From Terriglobales bacterium (GTDB lineage: Bacteria > Acidobacteriota > Terriglobia > Terriglobales > Acidobacteriaceae): a DNA stretch of 45,068 nt. Shown here piece after piece: positions 1 through 45,068 of this stretch (positions within the stretch are counted from its first letter, which is position 1; each line of letters starts with the position of its first letter). A program made the translations under genes and the position numbers. The stretch lies in assembly GCA_035764005.1 (NCBI GenBank), contig DASTZZ010000004.1:1-45068 (forward strand). The letters are read 5' to 3'. Under the pieces are notes generated by a model, which saw only the letters and a program-made list of their open reading frames with translations, ran no database searches and was not told where the DNA came from.

Positions 1-180
1 CGCGGGAGCGGCGGCGCATAGTTGCACCTCGATTCGGCGCATCCGCTCCCGACCGATGGGTCGTGGGGCGAGATGAAAGCAGAGAGAGAATTGAATTGTC
101 AAGTGTGAGCCGTGGAAAACGTGTTCGGGGGTTGGGGCAGGGTGAGAGTGTGGTGAGAGGTTGGGCAGGCCCGCTTGAAC
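1..180. other. Non-coding end of window with an inverted repeat
   Basis: No convincing gene is seen here. An 8-bp perfect inverted repeat, GGGAGCGG at 4-11 and CCGCTCCC at 43-50, could form a stem. It lies downstream of the leftward Crp-type gene but has no T-run, so a terminator role is only a guess. Confidence 0.4.
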
Positions 181-891
181 TCAACTCGAACCGGTGAGGC
201 GTTCGTATTCTTGCCTGACGATGAAATAGCACTCGCATGAAACGCGCTCCAGCTTGCGCCGGTTGGTAATCTCGATCTGGCCTTGCTTGTATGCGACCAT
301 GCCGCGCTGCTGGAACCTCTGCAGAATCTCATTGACGCCAGGGCGGCGGACGCCAAGCATCTGAGCTAGAAATTCCTGCGTCAACTTGAAGCGGCCGTCT
401 TTGACGCGGTCGGCAGTCATGAGGAGCCATCGGGCACAGCGCTGTTCAATCGAATGGAAACGATTACACGCCACGGATTGCGAAAGCTGCGTGAACAATG
501 CCTGTGTATAGCGTTCAAGCAGCCGCCGTAAACCGGTTCCGTTGGCGAGCTCGTGCCTGAAATCAGGAGCGCTCATTTTCAATGCATGGCCTGGCACTTG
601 CGCAAAAGCCTGCAGCGGACTGGAATCAGCGCCCAAAAGAACCGGCACGCCGACCATACCTTCTTTGCCTACTGTGGCGATCTCTAACGCTGCTCCTTCC
701 TTCATGGTGCTCACCAGCGAAATGACGCCCTCTTCCGGGAAGTAGACGTGAGCAATGGCCTGGTTGGGATCGTAGAGGACCTTGCGAGGAACCAATTCGA
801 CGCGATCCATCTTGGACAAGAGCTGCTTCTGAGTTCGCTCGGGAAGGCTGCCAAGCAAATGGTTAGCACTTTGGCGCTTCGGCCGCTTCAT
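181..891 (-). CDS. Crp/Fnr-family transcriptional regulator
   Basis: A 236-residue protein with an N-terminal cyclic-nucleotide-binding-like beta-roll (about residues 30-120), a dimer helix (about 120-150) and a C-terminal winged helix-turn-helix (about 168-205, motif LTQEFLAQMLGVRRPGV). It lacks the N-terminal cysteines of Fnr and an obvious RSA-type phosphate-binding cassette, so the ligand is probably not cAMP and is unknown. The open frame extends to 1020, but the start at 891 is preferred: it has AGGA seven bases upstream, and the extension would be antisense to the neighbouring cheB-like gene. It is divergent from that gene across a 96-bp gap holding a perfect palindrome, which suggests autoregulation. 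The family is secure; the target genes are unknown. Confidence 0.88.
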   Translation of the reverse strand: MKRPKRQSANHLLGSLPERTQKQLLSKMDRVELVPRKVLYDPNQAIAHVYFPEEGVISLVSTMKEGAALEIATVGKEGMVGVPVLLGADSSPLQAFAQVPGHALKMSAPDFRHELANGTGLRRLLERYTQALFTQLSQSVACNRFHSIEQRCARWLLMTADRVKDGRFKLTQEFLAQMLGVRRPGVNEILQRFQQRGMVAYKQGQIEITNRRKLERVSCECYFIVRQEYERLTGSS

Positions 892-904
892 GGGGCATTC
901 CTTG

Positions 905-922
905 CCGGGGGAAAAACCCCGG
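905..922. other. Hairpin in the leader of the Crp-type gene
   Basis: CCGGGG and CCCCGG flank a six-base A-rich loop, giving a 6-bp perfect stem in the 5' leader of the leftward regulator gene, directly before its ribosome-binding site. It could affect translation; this is inference. Confidence 0.35.
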
Positions 923-935
923 TGTACAGTATGAG

Positions 936-953
936 ATGTACGGTACCGTACAT
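936..953. promoter_or_regulatory. 18-bp perfect palindrome, candidate operator
   Basis: ATGTACGGTACCGTACAT is identical on both strands. It sits in the divergent gap between the Crp-type regulator (start 891) and the CheB-like gene (start 988). Dimeric Crp/Fnr proteins bind palindromes of this size, so it is a good candidate autoregulatory site. A related half-like stretch, GGTGTACAGTAT, lies just to the left. Confidence 0.55.
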
Positions 954-987
954 TGGAGCGAGCGTCCACGGTGCGCCAAATTGCGCC

Positions 988-1671
988 ATGGAAAACCATC
1001 TCATTGACCATCCGGAACACCCGTGGGCCGCGCGCCAGAGCGATATTGGCCTGATCGCCCTGGTGGGTTCAGCCGGCGCACTACAGTCTTTCCGGACGAT
1101 TCTCCGTGCATTACCCCCGCATTTTTCAATTCCGGTTTTAGTGTGTCAGCACAGAATGACGCGGAATTCACCGCGGGACATACTGGTTCAAATCCTCCAG
1201 TCGGCCTGCTCGTTGCCGGTGATGCAGGCGTGTGATGACATGCTGCTCGCCGGCGGGATGGCATATGTCGCGCCGCCAGACCGACAGCTCACGGTGATCA
1301 ATCGGCGAACATCCGTTCGAGAATCCCGGCCAACCGACAACTTCAGGCCATCATTCAATTTGCTTTTCGAGTCGTTAGCGGCCGACTACGGCAGCAGGCT
1401 GATCGTCGTGGTTTTGAGCGGCTCGCTGAATGATGGAGCGGTCGGCGTCGTAAAGGTAAAAGCGAATGGAGGCAGGGTAATCGTTCAAGATCCTGATGGC
1501 GCATCGCACCGCGGCATGGCGAACGCCGCGATTTCGACTGGCTGCGCCGACTTTGTTCTCCCACTGGAAAATATTGCCAGCGCCCTTACAGCCATCGCGA
1601 TGGTACCGGGCGCAACGGACTTGTTTACGGCAACGTCGCCAGCCTGGACTGGCCGGCGAAGGTCGGTGTGA
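988..1671 (+). CDS. Stand-alone CheB-type protein-glutamate methylesterase domain
   Basis: A 227-residue protein made only of the CheB catalytic domain. The expected catalytic triad is visible: Ser28 in VGSAGAL, His55 in VCQHRM and Asp149 in SLNDGAVG. CheB hydrolyses methyl-glutamate esters on chemoreceptors, but here the N-terminal receiver domain is missing and no che gene lies nearby, so the substrate is unknown. The open frame runs back to 748, but residues 1-80 of that frame are antisense to the Crp-type gene; ATG 988 begins just before the domain. No clear Shine-Dalgarno sequence precedes it. The coding end is convergent with the poxB-like gene. Confidence 0.8.
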   Translation: MENHLIDHPEHPWAARQSDIGLIALVGSAGALQSFRTILRALPPHFSIPVLVCQHRMTRNSPRDILVQILQSACSLPVMQACDDMLLAGGMAYVAPPDRQLTVINRRTSVRESRPTDNFRPSFNLLFESLAADYGSRLIVVVLSGSLNDGAVGVVKVKANGGRVIVQDPDGASHRGMANAAISTGCADFVLPLENIASALTAIAMVPGATDLFTATSPAWTGRRRSV

Positions 1672-1701
1672 ACTAACCGGTAAGGCGGGGCGGCCTCGCC
1701 T

Positions 1702-1720
1702 GGTGGCCCTGAGGGCCACC
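1702..1720. terminator. Hairpin between convergent genes
   Basis: GGTGGCCC, a three-base loop and GGGCCACC form an 8-bp perfect stem between the convergent cheB-like and poxB-like genes. There is no T-run, so it is at best a weak or Rho-assisted terminator. Confidence 0.4.
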
Positions 1721-1836
1721 CGCCCGAAAATACCCCACTCAAACGAAAACCGCTGGGCCACCCCTCCGTGCGCCGCGATGCTTTAGCACGCGGCGTCGGC
1801 GCGATAGGGTTCCCTCGCTACGCTCGGGATGTAAAA

Positions 1837-3585
1837 CTAAACCAACTGTCTGGCGCGATCCTTAAACGCTTCCTGCGCGATTTTTACTGCGTCAGGCTCG
1901 CCGCGAACCAGCGATTCGGCAAAATGCAGTGCCTGGCTAGCTTTGATCTTGCCGGGCATGGGCGCGGTCAGCGGATCAACTTGCGCTTCTAACAGAGCGG
2001 GCCCGGGAGTGTTCAGCCATTGCTCGACGGCGTCGCCGCAATTTTTGGGATCGTCAACGAAGAAGCCGACGCCGCCGCAGGCACGCGCGTACGCAGAGAA
2101 ATCAATCGGGTGGAGACTGACACCAAATTCAGGATTGCCGAGAAAGACCATCTGCTCCCATTTGATCTGCCCCAGCACATTGTTCTTGATGACAACAACG
2201 CGAATGGGAAGCTCGTATTTCACGGCAGTCACAAAATCTGCCATTAGCATCGAGAATCCGCCATCGCCGACGAAGGCGAAGACCGGACGATCTGGATGTG
2301 CGGCCGCTGCGGCAATTGCATAAGGCAATCCGCAAGCCATCGTCGCCAAGTTCCCAGAACAGGAATGCATCTGGCCGCGCTTTGCGGGAATGTGACGCGC
2401 CCACCAGGTGGTAATCGTTCCGCTGTCGGAGGTAACAATCGCATTCGAAGGCAGGCGCTTGCCGAGTTCGTGCGCGATCACCTGCGGGCGCATCGGCTTG
2501 TCCTTGATCGTGGCGCGCTCCTGCATCAGCTTGTTCCATTCTTTCATCCCTTTTTGGGCTTTCTGGAGGAAGCTGCGGTCAGACTTGCGTTTGAGCAGCT
2601 TATTGAGTTCCGCGAGTGAATTCGCGCTGTCGCCGACCATTCCAACTTCCACTGGATAGCGCAAGCCAATGCGCTTAGGATCGAGGTCGATTTGAATCGC
2701 CTTCACCTCTCCCGGTTTGGGATAGAACTCGATGTATGGAAATGACGTGCCCACGATGAGCAGCGTGTCGCAGTTCTCCAGCGCTTCCTGCGAGGGTTTG
2801 GTGCCAAGCAGGCCGATGCCGCCGGTCGTGTAGGGACTGTCATCAGGAACGCACGCTTTTCCAAGCAGCGGCTTGATTATGGGTGCCGCGAGCAGCTCAG
2901 CAGCTTCTTCGAGTTCGTCGGTTGCATGCAGCGCACCCTGGCCGGCCATGATGGCCACGCGTTTGCCCTTATTGAGAATCTGCGCGGCCGCTCTCAGATC
3001 GGCTTCCATCGGCAGACGCGCGCTGCGCGAGTAGATGTCCATCGAGTGATGCTTGATGTTGCGCTTCGAGCGCTCTTCGTGCGAGATGTCCTGGATGTCG
3101 CTGGGAATGGTTATATGTGACACGCCGCGGTAGGCGAGCGCCGTGCGCACGGCGAGATCAACTGTGCCGACTACATGCGATGGCCCCATGATGCGGTTGT
3201 TGTAAACCGTCACGTCCATGAAGAGCTTGTCGAGTTCGACATCCTGCTGCGTGTGTGTGTTGATCAGGTCGTGATACGCCAATCCGGTGATGGCAAGCAC
3301 CGGCTGCGAATCCAGCTTGGCGTCGTACAAACCATTCAGCAGGTGAATTCCGCCCGGGCCCGACGTGGCGAGACACACGCCTATTCTGCCGGTGAATTTC
3401 GAATAGCCGCACGCCATGAACGCCGCCGATTCTTCGTGCCTGGTCTGGATGAAGCGGATATGCTCCTGGCGCTGGCGCAGCGCTTCCATGATGCCGTTGA
3501 TTCCATCGCCGGGAATTCCGAAGATTGTGTCCACACCCCACTCGATCAGCCGATCAATCAGAATCGCTGCCGCCGTCTTTGCCAT
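1837..3585 (-). CDS. poxB: Thiamine-diphosphate enzyme, pyruvate dehydrogenase (quinone)-like
   Basis: A 582-residue enzyme of the acetolactate synthase / pyruvate oxidase superfamily. In order it shows the N-terminal pyrimidine-binding domain with the activating Glu in RHEESAAF, the central FAD/DHAP-like domain and the C-terminal pyrophosphate-binding domain with GDGGFSM followed by the KNNVLG cofactor loop. The length (E. coli PoxB is 572) and the C-terminal tail, including KIKASQALHFAESLVRGEPD, resemble PoxB, which turns pyruvate into acetate and CO2 while reducing membrane quinone. AGGAGG lies just before ATG 3585. It is divergent from a pair of membrane genes. A related oxalyl-CoA, acetolactate or other ThDP activity cannot be excluded from sequence alone. 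Confidence 0.8.
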   Translation of the reverse strand: MAKTAAAILIDRLIEWGVDTIFGIPGDGINGIMEALRQRQEHIRFIQTRHEESAAFMACGYSKFTGRIGVCLATSGPGGIHLLNGLYDAKLDSQPVLAITGLAYHDLINTHTQQDVELDKLFMDVTVYNNRIMGPSHVVGTVDLAVRTALAYRGVSHITIPSDIQDISHEERSKRNIKHHSMDIYSRSARLPMEADLRAAAQILNKGKRVAIMAGQGALHATDELEEAAELLAAPIIKPLLGKACVPDDSPYTTGGIGLLGTKPSQEALENCDTLLIVGTSFPYIEFYPKPGEVKAIQIDLDPKRIGLRYPVEVGMVGDSANSLAELNKLLKRKSDRSFLQKAQKGMKEWNKLMQERATIKDKPMRPQVIAHELGKRLPSNAIVTSDSGTITTWWARHIPAKRGQMHSCSGNLATMACGLPYAIAAAAAHPDRPVFAFVGDGGFSMLMADFVTAVKYELPIRVVVIKNNVLGQIKWEQMVFLGNPEFGVSLHPIDFSAYARACGGVGFFVDDPKNCGDAVEQWLNTPGPALLEAQVDPLTAPMPGKIKASQALHFAESLVRGEPDAVKIAQEAFKDRARQLV

Positions 3586-3723
3586 GTACTCCTCCTGATG
3601 TGTCTGATGCGAGGCGTCAGCGCTATGTGGTCACGCGGAAGACGTGAGATGCAACCCCCGGTACACGGCCCAAAATGGCGGCATCTTACCGATGGTGACG
3701 CTTGCAATGCGCAGGAGTACGCA

Positions 3724-4065
3724 GTGACGCAGCTCATTATTCGATTCATCGTTGGCGGCCTATTCGTTTCGGCATTCGCCCTGATCGGGTCGATGCTGAA
3801 GCCGAAGAGCTTTGCCGGATTATTCGGAGCTGCTCCTTCGGTCGCGCTTGCGACTCTGGCGCTCACGATTTCCAAAAATGGAAAGCCGTACGCCGCGATG
3901 GAAGCCCGGTCCATGATAGCCGGAGCTGCTGCTCTGCTTATTTACTGCGTCGTCGTGCTGTTTCTGCTGAAGCGCACGCGCATGCGTACGCTCGCTGCCA
4001 CAAGCTCGGCGCTAGCTGTCTGGCTGGGAGTTGCGCTTGCGCTCTGGTGGGGATTCCTGACGTGA
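3724..4065 (+). CDS. Small membrane protein, DUF3147-like (copy 1)
   Basis: A 113-residue protein with three or four hydrophobic segments, starting VTQLIIRFIVGG. GTG 3724 is chosen as start because AGGAG lies six bases before it; the longer open frame upstream is antisense to poxB. It resembles the DUF3147 family of small inner-membrane proteins of unknown function. The N-terminal half (RFIVGG, then GLFGAAP) aligns with the N-terminal half of the next gene (RFIFGG, then GLFLAFP), so the two look like diverged tandem duplicates. Its stop overlaps the next start. Confidence 0.72.
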   Translation: MTQLIIRFIVGGLFVSAFALIGSMLKPKSFAGLFGAAPSVALATLALTISKNGKPYAAMEARSMIAGAAALLIYCVVVLFLLKRTRMRTLAATSSALAVWLGVALALWWGFLT

Positions 4066-4544
4066 ACAGATTCGGAATCAAATTTCATGTTGGCGCACTG
4101 AAGACGACCTCGTGGTGGGAGCACGCGATCCGCTTCATCTTCGGCGGAGCCATCACCGTGATTGCCGGGCTGCTTGCGAAGAAATATGGTCCAGCATTTG
4201 GTGGATTGTTTCTGGCTTTCCCTGCGATCTTTCCCGCGAGCGCCACAATGCTCGAGCGCCACGAGCGCATGGAGAAGGAAGAGAAAGGCGTGGATCCAGG
4301 AAATCGCGGATGCGATGCAGCAGCTCTCGATGCTCGCGGTGCAGCTATGGGGAGTTTGGCTCTGATGATCTTCGCGGTGTTTGTCTGGTTGCTGCTCCCC
4401 GGCACGTCGGCGTGGATAATCGCCGGAGCCGGAGCATCATGGTTGGTTGCGGCAGCCACGTTTTGGGCGATGCGCAAATATCGCCGCCGCATTTTTGGAA
4501 TCTTCATGCCGGCAAAGCAGGCGAAGTCTTCCGCGCTGCTTTAG
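4062..4544 (+). CDS. Small membrane protein, DUF3147-like (copy 2)
   Basis: A 160-residue membrane protein whose GTG start shares a GTGA overlap with the stop of the preceding gene, implying coupled translation. It has an N-terminal segment RFIFGGAITVIAGLLAKKYG, a charged loop at about residues 64-95 and two further hydrophobic segments near the C-terminus. It is related to the preceding gene and longer because of the charged central insertion. The two products may form a hetero-oligomer in the inner membrane; substrate and function are unknown. Confidence 0.72.
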   Translation: MNRFGIKFHVGALKTTSWWEHAIRFIFGGAITVIAGLLAKKYGPAFGGLFLAFPAIFPASATMLERHERMEKEEKGVDPGNRGCDAAALDARGAAMGSLALMIFAVFVWLLLPGTSAWIIAGAGASWLVAAATFWAMRKYRRRIFGIFMPAKQAKSSALL

Positions 4545-4561
4545 GGCTGAGAGCTGCAGTC

Positions 4562-4774
4562 TTACCGCTTGCCTCCCTGCACCGCATTCAGACACTTTGC
4601 GTAGAGTTCAAGCAATTGTGCCGCATGATCCTCAGGCTTGGCCGCGTTTGCTCCGGTAAACCCAGGTGTGCCAGATGTGCGGCCATACTGAGTGCTGGAA
4701 GCGATGAACTTCATCATGTCGAGCGCAATGTCTTCGTTGCGGCGTGAACCAATCACTGCAGGCATTCCTTCCAT
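4562..4774 (-). CDS. Small hypothetical protein
   Basis: A 70-residue soluble-looking protein beginning MEGMPAVIGSRRNEDIALDM. The start at 4774 is favoured over the in-frame ATG at 4789 because AGGAG sits seven bases upstream of it. The tail KPEDHAAQLLELYAKCLNAV is probably helical. No domain is recognised. It is convergent with the DUF3147-like pair. The strong ribosome-binding site and lack of a better gene on the other strand support it as real. Confidence 0.65.
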   Translation of the reverse strand: MEGMPAVIGSRRNEDIALDMMKFIASSTQYGRTSGTPGFTGANAAKPEDHAAQLLELYAKCLNAVQGGKR

Positions 4775-4890
4775 GAAACTTCTCCTCAAAAAAGACGTAG
4801 CAAATTCGATGCTACCACGCAGTTCTTCACGCGCTCTGTCACGCTACATTCCTCAATCATCAGTTACGAATCGCCCACTCCGTCCACGCA

Positions 4891-5000
4891 TTGTCATGTT
4901 GAGCGGAGGAGGCTCCCGCGCGTTTCCGGGGACCCGCGAGCGCGTGGTTTGCGCTCGTGGGTCGGGCGCGGGAAACCGAAGTCGAAACATCTTGTGTTTT
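4891..5000. repeat. Palindromic intergenic element
   Basis: The core is GACCCGCGAGCGC at 4931-4943 and GCGCTCGTGGGTC at 4951-4963, a 13-bp stem with one mismatch and a seven-base loop. Outer matches extend it (GTTTCC near 4922, GGAAAC near 4971). It begins TTGTCATGTTGAGCGG. It lies between divergent genes (small hypothetical and lipid kinase) and resembles dispersed palindromic repeats common in such genomes. Confidence 0.5.
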
Positions 5001-5082
5001 TTCTGGCGAGTGATCCGAGAAACTAACTCTCGACCGCTCTGTATTTTTCGGAAATACTGACCTTCTAGAACGAAAGCCTGGA

Positions 5083-6021
5083 ATGCGCAAAGCGCTCCTC
5101 ATTTACAACCCGTTCTCCGGATTTCGCCGGCATCGCCGCGCGCACCAGGTCGAAGCAGCGGTTCAGGAACTTCGCCGTGCCGGAGTGGACGCGGAAAGTA
5201 TTCAATCGCGCGGGCCTTCCGCCGCAGGAGCTCAGGCGCAAGAAGCCATCGCTCACGGCTATGACACGATTTTTGCTTGCGGCGGCGACGGCACCGTTCA
5301 TGACGTGCTGCAGGGGATGGTGGGTGAGCACCGGGCAGCGCTCGGCGTAGTTCCTCTCGGAACTGCGAACGCGTTGGCAGCGGACTTGAAAATCCCGCGC
5401 GATCCCGTGCTCGCAATCCAGCGACAGCTCACGTATAAGCCGCGTACCATCGCGGCCGGAGTGATCGAGCACTTCCGACAGGAGACTCCGAAGCTGCAGC
5501 GTTATTTCACCGTCATGGCAGGAGTTGGTCCAGACGCTCTGCTCGTATACACGCTTTCGGGTAACACAAAAGCCCGCTTCGGAGTTGCTGCTTATGCTGC
5601 TAACGCTTTTTGGGAATATATCCGCTACCGCCACGCTCCTTTTTCAGTAACCATCACCGATGCTGCAGGCACGAACGAAGCGGTTGAATCCGCTCAAATC
5701 ATGGCAGTCCGCATCCACAATTTTGGCGGCCCGCTCAAGAAGTTCGCGCGCGGAGCGGACCTGACTCGCAGCGATCTGCGCGTGGTCGTCTTTCGTGGGA
5801 GCGTTCGGCTCTCCTATCCGCTCTATCTCATGGCAGCTCTGTTCGGCTTACGAGTGCGTATCCCAGGAGTGGAGCTGATCGATGCGACCGAGATCACGTG
5901 TCGTCCTCTGCCGGGCAGAGAAGATCACCGGATCTACTGCGAGGCAGACGGCGAATGCCTTTGGCGTTTGCCCGTTCGCCTATCCATCGTTCCCGATGCC
6001 TTCAGATTGCTGATGCCCTGA
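5083..6021 (+). CDS. Diacylglycerol/sphingosine kinase family lipid kinase
   Basis: A 312-residue protein of the DAGK catalytic family (as in DgkB and YegS). The nucleotide-binding signature GGDGTVHD is at residues 67-74 and PLGTANALA at about 90-98; the C-terminal beta-sandwich domain is complete. Such enzymes phosphorylate a lipid hydroxyl using ATP at the membrane face, recycling diacylglycerol or making related phospholipids. The N-terminal KALLIYNPFSG is typical of the family, which supports ATG 5083. It is a single gene followed 143 bp later by argR; the exact lipid substrate is unknown. Confidence 0.87.
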   Translation: MRKALLIYNPFSGFRRHRRAHQVEAAVQELRRAGVDAESIQSRGPSAAGAQAQEAIAHGYDTIFACGGDGTVHDVLQGMVGEHRAALGVVPLGTANALAADLKIPRDPVLAIQRQLTYKPRTIAAGVIEHFRQETPKLQRYFTVMAGVGPDALLVYTLSGNTKARFGVAAYAANAFWEYIRYRHAPFSVTITDAAGTNEAVESAQIMAVRIHNFGGPLKKFARGADLTRSDLRVVVFRGSVRLSYPLYLMAALFGLRVRIPGVELIDATEITCRPLPGREDHRIYCEADGECLWRLPVRLSIVPDAFRLLMP

Positions 6022-6113
6022 GGACACGATCGTCCCCTCGGACTGTGACGCTAAGCCCTGCCGAACCTGAGACTTGGGCGTACTCACTTTTCCACTGTTG
6101 CCGCAAAAACTAT

Positions 6114-6142
6114 TTGACACAGGCGGGTTGTATATTTATACA
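6114..6142 (+). promoter_or_regulatory. Sigma-70 promoter of the arg operon
   Basis: TTGACA at 6114-6119, a 17-bp spacer and TATACA at 6137-6142 form a near-consensus promoter. The predicted transcript starts near 6149, leaving only about 15 bases before the argR start codon and no recognisable Shine-Dalgarno sequence. Confidence 0.75.
6129..6142. promoter_or_regulatory. Candidate ARG box 1
   Basis: TGTATATTTATACA has perfect TGTATA/TATACA arms and fully covers the -10 hexamer of the arg promoter. Its centre is 20 bp from that of the second palindrome, close to the 21-bp spacing of paired ARG boxes known for ArgR. A repressor bound here would block RNA polymerase. Confidence 0.65.
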
Positions 6143-6147
6143 TATAG

Positions 6148-6163
6148 ATGCATATTCATGCAT
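6148..6163. promoter_or_regulatory. Candidate ARG box 2
   Basis: ATGCATATTCATGCAT is a near-perfect palindrome with an ATTCA core like ARG boxes. It spans the predicted transcription start and ends one base before the argR ATG. Together with box 1 it suggests cooperative hexamer binding and autorepression of the entire operon. Confidence 0.6.
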
Positions 6164-6164
6164 C

Positions 6165-6602
6165 ATGTCCAAGCTTACGAGGCAGCAATTGATATTGCAG
6201 CTTATTGAAAACGGGAACGTAGCGAGCCAGGAGGATCTCCGGCGCGGATTAGTGCGTCACGGGCAAAAGGTCACTCAGGCGACGCTCTCCCGCGACATAC
6301 GTGAGCTTGGAATTGTGAAGACTGCAAACGGCTACGCTCGCGCAGACGTCAACGCCGAAGCGGCGCTGCCCGCGGCCGAGCGGCTGGTGCGGGAGTTCGT
6401 GCTCAGCGTGCGCGAAGCGCAGAACCAGCTTGTGATCAAGACGAGCGTTGGCAGCGCGCAGCCCGTGGCTGCGGCCCTCGACGCCGAAGGCTGGGAAGAG
6501 ATGCTGGGGACGATCGCCGGCGACGACACCATCCTCATTATTTGCGAGAACAGCCGCGACGCCGAGCGCGTCGCCGGCCGCATACGGGAGATGCTTGCTT
6601 AA
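6165..6602 (+). CDS. argR: Arginine repressor ArgR
   Basis: A 145-residue protein of standard ArgR/AhrC length. The N-terminal winged-helix domain (about 1-70, including TQATLSRDIRELGIVK) binds ARG boxes. The C-terminal domain carries GTIAGDDT (115-122), whose paired aspartates bind arginine and drive hexamer formation. ATG 6165 is chosen because it starts the domain immediately, although no Shine-Dalgarno sequence precedes it. argR is the first gene of the operon it presumably controls, and its stop overlaps the argC start by one base (TAATG). The identity is secure; autoregulation is inferred from the operator-like palindromes upstream. Confidence 0.95.
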   Translation: MSKLTRQQLILQLIENGNVASQEDLRRGLVRHGQKVTQATLSRDIRELGIVKTANGYARADVNAEAALPAAERLVREFVLSVREAQNQLVIKTSVGSAQPVAAALDAEGWEEMLGTIAGDDTILIICENSRDAERVAGRIREMLA

Positions 6603-7639
6603 TGGGACAGCAACTCCAAACCGCGGTCGTTGGCGCGACCGGTTATGCCGGATTTGAACTCGCGCGCCTGCTCGGCAAACATCCTCGACTCGCTAAGCCT
6701 CTACTCTTCACGCGAGAATCGGGTTCTTCCTCCGATCTGACGGACTACTACCCGCACGTTCTCGGCAACGGACAGCTCCGCGTGTATCCCTTCGATTGGC
6801 AGAAGCTGAGTGACAGCGGTGTGGATGTGTTGTTCCTCGCTACTCCACACGAGACCTCGCGCGAGTGGGCTCCGGAAGCTCTGAAGCGGGGAATTCGCGT
6901 AATCGATCTGAGCGGCGCGTGGCGACTGAAGCAGGAACAGCACCGGACTGTTTACGACTTTCACGACGCGAATCCCGCGGTTGCTAGTCAGGTAAGCGAT
7001 GCCGCCGTTTATGGGCTTCCCGAGCTGCGGTCGAAACAGATTTCGGGATCGAAGCTCGTCGCAAATCCTGGTTGTTACGCAACGTCGATCATCGTTCCAC
7101 TAGCGCCCCTCGTCGCAGCAAAGGTGATCGATCGCAAGGCTGGCATAATTTGTGACTCGAAGTCCGGCGTTTCCGGTGCGGGCAAGCATCCCACGGCGAC
7201 GACTCACTTCGTGGAAGTCGCCGACAATCTCTCGGCGTATGGCGTCTTCACGCATCGGCATCTGGGAGAAATTCTCGAACAGCTCGACTTGCAAGATGAC
7301 GAGCTGACGTTCACGCCGCATCTGCTGCCGATTCCGCGGGGAATTCTTTCGACGATCTACGTCCGTTTCGAGCAGCCGATAACGCCTGCCGAAGTCGAGT
7401 CGATCTACAGGAAGTTCTACGCGAACCGCCCATGGGTGCGACTCTTCGGCACGAAGCTGCCGCAGATTCGCTACTCGCTGTACACGAATTTCTGCGACGT
7501 AGGCTTCAACTTGAGCGCCGACGGCAAGCGCGCTGTGATCGTCTCGTGCCTCGACAACTTGATGAAAGGCGCTGCCGGACAAGCAGTGCAGAACCTGAAC
7601 GTGATGTGCGGATTTGAAGAGCGGGAGGGCCTGAATTGA
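6602..7639 (+). CDS. argC: N-acetyl-gamma-glutamyl-phosphate reductase
   Basis: A 345-residue enzyme that reduces N-acetylglutamyl phosphate to the semialdehyde with NADPH, the third step of arginine synthesis. The N-terminal dinucleotide-binding site is seen in VVGATGYAGFEL, and the catalytic cysteine is Cys158 in NPGCYAT. The motif HRHLGEILEQL is also characteristic. Translation starts at ATG 6602, overlapping the argR stop, and the stop overlaps the argB start by four bases (TTGA). It is complete and has the usual length. Confidence 0.96.
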   Translation: MGQQLQTAVVGATGYAGFELARLLGKHPRLAKPLLFTRESGSSSDLTDYYPHVLGNGQLRVYPFDWQKLSDSGVDVLFLATPHETSREWAPEALKRGIRVIDLSGAWRLKQEQHRTVYDFHDANPAVASQVSDAAVYGLPELRSKQISGSKLVANPGCYATSIIVPLAPLVAAKVIDRKAGIICDSKSGVSGAGKHPTATTHFVEVADNLSAYGVFTHRHLGEILEQLDLQDDELTFTPHLLPIPRGILSTIYVRFEQPITPAEVESIYRKFYANRPWVRLFGTKLPQIRYSLYTNFCDVGFNLSADGKRAVIVSCLDNLMKGAAGQAVQNLNVMCGFEEREGLN

Positions 7640-8424
7640 GAGTCGTCGTAAAAATCGGAGGCGCTGCGCTCGACAACCGCGAACTGGTGAAGAAATGCGC
7701 GCGGGCCATCGTCGATCTCGCCGATGGCAATCACCACCAGGTTGCTGTCGTTCATGGCGGCGGCACGGAGCTCACGCGCACACTGCATCAACTCGGCAAA
7801 GAAAGCAATTTCATCAATGGCCTGCGTGTGACCGATTCGGAAACGCGCGATGTTGCGTTGATGGTACTGGCAGGCAAGGTAAACAAAGCTCTGGTCGCAG
7901 AGATTGCCGCTTTGGGAAAGCCTGCGATCGGCATGTGCGGCGCCGACGGCATGAGCTTCCGCGCGCGCAAGAAGAAGACCAATGGCTGCGATCTCGGGTA
8001 CGTGGGCGAGATCTGCTCGGCAGACTCGCGCTGGATCGAAGCCATCTGGACTGCTGGCGGCATTCCGGTGATCTCGAGTGTTGCGCTCGGCACTGATGGT
8101 CAGTATTACAACGTGAACGCTGATCAAACGGCCGCTGCCTGCGCGGTGGCTTGCAAAGCGCATGCGCTCATCTTCCTGACCGACGTTGCCGGGGTGAAGA
8201 GTGCCGATGGCTCCGTCATTCGCTGGCTGCAGATGAAACAGATTCAGGATCTCGTCAAGACCTCGGTGGTTAACGGCGGCATGCTTCCCAAATTGGAAGC
8301 CTGCCAGGAGGCCTTGCGCCGTGGCGTTGGACGCGTGCGCATCCTGCCGGCGAGCGAAGCAAATCTTCTTCCCGATTTCTATACCTGCAAGATCGATTGC
8401 GGTACTGAGGTGATGGTGGCATGA
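7636..8424 (+). CDS. argB: Acetylglutamate kinase
   Basis: A 262-residue amino-acid kinase that phosphorylates N-acetylglutamate with ATP. The glycine loop KIGGAA lies at the N-terminus, VHGGGTEL follows, and NVNADQTA and FLTDVAGVK are the nucleotide and substrate motifs. The start is TTG 7636, overlapping the argC stop; GGGAGG lies upstream. It begins directly with the beta-strand RVVVKIGG and lacks the extra N-terminal helix that arginine-inhibited kinases use to form hexamers, so it is probably arginine-insensitive (inference from family structure). The stop overlaps argD by ATGA. Confidence 0.95.
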   Translation: MRVVVKIGGAALDNRELVKKCARAIVDLADGNHHQVAVVHGGGTELTRTLHQLGKESNFINGLRVTDSETRDVALMVLAGKVNKALVAEIAALGKPAIGMCGADGMSFRARKKKTNGCDLGYVGEICSADSRWIEAIWTAGGIPVISSVALGTDGQYYNVNADQTAAACAVACKAHALIFLTDVAGVKSADGSVIRWLQMKQIQDLVKTSVVNGGMLPKLEACQEALRRGVGRVRILPASEANLLPDFYTCKIDCGTEVMVA

Positions 8425-9710
8425 AGCTGGCGAAGGTGAAAGAGAAAGAGGCACGGCTGCTGCTGCCGACCTACGACCGTCAACCGCTGCTGCTCGAACG
8501 TGGCAAAGGTGTACATCTCTACGACTCCGACGGCAAGAAATATCTGGACTTCGTGAGTGGTATCGGCGTGAATGCGCTCGGCTATGGCGATCGTGCGGTG
8601 CTGAAGACGATCGCGAAACAGTCGGCGAAGCTGATTCACACGTCCAATCTCTATTACCACGAGTTCACAGCAGAGATCGCGGAGAGGCTCACTCGCATTT
8701 CTGGACTCGATTGCGTCTTTCTCTCGAACAGCGGCACAGAAGCGTTTGAAGCAGCGCTCAAGATCGCGCGGGCATACGCGAAGAAAACCGCGAGTTCCGG
8801 ATCGGAACCGAAGTGGCGAGTGCTGGCGATGGAGAACTCGTTCCATGGCCGCACGTACGGCGCGATGTCCACTACAGGGCAATCGAAGTATCGCGATGCC
8901 TTCGCGCCCGTTGTTCCTGGCGTGGAGTTCGTGAAGTTTAACGATGTCGAAGACCTCAAGCAGAAGTTCAACGAGAGCGTCTGCGCCGTCGCGCTGGAAG
9001 TAGTACAGGGTGAAGGTGGAATTCAGCCGGTTACGCGCGATTTTCTCGAAACCGCGCGCGCTCTTACTGCAGGCAGCGGCGCGCTGCTGATCATCGATGA
9101 AATTCAGAGTGGGATCGGGCGCACGGGCGAGTGGTTTGCATTTCAGCATTACGGAATCAAGCCTGATGTGCTTACGGTCGCAAAGCCAATCGCAGGCGGA
9201 CTCGCACTTGGTGCGGTTCTCACCACGAACGAGGCCGCGAGCTGTCTCAAACCGGGAATGCATGGAAGCACCTTCGGTGGAGGTCCGCTGGCGTGTGCTG
9301 TGGCGTGCACCGTGCTCGACGAGATTGAAAAGCGGAAGCTGGTTAAGTCGAATCGCGAACTGGGCAAGTACTTCGTCAAGCAGCTTGAGAAGTTGAAAAA
9401 GAAGCACAGCTCACTCCGCGTTGTGCGGGGACTTGGATTGATGGTTGCGGCGGAACTCGACGACGCAGAGCTCGCCAAGGCAACGGTCTCTACCATGCTG
9501 GAGCGGGGCATCATCATCAATCGTACGCATGACACTTCGCTGCGTTTTCTGCCGCCGTACACGATTGGCAAGAAGCACATCGATCAGGTTGTCGATGCGC
9601 TGGATGCGACCCTGAAGCAGCTTGGGAAGACGCAGAAGAAGTCGCAGAAGAAATCACACGCGCAGCACGCGCCGGAGCCGGAGCTGGTTGCGCAAGGGAG
9701 CGCACGTTGA
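8421..9710 (+). CDS. argD: Acetylornithine aminotransferase
   Basis: A 429-residue class III aminotransferase making N-acetylornithine from the semialdehyde with glutamate as donor. NSGTEAFEAALK, FHGRTYG and the aspartate of IIDEIQSGIGRTG are visible; the PLP lysine is Lys255 in VAKPIAGG. The length is slightly above usual because of a Lys/Gln/Ser-rich C-terminal tail (about residues 394-429, KKSQKKS) that looks disordered and is not part of the fold. The enzyme may also act in lysine synthesis, as in other bacteria. It overlaps both neighbours by four bases. Confidence 0.94.
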   Translation: MKLAKVKEKEARLLLPTYDRQPLLLERGKGVHLYDSDGKKYLDFVSGIGVNALGYGDRAVLKTIAKQSAKLIHTSNLYYHEFTAEIAERLTRISGLDCVFLSNSGTEAFEAALKIARAYAKKTASSGSEPKWRVLAMENSFHGRTYGAMSTTGQSKYRDAFAPVVPGVEFVKFNDVEDLKQKFNESVCAVALEVVQGEGGIQPVTRDFLETARALTAGSGALLIIDEIQSGIGRTGEWFAFQHYGIKPDVLTVAKPIAGGLALGAVLTTNEAASCLKPGMHGSTFGGGPLACAVACTVLDEIEKRKLVKSNRELGKYFVKQLEKLKKKHSSLRVVRGLGLMVAAELDDAELAKATVSTMLERGIIINRTHDTSLRFLPPYTIGKKHIDQVVDALDATLKQLGKTQKKSQKKSHAQHAPEPELVAQGSAR

Positions 9711-10732
9711 GCACTCGACCTATGCAGTCCGTTTCCACCGGTCCGCTGCCGGTTATGCAGACCTGGTGTGAGGACCTCATCTCCATCAACGATCTCGGTC
9801 CGAGCGGCGTAGCCGCCGTACTTGATCTCGCCGCGCTGGTCAAGGCGCGTCCGGAAGATTTCCGTGGCGCGCTCGCCGGCAAGCAGGTCGTGATGTTCTT
9901 CGAGAAACCCTCGCTGCGCACTCGGCTCACCTTCGAGGCTGGAATCACCAGCCTCGGCGGACACGCTTTCTTTGTCGATCAGACAGCCTCGCGCATCGAT
10001 GCGCGCGAGAGTTTGAGTGACATCGCGCACAATCTCGAACGCTGGGTTGATGGCATCGTTCTGCGTACTTTTGCGCACGCAACTGTCACCAGCATGGCCG
10101 AGCACGCCAGCATTCCGGTTATCAACGCCCTCAGCGAACTGGAGCATCCGTGCCAGGCGCTGGCCGACTACCTCACGCTGCAGGAGAAATTCGGCGATCT
10201 ACACAACGTGAGGCTTGCTTACGTGGGCGACGGAAACAACGTTGCGCATTCTCTGCTGCTTACGGCTGCTTGTCTCGGCAGCACGATTCGTGTAGCAACG
10301 CCGGAAGGCTACGGCCCAAATCCGGAAATCGTCAAGCAAGCGAAGGCGATTGCCGCAACCACCGGCGCGACAATCCAAGTCCTTACCGATATCACGAAGA
10401 CAGTCGCTGGAGCGGATGCGGTCTACACCGACGTTTGGGCCAGCATGGGACAGGAGAGCGAAGCCGCACAGCGCAAGCAGATCTTCGGCGGATATCAGGT
10501 GAACGACAAGCTATTCGCCTCTGCCGCGCCGCATGCGCTCTTCATGCACTGTTTGCCTGCGCATCGCGGCGATGAAGTTACTAACGACGTAATCGATTCA
10601 GCGCGCTCGGTGGTCTTCGATCAAGCTGAGAATCGCCTTCACGTTCAGAAAGCAATCTTGCTGATGCTGCTCGGCGGCAGCATCCATCGTTTCAACGCCG
10701 GGTTGAAGAATCCAAGGAGAATTCATGCCTGA
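9707..10732 (+). CDS. argF: Ornithine carbamoyltransferase
   Basis: A 341-residue transcarbamylase that makes citrulline from ornithine and carbamoyl phosphate. The carbamoyl-phosphate site is S69-L-R-T-R73 (Leu in place of the usual Thr) with HPCQ at 147-150. The ornithine-side motifs are D242 with S246-M-G248, and HCLPAHRGDEV begins at His281. The SMG loop favours true ornithine over N-acetylornithine as substrate. The start is given as TTG 9707, with AAGGGAG six bases upstream and overlap with the argD stop; ATG 9722 is an alternative. The stop overlaps argG by eight bases. Confidence 0.94.
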   Translation: MSTRPMQSVSTGPLPVMQTWCEDLISINDLGPSGVAAVLDLAALVKARPEDFRGALAGKQVVMFFEKPSLRTRLTFEAGITSLGGHAFFVDQTASRIDARESLSDIAHNLERWVDGIVLRTFAHATVTSMAEHASIPVINALSELEHPCQALADYLTLQEKFGDLHNVRLAYVGDGNNVAHSLLLTAACLGSTIRVATPEGYGPNPEIVKQAKAIAATTGATIQVLTDITKTVAGADAVYTDVWASMGQESEAAQRKQIFGGYQVNDKLFASAAPHALFMHCLPAHRGDEVTNDVIDSARSVVFDQAENRLHVQKAILLMLLGGSIHRFNAGLKNPRRIHA

Positions 10733-11948
10733 GAAAGTAGTACTCGCATATTCAGGGGGCCTCGACACCTCCATCATCATTCCCTGGCTCAAGGAGAACT
10801 ACTCCTACGACGTAATCGCCATGGTCGCTGGCGTCGGCCAGGGCGAGGACCTCGACGCCGTTGTCGCCAAAGCGAAGAAGACCGGCGCATCGAGGGTCGT
10901 GGTGCGTGACATGCGCGAGGAGTTCCTCACCGATTACGTCTTCCCAGCGATCGCTGCTGGAGCGGTGTACGAGCACAAGTATCTGCTCGGAACTTCGCTT
11001 GCGCGTCCTGTGATCGCGAAGCATCAGGTAGAAGTTGCACTGCAGGAGAATGCCACCGCAGTCGCTCATGGCTGTACCGGGAAGGGAAACGATCAGGTAC
11101 GCTTCGAGCACGCGTATCAGGCTCTCGCTCCGCAGCTCAAGGTCATCGCTCCGTGGCGCGAATGGGATCTGAAGTCGCGTGAAGACTGCCTCGCGTATGC
11201 CGAGAGCCGCGGTATTCCTGTGGCTGCGAGCCGCGAGAAGATCCACAGCCGCGACCGCAACCTGCTGCACATCAGCCACGAAGGCGGAGAGCTGGAAGAT
11301 CCGACCAATGCGCCGCTCGAGACAACGTGGCAGTGGACCAACTCTCCGCAAGAAGCGCCGAACGAGGCCGAGCAGGTTGAGATCGGCTTCGCTCAGGGCG
11401 TTCCCGTTTCGGTAAACGGCAAGAGCCTGTCACCGGTCGCGCTGCTGGAAAAATTGAACGACATCGGAGCCAAGCACGGTGTTGGCCGCGTCGATCTCGT
11501 CGAAAACCGTTTTGTTGGTATCAAATCGCGCGGCTGCTATGAAACGCCTGGCGGCACGCTGTTGCTGACTGCTCATCGCGAGCTCGAAGCGCTCTGCCTT
11601 GATCGCGATCTCATGCACTTCAAGCAGCACCTCGCGCTCAAGTACGCCGAGCTGGTTTACTTCGGCCTCTGGTTCACGCCTTTGCGCGAATCGCTAGATG
11701 CCTTCGTGACCAGCACACAGAAGGACGTCACTGGCACGGTCGGGCTAAGCCTCTACAAAGGCAATGTCTCGGTCACGAGCCGCAAATCGGAGTACTCGCT
11801 CTATCGCACCGATCTGTCATCGTTCACGATGGGCGAGAGCTACGACCAGAAGGACGCGGCCGGATTCATCCGTATCCTTGGCCTGCCGGCGCGCTCGCGT
11901 GCGATCCTGCGCAAGCAGACTCCAGAAGAAGAGGCGGTCTCGGCGTGA
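10725..11948 (+). CDS. argG: Argininosuccinate synthase
   Basis: A 407-residue ATP-dependent ligase joining citrulline and aspartate. The N-terminal PP-loop AYSGGLDTS binds ATP; GCTGKGNDQVRFE and the citrulline-binding SREKIHSRDRN region follow. The length is typical of bacterial ArgG. ATG 10725 has AAGGAG five bases upstream, inside the end of argF. The stop overlaps the argH start (GTGA). Confidence 0.96.
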   Translation: MPEKVVLAYSGGLDTSIIIPWLKENYSYDVIAMVAGVGQGEDLDAVVAKAKKTGASRVVVRDMREEFLTDYVFPAIAAGAVYEHKYLLGTSLARPVIAKHQVEVALQENATAVAHGCTGKGNDQVRFEHAYQALAPQLKVIAPWREWDLKSREDCLAYAESRGIPVAASREKIHSRDRNLLHISHEGGELEDPTNAPLETTWQWTNSPQEAPNEAEQVEIGFAQGVPVSVNGKSLSPVALLEKLNDIGAKHGVGRVDLVENRFVGIKSRGCYETPGGTLLLTAHRELEALCLDRDLMHFKQHLALKYAELVYFGLWFTPLRESLDAFVTSTQKDVTGTVGLSLYKGNVSVTSRKSEYSLYRTDLSSFTMGESYDQKDAAGFIRILGLPARSRAILRKQTPEEEAVSA

Positions 11949-13348
11949 AGATGTGGTCAGGCCGGTTCCGCCGGCCGTTGAATCCGGACTTCGAGCAGTG
12001 GCAGCGGTCGTTTCCGTTCGACAAACGACTTCTCCCGCAGGAGATCGCCGCCAGCAGCGCGCACGCACGTGCGCTCGCGCGCGCAGGTGTGCTCTCCGCC
12101 GCGGAGCTGAAATCGCTGCTGGAGGCGCTGGACCACATCAAGCACGCGGCGGTGAGCGATCCGCAATTCGTACAGGACAGCGAGGCTGAGGATGTTCATC
12201 ACTTTCTCGAGCGTCGTCTGGTCGAGCTTGCCGGTGAAGTTGGACTCAAGCTGCACACTGGCCGCAGCCGAAACGAGCAGATCGCGACCGACCTGCGCCT
12301 GTTTGTGCGTGACGCCATCGACGAGCTTCAGAGCAAGCTGGTTGAGTTTGTCGAAGCGATTGCCGAGAAGGCGACAGCAGCAGGCAATGCCGCGATGCCG
12401 GCGCACACGCACTTGCAAGCGGCTGAGCCGGTACTAGTCGCTCATTGGCTGCTGACGTACGCCGAAATGCTGTTGCGCGATCACTCGCGCCTCGGTGACT
12501 GCCGCGCGCGCTTGAACTTCTGTCCGCTCGGTTCCGGTGCAGTCGCGGGAGCGACGCTTACGCTCGACCGCGAAGGCATGGCTGCGGAACTCGGCTTCAC
12601 GGCTCCCACTTTCAACAGCATCGACGCGACCAGCGATCGTGATTTCGCCATCGAGTTCGCGCAGGCTGCTTCCATTTTGGGAATTCATCTGAGCCGCTGG
12701 GCGGAGGAGACGATCCTTTTCTCCACTCGCGAGTTCGGATTCGTGCGCTTGCCCGAAACGTACTCGACCGGCAGCAGCGCCATGCCGCAGAAGATGAATC
12801 CTGATGCGCTGGAGCTGGTCCGTGGTAAAGCCGGACGGCTGGCAGGAGCTGCGACAACGCTGCTTATGACTGTTAAAGGCCTGCCGCTCGCCTACAACAA
12901 AGATCTGCAGGAAACGCAGGAACCGGTCTTCGATGCCGCTGATACTTCATTGCAGTGCGTGAAAACGGCAATCGGCGTTATGCGCGACTGCGAGTTTGAT
13001 TTTACGCGCATGGGCGCAGCAGCCGAGTGCGGATTCATGAACGCTATGGCTGCGGCAACGTATCTGTCATCAAAAGGAGTTCCATTTCGGTCTGCTCATG
13101 AGGTTATTGGCAAAGCAGTCAGCTTTTGCCTGGATCGTGGCTGCGAATTATCTGATGTGACGCTCGACGAGCTCAAGCAGTTCAGTCCAGCGTTTGATCA
13201 GGATTTCTATTCCGCCGCCACTCTCGATGCCGTCCTGGGTTGTCATGATGTTCAGGGCGGCACTAACCCCGCGCGCGTGCGCGCGGCGCTAGTTCATCTC
13301 GATGAGCGCGTTCGCGCGCTTCAGGAGGCACTCCATGCTCACGCGTAG
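11945..13348 (+). CDS. argH: Argininosuccinate lyase
   Basis: A 467-residue member of the fumarase/aspartase superfamily that splits argininosuccinate into arginine and fumarate. The signature GSSAMPQKMNPD begins at Gly276, and HTGRSRNEQIATDLRL and the TS.D.DFAIEF region (TSDRDFAIEF) are present. GTG 11945 overlaps the argG stop; ATG 11951 is an in-frame alternative, but its spacing to the upstream GAGG is too long. The C-terminus overlaps the following acetyltransferase gene by 14 bases. Confidence 0.96.
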   Translation: MKMWSGRFRRPLNPDFEQWQRSFPFDKRLLPQEIAASSAHARALARAGVLSAAELKSLLEALDHIKHAAVSDPQFVQDSEAEDVHHFLERRLVELAGEVGLKLHTGRSRNEQIATDLRLFVRDAIDELQSKLVEFVEAIAEKATAAGNAAMPAHTHLQAAEPVLVAHWLLTYAEMLLRDHSRLGDCRARLNFCPLGSGAVAGATLTLDREGMAAELGFTAPTFNSIDATSDRDFAIEFAQAASILGIHLSRWAEETILFSTREFGFVRLPETYSTGSSAMPQKMNPDALELVRGKAGRLAGAATTLLMTVKGLPLAYNKDLQETQEPVFDAADTSLQCVKTAIGVMRDCEFDFTRMGAAAECGFMNAMAAATYLSSKGVPFRSAHEVIGKAVSFCLDRGCELSDVTLDELKQFSPAFDQDFYSAATLDAVLGCHDVQGGTNPARVRAALVHLDERVRALQEALHAHA

Positions 13349-13850
13349 AGCGATCCTGCCGGATGTTGAGCAGATCCATAAACTCATCGCGAATTACTCA
13401 CCTGACGGCACGCTGCTGCCGCGCACCCTTGCCGAGCTTTCGGAAAACGTGCGCGATTTCACTGTCGTCGAAGAAGACGGCGAGATCATCGCCTGTGGCG
13501 CGCTGCACTTCTATGGCCGCCACCTCACTGAGATCCGCTCGATCGCAGTCTCGCCCGAGCACAAAGGGAAAGGCGCCGGCCGCGTGCTGATCGAGGCTCT
13601 GCTCGAGGAAGCCGAGCACCACAAGATCCGGTGCGTGTGCCTGTTCACACGTATTCCGGAATTCTTCGCTAAGTTCGGATTTGACTATGCGAGCAGAGAA
13701 GTACTGCCCGACAAGATCTACAAGGATTGTCTGAAGTGCCCGCGACTCCACGCGTGCGATGAAGTCGCCATGTATCGGGGATCGCTACCAAAGGTGGCGC
13801 CGGTGAAACTTGAGGATATTCAAGTGCCGCTGCACGCGTTGCGGGCTTGA
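13335..13850 (+). CDS. argA: Short-form N-acetylglutamate synthase (GNAT)
   Basis: A 171-residue GNAT acetyltransferase with the acetyl-CoA loop SPEHKGKGAGRVLIEALL at about residues 75-92. It resembles the short ArgA-type synthases, which consist only of the acetyltransferase domain; the amino-acid-kinase domain that senses arginine in E. coli ArgA is absent. As last gene of the arg operon it would supply N-acetylglutamate for argB. ATG 13335 has AGGAGG six bases upstream and lies within the end of argH. The ORF extends upstream to 13302, but without such a signal. The function is inferred from family resemblance and operon context. Confidence 0.82.
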   Translation: MLTRRAILPDVEQIHKLIANYSPDGTLLPRTLAELSENVRDFTVVEEDGEIIACGALHFYGRHLTEIRSIAVSPEHKGKGAGRVLIEALLEEAEHHKIRCVCLFTRIPEFFAKFGFDYASREVLPDKIYKDCLKCPRLHACDEVAMYRGSLPKVAPVKLEDIQVPLHALRA

Positions 13851-14102
13851 TCATCTACGGCCGACGTCGCGCTCCGATTTCCACTTCTCCCAGTCAAACG
13901 GGCCGAGTTTCAGTGCCTCGGCTCGCTTTCGAATGCGTACCATCGCTTCCTCAGCATTACTCGTCTGCGCCTTTCGAATAGTGGGCACCAGCCGCGCGAT
14001 TGATTTGCTATTGCGAGTAATCAGTATCTCCTCGCCTTGGCAAACGTCATCCAGAATCGCCGAGAACCTCGTTGCAGCTTCTGCCTCATCAATCTCTCGC
14101 AT
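13851..14102 (-). CDS. Phd/YefM-family antitoxin, apparently orphan
   Basis: An 83-residue protein with the typical Phd/YefM N-terminal fold (MREIDEAEAATRFSAILDD, then GEEILITRNSKSIARLVP) and a flexible C-terminal tail ending FDWEKWKSERDVGRR that would bind a VapC/Doc-type toxin. No toxin gene follows: the next DNA downstream is the convergent acetyltransferase gene, whose stop abuts this one. It lies 25 bases after a 39-codon ORF on the same strand. It may be a relic or act as a stand-alone repressor. The start signal is weak. Confidence 0.78.
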   Translation of the reverse strand: MREIDEAEAATRFSAILDDVCQGEEILITRNSKSIARLVPTIRKAQTSNAEEAMVRIRKRAEALKLGPFDWEKWKSERDVGRR

Positions 14103-14127
14103 GGGAATAGCTGCCTCGCCGAAATCC

Positions 14128-14247
14128 TTATTTCTTTTTCTGGGTGCCAGCCAATTTTGCCTTTAGCGCCTCGCGCTTCTCGCGCATCTTCACGAGTTTC
14201 TTGCGGCGTCGGTTATCGCGAGCCTTATCTCCGTTGATTAATGACAT
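14128..14247 (-). CDS. 39-residue basic small protein
   Basis: A short ORF, starting MSLINGDKARDNRRRKKLVK and ending TQKKK, with about 40 per cent Lys plus Arg. The start codon is preceded by AAGGAG seven bases upstream, one of the better ribosome-binding sites in the window. It lies between the LysR gene and the Phd-type antitoxin on the same strand. The composition suggests nucleic-acid or ribosome binding, but no family can be assigned with certainty. Confidence 0.6.
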   Translation of the reverse strand: MSLINGDKARDNRRRKKLVKMREKREALKAKLAGTQKKK

Positions 14248-14286
14248 GAGTGCTCTCCTTTGGTTTGAAGAACTGTATCAGATTGA

Positions 14287-15198
14287 CTAGCGCTCCACCG
14301 CGTACATGTAGTCCTCACGCGAGTGCGCGAATGACTGCGCCACTCGCAGGAAGGCCTTCGCGGCATGCGAAAGCTGCGAGCGCTTGCGATAGACGATACG
14401 CAGCTTGCGCTCGAACTGCAGTTCCGGAACGGGAACGTTGACAAGCTTCGTTCCAAGATCTTCCTCAACAGAAATGCGCGGCAGAAGCGCGACTCCATTT
14501 CCCATCGCCACAAATTTCTTGATCGATTCAATCGTCGGCAGCTCGACATTCATGTTGAGCGGCGTCTTCGATTTGCGGAACGCGTCGATGACCTTGAGCC
14601 GATATGGAGACTGTACGTTGTGGGCGATGAAGACTTCGGCTCCTAGCTGCTGGATCTTTACTCGCTCCTGACCTGCGAGCGGATGCTTGCGGTGAACAAT
14701 GAACGTAAGCTGGTCGGAATAGACCGAGATCGATTGCAAATCCGGCGAATTGGGCCTGAATGAGACCACACCAAGCTCAGCGTTGTGGTTGAGCAATTCG
14801 TCGGGAATCCGGCTCGCGAGCGAACGCTGGACAGCGATCTTGATGGTTGGATATAACCGCCGAAATTCATCCAGAACCGGGAGGAGATATAGGCACGTGA
14901 ACTCGTTCGCCGCGATACTAAGGCGGCCTCGATTCAGCTCTCGGAGTTCGGTGAGTGCTCCCTGAGCCTCCAAGCGCAAATTGACGAGTTTCTGCGCGTA
15001 CTCGAATACGACTTGTCCGGCATCCGTAAGCGTGCCGTCGCGCGACGAGCGATCGAGCAGCGCCTCACCCAATTCCTCTTCGAGCTTACGAATGGTCTGG
15101 CTGATCGCCGGCTGGCTGCGGTTCAGCTTGTGCGCGGCGCGCGAAAAGCTGCCTTCCTGAACGACGGCAATGAAGGTTTGGAGTTGGAAGAGGTCCAT
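14287..15198 (-). CDS. LysR-family transcriptional regulator
   Basis: A 303-residue LTTR. The N-terminal helix-turn-helix (FIAVVQEGSFSRAAHKLNRS) starts at residue 9 and a linker helix follows; the periplasmic-binding-protein-like effector domain runs from about residue 90 to the end. It is divergent from leuA, the usual arrangement for an LTTR and its target, and the leuA promoter contains a T-N11-A palindrome. It is therefore a candidate regulator of leucine synthesis, but the effector cannot be read from sequence. Confidence 0.9.
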   Translation of the reverse strand: MDLFQLQTFIAVVQEGSFSRAAHKLNRSQPAISQTIRKLEEELGEALLDRSSRDGTLTDAGQVVFEYAQKLVNLRLEAQGALTELRELNRGRLSIAANEFTCLYLLPVLDEFRRLYPTIKIAVQRSLASRIPDELLNHNAELGVVSFRPNSPDLQSISVYSDQLTFIVHRKHPLAGQERVKIQQLGAEVFIAHNVQSPYRLKVIDAFRKSKTPLNMNVELPTIESIKKFVAMGNGVALLPRISVEEDLGTKLVNVPVPELQFERKLRIVYRKRSQLSHAAKAFLRVAQSFAHSREDYMYAVER

Positions 15199-15207
15199 GG
15201 GGTGCGG

Positions 15208-15358
15208 CAGTCAGCATTCAGCAGTCAGCACTCAGCATTGGCGATTGTCTGTATGTTGCCCATTTCTGATTCCCTACAGTTTCGGCGCGGGTACGTTTAA
15301 AGCGATCGGCAAGACCATTTGTCGGTGTTGCTGATTGCTGACCGCTGATTGCCGAATG
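15208..15358. repeat. Inverted pair of degenerate CAGCATT-type tandem repeats
   Basis: At 15208-15240 a run of TCAGCA-type units occurs (TCAGCATTCAGCAGTCAGCA and onward). At about 15326-15358 the reverse complement of a similar run occurs (TTGCTGATTGCTGACCGCTG and onward). The two arms match at most positions and flank about 85 bp. They occupy the divergent lysR-leuA region. Confidence 0.55.
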
Positions 15359-15414
15359 CTTATATTCCCATAAGCTTCTCAAATACTACCATTCAGCATT
15401 ATGATTCCATAAAA

Positions 15415-15435
15415 ATTATAAGCTTGGATTATAAT
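15415..15435. promoter_or_regulatory. LTTR-type palindrome overlapping a -10 box upstream of leuA
   Basis: ATTATAA, seven bases and TTATAAT form a perfect 7-bp inverted repeat containing the T-N11-A pattern of LysR-family sites. Its right arm includes TATAAT (15430-15435), a consensus -10 about 57 bp before leuA, with no good -35. A second ATAAGCTT occurs near 15370. This fits control of leuA by the divergent LysR protein. Confidence 0.5.
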
Positions 15436-15491
15436 TATCCGAGTCGTAGAACAGTGGGTTGGCTGTACGAAACCCGACCTGAGGAAGGCCT

Positions 15492-16688
15492 ATGGAACGA
15501 ATCACGATCTTCGACACGACGTTGCGCGACGGCGAGCAATCCCCTGGATGCAGCATGAACATCCCCGAGAAGTTGCGGATGGCACAGACACTCGATGCTC
15601 TCGGTGTGGACATCCTCGAAGCCGGATTCCCAATCGCCTCCGATGGCGACTTTTCCGCCGTGCAACTGATCGCGCGCGAGATTCGTCGACCCACGATCGC
15701 CGCGCTAGCCCGTTGCAAGAAAGAAGACGTGGAGCGTGCGGGCGAAGCTCTACAGGATTCCGAGCGCAGCCGCATCCATCTGTTCCTTGCTACCTCCGAC
15801 ATCCATCTCGAGTACAAGCTGAAGATCTCGCGTGAAGAATGCGTGAAGCAGGCGCGCGAGGGCGTGTCTTTGGCCAGGACTCTGGTGGATGAGGTCGAGT
15901 TCTCGCCCGAGGACGCGACACGTTCGGAATTCGACTTTCTATGCGAAGTCATCGAAACGGCGATTGAATGCGGAGCGACGACCATCAACATTCCCGATAC
16001 GGTCGGCTACACGCTGCCTGCAGAGTACGGAGCGCTGATCGCGAGTCTCCGAACCAAGGTCAGCAGCATGGATAAAGCCGTACTCTCCGTGCACTGCCAT
16101 GACGATCTAGGGCTGGCGGTCGCGAATACCATTGCGGGAATCGACGGCGGCGCGCGGCAGGTGGAGTGCACAATCAACGGCATTGGCGAGCGCGCAGGCA
16201 ACGCGGCGCTGGAAGAAGTCGTGATGGCAATGCGCGTTCGCTCCGATCGTATGCCGTATGAGACCGCGATCAATACCAGGCTGCTCTATGCAGCCAGCCA
16301 GCAGCTTGCGCGGACGATCAGCTTCGGACCGCAGCCTAACAAGCCCATTGTGGGAGAGAATGCCTTTGCGCACGCGGCCGGCATTCATCAGCACGGTGTT
16401 CTTTCCAACCCACTCTGCTACGAAATCATGACGCCGGAATCAGTCGGCGCTCCGGGAACCAAGCTGGTTCTTGGCAAACACTCGGGACGGCACGCGCTCA
16501 AAGCACGTTATTCCGAATTGGGATATGAGCTCAGCTCGGCCGAATTGCAGGAAACATACCTTCGCTTCATCGAGCTGGCAGACCGCAAGAAGAGCGTTTA
16601 TGACCAGGATCTACTTGCGTTGCTGCCCGCGGATCGTAGATCTATGCGCGCCAATGTATCCGCAGGTCAGGCAGCTCAGGCAGTGTAA
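15492..16688 (+). CDS. leuA: 2-isopropylmalate synthase lacking the regulatory domain
   Basis: A 398-residue enzyme condensing acetyl-CoA with 2-oxoisovalerate. The TIM barrel begins [13 protein letters not shown] (residues 7-19); LEAGFP, the metal-site HCHDDLG and GIGERAGN are all present, and HAAGIHQHG belongs to the linker region. E. coli LeuA is 523 residues; here the leucine-binding C-terminal domain is wholly absent and the next gene starts 18 bases later, so there is no room for a frameshifted remnant. ATG 15492 follows GAGGAAGG. NifV- or CimA-type activity is possible, but context and motifs favour LeuA. Confidence 0.9.
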
Positions 16689-16706
16689 GAGAGGAACACG
16701 GGACGA

Positions 16707-17813
16707 ATGAGATTGAAAGTCGCAGTTTTGCCGGGAGATGGAATCGGTCCTGAAGTTATGCAGGTAGCCGTCAAGCTGCTGCGTACGTTGGCAGATATCG
16801 GCGGCTTTGAACTCCAGACCCAGGAGTATCCGATTGGCGGTGCCGCGATCGACGCAACCGGCTTTCCACTTCCCAAAACGACACTCGATGAATGTCTCGA
16901 CAGCGACGCCGTGCTACTCGGCGCTGTAGGCGGTTCGAAGTGGGACAAGCTTCCACAGGACCGTCGTCCCGAGGCAGGATTGCTGCAGTTGCGCATCGGG
17001 CTTGGCGGCTTTGCCAATCTACGTCCGGCCATTGCGTATAACGCTTTGACCGAGTGCTCTCCTCTTCGCCCAACGATTGTTGCCGGAGCGAACGTACTGT
17101 TTGTCCGCGAACTTCTCGGCGGCCTCTATTTTGGTGAGCCGCGCGGTTGTGATGCATCTGGTGCGCGCTCGGCATGGAATACCATGCGCTACAGCGAGGC
17201 GGAGATCGAACGTGTCGCACGTGTTTCTTTCGAGCTGGCAAAGCAACGCTGCTTCAAATTGACATCGGTGGATAAGGCCAACGTATTGGAAACGTCCCAG
17301 CTTTGGCGGAGCGTGGTCACTCGCGTTGCGGAGGCGTATCCGGAAGTCTCACTTGAACACGTGTATGTCGATGCATTTGCAATGCATCTGGTCTCGAATC
17401 CGCGGCGATTTGATGTAGTGCTTACAGAAAATTTGTTCGGCGACATTCTTTCAGACGAAGCCGCCGCCATTACGGGCTCGCTTGGGATGCTCCCCTCGGC
17501 CAGTGTTGGCGGGGCGGTGAATCTGTATGAGCCAGTACATGGTTCCGCTCCCGACATTGCTGGAAAGAACATTGCGAATCCGCTTGGCGCAATTGCGTCG
17601 GTCGCGATGATGCTGCGTCATACCTTTGCTATGCACCGCGAGGCAGAGGAGGTCGAACTGGCGATTCGTTCCGTTCTGGAACAGGGATATCGCACGTCAG
17701 ACATTCATCGTGCGCCAACTGAGCAGCAGGTCTCGACGACCGAAATGGGAAGCCTGGTGGAAGAGGCGCTTGCAGGGGCGGTGATTCGGCGTCAGGCGTA
17801 TCACGCGGTATAG
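16707..17813 (+). CDS. leuB: 3-isopropylmalate dehydrogenase
   Basis: A 368-residue NAD-dependent decarboxylating dehydrogenase. [10 protein letters not shown] lies at the N-terminus, [13 protein letters not shown] is the substrate loop, and [13 protein letters not shown] with the C-terminal [16 protein letters not shown] gives the metal and NAD sites. In the active-site segment [10 protein letters not shown], the usual YVDNAAMQLV is altered (Phe-Ala for Asn-Ala). It lies 18 bases after leuA. Confidence 0.94.
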
Positions 17814-17853
17814 GGTGCAAGAGCGACCTTTCGAGGGGCAGGAAGCCTTTTAA

Positions 17854-18024
17854 ACTGTCATCCCTCGCGCCGCCGCGTCTTGTGCGGAAGCCAGGAAAAC
17901 CTGCTTTGCGGCGGGGGGGGGATCTGCTGTTTCCACTGCATGGGCGCACAGCAGGTCCCCCAGGGCCGCAAAGCTGAATTTCTCAGAGCCCTTTGAGCTT
18001 CGCTGCGGCCTGAGGGATGACAGT
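17854..18024. mobile_element. 171-bp terminal-inverted-repeat element, copy 1
   Basis: It starts ACTGTCATCCCTC and ends with its exact reverse complement GAGGGATGACAGT, giving 13-bp perfect terminal repeats. Inside is a second hairpin (GATCTGCTGTT near 17931 and ACAGCAGGTCCCCC near 17948). It has no coding capacity. It lies between leuB and leuC and accounts for most of the 253-bp gap. A second copy is at 33365-33527. This looks like a MITE-type element. Confidence 0.7.
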
Positions 18025-18066
18025 GTCCAGAGAAACGCAACGGTGGTTATTCACTAGTCGACAACA

Positions 18067-19482
18067 ATGCCCAAAACTTTATTTGAAAAACTTTGGGAGC
18101 GGCACGTCGTTCGGCAGAACGATGACGGACGCGCTCTGCTCTACATTGACCTGCATCTCGTGCACGAAGTCACCTCGCCGCAGGCTTTTGAAGGACTGCG
18201 ATTGAATGGACTCCGTTTGCGCCGCCCGGAACTGACAGTGGCCACAGTCGATCACAACGTTCCCACGACAGCGAACCGAGCTGTCATCGCCGATCCGATC
18301 GCTGCGCAGCAGATCGAAACGCTGCGGCGCAATTGCCGCGATTTCGGCGTTCGTTTCTTCGATATCGACGCGGCAGAGCAGGGGATTGTTCACGTGATCG
18401 GCCCGGAATTGGGACTCACGCAGCCGGGCATGACGATCGTCTGCGGCGATAGCCATACCAGCACTCACGGCGCATTCGGGGCGCTGGCTTTCGGAATTGG
18501 GACCTCTGAAGTCGAGCACGTCATGGCTACGCAGTGTCTTTGGCAGAAGAAGCCAAAGACGATGCAGATCGTTGTTGACGGCGAGTTGCCGCTGGGTGCG
18601 ACTGCGAAAGACATCGTTCTCGGCATCATCGGACGCATCGGCTCGGACGGCGCGACTGGGTACGTGATCGAATACCGTGGCTCCGCGATCCGCGCGCTCT
18701 CGATGGAAGGCCGCATGACGATCTGCAACATGAGCATTGAGGCTGGTGCGCGCGCCGGCATGATCGCTCCCGACGAGACCACTTTCAACTACGTGCGTGG
18801 ACGCCGATTCGCTCCAAAGAACTTCGACAGGGCCGTCGAGCATTGGCAAACGTTGCGCACAGATGAGGGCGCGCCGTTTGATCGAACGGTCACTATCGAC
18901 GCCGCGACACTGGAGCCTTACGTGACGTGGGGGACCAATCCGGGAATGGTCGCTCCCATCACAGGACGCGTTCCCGACCCGAACGCCGCGCAATCGGAAG
19001 CTGATCGTGCGGCGACAGCTCGGGCACTCGAATACATGGATCTGAAGCCGGGCACAGCAATGCAGGACATTGCGGTCGATCGCGTTTTTATCGGCTCATG
19101 CACGAACGCTCGTATCGAAGACCTCCGCATTGCAGCCGAATATGCGCGCGGATATCGTGTGCATCCCCGCGTGCAAGCCATGGTCGTTCCGGGGTCGCAA
19201 CAGGTAAAGCGCGCCGCCGAAGCGGAAGGGCTCGACCGCATCTTCCGCGCTGCCGGCTTCGACTGGCGAGAGTCCGGCTGCTCGATGTGCCTTGGCATGA
19301 ATCCGGACATCCTCAAGCCGGGCGAACGCTGTGCTTCCACCAGCAATCGAAACTTCGAAGGACGCCAGGGACGCGGAGGCCGCACCCATCTCGTCAGTCC
19401 ACAGATGGCTGCGGCAGCGGCGATCACCGGACACTTTACTGACGTCCGCAAGTGGCAGTTCAAGGAGGCGCAGTCGGCATGA
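18067..19482 (+). CDS. leuC: 3-isopropylmalate dehydratase large subunit
   Basis: A 471-residue aconitase-family protein. The [4Fe-4S] ligands are Cys345 ([11 protein letters not shown]), Cys405 and Cys408 ([10 protein letters not shown]), matching the family positions. [14 protein letters not shown] is also present. With LeuD it isomerises 2- to 3-isopropylmalate. No Shine-Dalgarno sequence precedes ATG 18067, and an intergenic element ends 42 bases upstream, so leuCD expression may differ from leuAB. The stop overlaps leuD (ATGA). Confidence 0.95.
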
Positions 19483-20078
19483 AACCATTTCGGGAACACA
19501 CCGGAGTCGTAGCTCCACTCGACCGCAGCAACGTCGATACCGATCAAATCATCCCTAAGCAATTCCTGAAACGGATCGAGCGGACAGGCTACGGCGAGTT
19601 TCTCTTTTACGACTGGCGCTACACGCCTGAAGGCAAACCTCAGCCCGACTTTCTCCTGAACAAGCCCGAGTATTCAGGCGCGTCGATTCTGGTTGCGGAG
19701 AAGAACTTCGGTTGCGGTTCTTCACGCGAGCATGCTGCATGGGCTCTGCTCGACTACGGTTTTCGGGTGGTGATCGCGCCTACGTTTGCGGATATCTTCC
19801 ATACCAACGCCGGTAACAACGGCATTCTGCTCGTCAAGTTGTCGGAGGCTCAGGTCGACGACCTGCTGCAGCGCGCAAAGCGCACGCCGGGATACAAACT
19901 CCATGTCTCGCTAGTCGACAAAATCGTAAAGGATGACCAGGGGTTCTCAGCCAAGTTCGATATCGACGATTTCCGGCGCACTTGCCTGCTCGAAGGACTC
20001 GACGAAATCGGCCTCACCCTCAAACACGACGCCGAAATAGCAGCTTTCGAGCAACTTCGCGCGGAACGAGCCTGGTAA
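19479..20078 (+). CDS. leuD: 3-isopropylmalate dehydratase small subunit
   Basis: A 199-residue swivel-domain subunit of isopropylmalate isomerase. [20 protein letters not shown] and [15 protein letters not shown] are characteristic, and the length matches E. coli LeuD (201). ATG 19479 overlaps the leuC stop and has AAGGAGG ten bases upstream. Subunits are presumably made in equal amounts by coupling. The gene is convergent with the YihY-type membrane gene. Confidence 0.95.
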
Positions 20079-20109
20079 TTGCAGGCTATTTGTTTTACGC
20101 AGCCTGCAA
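20079..20109. terminator. Hairpin between leuD and the convergent membrane gene
   Basis: TTGCAGGCT at 20079-20087 and AGCCTGCAA at 20101-20109 form a perfect 9-bp stem with a 13-base loop directly after the leuD stop codon. The following GTCTTTCT is only weakly T-rich. It may end transcription of the leu operon and includes the stop codon of the opposing gene. Confidence 0.5.
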
Positions 20110-21030
20110 GTCTTTCTGAAATTCCTGGGCTCGCTGTTTGTCTCGTTCCTCCTGCTTGGCTTTTTCAATCTCGGCGTGCGCGATTGCCGAGTTCACCTCT
20201 CCGCCCAGGAGGAGAGCGAATCCGGAGACATAGAGCCAGAGCATCAGAATCGCGACTCCCGCTAGAGAGCCGTAGGTGTTGCTGTAGGAGTTGAAGAAGT
20301 GCAGGTACACGCGCACCGCGAATGACGCTGCCAACCAGATGACCAAACCTGCGCCCGCACCTGGCGAGATCCATGTCCAGTGTGGCTCTTCCAGGTTCGG
20401 CCCAAAATAGTACACAAGGGCGAAGGCCAGCAGCATGGCTCCGAGCAAGACCGGCCATTGCACGATTTTCCAGAGATACACCAGCGCGACGCCGATTCCT
20501 ACGTGAGCGGCAACCACGTCTGCCAGCTTGCCGCCATACGTCACGAGCACGATGGCGAAGATAACCAGAGCCGAAGAAGCGATGGTCAGCCCGATCGACG
20601 TCAACTTCTGACGGACGTACGAACGTGTTTCTTTTACGTGATAAGCGCGGTTGAGGGTGTCAATGACCGCGCTCATGCCGCTCGATGCCGACCAGAGCGC
20701 AGCCAGCGCGCCAATGATTACTTTTCCGCTTCCCCGAGCTTTGATTACTTCATTCAACGTTTTCTGAACCAATTCGCTGGCCGAGGATGGCACCGCGCGG
20801 GCGAGATTTGCCATAAGATCGGTACGAATTTGCGTGCCTGCCGCGGCGAAATAGCCGAGGACGGAGATAAGGAAGATCAGCAGCGGAAAGAGGGCGAGAA
20901 AGAAGTAGTAGGCCAGCTCTGCTGATTGTCCTGAGAGGTCGTCTTCTGAGACGCTCTTTCCAACCTGCTTACCCAGGCTAAGCGGCGTGAGTCCGCCGAA
21001 CTTCCATTGTGAAGGTCTGGTCTCTTTCAT
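20095..21030 (-). CDS. YihY/BrkB-family membrane protein
   Basis: A 311-residue inner-membrane protein with about six transmembrane segments, of the YihY family once misnamed ribonuclease BN. ELAYYFFLALFPLLIFLISV is the conserved first segment, and FNSYSNTYGSLAGVAILMLW with the last segment FALLLGGEVNSAI is the family hallmark. The C-terminus is a charged cytoplasmic tail. The start at 21030 (AGGA upstream) is preferred over the longer open frame. The transported substrate is not known. Confidence 0.87.
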   Translation of the reverse strand: MKETRPSQWKFGGLTPLSLGKQVGKSVSEDDLSGQSAELAYYFFLALFPLLIFLISVLGYFAAAGTQIRTDLMANLARAVPSSASELVQKTLNEVIKARGSGKVIIGALAALWSASSGMSAVIDTLNRAYHVKETRSYVRQKLTSIGLTIASSALVIFAIVLVTYGGKLADVVAAHVGIGVALVYLWKIVQWPVLLGAMLLAFALVYYFGPNLEEPHWTWISPGAGAGLVIWLAASFAVRVYLHFFNSYSNTYGSLAGVAILMLWLYVSGFALLLGGEVNSAIAHAEIEKAKQEERDKQRAQEFQKDLQAA

Positions 21031-21379
21031 AATTGTCCTGATTGTGTTCCTAGGGAAAGATGCGGGGCGGTTTGGGGCTGTTGGCGGGAATCGCAAGCTG
21101 GCGGGGGAAGAGCGTGAAGGTGGACGGGGTGGACGGGGCGGACTGCGTGGACCAGGTGGACAGAATAGGACGCTGTTAAAGTTGCGAACCTTGTGCCTGG
21201 GTAACCTACTTGTAATCAGGCACTTGCGAACGCTCTACGGTTGCGCCTTCTGAGCCTTGCTCAGCTGCTGCTGCTAGCTCCCGTAGCAAAAAAGCAGAAG
21301 AGACCTGCTCAAATCCGGGAGCATCCAAAGCTATAATGAACAGTGCGAGCCGCTGAAGTTCGGTTTGCAAGAAGGTTAA
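21031..21379. other. Non-coding region with GTGGAC repeats and a hairpin
   Basis: This 349-bp divergent region holds no gene. At 21119-21161 a run of degenerate GTGGACGGG-type units occurs. At 21193-21223 GTGCCTG and CAGGCAC form a perfect 7-bp stem with a 17-base loop. A consensus TATAAT at 21332-21337 is a probable -10 for the S41-family gene; its -35 is poor. Confidence 0.5.
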
Positions 21380-22597
21380 ATGTCGAAGCAGCTCAAGATT
21401 GGTGTTCTTTCCCTGTCGTTTTTCATTGTTCTCGTCGTCGTGCTCGGTGGACTTGGTGTTCATGCCTCCAGCAACGACGGAGCTTACCGCCAGCTGGGCG
21501 TTTACAGCGAAGTGCTTTCCCGGATTCGTACTGAGTACGTGGAAGAGCCAAACTTTTCCGCTGTCACCAGCGGTGCTCTGCATGGACTGCTCGAGTCGCT
21601 CGACGCGGATTCCAGTTATCTGAATGCTGACGAGTACAAGTTCTATAAGACGCACCAGAATGAAGGACGCGCGAACATCGGCGCGACTATTTCGAAGCGT
21701 TTCGGCTATGCGGACGTTGTTTCGGTAATTCCCGGTGGCCCGGCGGACAAGGCAGGGGTGCAGCCAGGAGACATCATCGAGGCTATCGAAGGCAAGAGCA
21801 CGCACGAGATGTCCCTAGCGACCATCGAGGAAGAGGTTTCGGGCAAGCAGGGATCGAACATCAACTTCGCTATTGTGCGTCCGGGTAAGGCTGAGCCGCA
21901 GAAGATTACGGTCACGCGCGACAACGTCGTGATTCCGGTTACGACCGACAAAACGGTGGAAGACGGAATTGCGGATATCACGCCAGTAACGCTAACCAAG
22001 GGCAAGGCGCAGGAGATCGCGGCGAAGATTCGCGACGAGCAGAAGAAGGGCGCGAAGAAGCTCATCCTCGATCTGCGCAATGTTTCCGACGGTGATGTGA
22101 ACGAGGCCGTGGCGGTTGCGAATCTGTTCCTCAATCACGGCGTGATCACTTATCTGCAAGGACAAAAATATCCCAAGCAGACCTTCACCGCTGATCCACA
22201 GAAGGCAGTTACGAACCTGCCGCTTGTGGTTCTCGTGAACCGCGGGACCGCGGGTCCGGGAGAGATCGTTGCCGGCGCAATTCTTGATAACAACCGCGGC
22301 GATGTAGTCGGGGACAAGACCTTCGGCAGCGGTTCGGTGCAGAAGGTGATCGACATTCCAGATGGCTCAGCACTGATCCTCTCTGTCGCCAAGTACTACA
22401 CGCCGAGCGGGAAGGTGATCGAGGATCCGGATCCGCAGCATGCGGGCATCACTCCAAACGTTCTGGTTGCGAGCAGCCTCGACGATCTTTCGATCGACGA
22501 TGAAGACGTTACGCCAGCGGCACAGGAGAAGCCGAAGCAGCCTAAGGATGATGATCAGCTTCGCAAAGCCGTCGAGTTGCTGAAGACGCGCAGCTAA
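21380..22597 (+). CDS. S41-family (CtpA-like) protease homologue, catalytic dyad lost
   Basis: A 405-residue exported protein: N-terminal signal anchor (about residues 11-27), helical region, PDZ domain (about 97-185, with IPGGPADKAGVQPGD) and the S41 catalytic fold. In active CtpA/Prc proteins a Ser in TASASE and a Lys in FGKGSVQ act 25 residues apart. Here the first position is Gly292 (GTAGPGEI) and the second is Ser317 (FGSGSVQ), also 25 apart. Both catalytic residues are therefore replaced while the fold motifs around them are kept. It probably serves as a PDZ-type binding or scaffold protein in the periplasm. The C-terminal tail is acidic and Lys-rich. GAAGG precedes ATG. Confidence 0.85.
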   Translation: MSKQLKIGVLSLSFFIVLVVVLGGLGVHASSNDGAYRQLGVYSEVLSRIRTEYVEEPNFSAVTSGALHGLLESLDADSSYLNADEYKFYKTHQNEGRANIGATISKRFGYADVVSVIPGGPADKAGVQPGDIIEAIEGKSTHEMSLATIEEEVSGKQGSNINFAIVRPGKAEPQKITVTRDNVVIPVTTDKTVEDGIADITPVTLTKGKAQEIAAKIRDEQKKGAKKLILDLRNVSDGDVNEAVAVANLFLNHGVITYLQGQKYPKQTFTADPQKAVTNLPLVVLVNRGTAGPGEIVAGAILDNNRGDVVGDKTFGSGSVQKVIDIPDGSALILSVAKYYTPSGKVIEDPDPQHAGITPNVLVASSLDDLSIDDEDVTPAAQEKPKQPKDDDQLRKAVELLKTRS

Positions 22598-22625
22598 GCA
22601 AAACATTCGAGTTCTACAACCATCG

Positions 22626-22658
22626 TGCGCCGGAGACCTTCCGGCGCATTTCTTTTCT
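22626..22658 (+). terminator. Rho-independent terminator after the S41-family gene
   Basis: TGCGCCGGA, a five-base loop and TCCGGCGCA form a 9-bp perfect GC-rich stem, followed by TTTCTTTTC. It lies 29 bases past the stop codon of the S41-family gene and is the clearest intrinsic terminator in the window. Confidence 0.8.
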
Positions 22659-22738
22659 GGCCCATTTTTGTACTGCGTTTCCTCGCTATCCGGCGATAAT
22701 AAGCAGAACAGCTCAGCAACTTTGAATCAGCGTAGCGG

Positions 22739-24991
22739 ATGAAGATTGAAATCAATCTCGCGACCAGCCGGGAATCTGCCCTTACAACGGTGGTTAAGTC
22801 TGGCGGGGTCGGATTCCTGTTCATGGCCGTGATTGCGGCGATGGTGGGGACTTTTGCTGGATTGTTTCTCGTCTACACCACCGATCTTCCTCAAATCGAT
22901 CAACTCGAGCGTTATCATCCGAGTGCCACAACGGTACTCTACGACGACAAGGGCCGCGAGATTGGCTCATTTGCGCTGCAGCGGCGCGTGATCGTCACGT
23001 ATAACGACATTCCCAAAGTTCTGCGCGAGGCCGTGATTTCGATCGAAGACAAAGACTTCGAGCGCCACTGGGGCGTGGACCTCTGGCGAGTGCTCGGCGC
23101 AGCCTACCGCGACTTCCGCTCCGGCGGGCGCGTGCAGGGAGCGTCGACGCTCACTATGCAGCTCTCGCGCAATCTTTTTCTCTCCGCCGACAAGAACCTC
23201 GGCCGCAAGATTCAAGAAGCCATGTTGGCGGTCCAAATCGAGCGCCGCTTCACAAAGCAGCAGATCTTTACCATGTACGCCAACCAGATATTCCTGGGAC
23301 ATGGCGTGTATGGATTCGAGGCCGGCGCGGAGTTCTATTTCGGGAAGCATGCGAAAGATCTGACGCTGGACGAAGCGGCGCTGCTCGCCGGCATTCCCAA
23401 AGGGCCGAACATCTATTCTCCGCTGCGCAATCCGGAGCGTGCGCTCCACCGGCGGAACATCGTAATTAACTCGCTGCTGGAAGATGGCAAGATCACCGCC
23501 GCCGAGGCTGCGAAAGCAAAGGCTGCTCCCGTTCGTCTGCACATCCAGAATGCTCCGGGTACGATCGCGCCGAATTTTGTCGAAGAAGTCCGGCGGTATC
23601 TCGAAGCAAAATACGGTACAGAAGAGGTGCACGAGGGCGGATTGCGCGTGTACACATCGCTCGACCTCGATTATCAGAAGGCCGCAAATCGCGCCGTGCT
23701 GGACGGACTCGCCGCATACGAACATCGCCACGGCTGGAAGACTGGGCATGGCAGCGTTTTCGATTTGGGACAAACAGTCTCGAACTATACAAACCCAGAT
23801 TGGGACCAGCCGATAGAGGCCGGTAGCTATGTCCATGGAGTGGTGGTTGCAAAAGCTCCTGGATTCTTTTTGGTGAAGCTCGGCCATTATCTCGGTCGAT
23901 TGACGGCACAGGACCTTGCGTGGACGAAAACCAAAGATCCCGCCAGACTTTTCAAGCCCGGCGACATCGTCTATGTGCGCGCGCTCGAAACTCCGCCGGC
24001 AAAGCCCGAATTGGGATCGCCTCCATTGCGGCTCGCGCTCGAAGAGGAATCGGGAATCGAGGGCGCGCTGATTGCCATCGACAATTCGACCGGCGATGTA
24101 AAAGCGCTGGTTGGCGGCAGGGATTTTGACGAGTCGAAGTTTGATCGTGCAACCCAGGCTTTACGTCAGGTTGGGTCTTCGTTTAAGCCGTACGTCTACA
24201 CGGCAGCGATCGACCGCGGGGCCAAGCCCGATGACACGATTCTTGACGCGCCCGCCAGCTTCTCGGCTGCTTCCGGACCGTGGTCTCCTCACAACTACGA
24301 CAACAGATTCGAAGGCGAAATCACGCTGCGTCATGCACTGGCAGAATCGCGCAATATTCCTGCAGTGAAACTCGCAGCGCAGGTCGGAATGCCCGAGGTG
24401 ATCTCGTATGTTCGCCGCTTTGGTATCAGTTCCAGAATAGAACCGTACCTGCCTGTTGCCCTTGGAGCGGCGGAAGTCACACTGGAAGAGCAGGTTTCGG
24501 CTTACACCACATTTCCCAACGACGGCGTCCGCGCAATGCCGCGCTTCATTCGCAAGGTCGTCGATTACGAGGGCCACACGCTAGAGGAGAACTATCCAGA
24601 GGTAAAAGACGTGATCAGCGTGGATACGGCTCGCACCATGACCAGCATGCTGCAAACCGTGATGCGGCATGGAACGGCAGCTGCTGCCGGCGCAAGGTTG
24701 AAACACCCGCTCGGGGGCAAGACCGGCACCACCAATGACTATACCGACGCCTGGTTCATCGGCTTCTCCCCGTCGATTACATGCGGAGTATGGGTAGGCT
24801 TTGATGAAAAGAAATCTCTCGGAGAAGGCGAAACCGGCTCGCTCGCGGCTCTTCCAATCTGGGAAGAGTTCATGCGAACTCCGATTGGAGAACGTCCACA
24901 GGAGAGCTTTCCTGGCAAATCATTGCATGTACCGGTTGTGATGAAAGCTCAGACGGCAATAACCAAGGCTGTTCCCACTCTGGCCAGATGA
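22739..24991 (+). CDS. Class A penicillin-binding protein (PBP1A family)
   Basis: A 750-residue bifunctional peptidoglycan synthase. One transmembrane segment (about 24-47) anchors it. The glycosyltransferase domain has its catalytic Glu103 in EDKDFERHWG and the QGASTLTMQL motif (133-142). The transpeptidase domain has Ser480-x-x-Lys483 (SSFK), Ser537-Arg-Asn539 and Lys661-Thr-Gly663. All catalytic residues are intact. It has no PASTA domain of its own, but a separate triple-PASTA protein is encoded 42 bases downstream. The ribosome-binding site is weak. Confidence 0.93.
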   Translation: MKIEINLATSRESALTTVVKSGGVGFLFMAVIAAMVGTFAGLFLVYTTDLPQIDQLERYHPSATTVLYDDKGREIGSFALQRRVIVTYNDIPKVLREAVISIEDKDFERHWGVDLWRVLGAAYRDFRSGGRVQGASTLTMQLSRNLFLSADKNLGRKIQEAMLAVQIERRFTKQQIFTMYANQIFLGHGVYGFEAGAEFYFGKHAKDLTLDEAALLAGIPKGPNIYSPLRNPERALHRRNIVINSLLEDGKITAAEAAKAKAAPVRLHIQNAPGTIAPNFVEEVRRYLEAKYGTEEVHEGGLRVYTSLDLDYQKAANRAVLDGLAAYEHRHGWKTGHGSVFDLGQTVSNYTNPDWDQPIEAGSYVHGVVVAKAPGFFLVKLGHYLGRLTAQDLAWTKTKDPARLFKPGDIVYVRALETPPAKPELGSPPLRLALEEESGIEGALIAIDNSTGDVKALVGGRDFDESKFDRATQALRQVGSSFKPYVYTAAIDRGAKPDDTILDAPASFSAASGPWSPHNYDNRFEGEITLRHALAESRNIPAVKLAAQVGMPEVISYVRRFGISSRIEPYLPVALGAAEVTLEEQVSAYTTFPNDGVRAMPRFIRKVVDYEGHTLEENYPEVKDVISVDTARTMTSMLQTVMRHGTAAAAGARLKHPLGGKTGTTNDYTDAWFIGFSPSITCGVWVGFDEKKSLGEGETGSLAALPIWEEFMRTPIGERPQESFPGKSLHVPVVMKAQTAITKAVPTLAR

Positions 24992-25033
24992 AGAGCTGCT
25001 TGATATTCCTTAGCTATTGGTCAATAAGCTGAG

Positions 25034-25798
25034 ATGCTGCGTTTCTTAAAGCTACTCACGCAATCGCTGCTGCTCTTGCTGATTGCGCTGTTCTCCGCCC
25101 TAGCAGCTATGCGGCTTGCGATTCACGGCAGGGAAGTGCGCGTCCCCGATCTGCGGAATATGTCGATGGTGCGAGCAGAGGCAGCCGCCAATAGCAGTGG
25201 GCTCATCGTTTCAGTCGAAGACAGGTTTTACAGCCCGTCTGTGGGCGAAGGGGAAGTGATCTCGCAATTTCCCGCACCGGGAAGTCGAGTGCGGCGAGGA
25301 TGGCGAATTCGCGTGGCCGAGAGCCTCGGACCGCAGCGCGTAACGATTCCCGATCTGAAAGGCCAAACTGAGCTGGCGGCAACGTTGAACCTGCATCAAC
25401 GCGGTCTTGAACTGGGAACGATCTCGCCCGTTGCGTCCACGACAGCTCCACCCGGCGAAATTATCGCGCAATCACCTCCACCGGATGCCACGGAAGTCGC
25501 AGAGCCGAAAGTGAACGTGCTAATCGCCGAACCGCCGGCAAAACCCTCGTTCGTAATGCCCGACTTCGTCGGACGGGATTTATCCCTCGCCAAACAGAAG
25601 ATCGCGAACGCCGGATTGGCGCCGGCGCAGGTCTCAGTGATTCCTGCAGTTCCGGCCACCGCAGACGAAGTCCCGGCTGTAAGCATGCCGACGGCTCCAG
25701 TGAGAGTTCCCAACTCAGGAAAGATCGTGAGTCAGAGTCCCGCTCCAGGCGCTCGTGTGACCGCAGACACTCAGATTCGCCTACGGATCGGCAGATAG
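25034..25798 (+). CDS. Membrane-anchored protein with three PASTA domains
   Basis: A 254-residue protein with an N-terminal transmembrane helix (about 7-27) followed by three PASTA-like repeats, starting near VRVPDLRNM (36), VTIPDLKGQ (104) and FVMPDFVGR (174); each ends in a G.V.SQ.P.PG-type strand. PASTA domains bind uncrosslinked peptidoglycan and are usually fused to Ser/Thr kinases or PBPs. Here they stand alone directly after a class A PBP gene, so the product may guide or activate that synthase (inference). The domain assignment is firm. Confidence 0.85.
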   Translation: MLRFLKLLTQSLLLLLIALFSALAAMRLAIHGREVRVPDLRNMSMVRAEAAANSSGLIVSVEDRFYSPSVGEGEVISQFPAPGSRVRRGWRIRVAESLGPQRVTIPDLKGQTELAATLNLHQRGLELGTISPVASTTAPPGEIIAQSPPPDATEVAEPKVNVLIAEPPAKPSFVMPDFVGRDLSLAKQKIANAGLAPAQVSVIPAVPATADEVPAVSMPTAPVRVPNSGKIVSQSPAPGARVTADTQIRLRIGR

Positions 25799-25813
25799 CG
25801 CAAGGATTTGCGC
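25798..25813. terminator. Small hairpin between convergent stops
   Basis: GCGCAA, a four-base loop and TTGCGC form a perfect 6-bp stem in the 16-bp gap between the PASTA gene and fmt. There is no T-run; a weak terminator at best. Confidence 0.35.
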
Positions 25814-25814
25814 A

Positions 25815-26744
25815 TCACGATCCGAGCTTTTCTCTTTCCTGCGGTCGATAACCGCGGACAAAATCGCCGACCGACATCTTGCGCTTTCCTTCCGGCTGTA
25901 CTTCGAGCAGCTCAAGCGCACTCTCGCGGCAACCGATCAGCATTCGATCGCCTTCGGCTAACATTTCGCCGGGAGAAAGATTTTGCAATTCCCGAATTGG
26001 TTTTGCCGCAGCAATCGTGAGCTTCTTGCCGCGAAGGCTGGTGAAGCATCCTGGCCAAGGCTGGAAGCCGCGCAGCCGGTTGTAAATCACCTCGGCGGAA
26101 ACCGTGAAGTCTGCTTTTCCATCTTCTTTCTTCAAAATCGGAGCCAGAGACGCCTGGCTGTGATCTTGCGGGCGTGGAGTAAGCGTGCGTTTCTCGAGGC
26201 CGAGTAGTGTTTCTCTCATCAAGTCAGCGCCGATCTCAGCGAGGCGCCGTCCGTAGGTAATTGCCGTATCCTCAGGCTCGATCGGAAGTTCGCGCTGTAG
26301 GAGGATGTCGCCGGTATCAAGACCCTCGTTCAACAGCATGGTCGTCGCGCCGCTTACGCGTTCGCCATTCGCGATGGCCCACTGAATCGGCGCTGCGCCG
26401 CGATATTTCGGCAACAGCGATCCGTGCAGATTGATGTTTCCGTATTTGGGCAGCGCCAACATCCAAGGTGGAATAATTCGCCCATAGCCCACGACAATAA
26501 TTGCATCGGCTGCAATGCTCTCCAGCAATGCGCGAAAGTCAGCGTTGTTCTTGATTTTGTCGGGCTGCCCCATTGGGAGTCCGTGCTTTTCAGCTGTTTG
26601 CTTCACCGGAGAAGGCGCGAGCTCGAGTCCTCGTCCTTGCGGCCGATCAGGCTGAGTAACCACCAGAGCGATCTGGTGGTTCTCGATCAAAGCTTCCAGA
26701 GTGGGAACCGCAAATTGCGGCGTGCCGCAGAAGACGAGCTTCAT
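25815..26744 (-). CDS. fmt: Methionyl-tRNA formyltransferase
   Basis: A 309-residue enzyme that formylates initiator Met-tRNA using 10-formyl-tetrahydrofolate. The N-terminal FCGTPQFAVPTLEAL, the active-site INLHGSLLPKYRGAAPI and the aspartate in GLDTGDILL are all visible; the C-terminal tRNA-binding domain (from about 205, NRLRGFQPWPG) is complete. The usual neighbour def is not adjacent; upstream lie a degenerate CTAG-rich repeat pair and a hypothetical gene. Confidence 0.96.
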   Translation of the reverse strand: MKLVFCGTPQFAVPTLEALIENHQIALVVTQPDRPQGRGLELAPSPVKQTAEKHGLPMGQPDKIKNNADFRALLESIAADAIIVVGYGRIIPPWMLALPKYGNINLHGSLLPKYRGAAPIQWAIANGERVSGATTMLLNEGLDTGDILLQRELPIEPEDTAITYGRRLAEIGADLMRETLLGLEKRTLTPRPQDHSQASLAPILKKEDGKADFTVSAEVIYNRLRGFQPWPGCFTSLRGKKLTIAAAKPIRELQNLSPGEMLAEGDRMLIGCRESALELLEVQPEGKRKMSVGDFVRGYRPQEREKLGS

Positions 26745-26749
26745 GGGTT

Positions 26750-26893
26750 CTAAGCTACTAGCTGCTAGCTCCTAGCCGCTAGCTTTGTGTGGTGCGGGAA
26801 ACGGGTTCGCTCATTTCCTAGTAGTTGAGAAGACACCACAGCCGGGATGTGAAGAAACAAGCTAGCAGCTAGTAGCTCCCGGCTAGTAGCTTC
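26750..26893. repeat. Inverted pair of CTAGC-rich degenerate repeats
   Basis: At 26750-26786 the sequence AAGCTACTAGCTGCTAGCTC and onward consists of degenerate GCTAGCT units. At 26858-26893 an inverted version occurs (AAGCTAGCAGCTAGTAGCTC and onward). They flank about 70 bp upstream of fmt. The architecture resembles the inverted repeat pair upstream of leuA. Confidence 0.55.
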
Positions 26894-26894
26894 G

Positions 26895-27275
26895 TCACGC
26901 TTCCACCCGCGGCATCATCGGGATCAGGCGAGTGTTTTTGAACTCAGACAGAACGGCATTCAGATGGTCTAGGGTTTCGTCCAGAGAGAGCGTGTACATT
27001 TCCCGCCCATTGTCGTAGCCGGTTTCAATCGCGTTCTTGAGATAGTGGCCGGCGATCTGGATCGCGAGTGGATCGGTAATCGCTTTGCCGGTTTGCTCTT
27101 TGTACTTGACCCAGGCGAGATGCGGGAGGGAAATCCACACCGAGCGGCCGCCAGCGAGGAACTTGATGTCGATCGCGTCGGCGTGGCGGGTGGCAATGGC
27201 AACGATTACCGCCTGATACATGCAATGAATCGGCTCGCCTGACCAGCGATCGATAGCTGTGAAATCGTCGTACAT
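26895..27275 (-). CDS. Hypothetical protein, 126 residues
   Basis: A soluble-looking 126-residue protein with no recognised domain. Readable features are a cluster around GGRSVWISLPHLAWVKYKEQ and a C-terminal helical region (LSLDETLDHLNAVLSEF). The start ATG at 27275 lacks a Shine-Dalgarno sequence and follows an AT-rich stretch, so the translation start is uncertain. No frame on the other strand is better. It could be part of the fmt transcription unit but is separated by the CTAG repeats. Confidence 0.6.
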   Translation of the reverse strand: MYDDFTAIDRWSGEPIHCMYQAVIVAIATRHADAIDIKFLAGGRSVWISLPHLAWVKYKEQTGKAITDPLAIQIAGHYLKNAIETGYDNGREMYTLSLDETLDHLNAVLSEFKNTRLIPMMPRVEA

Positions 27276-27346
27276 GGCAGAAGAAAAAATATAACACGCG
27301 GCTTTGGTGGACTCTGGTCTCCCGGCTGAAACATAGCCATTCTCCG

Positions 27347-27462
27347 AACGTGGAGCCGGGCGCCCCCGCCCGGGTGTCTCCTGGCGTGTAGAGAATGTCT
27401 AGTTGGATCGACGAGTCGGGCCAACTACCAAACACCCGGGCGAGGGCGCCCGGCTCCACGTT
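27347..27462. repeat. 116-bp element with 31-bp inverted ends
   Basis: The left arm at 27347-27377 begins AACGTGGAGCCGGGCGCCC and the right arm at 27432-27462 is its reverse complement with one mismatch in 31. A 54-bp centre separates them. It lies between two leftward genes (transporter and hypothetical) and has no coding capacity. It could fold as a very stable hairpin. Confidence 0.65.
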
Positions 27463-27477
27463 GGCTACGTTTACAGC

Positions 27478-28824
27478 TCAAGGATGTGCGATTCCCTTCG
27501 AACTTTCCATTCGCTTCTGCATGTCTTCCAGCGTGATGCCTTTCGTCTCCGGATAGATCAACAGCACCACGAAGAACTGCACGATCATCATGAAGCAGAA
27601 GAACATGAACGGATATGCTCCGGAATGCGCAGCCATGTGGGGGAAGATGCCGGAGATGAGCGCGTTCATCACCCAATGGGTGAAGCTGCCCAGGCTCTGT
27701 CCTTTGGCGCGTACCAGATTGGGAAAAACTTCTCCGAGATAGACCCAGATCACCGCCCCTTGCGAGGCTGCAAAGAAGGCAATGTAGCCGATGAGCAGCC
27801 AAACCAGCAGGTTTTCGTGCTTATGAGCTGCGAAGATCGCCGAGACGCCCGCCAGGCAGAGAGCCGTGCCCACGGCTCCAATCAGCAGCAATTTCTTGCG
27901 GCCGACTTTGTCGATTACGGACATCGCAATTACGGTGAATACGAGATTGGTTGCGCCGATGGCGACCGCCTGAAGATCACCGGACACTTTCCCGAAACCC
28001 GCGCGCGCAAAGATGTCGTTCAGGTAATAAAGAATCGCGTTGATGCCGGAGAGCTGATTGAAGGCTGCAATCGAAATCGCCAAGAAAATCGGCAGCGCGT
28101 ATCGCCGCCGAAACAGCGCTTCTTTGCCCAGTTGTTTTGCTTCGGCAATGGAATCGACGATCTCACGCAGCCGGTGCTCGTAATTTTCTTCGCCGATGGT
28201 TTGCAACGATTTTCTGGCTTCATCGACGCGTCCGACATCAGCCAGCCACCTAGGACTACGAGGGATGCCGAACAACATCACGAAAAAGAGGAATGCAGGA
28301 ATGGCAGAGACGCCGAGCTCCCATCGCCATTCCGTCGATCCAAAGCTCGCCAATCCGATCAGATAATTTGAAAGATAAGCCAGCAGGATTCCCAGAACGA
28401 TATTGAACTGAAAGAACCCTACCAGACGTCCGCGCCAAGCGGCAGGCGAGATCTCCGCGATGTACATCGGGCCGAGGACCGAGGATCCGCCAATTCCCAA
28501 CCCGCCGATGAATCGGAAGGCGACCAGCGAGGACCAGTTCCACGCAAAGGCGCAGCCCAGCGCCGAGATGAAATAGAGCACGGCCATTACACGGAGGCTG
28601 TCGCGACGTCCGTAGCGATCGCCGGGAAAGGCCGCAAGCGCAGCGCCGATCAAAGTGCCAACGAGCGCCGCGGCGACAGTTACGCCAAGTGAGTCCGGGG
28701 AGAGGTGATATTGCTCAGTAAGTCCGCGCGTCGTGCCGGAAATGACAGCGGTATCGAATCCGAAGAGCAGACCGCCGAGTGCGGATACTACAGTGCTTTT
28801 AAGTAGAGATGAGTTCAGTGTCAT
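27478..28824 (-). CDS. MFS sugar porter
   Basis: A 448-residue permease with 12 predicted transmembrane helices of the sugar porter family (XylE/GlcP type). Family signatures are GGLLFGFDTAVISGT in helix 1, DRYGRR in loop 2-3, PMYIAEISPAAWRGR after helix 4, QLSGINAILYYLNDIF in helix 7, DKVGRKKLL in loop 8-9 and PETKGITLEDMQ after helix 12. It probably imports a hexose or pentose with protons; the sugar is unknown. The gene appears monocistronic. Confidence 0.9.
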   Translation of the reverse strand: MTLNSSLLKSTVVSALGGLLFGFDTAVISGTTRGLTEQYHLSPDSLGVTVAAALVGTLIGAALAAFPGDRYGRRDSLRVMAVLYFISALGCAFAWNWSSLVAFRFIGGLGIGGSSVLGPMYIAEISPAAWRGRLVGFFQFNIVLGILLAYLSNYLIGLASFGSTEWRWELGVSAIPAFLFFVMLFGIPRSPRWLADVGRVDEARKSLQTIGEENYEHRLREIVDSIAEAKQLGKEALFRRRYALPIFLAISIAAFNQLSGINAILYYLNDIFARAGFGKVSGDLQAVAIGATNLVFTVIAMSVIDKVGRKKLLLIGAVGTALCLAGVSAIFAAHKHENLLVWLLIGYIAFFAASQGAVIWVYLGEVFPNLVRAKGQSLGSFTHWVMNALISGIFPHMAAHSGAYPFMFFCFMMIVQFFVVLLIYPETKGITLEDMQKRMESSKGIAHP

Positions 28825-28888
28825 CGTGGAGAGTCGAGCGCCAATCGTACCCGGCTATTATGACGGCGGCAAGGCGGCAGATTTGTGT

Positions 28889-29119
28889 TCAATCCTCTAG
28901 CGTGCCGAAAACATCCCTGATCTGAATTCCAGATTGTAAGAATCGAGCGTGAGCCTTGTTTGCTGCGCGATTTCGTTCCAGTTCGCGAATTGCAAAATCG
29001 AGAGCGCGGTCGATAGTCTCACAAACCGTTTTAGCCCATAGCAGCCGCCTTGCCTGCCTGATCTTATCTGGATCAATTCGAAGATCTTTGAGTGTCTTTG
29101 GGGATGTGGATCTCTTCAC
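28889..29119 (-). CDS. VapB-like small protein, apparently orphan antitoxin
   Basis: A 76-residue protein. Residues 16-46 (IDPDKIRQARRLLWAKTVCE, then TIDRALDFAI) match the ribbon-helix-helix pattern of VapB-type antitoxins, in which a TxxETIxRAL helix binds DNA. The GTG start has GAGGG about six bases upstream. No toxin gene is adjacent: the sugar porter gene lies downstream on the same strand. The family call is tentative. Confidence 0.6.
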   Translation of the reverse strand: MKRSTSPKTLKDLRIDPDKIRQARRLLWAKTVCETIDRALDFAIRELERNRAANKAHARFLQSGIQIRDVFGTLED

Positions 29120-29220
29120 GCGATTCCCTCTTGCACCAAGAGAGAGGAAGCAATACAGAATCCTCTCACGGACTTCGATTCACACTTCTCAGAAAAATCG
29201 GTCAACAATTAGACTAGCGG

Positions 29221-30120
29221 GTGCCTTCCTCCGCCCGCACGAAGCGTAATATTGCTGCCAGCCAGCTAGAAATTCTCCGAGCTGCCAATCTGAGTGCTCT
29301 TGAGGGCATTTGTCACGGGTTCAGCACACGCCTTGGCGGTGTTTCCGACGCCTACGGTGGCGCTCAGCTTAATCTTGGCTTTACGGCATCAGATAAGCGT
29401 GAGTCCGTGGAGCGTAATCGCCGCGCTTTCCTCCAAGCCGTAACCGGTCGCGAGCGCTCCTTTCCTCCGCTCGTCACGTTGCGGCAAATTCATTCCGGGT
29501 TGGTCCGCATTCTCAAGAGCAAAGATTCGATTCCCAAATCGGCCCTCAGGGGCGATGGCATCATCAGCAGCCATAGTGACGTGCTCCTTGCAATCCAGGT
29601 GGCCGATTGCGTGCCGGTTTTGGTGGCCGACGCGCAGCGTAGAGCGGTTGGAGCTTTTCATGCGGGCTGGCGCGGCACGGTGAAGCGGATTGTCGAGCGC
29701 GGAGTCGGGAGCATGAGAGCGGTGTTTGGATGCGATCCCGAGAATCTTTACGCCGCGATTGGGCCGTGCATTCACGCTTGCTGCTATGCGGTCGGGGACG
29801 AAGTCATCGACGAATTCACATCGCAGTTTGCTTATTCGAAGGAGTTGTTTTCCGAGGTTTATGATCGCGATCCAATCAAAGAGAAGTATCCTCTCTTATT
29901 CCTCACCGCGAGAGCTCCCGGACACAGCAATATCGGGCCGCAGATTCATCTGGATTTAGTCGAGGCAAACCGGCGTCAGCTTGTCGATGCTGGTGTTCCC
30001 GCAGGTCACATCTGGGCGGCGGAGGAGTGTACGTCCTGCCGTACGGATCTGCTGTTCTCACATCGTGCCGAGGCTGGCTACACGGGACGGATGATGGGCG
30101 TGATTGGCGTCCTCAGCTAA
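29221..30120 (+). CDS. pgeF: Peptidoglycan editing factor / multicopper polyphenol oxidase domain
   Basis: A 299-residue YfiH/PgeF-family protein. Characteristic motifs are QIHSGLV, QVADCVPVLV, GAFHAGWRGT, AIGPCIHACCYAVGDEV and the C-terminal CRTDLLFSHRAEAGYTGRM, giving the Cys/His metal site. In E. coli PgeF hydrolyses wrongly L-Ser-linked muropeptide precursors. GTG 29221 is used because an in-frame stop lies two codons upstream; it has no good Shine-Dalgarno sequence. The gene adds to the envelope genes nearby but is not in an operon with them. Confidence 0.88.
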   Translation: MPSSARTKRNIAASQLEILRAANLSALEGICHGFSTRLGGVSDAYGGAQLNLGFTASDKRESVERNRRAFLQAVTGRERSFPPLVTLRQIHSGLVRILKSKDSIPKSALRGDGIISSHSDVLLAIQVADCVPVLVADAQRRAVGAFHAGWRGTVKRIVERGVGSMRAVFGCDPENLYAAIGPCIHACCYAVGDEVIDEFTSQFAYSKELFSEVYDRDPIKEKYPLLFLTARAPGHSNIGPQIHLDLVEANRRQLVDAGVPAGHIWAAEECTSCRTDLLFSHRAEAGYTGRMMGVIGVLS

Positions 30121-30181
30121 AAGCAAGAGCGAACACGAAGGTCACGGAGGGTACAGAGAGGTCACAGAGTGCTGTGCGGGA

Positions 30182-30523
30182 TTATCCGGAAATTGGGCCG
30201 GTTCCTGCAGAAGGGGCGGCTGCCGATCCGGCGCTGGCTGTTCCAGCCGGAGCGTTGACCAAATCTTTTAACTCCTTGCTGGGCTTGAAGAAAGGAATCT
30301 TCTTTGCCGGCACATCGACGCGGTCGCCAGTCTTAGGATTGCGCCCTATGCGCGAGTTGCGCTGGCGGGTGCGAAAGCTGCCGAATCCCCGAATCTCGAT
30401 CTTGTCGCCCGCGCGCAGGGAATGGACGATGCTGTCGAAGATGGTTTCAACGATCACTTCGCTGTCGCGGCGAGTGACGTCGGTTATACGGGCAACTTCT
30501 TCGATCAGATCAGCCTTCGTCAT
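30182..30523 (-). CDS. HU/IHF-family DNA-binding protein
   Basis: A 113-residue nucleoid protein. The core of about 90 residues (MTKADLIEEVARITDVTRRD at the start, then IEIRGFGSFRTRQRNSRIGR and the DNA-bending arm RNPKTGDRVDVPAKKIPFFK) is typical of the HU/IHF family. A short Ala/Gly/Ser/Pro-rich tail (about 94-113) is an extension not found in E. coli HU. The start at 30523 is preferred over the longer open frame because it begins the fold. Confidence 0.9.
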   Translation of the reverse strand: MTKADLIEEVARITDVTRRDSEVIVETIFDSIVHSLRAGDKIEIRGFGSFRTRQRNSRIGRNPKTGDRVDVPAKKIPFFKPSKELKDLVNAPAGTASAGSAAAPSAGTGPISG

Positions 30524-31240
30524 AAGTTGTACATTCCACCTGAGATGCGGCAATCCGTCAAGTGCTAAGACTGGGCTCAGAAGTTTTCTTTATAGCGGTA
30601 ATTCGTTGCACCTCTAGCAGCAGCGACCGTCTTATTCGCGAGCGATTCGGATTGCCGAGGTTGCAGTAAGGGTTCGCCTACGCAGCCGTACCGTAGCTTC
30701 GGGAGTCCAAGTGTTTACTTACCGCCAAATCCGTCTCTTTGCTTTCGCTTTGTATAAAAAACAGCGATATATACAGTGATTTTTCCGTTCCGACGAACTA
30801 ATACCACGAATTCTGCCCAAAATCCGCGAGTTTCGACTGAGCGCAGGGATTTAACAGCGATTCGCACTATTTGCATCGTAAGCCAAGGAATCTAACGGAT
30901 TTAGTGTGCCATGCGGCGGCAACCGCAAAAAGATCAGGGATTTAGCAGCGATTCTTTCGTCCCATAATGAAACTCGCTCAGATCGGTCTATCCGTGCTCG
31001 ACGGAGTAAATTAGTGGTAACGCCGGCCGTGTGCTTGCATGCTGAGATTAGCGGCAATTGATCAATGGTTGAGATTAAGATTGAACGAGGTGGAAGAGCC
31101 GCTTAAACAATGAGCGGCTTTGATCTTTTCTGGTCCGATTGAGCTGGAACGTCCCATCCGGTAAGGATGAGATGCACGGGTTTGTATGATCTGCCCGCCT
31201 GAAGCCTTGCTCGGTTGCACGATTAGCATTTGAGGATGGA
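30524..31240. other. Long non-coding region upstream of the ATP-grasp operon
   Basis: No gene longer than about 25 codons with a good start signal is seen in these 717 bp. A 20-bp direct repeat with one mismatch, CAGGGATTTAACAGCGATTC, occurs at 30844-30863 and 30935-30954, and ACAGCGAT also occurs at 30761, giving spacings of 93 and 91 bp. The region is more AT-rich around 30750-30800 (TATAAAAA, ATATATAC), which could hold the HU promoter. A hairpin lies near 31097. Confidence 0.6.
31097..31130 (+). terminator. Hairpin with T-rich tail upstream of the ATP-grasp gene
   Basis: AGCCGCT at 31097-31103 and AGCGGCT at 31113-31119 form a 7-bp stem with a nine-base loop, followed by TTGATCTTTT. It could terminate a short leader transcript, or act as attenuator about 110 bp before the ATP-grasp start. 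Confidence 0.5.
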
Positions 31241-32230
31241 ATGACCGCTTTAAAACGCCCAATCGCCATTTACTACGAACATCCACACTGGTTTGATCGG
31301 CTATTCGCCGAATTGGACCGCCGAGGGACGCCGTACGAGCGCGTCGACGCGACGCACCACCATTTCGACATCCAGCCGAATGGCAATCGCCGCTACTCGC
31401 TGGTTTTCAACCGCATGAGCCCGTCGGCGTACACGCGCGGACACGGACACGGAATCCACTATACGGTCAGCTACCTCGAACATTTGGAGCGGCTGGGCAC
31501 CCGCGTCATCAACGGCTCTCGCGGATTTCGCTATGAGATTTCCAAGGCTTCGCAACTCTCGTTGCTGCACTCGCTCGCGCTGCCCTTCCCGCGTGCCCGA
31601 GTCATTAATCATGCAGAAGAGGCTCCGGCGGCAGCCGAGGGATTTCGCTTTCCTGTAATCCTTAAGCCGAACGTGGGAGGCAGCGGTAAGGGAATCGTTC
31701 GCTTTGACGTTCCCGAGGCTCTGGCACAGGCCGCGCGAAACGGGCAGCTCTCCCTTGGTCTCGACAGCACGGCTCTTATCCAGGAATTCATTCCCGCGCG
31801 CGACGGTCATATAACCCGCGTGGAAGTAGTCGGCGGTAAGTATCTGTACGCGATTAACGTGTACATCACCGGCGAAACTTTCGATCTCTGCCCAGCGGAC
31901 ATCTGCAAGACCACTACGGGCGTGGAACTAAATCTCGCCACGTGCGCAGTGGAAGCGCCCAAAGCCGGACTGCGTGTCGAAGGCTACACACCGCCGCAGC
32001 AGGTGATCGAAGACGTGGAGCGCATCATGCAGGCCGCCGGAATTGACGTTGGCGGCATCGAGTACGTGATCGACGATCGCGATGGCCAGCGCTACTACTA
32101 CGACGTGAACGCGCTTTCAAACTTCGTTTCCGACGGCCCGCGCGTGATCGGCTTCGATCCGTTTGTGAAGCTCGTGGATTATCTGGAACACGAGGCGCAG
32201 GAGTCGCTCAAGAAGGAGGCAGCAGCGTAA
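31241..32230 (+). CDS. ATP-grasp ligase, RimK-like, of unknown substrate
   Basis: A 329-residue protein with a variable N-terminal domain (about 1-100; YYEHPHWFDRLFAELDRRG) and a RimK-type ATP-grasp domain. VILKPNVGGSGKGI (about 140-153) is the phosphate-binding loop; IQEFIPARDGHITRVEV follows; the metal-binding end is YYYDVNALSNF (about 287-297). Such enzymes join a carboxylate to an amine through an acyl phosphate. GAGGATGGA precedes ATG 31241. Its stop overlaps the start of a luciferase-like monooxygenase by one base (TAATG), so the two products probably act in one pathway. The substrates are unknown. Confidence 0.85.
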   Translation: MTALKRPIAIYYEHPHWFDRLFAELDRRGTPYERVDATHHHFDIQPNGNRRYSLVFNRMSPSAYTRGHGHGIHYTVSYLEHLERLGTRVINGSRGFRYEISKASQLSLLHSLALPFPRARVINHAEEAPAAAEGFRFPVILKPNVGGSGKGIVRFDVPEALAQAARNGQLSLGLDSTALIQEFIPARDGHITRVEVVGGKYLYAINVYITGETFDLCPADICKTTTGVELNLATCAVEAPKAGLRVEGYTPPQQVIEDVERIMQAAGIDVGGIEYVIDDRDGQRYYYDVNALSNFVSDGPRVIGFDPFVKLVDYLEHEAQESLKKEAAA

Positions 32231-33291
32231 TGCGATACGGATATTGGCTTCCAGTTTTCGGCGGATGGCTGCGCAACGTGGAGAACGAAGGCATGCAGCC
32301 CACATGGGACTACGTGAGCCGCCTCGCGCGGCGCAGTGAGCAGATCGGCTACGGCCTCACGCTGATCGCCGAACTCAATCTCAATGACATCAAGGGTGTC
32401 GATGCTCCGGCGCTCGATGCCTGGTCCACGGCTGCAGCGTTGGCCGCAGTAACGAAGGAACTGGAGCTGATGGTCGCAGTCCGCCCGACGTTCCATCTTC
32501 CAGCATTGCTGGCCAAGCAGGCCGCGAACATCGACCACATCAGCAACGGGCGCGTTTCACTGAACGTTGTTTCGTCCTGGTGGGCCGAGGAGGCTCGCAA
32601 ATTCGGCGTGCACTTTGAGCAGCACGACGATCGCTATGCCCGTACATCAGAATGGCTAGACATCGTTGACTCCGCCTGGAAGCAGGATCATTTTTCCTAT
32701 TCCGGGAAATACTATTCCGTTCAGGACACCGTGGTGCAGCCGAAACCTGTGGCCAAGCCTCGTCCCACGATCTATGCCGGAGGAGAGTCGGAAGCGGCGA
32801 AGAACCTGATCGCCTCGAAGTGCGATGCCTACGTAATGCATGGCGATCCGCCGGACCGCATTCGGGAGAAAGTGAGAGATCTCGCGCAGCGCCGCGAGAA
32901 GTTCGGACTCGGCCCGATGAAGTACGGAGTGGCGGGCTATGCCATCGTTCGCGACAGCGAAGCCGAAGCCCAGCGCGAGCTGGCTCGCATCACCGACGTA
33001 AAGCAGAGCGCCGCCGGCTACGGCAACTACCAGCAGTGGCTGGCCAATACGCAACTCGAACAACGGGTCTCGCTCGAAGACTATTCGGTCTCAAATCGAG
33101 GCTTGCGTTCAGGTCTGGTAGGGACTCCGGAGCAGGTACGCGAACGCGTTGCGGAATTCGAGGACGCTGGAGTCGATCTCCTGCTCCTGCAGTTCAGCCC
33201 GCAGTACGAAGAGATGGAACGCTTTGCGGCTCAGGTGATTGGAAACGAAGCGGCGCGTGTGCAGATGCCGGCTGCGACCGGGGCGGCGTAG
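32230..33291 (+). CDS. LLM-class flavin-dependent monooxygenase
   Basis: A 353-residue TIM-barrel luciferase-like protein of the SsuD/SfnG group. RYGYWLPVFGGWL opens the barrel, ANIDHISNGRVSLNVVSSWW is the family core, and RYARTSEWLDIVDSAW with SYSGKYYSVQD are typical of FMNH2-dependent alkanesulfonate-type monooxygenases. They oxidise or cleave small substrates using reduced flavin from a partner reductase; no reductase is encoded here. ATG 32230 overlaps the stop of the ATP-grasp gene, indicating coupled translation. The pair is not a known sulfur operon, so the substrate is open. Confidence 0.87.
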   Translation: MRYGYWLPVFGGWLRNVENEGMQPTWDYVSRLARRSEQIGYGLTLIAELNLNDIKGVDAPALDAWSTAAALAAVTKELELMVAVRPTFHLPALLAKQAANIDHISNGRVSLNVVSSWWAEEARKFGVHFEQHDDRYARTSEWLDIVDSAWKQDHFSYSGKYYSVQDTVVQPKPVAKPRPTIYAGGESEAAKNLIASKCDAYVMHGDPPDRIREKVRDLAQRREKFGLGPMKYGVAGYAIVRDSEAEAQRELARITDVKQSAAGYGNYQQWLANTQLEQRVSLEDYSVSNRGLRSGLVGTPEQVRERVAEFEDAGVDLLLLQFSPQYEEMERFAAQVIGNEAARVQMPAATGAA

Positions 33292-33364
33292 AACGCGATC
33301 TCTTTGTTGAGGTTGTGAAGTCGTTGAGGTCTGAAGTCCACACAGCACGCCGAATTTTTCAGAT

Positions 33365-33527
33365 ACTGTCATCCCTGCGAGCGCCGCGATGCTGCAGCGA
33401 CTTGAAAAAGTTTGTTTTGCGCTCGCGGGGATCTGTTGTTCTTTGCCAGGCAAAAGCAGATCCCCCTCAGCGCGGTTGAGGTAGTTGAAGACCTACGCTC
33501 CATCGCGGCGCTGAGAGGGATGACAGT
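33365..33527. mobile_element. 163-bp terminal-inverted-repeat element, copy 2
   Basis: It begins ACTGTCATCCCT and ends AGGGATGACAGT, 12-bp perfect terminal repeats identical to those of the element at 17854-18024. The inner hairpin is also shared (GGGGATCTGTTGTT near 33437, GCAGATCCCCCTC near 33456). It has no coding capacity. It lies between the monooxygenase gene and the TonB receptor, 54 bp before the latter. Confidence 0.7.
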
Positions 33528-33580
33528 GTTCTTGGAGTACATGTCCGAGTAATCCCGATCACCTACGAAAGTCCACCAGC

Positions 33581-35419
33581 GTGAAAGCAAGAAGAACGTT
33601 GTTTGCTCTCATACTCTGTGCAGGCGCAAGCTTTGCACAGCAAGACACTGACCCAGCAGCAAAGCCACAGGCGCAGCAGGAAACAGTCATCGTAACCGGC
33701 ACGTACGAGCCTGCGCCGCTGCAGGCATCGGATCGCACTGTTGACGTAATCGACACAGGCGAATCCCCGCTGCTTTTCCGCAACTGGGCCGATGCGCTCC
33801 GACTGGATCCTTCCATTGATCTGCAGCAGCGTGCGCCGGGAACACAGGCGGATCTCTCCATTCGCGGCAGTTCGTTTGGCCAAACACTTGTACTTGTGGA
33901 CGGCATTCGTGTGAACGATGCCCAATCCGGACACCACAACCTGGATCTTCCAATTCCATTTGAATCGGTGGAAAGAATCGAAGTGCTGCACGGCAGCGGT
34001 TCGACGCTGTACGGAGCCGACGCGGTTGGAGGCGCCGTGAATTTCATCACGGCTCCGCCAATCCGGAGTGAGGTGCGCGTCGGCGCAGCGGCAGGGAACT
34101 ACGGCAGCAATTCCCAGAATGGATCGGCAGCGCTGCTCGGCAGCAACTGGTCGGAGCAGCTTGCGTTCACGCGAGATTTCTCTTCCGGCTTCATGCCCGA
34201 TCGCGACTACCGCAACTTCGCTGCCTCTTCGGAAACGCGATTCAAATCGGCCTTAGGGAATGGCGATCTTCTGCTCGGACTGAGCGATCGACCATTCGGG
34301 GCCAATCAGTTCTACGGCAACTTCAACTCGTGGGAGCGCACGAAAGGATGGTTTCTTGCGGCTTCACAGCAGATCGCATCTTCTACGCAGCTTGTGTTTG
34401 CGTATCGCCGGCACACGGATGAGTTCATCCTGCTGCGCGATCATCCCGAAGTGTACGAGAACAATCACATCACCCAGAGCTGGCAGGGAGCGATTCGCGC
34501 CCACTACAAAATCAGCGAGAACAATCGCCTGTATTACGGCACCGAGGTTTTCGAAGATGCGATCGACAGCAACAACCTCGGCAATCATTCGCGCACTCGC
34601 GGCGCAGGTTACGTGGACTTCGATGCACGTGCGTTGCGCCGCTGGTCGGTTTCCGGCGGTGTGCGCGAAGAATTCTTCAGCGGATCGCTCACGCAGTTCA
34701 CTCCTGAGCTGACCAGCGGCTTTGCTATCAGTTCCAATTTGAGACTGAAGGGCTCGATCAGCCGCGCCTTCCGTTTACCGTCCTACACGGACCTGTACTA
34801 TCACGATCCAGCGAACGTTGGAAATCCGAGCCTGCGTCCCGAAACCGCGGTGGGAATCGAAGGCGGAGTGGAATGGACCTCCGGCTCGCGCTGGGCAGGC
34901 AGCGCAACGGCATTTCAGCGCCGCGAGCACGATGTAATCGATTACGTGCGTCCCAATTCGGCATCCATTTGGCAGGCAGTCAACATTGAGGACATCACGT
35001 TCACAGGTTTCGAAGGAGTGATTCGTGCGCGACTGGCCAACTCGCAGTCTCTGGCGCTGGCGTACACCGGGTTGTACGGAGCTCAGCAGAGCCTCGGCGG
35101 ACTGCAGTCTCAGTATGTCTTCAACTATCCGGTAAACCAGGTGACCGCCAATTGGCTGGGATCATTGCCGCACGCGATCGCTTTTCGTCTGCGTGCGGGT
35201 ATGACGCAGCGCTACCACACCGATCCGTATCCTCTCGTCGAGGTGGCGCTCACCCGTGACTTTCATTGGGCGCAGCCGTACGCGCAGATCAGCAACGTGA
35301 CGAACACCGGATATGAAGAGATCCAAGGAGTTCCCATGCCGGGGCGCTCCTATCTGATTGGTCTTCAATTGCGGTTGGCTCATGCCCCGCCATCTCAGAG
35401 ACCGGCGATTAGAAATTAG
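33581..35419 (+). CDS. TonB-dependent outer-membrane receptor, BtuB-like
   Basis: A 612-residue receptor. The signal peptide is about residues 1-19 (MKARRTLFALILCAGASFA). The plug domain follows (about 35-155) with VIVTGTYEPAPL, IRGSSFGQTLVLVDGIRVND and LHGSGSTLYGADAVGGAVNF; the rest is a 22-strand-type barrel ending in a membrane strand with a short extension. It resembles vitamin B12 or siderophore receptors (BtuB/CirA group), but no riboswitch or transport gene is adjacent, so the ligand is unknown. The GTG start lacks a strong Shine-Dalgarno sequence. Confidence 0.9.
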   Translation: MKARRTLFALILCAGASFAQQDTDPAAKPQAQQETVIVTGTYEPAPLQASDRTVDVIDTGESPLLFRNWADALRLDPSIDLQQRAPGTQADLSIRGSSFGQTLVLVDGIRVNDAQSGHHNLDLPIPFESVERIEVLHGSGSTLYGADAVGGAVNFITAPPIRSEVRVGAAAGNYGSNSQNGSAALLGSNWSEQLAFTRDFSSGFMPDRDYRNFAASSETRFKSALGNGDLLLGLSDRPFGANQFYGNFNSWERTKGWFLAASQQIASSTQLVFAYRRHTDEFILLRDHPEVYENNHITQSWQGAIRAHYKISENNRLYYGTEVFEDAIDSNNLGNHSRTRGAGYVDFDARALRRWSVSGGVREEFFSGSLTQFTPELTSGFAISSNLRLKGSISRAFRLPSYTDLYYHDPANVGNPSLRPETAVGIEGGVEWTSGSRWAGSATAFQRREHDVIDYVRPNSASIWQAVNIEDITFTGFEGVIRARLANSQSLALAYTGLYGAQQSLGGLQSQYVFNYPVNQVTANWLGSLPHAIAFRLRAGMTQRYHTDPYPLVEVALTRDFHWAQPYAQISNVTNTGYEEIQGVPMPGRSYLIGLQLRLAHAPPSQRPAIRN

Positions 35420-35449
35420 CGGGCGCGAAGTCGCGGAGCCACGACAGAA

Positions 35450-35764
35450 GTCCCGCCGAATGGCGGGACGCATGAATGTAGCCCACCATGCAGCGAAGTG
35501 CAATGGTGGGTTGCGGTGAAAAGAGGCGGTCGAGTCCGGCTTTCAGCCGGACGATTGAGAATTGGTGTTATGCCTCGGCCTGAGATTTACAGATGTGCGA
35601 AAACACGGCTTCATGTTTCCGCCGCGGTGCTCGTGGTTTGCTGCTGCCGAGATTTTCAATCGTCCGGCCAGAGGCCGGACTCCACTGCATTCTTTCATCG
35701 CAACCCACCATTGCGCTTCGCTGCATGGTGGGCTACATTCGTGCGTCCCGCCGTTGTGCGGGAC
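35450..35764. mobile_element. 315-bp non-autonomous derivative of the IS200-like element (copy 1)
   Basis: The left arm has three hairpins: GTCCCGCC/GGCGGGAC (35450-35469), a GCCCACCAT/ATGGTGGG stem, and GTCCGGCT/AGCCGGAC (35534-35552). The right arm repeats them inverted and ends GCGGGAC at 35764. The ends match the full element at 35846-36552. The centre keeps AAACACGGC...GCGGTG (35601-35629), matching the last codons of tnpA in plus orientation, with the rest of the gene deleted. Confidence 0.75.
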
Positions 35765-35845
35765 TCTTTCCGAAATCGATCATTCTCTCTGAACCGAAAG
35801 GTTCCTTTCGTTGCATTGTGGACTCGATCGTGTTCAACCCGTGGA

Positions 35846-36552
35846 GTCCCGCGTTTTGTGCGGGACGACTGAGAGTAGCCCACCATGAGCGAAGCGGAAT
35901 GGTGGGACAACAATCGTCACGATTTGGAGTGCGGCTTCCAGCCGGACGATTGACAATTCCCACCCAACTAGTCACCGCGCCGGAAGCACGATGCCGTGTT
36001 TTTCCAGCAACAGCCTCCATTCAGTTGCGAAATCCATCTTCCGATGATGCCGCTCTTGATTGGCGATGTAGTGTTTGACCGAATCCAAGAGCGACAAGCT
36101 GACGGTAAACGCCGCATAGCCCTCCTGCCATTTGAAATCCGCGCGCAAGAGATCGCTCATCCAGCCGCTCGATCCTGCTTTGACGATCTTGATAGCCGTA
36201 GCAACCGGCATCGCTGGTTTCAGCGACAGCAACAGATGCGCGTGTTCTGCCATGCCGCCAACGGCAAGCGCACGAAAGCCATTTTCGCGGGCAATGCCGC
36301 CCATGTAGCTCCACAAGCGCGGCTTTACATCATCGGGGATTAGAGGTTTGCGAAATTTGGTTGAAAAAACGACGTGGAAATAGAGGCAGCTAAATGTGTG
36401 GGCCATTTGAGATGTGCAAAAACGAGCGGCATTGTACCAATTCTCAATCGTCCGGCTGGAAGCCGGACTCCGTCGATTCCTTGCACCTCAACCCACCATT
36501 CCGCTTCGCTGCATGGTGGGCTACCTTCATGCGTCCCGCCGTTCGGCGGGAC
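35846..36552. mobile_element. Complete IS200-like element with REP-type palindromic ends
   Basis: This 707-bp unit starts with GTCCCGC/GCGGGAC (35846-35866), then a CCCACCAT/ATGGTGGG stem and a GTCCGGCT-type stem (first arm imperfect), carries tnpA on the minus strand, and ends with the same three hairpins inverted, closing with GTCCCGCC/GGCGGGAC (36533-36552). The REP-like hairpins are of the kind recognised by Y1 transposases. It is the presumed parent of the 315- and 316-bp derivatives beside it. Confidence 0.78.
35972..36406 (-). CDS. tnpA: IS200/IS605-family Y1 transposase (REP-associated type)
   Basis: A 144-residue single-domain transposase. The HUH motif is His55-Ala-His57 in EHAHLLLSL and the catalytic tyrosine is Tyr113 in VKHYIANQERHH. 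FHVVFSTKFRKPLI at the N-terminus is typical. The length is full for TnpA (about 140-155) and the frame is intact, so it may be active. Such enzymes cut and join single-stranded DNA at subterminal hairpins, leaving no target duplication. No tnpB is present. It is flanked on both sides by REP-like palindromes, as for REP-associated transposases (RAYT). Confidence 0.9.
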   Translation of the reverse strand: MAHTFSCLYFHVVFSTKFRKPLIPDDVKPRLWSYMGGIARENGFRALAVGGMAEHAHLLLSLKPAMPVATAIKIVKAGSSGWMSDLLRADFKWQEGYAAFTVSLSLLDSVKHYIANQERHHRKMDFATEWRLLLEKHGIVLPAR

Positions 36553-36606
36553 TTCGTGGGTTTCCGATAGTTCCGGATTGACGCAATCCATATTTACTTC
36601 GTCGCT

Positions 36607-37149
36607 TCACGCTGCTTCTTTGTTGATGGGCGCGTCGCCCTCTCGTCGAACGCTTACTTCTTCGTGATTCACCGGCACGGAAATGACTTTCTTCTCGTCA
36701 ATACGACGCCGTGAGACTTTCACCTGCTCATGGAGCACTGTCTGTTTGCTGACGATCACTCGTTCTTCGCTCACCGGAATTCTGATGGCCTGCTTACCTC
36801 GGAGAACCTCGAGCGTTCTTCCGTCTTTCGATCGGCGTTCGACCACGAGTTCCTCGCGCGTGACTGGAACAGCGATCATCTGAGTTTCCGTAATCACTTC
36901 TTTTCTGATCAGGAGATCGCCTTGTTCTACTCGCTCCTTGTCCACGCGAATGCTCTCGCCGAAGAGATCGAGGACGTGCTGCTGATCGGTCTCGCTTACA
37001 ACTGTTGAACCAGGAACGGTGCGAATGTACTCGCGATCGTGCTCGGGATGTGAGAAGCGCGAGGAGATTGCCTCGAACCAGTGTCTCAGCGTCGAGAGAA
37101 TTGCCTCAAAGCTGTGCAGGATGCTTGCGCGAAGTTCGTCGCCACTCAT
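36607..37149 (-). CDS. YsnF/AvaK-domain (DUF2382) stress-type protein, short form
   Basis: A 180-residue protein whose C-terminal two thirds are a YsnF/AvaK domain (about 48-180): repeated beta-rich VRVDKERV.QGDLLIRKEV-type strands, including VPVTREELVVERR and VPVNHEEVSVRRE. The N-terminal 40 residues are a helical segment (MSGDELRASILHSFEAILST). The start at 37149 has AAGGAG five bases upstream and is chosen over the 213-codon frame. It is divergent from a longer paralogue. The molecular role is unknown; homologues are linked to stress response. Confidence 0.82.
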   Translation of the reverse strand: MSGDELRASILHSFEAILSTLRHWFEAISSRFSHPEHDREYIRTVPGSTVVSETDQQHVLDLFGESIRVDKERVEQGDLLIRKEVITETQMIAVPVTREELVVERRSKDGRTLEVLRGKQAIRIPVSEERVIVSKQTVLHEQVKVSRRRIDEKKVISVPVNHEEVSVRREGDAPINKEAA

Positions 37150-37366
37150 AGCGACTCCTTGGTATGAGGTGTGAGCTTGCGTGCGTAGCAAGTGAGATGC
37201 AACGAACACGAGAGACGCGGTCTCTCTCTCAATTGCGGTTGTGCTCACGAAAGGCAGTGAAACCGGACATAGCCTCCGCCGCGCGCCGCATCACATCGAC
37301 TATTCCTGAAAAAGCTCAAACTCTGGCCGTCAACACCCAAACTACATGCAAAGGAGTTCTTTCCGT
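37150..37366. promoter_or_regulatory. Divergent control region of the two YsnF genes
   Basis: This 217-bp gap separates the divergent paralogues. It contains GAGAGAC-GCG-GTCTCTC (37210-37226), a perfect 7-bp inverted repeat with a three-base centre that could be a hairpin or operator serving both genes. No sigma-70 consensus is obvious. Confidence 0.4.
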
Positions 37367-38227
37367 ATGGCTCGTGAAGTAAACCCATCGAACCAGCAAT
37401 CCAACATCATCCCCGGCAGTACGGCCGCCGGCTTGTTTCGCAGCGAACCTCAGGCAGAGCGTGCCATCGATGCTCTGACCGCCGCGGGATTTTCCAAGAA
37501 GGACATCGGAGTCGCCATTGCCTCCGACGGCAAAGCTGACACCCGCAGTGGAGTCACGCAGAAAATCCGTTCTCTGTTTTCGTCAGACGAGCGCCAGGAG
37601 TACGACAGCGGAAACGATCTCGACGTGCTCGAGCACATGGGATTGCGAGACGCAGACGCAAACTTCTATCGCAATTCGCTGTACCGCGGCGGCATTCTCG
37701 TTACCGTAAATGCCGGAGCTCGCTCGCGAGAGGCGGATTCCATCCTTCATAACCTCGGGGCTGAAGATATCTCGAAAGGCGCGGCCACACAGGCCAGCGA
37801 CGGCGCTGTTCGCGGCGATCAAGGCACTCAGCACATTCAACTGCTTGGCGAAATGCTGCGTGTGTATAAGGACCGCGTCCATCGTGGCTCGGTGACTCTG
37901 AAGAAAAACGTAGTCACCGAACATCAGCAGGTCGAGGTGCCCGTCACGCGAGAAGAAGTGGTCATCGAGCGCCATCCGGTAAATGCCCAGCAAGCCAGAA
38001 CGGGAAGCTTCGAGCCTGGCAAAGAAGTTACGGTCAATCTCGAAGAAGACCGCGTGCGCCTCGAGAAACAGCCTGTGGTGCGCGAGGAAGTCAACGTCGG
38101 CAAGCGTCAGATACAGCAGACTCAGCGCGTTGGCGGAGATGTGAAGCACGAAGAGCTGAAGATCGACCGTCAAGGTGATGTGAACGTAGATCGTGAGAGC
38201 GAACAGCCGCGCCGCAAAGTAGGATAG
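37367..38227 (+). CDS. GSP17M-like N-domain plus YsnF-domain stress protein
   Basis: A 286-residue protein in two parts. Residues about 20-135 resemble the general-stress-protein 17M domain (AAGLFRSEPQAERAIDALTA, then GFSKKDIGVAIASD, and GGILVTVNAG). Residues about 155-270 form a YsnF domain (VYKDRVHRGSVTLKKNVVTE, VPVTREEVVIERHP, QPVVREEVNVGKR), followed by a basic tail. ATG 37367 has AAGGAG ten bases upstream; the ATG at 37346 does not. It is divergent from a shorter YsnF protein that shares the VPVTREE core. It is probably expressed under stress; the molecular function is unknown. Confidence 0.84.
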   Translation: MAREVNPSNQQSNIIPGSTAAGLFRSEPQAERAIDALTAAGFSKKDIGVAIASDGKADTRSGVTQKIRSLFSSDERQEYDSGNDLDVLEHMGLRDADANFYRNSLYRGGILVTVNAGARSREADSILHNLGAEDISKGAATQASDGAVRGDQGTQHIQLLGEMLRVYKDRVHRGSVTLKKNVVTEHQQVEVPVTREEVVIERHPVNAQQARTGSFEPGKEVTVNLEEDRVRLEKQPVVREEVNVGKRQIQQTQRVGGDVKHEELKIDRQGDVNVDRESEQPRRKVG

Positions 38228-38248
38228 GTCGCATCAGCAGCGTCGTCA

Positions 38249-38564
38249 GTCCCGCCCAACGCGGGACGCACGAAGGTAGCCCACCACGGAGCGAAGCGGA
38301 GTGGTGGGTTGCGATGCAGGAAGCCATGGAGTCCGGCCTCTGGCCGGACGATTGAAAATTCCGAATCTCAACAAAACACGATCACCATGCCGGAAGGGCG
38401 ATGCCGTGTTTGCTACAGCTTGAAATTCTGAGGCGGTATGAATAGCACCGGAGTCTCAATCGTCCGGCTGAAAGCCGGACTCCAAATCGGGATGATTGTT
38501 ATCCCACCATTGCGCTGCGCTGCATGGTGGGCTACTCTCGATCGTCCCGCACAAAACGCGGGAC
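38249..38564. mobile_element. 316-bp non-autonomous derivative of the IS200-like element (copy 2)
   Basis: It has the same ends as the full element: GTCCCGC/GCGGGAC, the CCCACCAC/GTGGTGGG stem and GTCCGGCC/GGCCGGAC on the left, and the inverted set on the right, ending at 38564. The interior keeps the tail of tnpA at 38382-38411 on the minus strand, still readable as KHGIALPAW followed by TGA, against KHGIVLPAR in the intact gene. The rest of tnpA is deleted. Confidence 0.78.
38382..38411 (-). pseudogene. Remnant of tnpA (last nine codons and stop)
   Basis: Read on the minus strand, AAACACGGCATCGCCCTTCC and onward encodes KHGIALPAW then a stop codon, matching the C-terminus of the intact transposase at 35972 except for two residues. 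It shows that this small element arose by internal deletion of a tnpA-bearing parent. Confidence 0.7.
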
Positions 38565-38716
38565 TGCTCAGGATTAGATTTAGTACGCATTCTTAAGAAC
38601 TGCATGAAAAACGCAGCGCGAGTTATGGCGCTGGCATTAGATTTACCGGTTTACGCGACTTCATTTGTCTTGGCGCGTGACCCTCTTCACCAATCGGAGA
38701 TCTGTCCAGGTTTGCT

Positions 38717-38728
38717 AAACTTAAGTTT
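38717..38728. promoter_or_regulatory. 12-bp palindrome directly before ispG
   Basis: AAACTTAAGTTT is a perfect palindrome ending two bases before the ispG start codon, where a Shine-Dalgarno sequence would be expected. It may be an operator or part of a leader; this is weakly supported. Confidence 0.3.
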
Positions 38729-38730
38729 CC

Positions 38731-40002
38731 ATGTCACAGATTCAGCGCAGGAAGACTCCGGCGGTCCTGATCGGCAACGTGCGCGTGGGCGGGGATGCCC
38801 CTGTTGTCGTGCAGTCGATGACCAACACCGATACGGCTGATGTTCAGGGCACGATTAAGCAGGTTGCTGCTTTGGCTCGCGCCGGTTCCGAATTGGTCCG
38901 CGTGACCGTGAACAACGACGCTGCGGCGCAAGCTGTGCCGCACATCGTCGAGGGGCTCGATCGCATCGGGGTTCACGTACCCGTGATCGGCGACTTCCAC
39001 TACAACGGGCATCTTCTCCTCAAGAAATATCCTGCCTGCGCGCGCAGTTTGGCGAAGTACCGCATCAATCCCGGCAACGTCAGCATCGGCAAAAAAGATG
39101 ACGAGAACTTTCGCACGATGGTCGAAGTTGCCGTCGAGAACCAAAAGCCAGTGCGCATCGGAGTGAACTGGGGATCGCTCGATCAGCAACTGCTGACGCG
39201 CATGATGGACGAAAACTCACGGAGTCCTGATCCGCTTGATGCGCGCGACGTAACCATGGAAGCGATGGTCGTCAGCGCGTTGAATTCCGCAGCCATGGCT
39301 GAGAAATACGGGCTGCGTGCCGATCAGATCATCATCAGCGCAAAAGTTAGTGGCGTACAGGACCTGCATGACGTGTATCGCGGTGTGGCGTCGCGCTGCT
39401 CCTATGCTCTGCATCTCGGATTGACCGAAGCCGGAATGGGAATGAAGGGTATCGTTGCAAGCTCTGCCGCACTGGCTCCCCTCTTGATGCAAGGCATCGG
39501 CGACACCATCCGTGTCTCGCTCACCCCGGCTCCCGGCGGAGATCGCACGGAAGAAGTGCTCGTCGCCCAGCAGATTTTGCAGTCACTCGGGATTCGCAGT
39601 TTTGCTCCGCAGGTGACGGCATGTCCAGGATGCGGACGTACTACCTCGACGTTCTTCCAGGAAATGGCGGAGCAGATCCAAAGCTATCTGCGCGCGAGCA
39701 TGCCGGCATGGAAGCAGAAGTACCCCGGCGTCGAAGAGATGAAACTTGCAGTGATGGGCTGCGTTGTGAACGGACCCGGTGAATCAAAGCATGCCAACAT
39801 TGGCATTTCATTGCCAGGAACGTTCGAAGAACCCAAAGCGCCGGTTTTTGTCGATGGAAGATTGATGACTACGCTGCGCGGCGATCACATCGTGAAGGAG
39901 TTCATCCATATTCTGGATGAATACGTTGAGACTCGCTACGGCGCCGCTTCTACATCCGCTTCATCCGCCGAGAGCAAGGCCGAGTTCGCGACCAAGGCCT
40001 AG
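38731..40002 (+). CDS. ispG: 4-hydroxy-3-methylbut-2-en-1-yl diphosphate synthase
   Basis: A 423-residue enzyme of the MEP isoprenoid pathway that reductively opens methylerythritol cyclodiphosphate. Its [4Fe-4S] ligands are Cys298 and Cys301 (CPGCGRT) and Cys344 (GCVVNGPGE), with the matching C-terminal glutamate. The N-terminal barrel contains [17 protein letters not shown] and [12 protein letters not shown]. It has a short Ala/Ser-rich C-terminal extension (about 405-423). It is slightly longer than E. coli IspG (372) because of a central insertion and the tail. No clear ribosome-binding site is seen. Confidence 0.95.
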
Positions 40003-40179
40003 TCTCGCGGAGACGCCCTGCCTTCGCCTGACATTCCGTCACCAGATAGAGGGCGTCGATAACTGGCGGCCGTTTAGCCGCCTCCGGTCCCGTCAGAAGC
40101 GCAACTGAGACCGGTTTATGAAAACGGTAGTAAGTCTACTGCTGAAGCCCAACTACTACCTTGTTGCCACGTTACAAAC

Positions 40180-40296
40180 CTACCGCACCGCCAGTGTTCC
40201 GTATGCCACACCGACCCATACCAGGAAGAGCGCGCAATTGATCCCAATCCGGAACAGCGTGTTGTCGATCAAAGAGTTGTACTTTGCGTCGAACAT
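40180..40296 (-). CDS. 38-residue single-pass membrane peptide
   Basis: A short ORF beginning MFDAKYNSLIDNTLFRIGIN with one hydrophobic segment (about residues 15-34, ending in VWVGVAYGTLAVR). AGGAG lies eight bases before the ATG, an unusually good start signal. The longer open frame in which it sits has no support. The family is unknown; it may be a small inner-membrane protein. Confidence 0.55.
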   Translation of the reverse strand: MFDAKYNSLIDNTLFRIGINCALFLVWVGVAYGTLAVR

Positions 40297-40449
40297 TTCC
40301 GTATCTCCTCTCGCATCTATAGACGGCCTGGGGCCGCTGTCGTTAGTGAATACGCGAAAAAATGTTGTGAGGTTCCATTCCGGGAGGAGAAAGATTTGTT
40401 CGATTTTTGTGCTAACGCCTGGGAAGCTTCGTCGTCCGCGGCGCGGCAG

Positions 40450-40587
40450 GAACAGAATCGCCGGCGGTAGCCGGTGGAGAAACCGCGGTTTGCGGCGGCG
40501 TTTCTCCAGACTGAATGCCGGATGGTGAGTCCGGAGCTGGCCATCCGGCCATCTCCGGCCCACCGCCTACCGGCGGCGGTTCTGTTC
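40450..40587. repeat. 138-bp nested inverted-repeat (cloverleaf-like) element
   Basis: The outer arms are 28 bp (40450-40477, starting GAACAGAATCGCCGGCGG, and 40560-40587) and match at 25 positions. Inside lie two further stems: GGAGAAAC/GTTTCTCC (40476-40507) and GCCGGATGG/CCATCCGGC (40517-40549). The whole could fold as a three-way structure. It lies between the small membrane peptide and an outer-membrane protein gene and has no coding capacity. Confidence 0.6.
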
Positions 40588-40603
40588 TTTGTTGTACGCA
40601 GAT

Positions 40604-41206
40604 CTACTTCCCGAACGTGTACCCGAGAGCCAAGCTATAACGAACCACATTGGGAGATGTGAACTCGACGTTGTTTTTAACGTAGTAGTAGTGGATCTCG
40701 GGAGCGATGTAGACAGAGTGAGTCGCGTACAAGCGTAGCGCTCCGCCGAGATGAGTAAGAAAGTGATTGCTGCTGACAAAGTTTTGACACTGTCCTGTCG
40801 TCGGATTGATGCTCACGCAGCTGTCCTGGTAAAAGCGCGTGCTCTGGCCGCCAATTCCTGCCTCGAGCGCGAAACCTACTCGTGTCACCTTGCGCGCGTA
40901 GACGGCATTTATGTCCCAGAAAATCGGACGATAGTCCAAAATGCCCTGATACAGGCTCTTTGACGCTCTCCAGGAGACGTTTCCGCCGACGCCAAGATTA
41001 TGGACGAGTGTGAAATCGGCGCCAAAGCTCGGATACACGCCGCCGCTGAGGGATTGAGGCGCATGGCTGAAATCGGTGATATCGAAATTCGAAGCCGATT
41101 GTGAATGTATGCCGCTGATTCCAAACTGGGCATCGAATTGTTGCGCGTGGGCGGAAACGGCGAGGGCAAAGCATGAGCACAGGAACAGCAATGCAAGTTT
41201 TCTCAC
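40604..41206 (-). CDS. Outer-membrane beta-barrel protein
   Basis: A 200-residue exported protein: signal peptide about 1-21 (MRKLALLFLCSCFALAVSAHA), then alternating-residue beta strands typical of a small eight-strand barrel (OmpA/opacity-like), ending YSLALGYTFGK. Two cysteines in a loop (DSCVSINPTTGQC) may form a disulphide. Specific function cannot be read. Confidence 0.8.
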   Translation of the reverse strand: MRKLALLFLCSCFALAVSAHAQQFDAQFGISGIHSQSASNFDITDFSHAPQSLSGGVYPSFGADFTLVHNLGVGGNVSWRASKSLYQGILDYRPIFWDINAVYARKVTRVGFALEAGIGGQSTRFYQDSCVSINPTTGQCQNFVSSNHFLTHLGGALRLYATHSVYIAPEIHYYYVKNNVEFTSPNVVRYSLALGYTFGK

Positions 41207-41317
41207 ATAACCTCCGAACTCGAATCAGAATAGCGCGATTCAGCGCCGTCGCGGCGCACACGGCCATTTACCACTGAGACACATTCTTGGCGAAAAATGT
41301 TGCGCGCTGGCGCGAGA

Positions 41318-41605
41318 TTACCTGACGCGGCGGCTGCGGTCGAGGCGATCGGGATGAAGTTCGATGACTTTGGGACGCGTGCTGGATGCGTCTTGTGTCA
41401 CTTCGAACCGGTATCCACCCAAAACAACAAGGTCCGGTTTCGAGGGAAGGCTTGCAGGTGGCCCAATTCGGGAACGTTTTGGCTCCCCGGATGCGGGCAT
41501 TACTTTCACAGCGAGGTAAATCATCAGGAGGAAGCCGGCGATGACCCAACATAGCTGCAGCCAGAAGAGGGCATTAGCGAGTCGTTCCAAAATGCCAGGA
41601 TGCAA
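41318..41605 (-). CDS. Small single-pass membrane protein, hypothetical
   Basis: A probable 95-residue protein starting at TTG 41605, chosen because GGAGG lies six bases upstream. One transmembrane helix (LFWLQLCWVIAGFLLMIYLA) is followed by a polar domain with VVLGGYRFEVTQD and a basic end (LDRSRRVR). The longer frame to 41698 has no start signal. No family is recognised. The opposite strand also has open frames, so confidence is moderate. Confidence 0.45.
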   Translation of the reverse strand: MHPGILERLANALFWLQLCWVIAGFLLMIYLAVKVMPASGEPKRSRIGPPASLPSKPDLVVLGGYRFEVTQDASSTRPKVIELHPDRLDRSRRVR

Positions 41606-41883
41606 CCGGCACCTCCGCGCAGGGTTGGAATAAAAACGAGCGGAGATGATCAGGCATTCATCTCCGCTCACGTCGCCGAGGACGACCAGGAGAGACACTA
41701 CGAAGCGTTAGAGCTCATCCTCGGCATTGCCCAGCCGGAGTCGGCATGTGGATGCCGCTTCCGTGCTGTCTATAAGACGCCTTTTCCGCGGGAATGAAGC
41801 TTAAAACGTGCCACTTCGATGTAAAGAAAGGTAAACTCTTCCGGCTGCCAAAAAGAAACATGACACAATTCTCACAGGCCAAC

Positions 41884-42603
41884 ATGCTGGAAAAAATTCT
41901 CATCATCGATGATGACGCCGAGCTCTGTGAAATGCTGTCGGAGTATCTCCGCAAAGAAGCATTCGAAGTGGAGAGCGTTCAACACGGCACACGCGGTCTG
42001 GAACGAGCGCGCACCGGCAACTACGATTTGATCGTGCTCGACGTCATGCTTCCCGGCATGAACGGCTTCGATTTGCTGCGCGAATTGCGGACGACATCTG
42101 AAGTTCCCGTCCTGCTATTGACTGCGCGCGGAGACGAGCTTGATCGGATTGTCGGACTCGAGATAGGTGCGGACGATTATCTGCCGAAGCCCTTCAACGC
42201 TCGTGAGCTCTTGGCGCGCATCCGCGCCGTTGGACGTCGCAACGCCCGCACGACGAATTCACCCAAGCATCCGGTCAACGTCGGCGATGTCGAACTGGAT
42301 CCTGGAACGCGCACCATCACGCTGAATGGCAAAGTTCTTGAGGTAACGACGGTTGAATTTAACTTACTCGAAATGCTGCTGAGGTCTGCCGGCAATGTAG
42401 TGAGCCGCGATGATATTGCCTCGACCGTTTTGGGACGCGAGTTGAGCCCATTCGATCGCAGCATTGACGTACACATCAGCAAGCTACGCAAGAAGCTGGG
42501 GAATTTGCCCAATGGCCGCGAGCGCATCAAGACTATTCGCAATACCGGGTATATGTATGTTTCCATGGCCAGAGTTCCGGTAAAGGAGAAGCAGCTCCGG
42601 TAA
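41884..42603 (+). CDS. cpxR: Response regulator, CpxR-like (OmpR family)
   Basis: A 239-residue regulator. The receiver domain (about 1-120) has the acidic pair in LIIDDD, phospho-acceptor Asp53 in VLDVMLPGMNG and the Lys in YLPKPFN. LTARGDELDRIVGLEIGADD is very close to the CpxR sequence. The C-terminal OmpR-type winged helix (about 140-232) has LGRELSPFDRSIDVHISKLR. In-frame ATGs at 41794 and 41860 could lengthen it; 41884 begins right before the receiver fold. It is followed one base later by its kinase. It probably controls envelope-stress genes. Confidence 0.88.
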   Translation: MLEKILIIDDDAELCEMLSEYLRKEAFEVESVQHGTRGLERARTGNYDLIVLDVMLPGMNGFDLLRELRTTSEVPVLLLTARGDELDRIVGLEIGADDYLPKPFNARELLARIRAVGRRNARTTNSPKHPVNVGDVELDPGTRTITLNGKVLEVTTVEFNLLEMLLRSAGNVVSRDDIASTVLGRELSPFDRSIDVHISKLRKKLGNLPNGRERIKTIRNTGYMYVSMARVPVKEKQLR

Positions 42604-42604
42604 T

Positions 42605-43954
42605 ATGCGCAGCCTGTTTTTCAAGATCTTCGCCTCGTTCTGGCTTTGCACGGTACTGATCTTCGGAGTTTTCATTGCCACCACACAGCGGCCAACTGAA
42701 GACCAGCTTCGCGCCGCGATCCACCGCGGCCTCAGCCCTGCAATCCTTTCTAATGCTGAGCTTTTGATTCACGCCTATGAGAGCGGCGGATGTCCCGCGC
42801 TCCTCGCAGGTCAACGCTCGGTCGAGCCCGGACGCATGCCTCTCGATCTGCTCAATGCAAACGGTGACGTGCTCTGCGATTCTCGCCACCGCAAAATGAA
42901 TCTTGCGCCCTTTCCACAGCCGGGCGCCGTAGATTTCAGGACCATCGACAAACAACGCTTCGGCATCACCGGCTTGCTGGAAGGCAAATTGGCAAGCTAT
43001 TTCGCGGTTTTTGAATTACGGCGCATCGAGCCGCCGCTCGGGCGTGGTCCCATTTTGAAACGACTCAGCCTCGCCATCATCATTTCCGGTCTGATTTGCG
43101 CTCTGCTGGCCCGCTACCTGACGCGGCCGATTACGCGTTTGCGAGCTGCGGCGCAACGGATCGCCGCAGGTGACCTCAAAGCCCGCGCGGGCAAAGGTTC
43201 GCGTCAGCTCGACGAAGTTGGGCAGCTTGTTAAAGACTTCGACTACATGGCGGAACGGCTCGAACTGCTCATCGGAGCGCAGCAGCGGCTGATCAGCGAT
43301 GTCTCGCACGAATTGCGTTCGCCGCTAACACGTCTCAAGCTGGCTCTCGATCTCGCGCGTGGTGAAACGCACAACGATCTATCGCCCACTTTGGATCGCA
43401 TCGAACGCGAGGCCGAGCGCCTGAGTGGTCTCGTGGGAATGCTACTCACATTATCGCGTCTTGAGGCTGGCGAATCGATGCCGCAGACGAGCATGGTCCA
43501 GCTTCCGGACTTGTTGGCCGAGATCGCGGCCGATGTCGAGATCGAAGCACAATCGCGAGGCTGCTCGATTGCGCTCGAGCGCATGCAGGAATGCTCTGTC
43601 GAGGGCAATCAGGAGCTATTGCGCAGTGCGTTCGAAAACGTGGTGCGGAATGCGATTCGCTACACCGAGCCGGGGACGTCGGTAAGGATCAGTACGAAAT
43701 GCGAGGGCAACGAAGTGAAGATTGTCGTGCAGGACCACGGTCCTGGAGTTCCTGAGTCAGAACTCGATAATCTGTTCAAACCTTTCTATCGCGTCGACAC
43801 TTCGCGCGAGCGGAGGACAGGCGGCGTCGGTCTAGGCCTCGCCATTGCAGAGCGTTCGATCAAACTCCACAATGGCAAGATCCGAGCCGGCAACCTGAAA
43901 GGAGGAGGATTTCAAATTGAAATCTCCCTCCCGCTCGCGGTCGTGACCGTTTAA
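42605..43954 (+). CDS. cpxA: Sensor histidine kinase, CpxA-like
   Basis: A 449-residue membrane kinase. Two transmembrane helices (about 5-26 and 155-172) flank a periplasmic sensor domain of about 125 residues. A HAMP linker (about 173-225), the dimerisation domain with His235 in SDVSHELRSPLTRLKL and the ATPase domain (N box ENVVRNAIRY, G boxes DHGPGVP and GGVGLGLAI) follow. It starts one base after the response-regulator stop, so the two are cotranscribed. Its periplasmic signal is unknown; CpxA senses misfolded envelope proteins. Confidence 0.9.
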   Translation: MRSLFFKIFASFWLCTVLIFGVFIATTQRPTEDQLRAAIHRGLSPAILSNAELLIHAYESGGCPALLAGQRSVEPGRMPLDLLNANGDVLCDSRHRKMNLAPFPQPGAVDFRTIDKQRFGITGLLEGKLASYFAVFELRRIEPPLGRGPILKRLSLAIIISGLICALLARYLTRPITRLRAAAQRIAAGDLKARAGKGSRQLDEVGQLVKDFDYMAERLELLIGAQQRLISDVSHELRSPLTRLKLALDLARGETHNDLSPTLDRIEREAERLSGLVGMLLTLSRLEAGESMPQTSMVQLPDLLAEIAADVEIEAQSRGCSIALERMQECSVEGNQELLRSAFENVVRNAIRYTEPGTSVRISTKCEGNEVKIVVQDHGPGVPESELDNLFKPFYRVDTSRERRTGGVGLGLAIAERSIKLHNGKIRAGNLKGGGFQIEISLPLAVVTV

Positions 43955-43957
43955 GCC

Positions 43958-44545
43958 TTATCCAACTCTGCGGATACGCTCGTCCCGCTTCTGCTGATCG
44001 CGTGCGTGAGTGTCGGTTGCTCGAAGCGCAGGATCCGTTCTATCGATATTGCCGCGAGCGCGCGTGCGGCTCACGAGAATTCCGATAAGGAACAGTCCAA
44101 CAATGATTCCAAGCGCGATCCAGAACCACTGCGTTGTGCCTGCGGTTCCCGGATTGGTAATCGTATTCGAGCGGCCCTTGGCAGTATTGTTGCCCGTATC
44201 ATCCTTGGCCATGCCATTGTTGTCGCTGTTGTCACCAGGATTGCCGACTGCTGGGCTGGCGTTCTGATTTGGGTTTACACCCTGTGCGTTGGCATTGCCC
44301 TCTTTGGTCGCCGCGTTCGCGGGATTGGAATTCCCAGGCAGTGCCTGGTTTGGCGTTGATGCCGTGCGGCCCGCAGCTCCGCGTTGTGCTGACGGGGATG
44401 TGCCGTTGCTGTTCGGGGTCGCGTTTACGGTGTTGCTATTGGGTTGAGTTCCGCTCGCGGGCGCCTGGTCGGTTGCAGTCGCCTGTCCAAATGCCATCGC
44501 AGCGCTCACAAGACAAGCTGCGAGTAGCGTAAGAATTCGTTGCAT
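43958..44545 (-). CDS. Exported low-complexity protein with a C-terminal membrane helix
   Basis: A 195-residue protein: signal peptide (MQRILTLLAACLVSAAMAFG), then a long Asn/Pro/Gly/Thr/Ala/Ser-rich disordered stretch (about 22-135), a transmembrane helix (WFWIALGIIVGLFLIGILVS) and a short basic tail. The start at 44545 has GGAGGAGAGG upstream. No domain is recognised. The topology suggests an inner-membrane protein with a disordered periplasmic arm. It is convergent with the CpxA-like kinase gene. Confidence 0.7.
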   Translation of the reverse strand: MQRILTLLAACLVSAAMAFGQATATDQAPASGTQPNSNTVNATPNSNGTSPSAQRGAAGRTASTPNQALPGNSNPANAATKEGNANAQGVNPNQNASPAVGNPGDNSDNNGMAKDDTGNNTAKGRSNTITNPGTAGTTQWFWIALGIIVGLFLIGILVSRTRARGNIDRTDPALRATDTHARDQQKRDERIRRVG

Positions 44546-44726
44546 AAACCTCTCCTCCGGGATATCAGGATGCGCAGATACTGCTAAGTAAGAAAGGTGG
44601 AGCGCATCGCCCGTTGCCACACGGATTCAGCAGCTGACGATTGAGGAGAGCTGCACTCGGGGTCCAGCCACAAATAGACGTACTAGTCCCGAAGCACTTC
44701 TTGGATGAGTTTTGTTGGTCAGAGCC

Positions 44727-45005
44727 TCAGAAACTTCGGTACATGTCGTAAATACCGTATCCTGCCAGCACCACCAGCAGCGCGATGGACAATGCGCCGC
44801 AGGCGCGCACAATCGGCTGCAGCTTGTGCATTCTCCTCTGTAGTTCGAGCTGCTCTTGAGCGAGCTGCGTCTCGCCTTCGCTTAAGAAGAGCTGATCGTC
44901 TTCATGCATGCTGAGCGTGCTGCGGTAAATGAGAAGAACCACCAAAACCAGGGTGATTCCGCCCCACAGGATGAGCAACATGATCATCGGCGATAGTCCA
45001 GACAT
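44727..45005 (-). CDS. Small membrane protein with two helices
   Basis: A 92-residue protein with an N-terminal membrane segment (about 6-26), an acidic and Gln/Leu-rich amphipathic helix (about 33-60, GETQLAQEQLELQRRMHKLQ) and a second membrane segment (about 68-86). The start at 45005 has GAGG five bases upstream; a GTG two codons earlier is possible. No family is recognised. It lies upstream of the low-complexity exported protein on the same strand. Confidence 0.65.
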   Translation of the reverse strand: MSGLSPMIMLLILWGGITLVLVVLLIYRSTLSMHEDDQLFLSEGETQLAQEQLELQRRMHKLQPIVRACGALSIALLVVLAGYGIYDMYRSF

Positions 45006-45068
45006 ATTCACCTCGACCGGGTTCGATCTGGTTCGCGAATTCGTTGCCCGGAGCGTTCTGGCCGGGTC

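Follow-up and report, generated by a model that had tools for sequence, protein, structure and literature searches.

We analyzed a window of 45,068 nucleotides (contig DASTZZ010000004.1 of the Terriglobales assembly GCA_035764005.1), in which three related two-arm elements lie between positions 35450 and 38564. The full element (35846–36552, minus strand, 707 bp) comprises tnpA (35972–36406, minus strand) flanked by two inverted triple-hairpin arms. Its stop-side arm (35846–35953, plus strand) consists of hairpins H1 (GTCCCGC..GCGGGAC), H2 (GTAG followed by CCCACC..GGTGGG) and H3 and is R-type by phylogeny (clade support 100/100), while the start-side arm (36444–36552, minus strand) is L-type. 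Non-autonomous copy 1 (35450–35764, minus strand, 315 bp) is inserted inverted and is L-type at both arms. Non-autonomous copy 2 (38249–38564, plus strand, 316 bp) has an L-type left arm and an R-type right arm. These boundaries agree with a preliminary description made from the sequence, as do the three-hairpin ends common to all three elements: in single-stranded DNA folding, all six arms beat each of 200 dinucleotide shuffles (z −4.1 to −6.6). Across the subfamily the hairpins covaried only weakly: of 21 pairs, 3 had changed on both sides, and the covariation term was +0.17.

In IS200/IS605 elements and MITEs, the general plan is a single tnpA with subterminal hairpins at both ends. The full element follows this plan, but its arms are long, nearly symmetric, inverted and composed of three hairpins. 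The arms also form two inverted palindromes with the GT[AG]G foot of REPIN/BIME units; the H2 foot is GTAG in all six arms of the window. In some arms elsewhere in the host genome it reads ATAG.

The transposase in the full element is intact, as had been noted before. The 144-residue TnpA matches Y1_Tnp (PF01797) with E = 1.4e-21 and 77.3 bits (cut-off 23) and the NCBIfam IS200/IS605 transposase model NF033573 with 64.6 bits (cut-off 55). Its translation contains the HUH motif (EHAH), a WQ pair and the catalytic tyrosine (YIANQ) of an IS200/IS605-type Y1 enzyme; according to the compared translations, its C-terminus is a few residues shorter than that of most homologues. Relatives from two congeneric genomes are 78% and 74% identical. 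In three pairwise comparisons tnpA showed pN values of 0.15–0.17 and pS values of 0.65–0.78, with dS saturated in one of them.

The preliminary description called this parent RAYT-like, a label that the tyrosine motif does not support. A motif of the Y-I-x-x-N-P type is given for the class 2 subclasses 2.1, 2.7 and 2.8, whereas YIANQERHH corresponds to the Y---Q--HH signature by which the same classification defines TnpAY1 subclass 1.2 (Quentin et al. 2018, PMC6006769). This signature is present at 38 of 40 homologue loci. A conserved domain at the C-terminus is a further mark of the subclass. The WQ pair and the length (about 148 residues in the subclass) are also in line with subclass 1.2, which is described as mostly cyanobacterial and bacteroidetal and as generally devoid of terminal IS200 structures, with no REP entered in the table of that paper (PMC6006769). 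In this last respect our elements differ. The arms in the window are hairpins, and inverted flanks beyond 100 shuffles were found at 38 of 43 tnpA homologue loci (37 of 42, since L047 and L075 are one locus), many of them with hairpins of the RF01687 type discussed below.

Both small copies carry a piece of the tnpA 3' end. The stretch of 30 bp reported previously is 26/30 identical to tnpA in each copy and pairs positions 35972–36001 with 38382–38411 in copy 2 and positions 35973–36002 with 35600–35629, inverted, in copy 1. The relic of copy 2 (38382–38411, minus strand) lies on the side of the L-type arm and still reads KHGIALPAW followed by a stop, as described. In copy 1 the relic (35600–35629, plus strand) reads KHGFMFPPR and the stop codon is altered. 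The opposite orientation of the copy 1 tail was likewise confirmed and results from its whole interior, which, once reverse-complemented, runs collinearly with the interior of copy 2. The full element is no more than 2.5 kb away from either tail-bearing copy.

The similarity of this short stretch could in principle be due to chance or to convergent hairpin sequence, an explanation that we regard as extremely improbable. The interiors of the tail-less copies elsewhere are dissimilar, and in alignments to the whole 490-nt parent interior 1 of 1000 shuffles equalled the score of copy 1 (0 of 1000 for copy 2). When aligned to the 80 nt on the stop side of the parent interior, however, copy 2 scored 67.5 and copy 1 scored 54.5, and neither score was equalled by any of 1000 shuffles (0 of 300 in a separate run). 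The two small interiors aligned to each other with a score of 76.5, compared with 46.0 for the best of 1000 shuffles. In addition, the similarity of copy 2 runs past the 30 bp, and in all three elements the stretch occupies the corresponding side, close to the inner hairpin. The shuffles, stop-side as well as copy-to-copy, lead us to reject chance similarity of the tail, and the shared 30 bp are homologous on alignment, as the preliminary description had asked of them.

Copies 1 and 2 thus combine the ends of an autonomous element with a derived interior, as non-autonomous elements of the MITE kind do. Their interiors of 97 and 100 nt are collinear and match along their whole length. Because these interiors share homology with one another as well as with the 3' end of tnpA, both copies probably descend from one tnpA-deleted lineage, as judged from the alignments. 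The nearly equal lengths had been attributed to a preferred deletion product; for collinear interiors, descent from one deletion is the better explanation. Of the earlier deletion-derivative interpretation, the part that stands is that both copies are tnpA-deleted relatives retaining the tnpA 3' end. Its generality, the preferred product, the direct parentage and the RAYT-likeness are not supported.

The limited generality became apparent from a census of the host genome, which contains ten two-arm elements of this subfamily on eight contigs. With up to 3 mismatches allowed, the H2 pattern occurred 18 times in the genome, each time inside one of these two-arm elements, and a reversed control pattern gave no match. 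A genome-wide search with this pattern yielded no solitary arms of the subfamily, although more diverged ones could escape it. Nine of the ten elements lack tnpA. The tail is present in two of these, and the other seven gave no match above all shuffles; no tnpA remnant was found in them, and what they share with the full element is the ends only. The preliminary description had named a lack of the tail in units elsewhere as refuting the deletion origin, and in 7 of 9 tnpA-less units it is indeed lacking. The tail-less copies have dissimilar interiors and are all located on other contigs. Eleven tnpA-less RF01687 pairs extracted from the host's other two subfamilies also contained no detectable tnpA remnants.

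This distribution bears on a different origin of the tails, in which tail-less elements adjoining the parent received parts of tnpA by local recombination or gene conversion, so that an inherited deletion derivative is unnecessary. We consider such an event unlikely, but not negligibly so. It would fit the proximity of both tail-bearing copies to the parent (within 2.5 kb, with the seven tail-less ones on other contigs), the inverted position of the tail relative to the arms and, in copy 1, the arms of the same type together with a reverse-orientation match to the start side of the parent. This match scored 37.0 (0 of 1000 shuffles), compared with 29.0 in the expected orientation (6 of 300 shuffles). 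The parent's own two ends are alike (33.5, 4 of 1000 shuffles), which accounts only partly for it. The end-to-end match between the interiors of copies 1 and 2, however, would demand two conversions or a later duplication.

The phylogeny of the arms revealed that interior and arms have not stayed in register. Eight arms form the R-type clade (support 100/100), and a tree uniting the stop-side arm of the parent with the tail-side arm of copy 2 was rejected with p-AU = 0.0006. The AU test employed 22 of the 28 arms in the first tree, leaving out six arms from genome G005, and the tested groups were named after that first tree had been seen. According to this phylogeny, the orientation of the tail relative to the arms is opposite in the full element and in copy 2. 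Had this particular element simply undergone an internal deletion, an inversion would consequently have been needed as well. The full element as it stands is, on the arm phylogeny, not the direct progenitor, contrary to the parentage assumed earlier. A comparison of linkers with congeneric full-length elements gave no answer as to the ancestral orientation of the interior.

The arms resemble a described RNA family. Read outward, H2 and H1 correspond in the alignments to the hairpin-CUA-linker-hairpin of RF01687 (Acido-Lenti-1 RNA). Matches were observed at 35845–35906 (minus strand, 28.8 bits) and 36492–36553 (plus strand, 27.6 bits) in the full element, at 35449–35510 (minus strand, 28.1 bits) and 35704–35765 (plus strand, 28.2 bits) in copy 1 and at 38248–38308 (minus strand, 30.7 bits) in copy 2. 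All of these scores, from 27.6 to 30.7 bits, are below the gathering score of 37, and one of the six arms is unmatched. In a whole-genome scan two of the six arms, neither from the full element, were recovered at E 0.001.

RF01687 is also associated with this type of tnpA beyond the window. RF01687 matches (at E up to 0.5) lie within 250 bp of tnpA at 29 of 40 homologous loci and on both sides at 23 of them, and 59 of 64 face outward. At 19 of the 40 loci a match exceeds the Rfam cut-off, and at 11 there is none near tnpA; the arms of the Desulfonema magnum homologue are an example of ends that score above the cut-off. Of the tnpA-positive genomes 26 of 27 contain RF01687, compared with 10 of 34 tnpA-negative ones (Fisher 4.6e-8); within the family the corresponding counts are 21 of 21 and 8 of 16 (p = 3e-4). 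Genomes and loci are related, so that these p-values overstate independence. Among the 19 RF01687 pairings that the host genome contains at distances of up to 1 kb, 16 are divergent (14 places; three of the 16 belong to one cluster on C81) and none is convergent; 27 of 57 matches are unpaired at this distance. A second genome (G032) showed mixed pairings (4 divergent, 3 convergent, 4 tandem), with 29 of 51 matches unpaired. In ten genomes RF01687 is present although no tnpA of this type was detected, and one of these has 46 copies. Other Y1 transposases were considered as the source in tnpA-negative genomes and rejected: among 30 such loci, none of which has Y---Q--HH, 20 were scanned and a single one had a match (30.1 bits, below cut-off).

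Rfam types RF01687 as sRNA, and Weinberg et al. graded it as "probably" RNA (2010, PMC2864571). Its annotation is ongoing (PMC10059132), and a 2026 paper calls its function little known and suggests possible protease regulation in Tannerella (PMC13298647). The passages that name the family in the literature found do not state a transposon-end identity. The arms might accordingly be small RNA genes that the transposase adjoins by chance. Many RF01687 copies indeed have no tnpA nearby (none in flanks of up to 1.5 kb at 23 loci chosen for best RF01687 score). We nonetheless hold this reading to be quite improbable, given the outward-facing matches on both sides of tnpA at 23 of 40 loci, the divergent pairing in the host genome and the co-occurrence with this tnpA type. 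Conservation of the hairpins is equally compatible with single-stranded DNA. The likeness of the folded ends suggests that this RNA family is really a transposon end, and RF01687 most likely represents the pair of REP-type hairpins at the ends of a family of Y1 transposons and of its miniature copies, as judged by comparison of sequences. A transcript with a function of its own may exist.

Based on these results we propose, with reasonable confidence, that the locus is a local cluster of one transposon family, with an autonomous copy, two deletion-derived copies, a flipped interior and arms that contain the RF01687 motif. The autonomous copy would carry tnpA between inverted arms that each consist of three REP-type hairpins in tandem, and the two non-autonomous copies would stem from a single tnpA-deleted element that retained the tnpA 3' end. 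By analogy with the HUH-Y1 family, TnpA most likely binds the folded single-stranded arms and mobilizes complete two-arm units in trans. In one lineage, the long inverted arms most likely recombined with each other and thereby turned the interior around relative to them. The H1-H2 motif of the arms would be the RF01687 motif, presumably without RNA function. More generally, it appears likely that RF01687 is not an RNA gene family but the end module, and the miniatures, of widespread Y1 transposons of the subclass 1.2 type, whose interior can flip and whose shed tnpA pieces fossilize in miniatures. If so, an orphan, still-annotated RNA family would obtain a concrete identity, and a transposase subclass described as generally without ends would acquire them and thereby become testable in vitro.

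Among known systems, RAYT/TnpAREP with its REPINs is similar in having an HUH-Y1 enzyme and dispersed two-arm units of inverted, GTAG-footed palindromes (Bertels and Rainey 2011, PMC3116915). It differs in the tyrosine motif, in the three hairpins per arm found here, in the size of our units (about 260–316 bp) and in the piece of transposase gene retained by two miniatures. The same paper proposed an origin from IS200-like ends. Our tail-bearing copies appear to preserve a physical trace of the step put forward for REPINs, from a tnpA-bearing element to non-autonomous palindromic units. Di Nocera et al. (2013, PMC3733652) described TIRYTs (TIRtrons), acidobacterial Y1 transposases that inverted repeats likewise enclose; in Koribacter one of them has a repeated TIR family. 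Going by that description, they would differ from the enzyme studied here in keeping motifs that set RAYTs apart from the bulk of IS200 transposases.

No empty site was found in five congeneric genomes with the window cluster and the C22 and C117 neighbourhoods as queries; neighbouring genes were present, but never both flanks on one contig. These genomes are drafts, in which breaks between contigs may conceal that two regions are adjacent. In four of them (G005 excepted), IspG was the only one of five window proteins present in the region beside ispG. Transposition is thus deduced from dispersal. In IS200/IS605 elements, cleavage sites are set by guide-tetranucleotide pairing and insertion occurs without target duplication. 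Outside H1, flank similarity exceeded 200 shuffles in 6 of 45 pairs on the left and in 6 of 45 on the right, where the left pair C4a-C4P sets one shared spacer against its own reverse complement. In some tail-less copies the unit may therefore be longer. Full-length relatives with the same architecture are present in two congeneric genomes.

The host draft genome comprises 131 contigs (5.10 Mb), one of which, C4, is the window. It carries three elements with the same ends: the full element C4P (positions 35846–36552, 707 bp) and two small copies, C4a (35450–35764, 315 bp) and C4b (38249–38564, 316 bp). Each arm is built up, from the outside inwards, by three hairpins, H1 (GTCCCGC..GCGGGAC), H2 (GTAG plus CCCACC..GGTGGG) and H3 (GAGTCCGGC..GCCGGAC, with point differences). 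Within each element the two arms are inverted relative to one another. Folding as single-stranded DNA gave z-scores from -4.1 to -6.6 for all six arms; hairpin covariation within the subfamily is weak. A divergent pair of DUF2382/YsnF-domain genes (36607–37248, minus strand, and 37346–38227, plus strand) lies between C4P and C4b.

C4P encodes a Y1 transposase, TnpA, of 144 amino acids, whose matches among solved structures are transposases, including that of ISHp608. Three comparisons among tnpA of C4P and two congeneric relatives resulted in pN values of 0.15–0.17 and pS values of 0.65–0.78, and from these the gene looks conserved. Full-length elements of the same architecture were observed in two congeneric genomes (TnpA identity 78% and 74%). 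Inverted flanks scored above 100 shuffles at 38 of 43 homologue loci with usable flanks, two of the 43 being one locus. The tyrosine motif Y---Q--HH, found at 38/40 homologue loci, is the same as in TnpAY1 subclass 1.2, for which Quentin et al. 2018 (PMC6006769) give it as the signature. They describe the subclass as generally devoid of terminal structures and as occurring mainly in Cyanobacteria and Bacteroidetes.

Five of the six window arms gave matches to the Rfam family RF01687 (Acido-Lenti-1 RNA) that stay under the curated cut-off, with E-values between 2.5e-4 and 1.7e-3; when the whole genome was scanned, E 0.001 was reached by only two of these six arms. Weinberg et al. 2010 (PMC2864571) rated Acido-Lenti-1 as probably RNA, and a 2026 paper (PMC13298647) notes that knowledge of it is limited. 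In the portions searched of the literature that names Acido-Lenti-1, we found no link to a transposase. For 40 of 45 tnpA loci (duplicates or truncated loci were left out) we counted nearby matches listed at E up to 0.5. A match lay within 250 bp of tnpA at 29/40 loci, on both sides in 23, and 59 of the 64 matches within this distance faced outward. Matches above the cut-off occurred at 19/40 loci. At Y1 enzymes of other types, taken from tnpA-negative genomes, a match was present at 1/20 loci. RF01687 probably represents the terminal module of a family of Y1 transposons; we regard this identification as the more interesting outcome of the analysis.

Among 61 genomes (the host's own and relatives), 36 contained RF01687 at E 0.001, 34 of them above the cut-off, compared with 0/14 control genomes. 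It was present in 26/27 genomes with this tnpA type vs. 10/34 without (p=4.6e-8), and inside the family in 21/21 vs. 8/16 (p=3e-4), both p-values being uncorrected for relatedness. Ten genomes contain RF01687 with no enzyme of this type detected. Inspection of 23 loci picked by RF01687 score revealed no tnpA in the flanks examined, which fits mostly non-autonomous copies but is not positive evidence. Host matches formed 19 pairings within 1 kb, 16 of them divergent (14 places) and none convergent, and 27/57 matches were unpaired; a second genome (G032) showed a mixture of 4 divergent, 3 convergent and 4 tandem pairings, with 29/51 matches unpaired. Four genomes outside the phylum, selected for carrying this tnpA, all contained RF01687 (41, 6, 126 and 4 matches; two genomes above the cut-off), and at two of their four tnpA loci (L078 and L079) no match near tnpA was listed. 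The Desulfonema magnum chromosome holds head-to-tail RF01687 arrays (165647–167169 and 1992259–1996463) with a period of ~68–69 bp and tens of copies. At its tnpA (locus L080) six matches lie in tandem on the upstream side, and a seventh, oppositely oriented, lies downstream.

The preliminary description had noted three elements with the same ends and a shared tnpA tail, and this observation held. About 30 bp of the tnpA stop region are common to all three, with 26/30 identity for each copy, and the stop-side 80 nt of the parent scored above 1000/1000 shuffles against both C4a and C4b. For C4b the alignment spans ~80 nt, which begin close to the inner hairpin and reach into tnpA; C4a against the entire parent interior was equalled by 1/1000 shuffles. 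The interiors of C4a (97 nt) and C4b (100 nt) align over their full length (score 76.5; best of 1000 shuffles 46.0), so both copies most likely derive from a single deleted ancestor.

In the expected orientation, C4a shows a weak remnant of the start side (29.0; matched or bettered by 6/300 shuffles), and in C4b none could be detected (20.0; 223/300). In reverse orientation C4a matched the parent start side better (37.0; 0/1000 shuffles), with 35590–35611 aligned to parent positions 36410–36430 and overlapping the C4a tail relic. This match is only partially explained by the likeness of the parent's own two ends (33.5; 4/1000 shuffles), and leaves room for a rearrangement instead of plain deletion.

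The arm phylogeny yielded an R-type clade of eight arms with a support of 100/100 (0.97 in the first tree), whereas the remaining arms, called L-type, form no clean clade. The R-type clade includes the right arm of C4b and, from C4P, the arm on the stop side. In C4b, however, the tnpA tail sits on the side of the left arm, which is L-type, and a topology joining the C4P stop-side arm with the C4b tail-side arm was rejected (p-AU 0.0006; arm groups named after the first tree). Judged by arm type and tail side, the interior is thus inverted relative to the arms between C4P and C4b. Recombination between the long inverted arms would be the simplest route to such an inversion. Both arms of C4a are L-type.

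A whole-genome search yielded seven further two-arm elements of the subfamily (on contigs C101, C117, C3, C19, C83, C24 and C22), with interiors of 42–45 nt in six and 104 nt in one. All 18 H2-pattern hits in the host lie inside these and the three C4 elements; a control pattern gave none. The expectation that such units elsewhere in the host would keep the tail was not borne out, as none of the seven matched the parent interior above all shuffles. Origin by deletion from a tnpA-bearing parent, as proposed initially, is likely for C4a and C4b; it is not general, with the tail in 2/9 tnpA-less copies, and not a plain deletion of C4P, given the inverted interior. No empty sites were found in congeneric genomes. 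For REPINs, Bertels and Rainey 2011 (PMC3116915) put forward, as one possibility, descent from the termini of an IS200-like ancestral element.

In some tail-less elements similarity continues past the outer hairpin (flanks of loci L090, L091, L092 and L094); the right flanks of the C19 and C24 elements, for example, score 78 (best shuffle 34). The mobile unit may be longer there. Three more TnpA-related Y1 copies occur in the host on C115, C111 and C81, the last interrupted by a stop; they have arm subfamilies and tail-less miniature copies of their own. A further locus (L200, C22:27299–27802) has ~415 bp between two RF01687-type arms and, in place of tnpA, a 97-aa ORF that by eye looks like a membrane protein, as if the element were carrying cargo.
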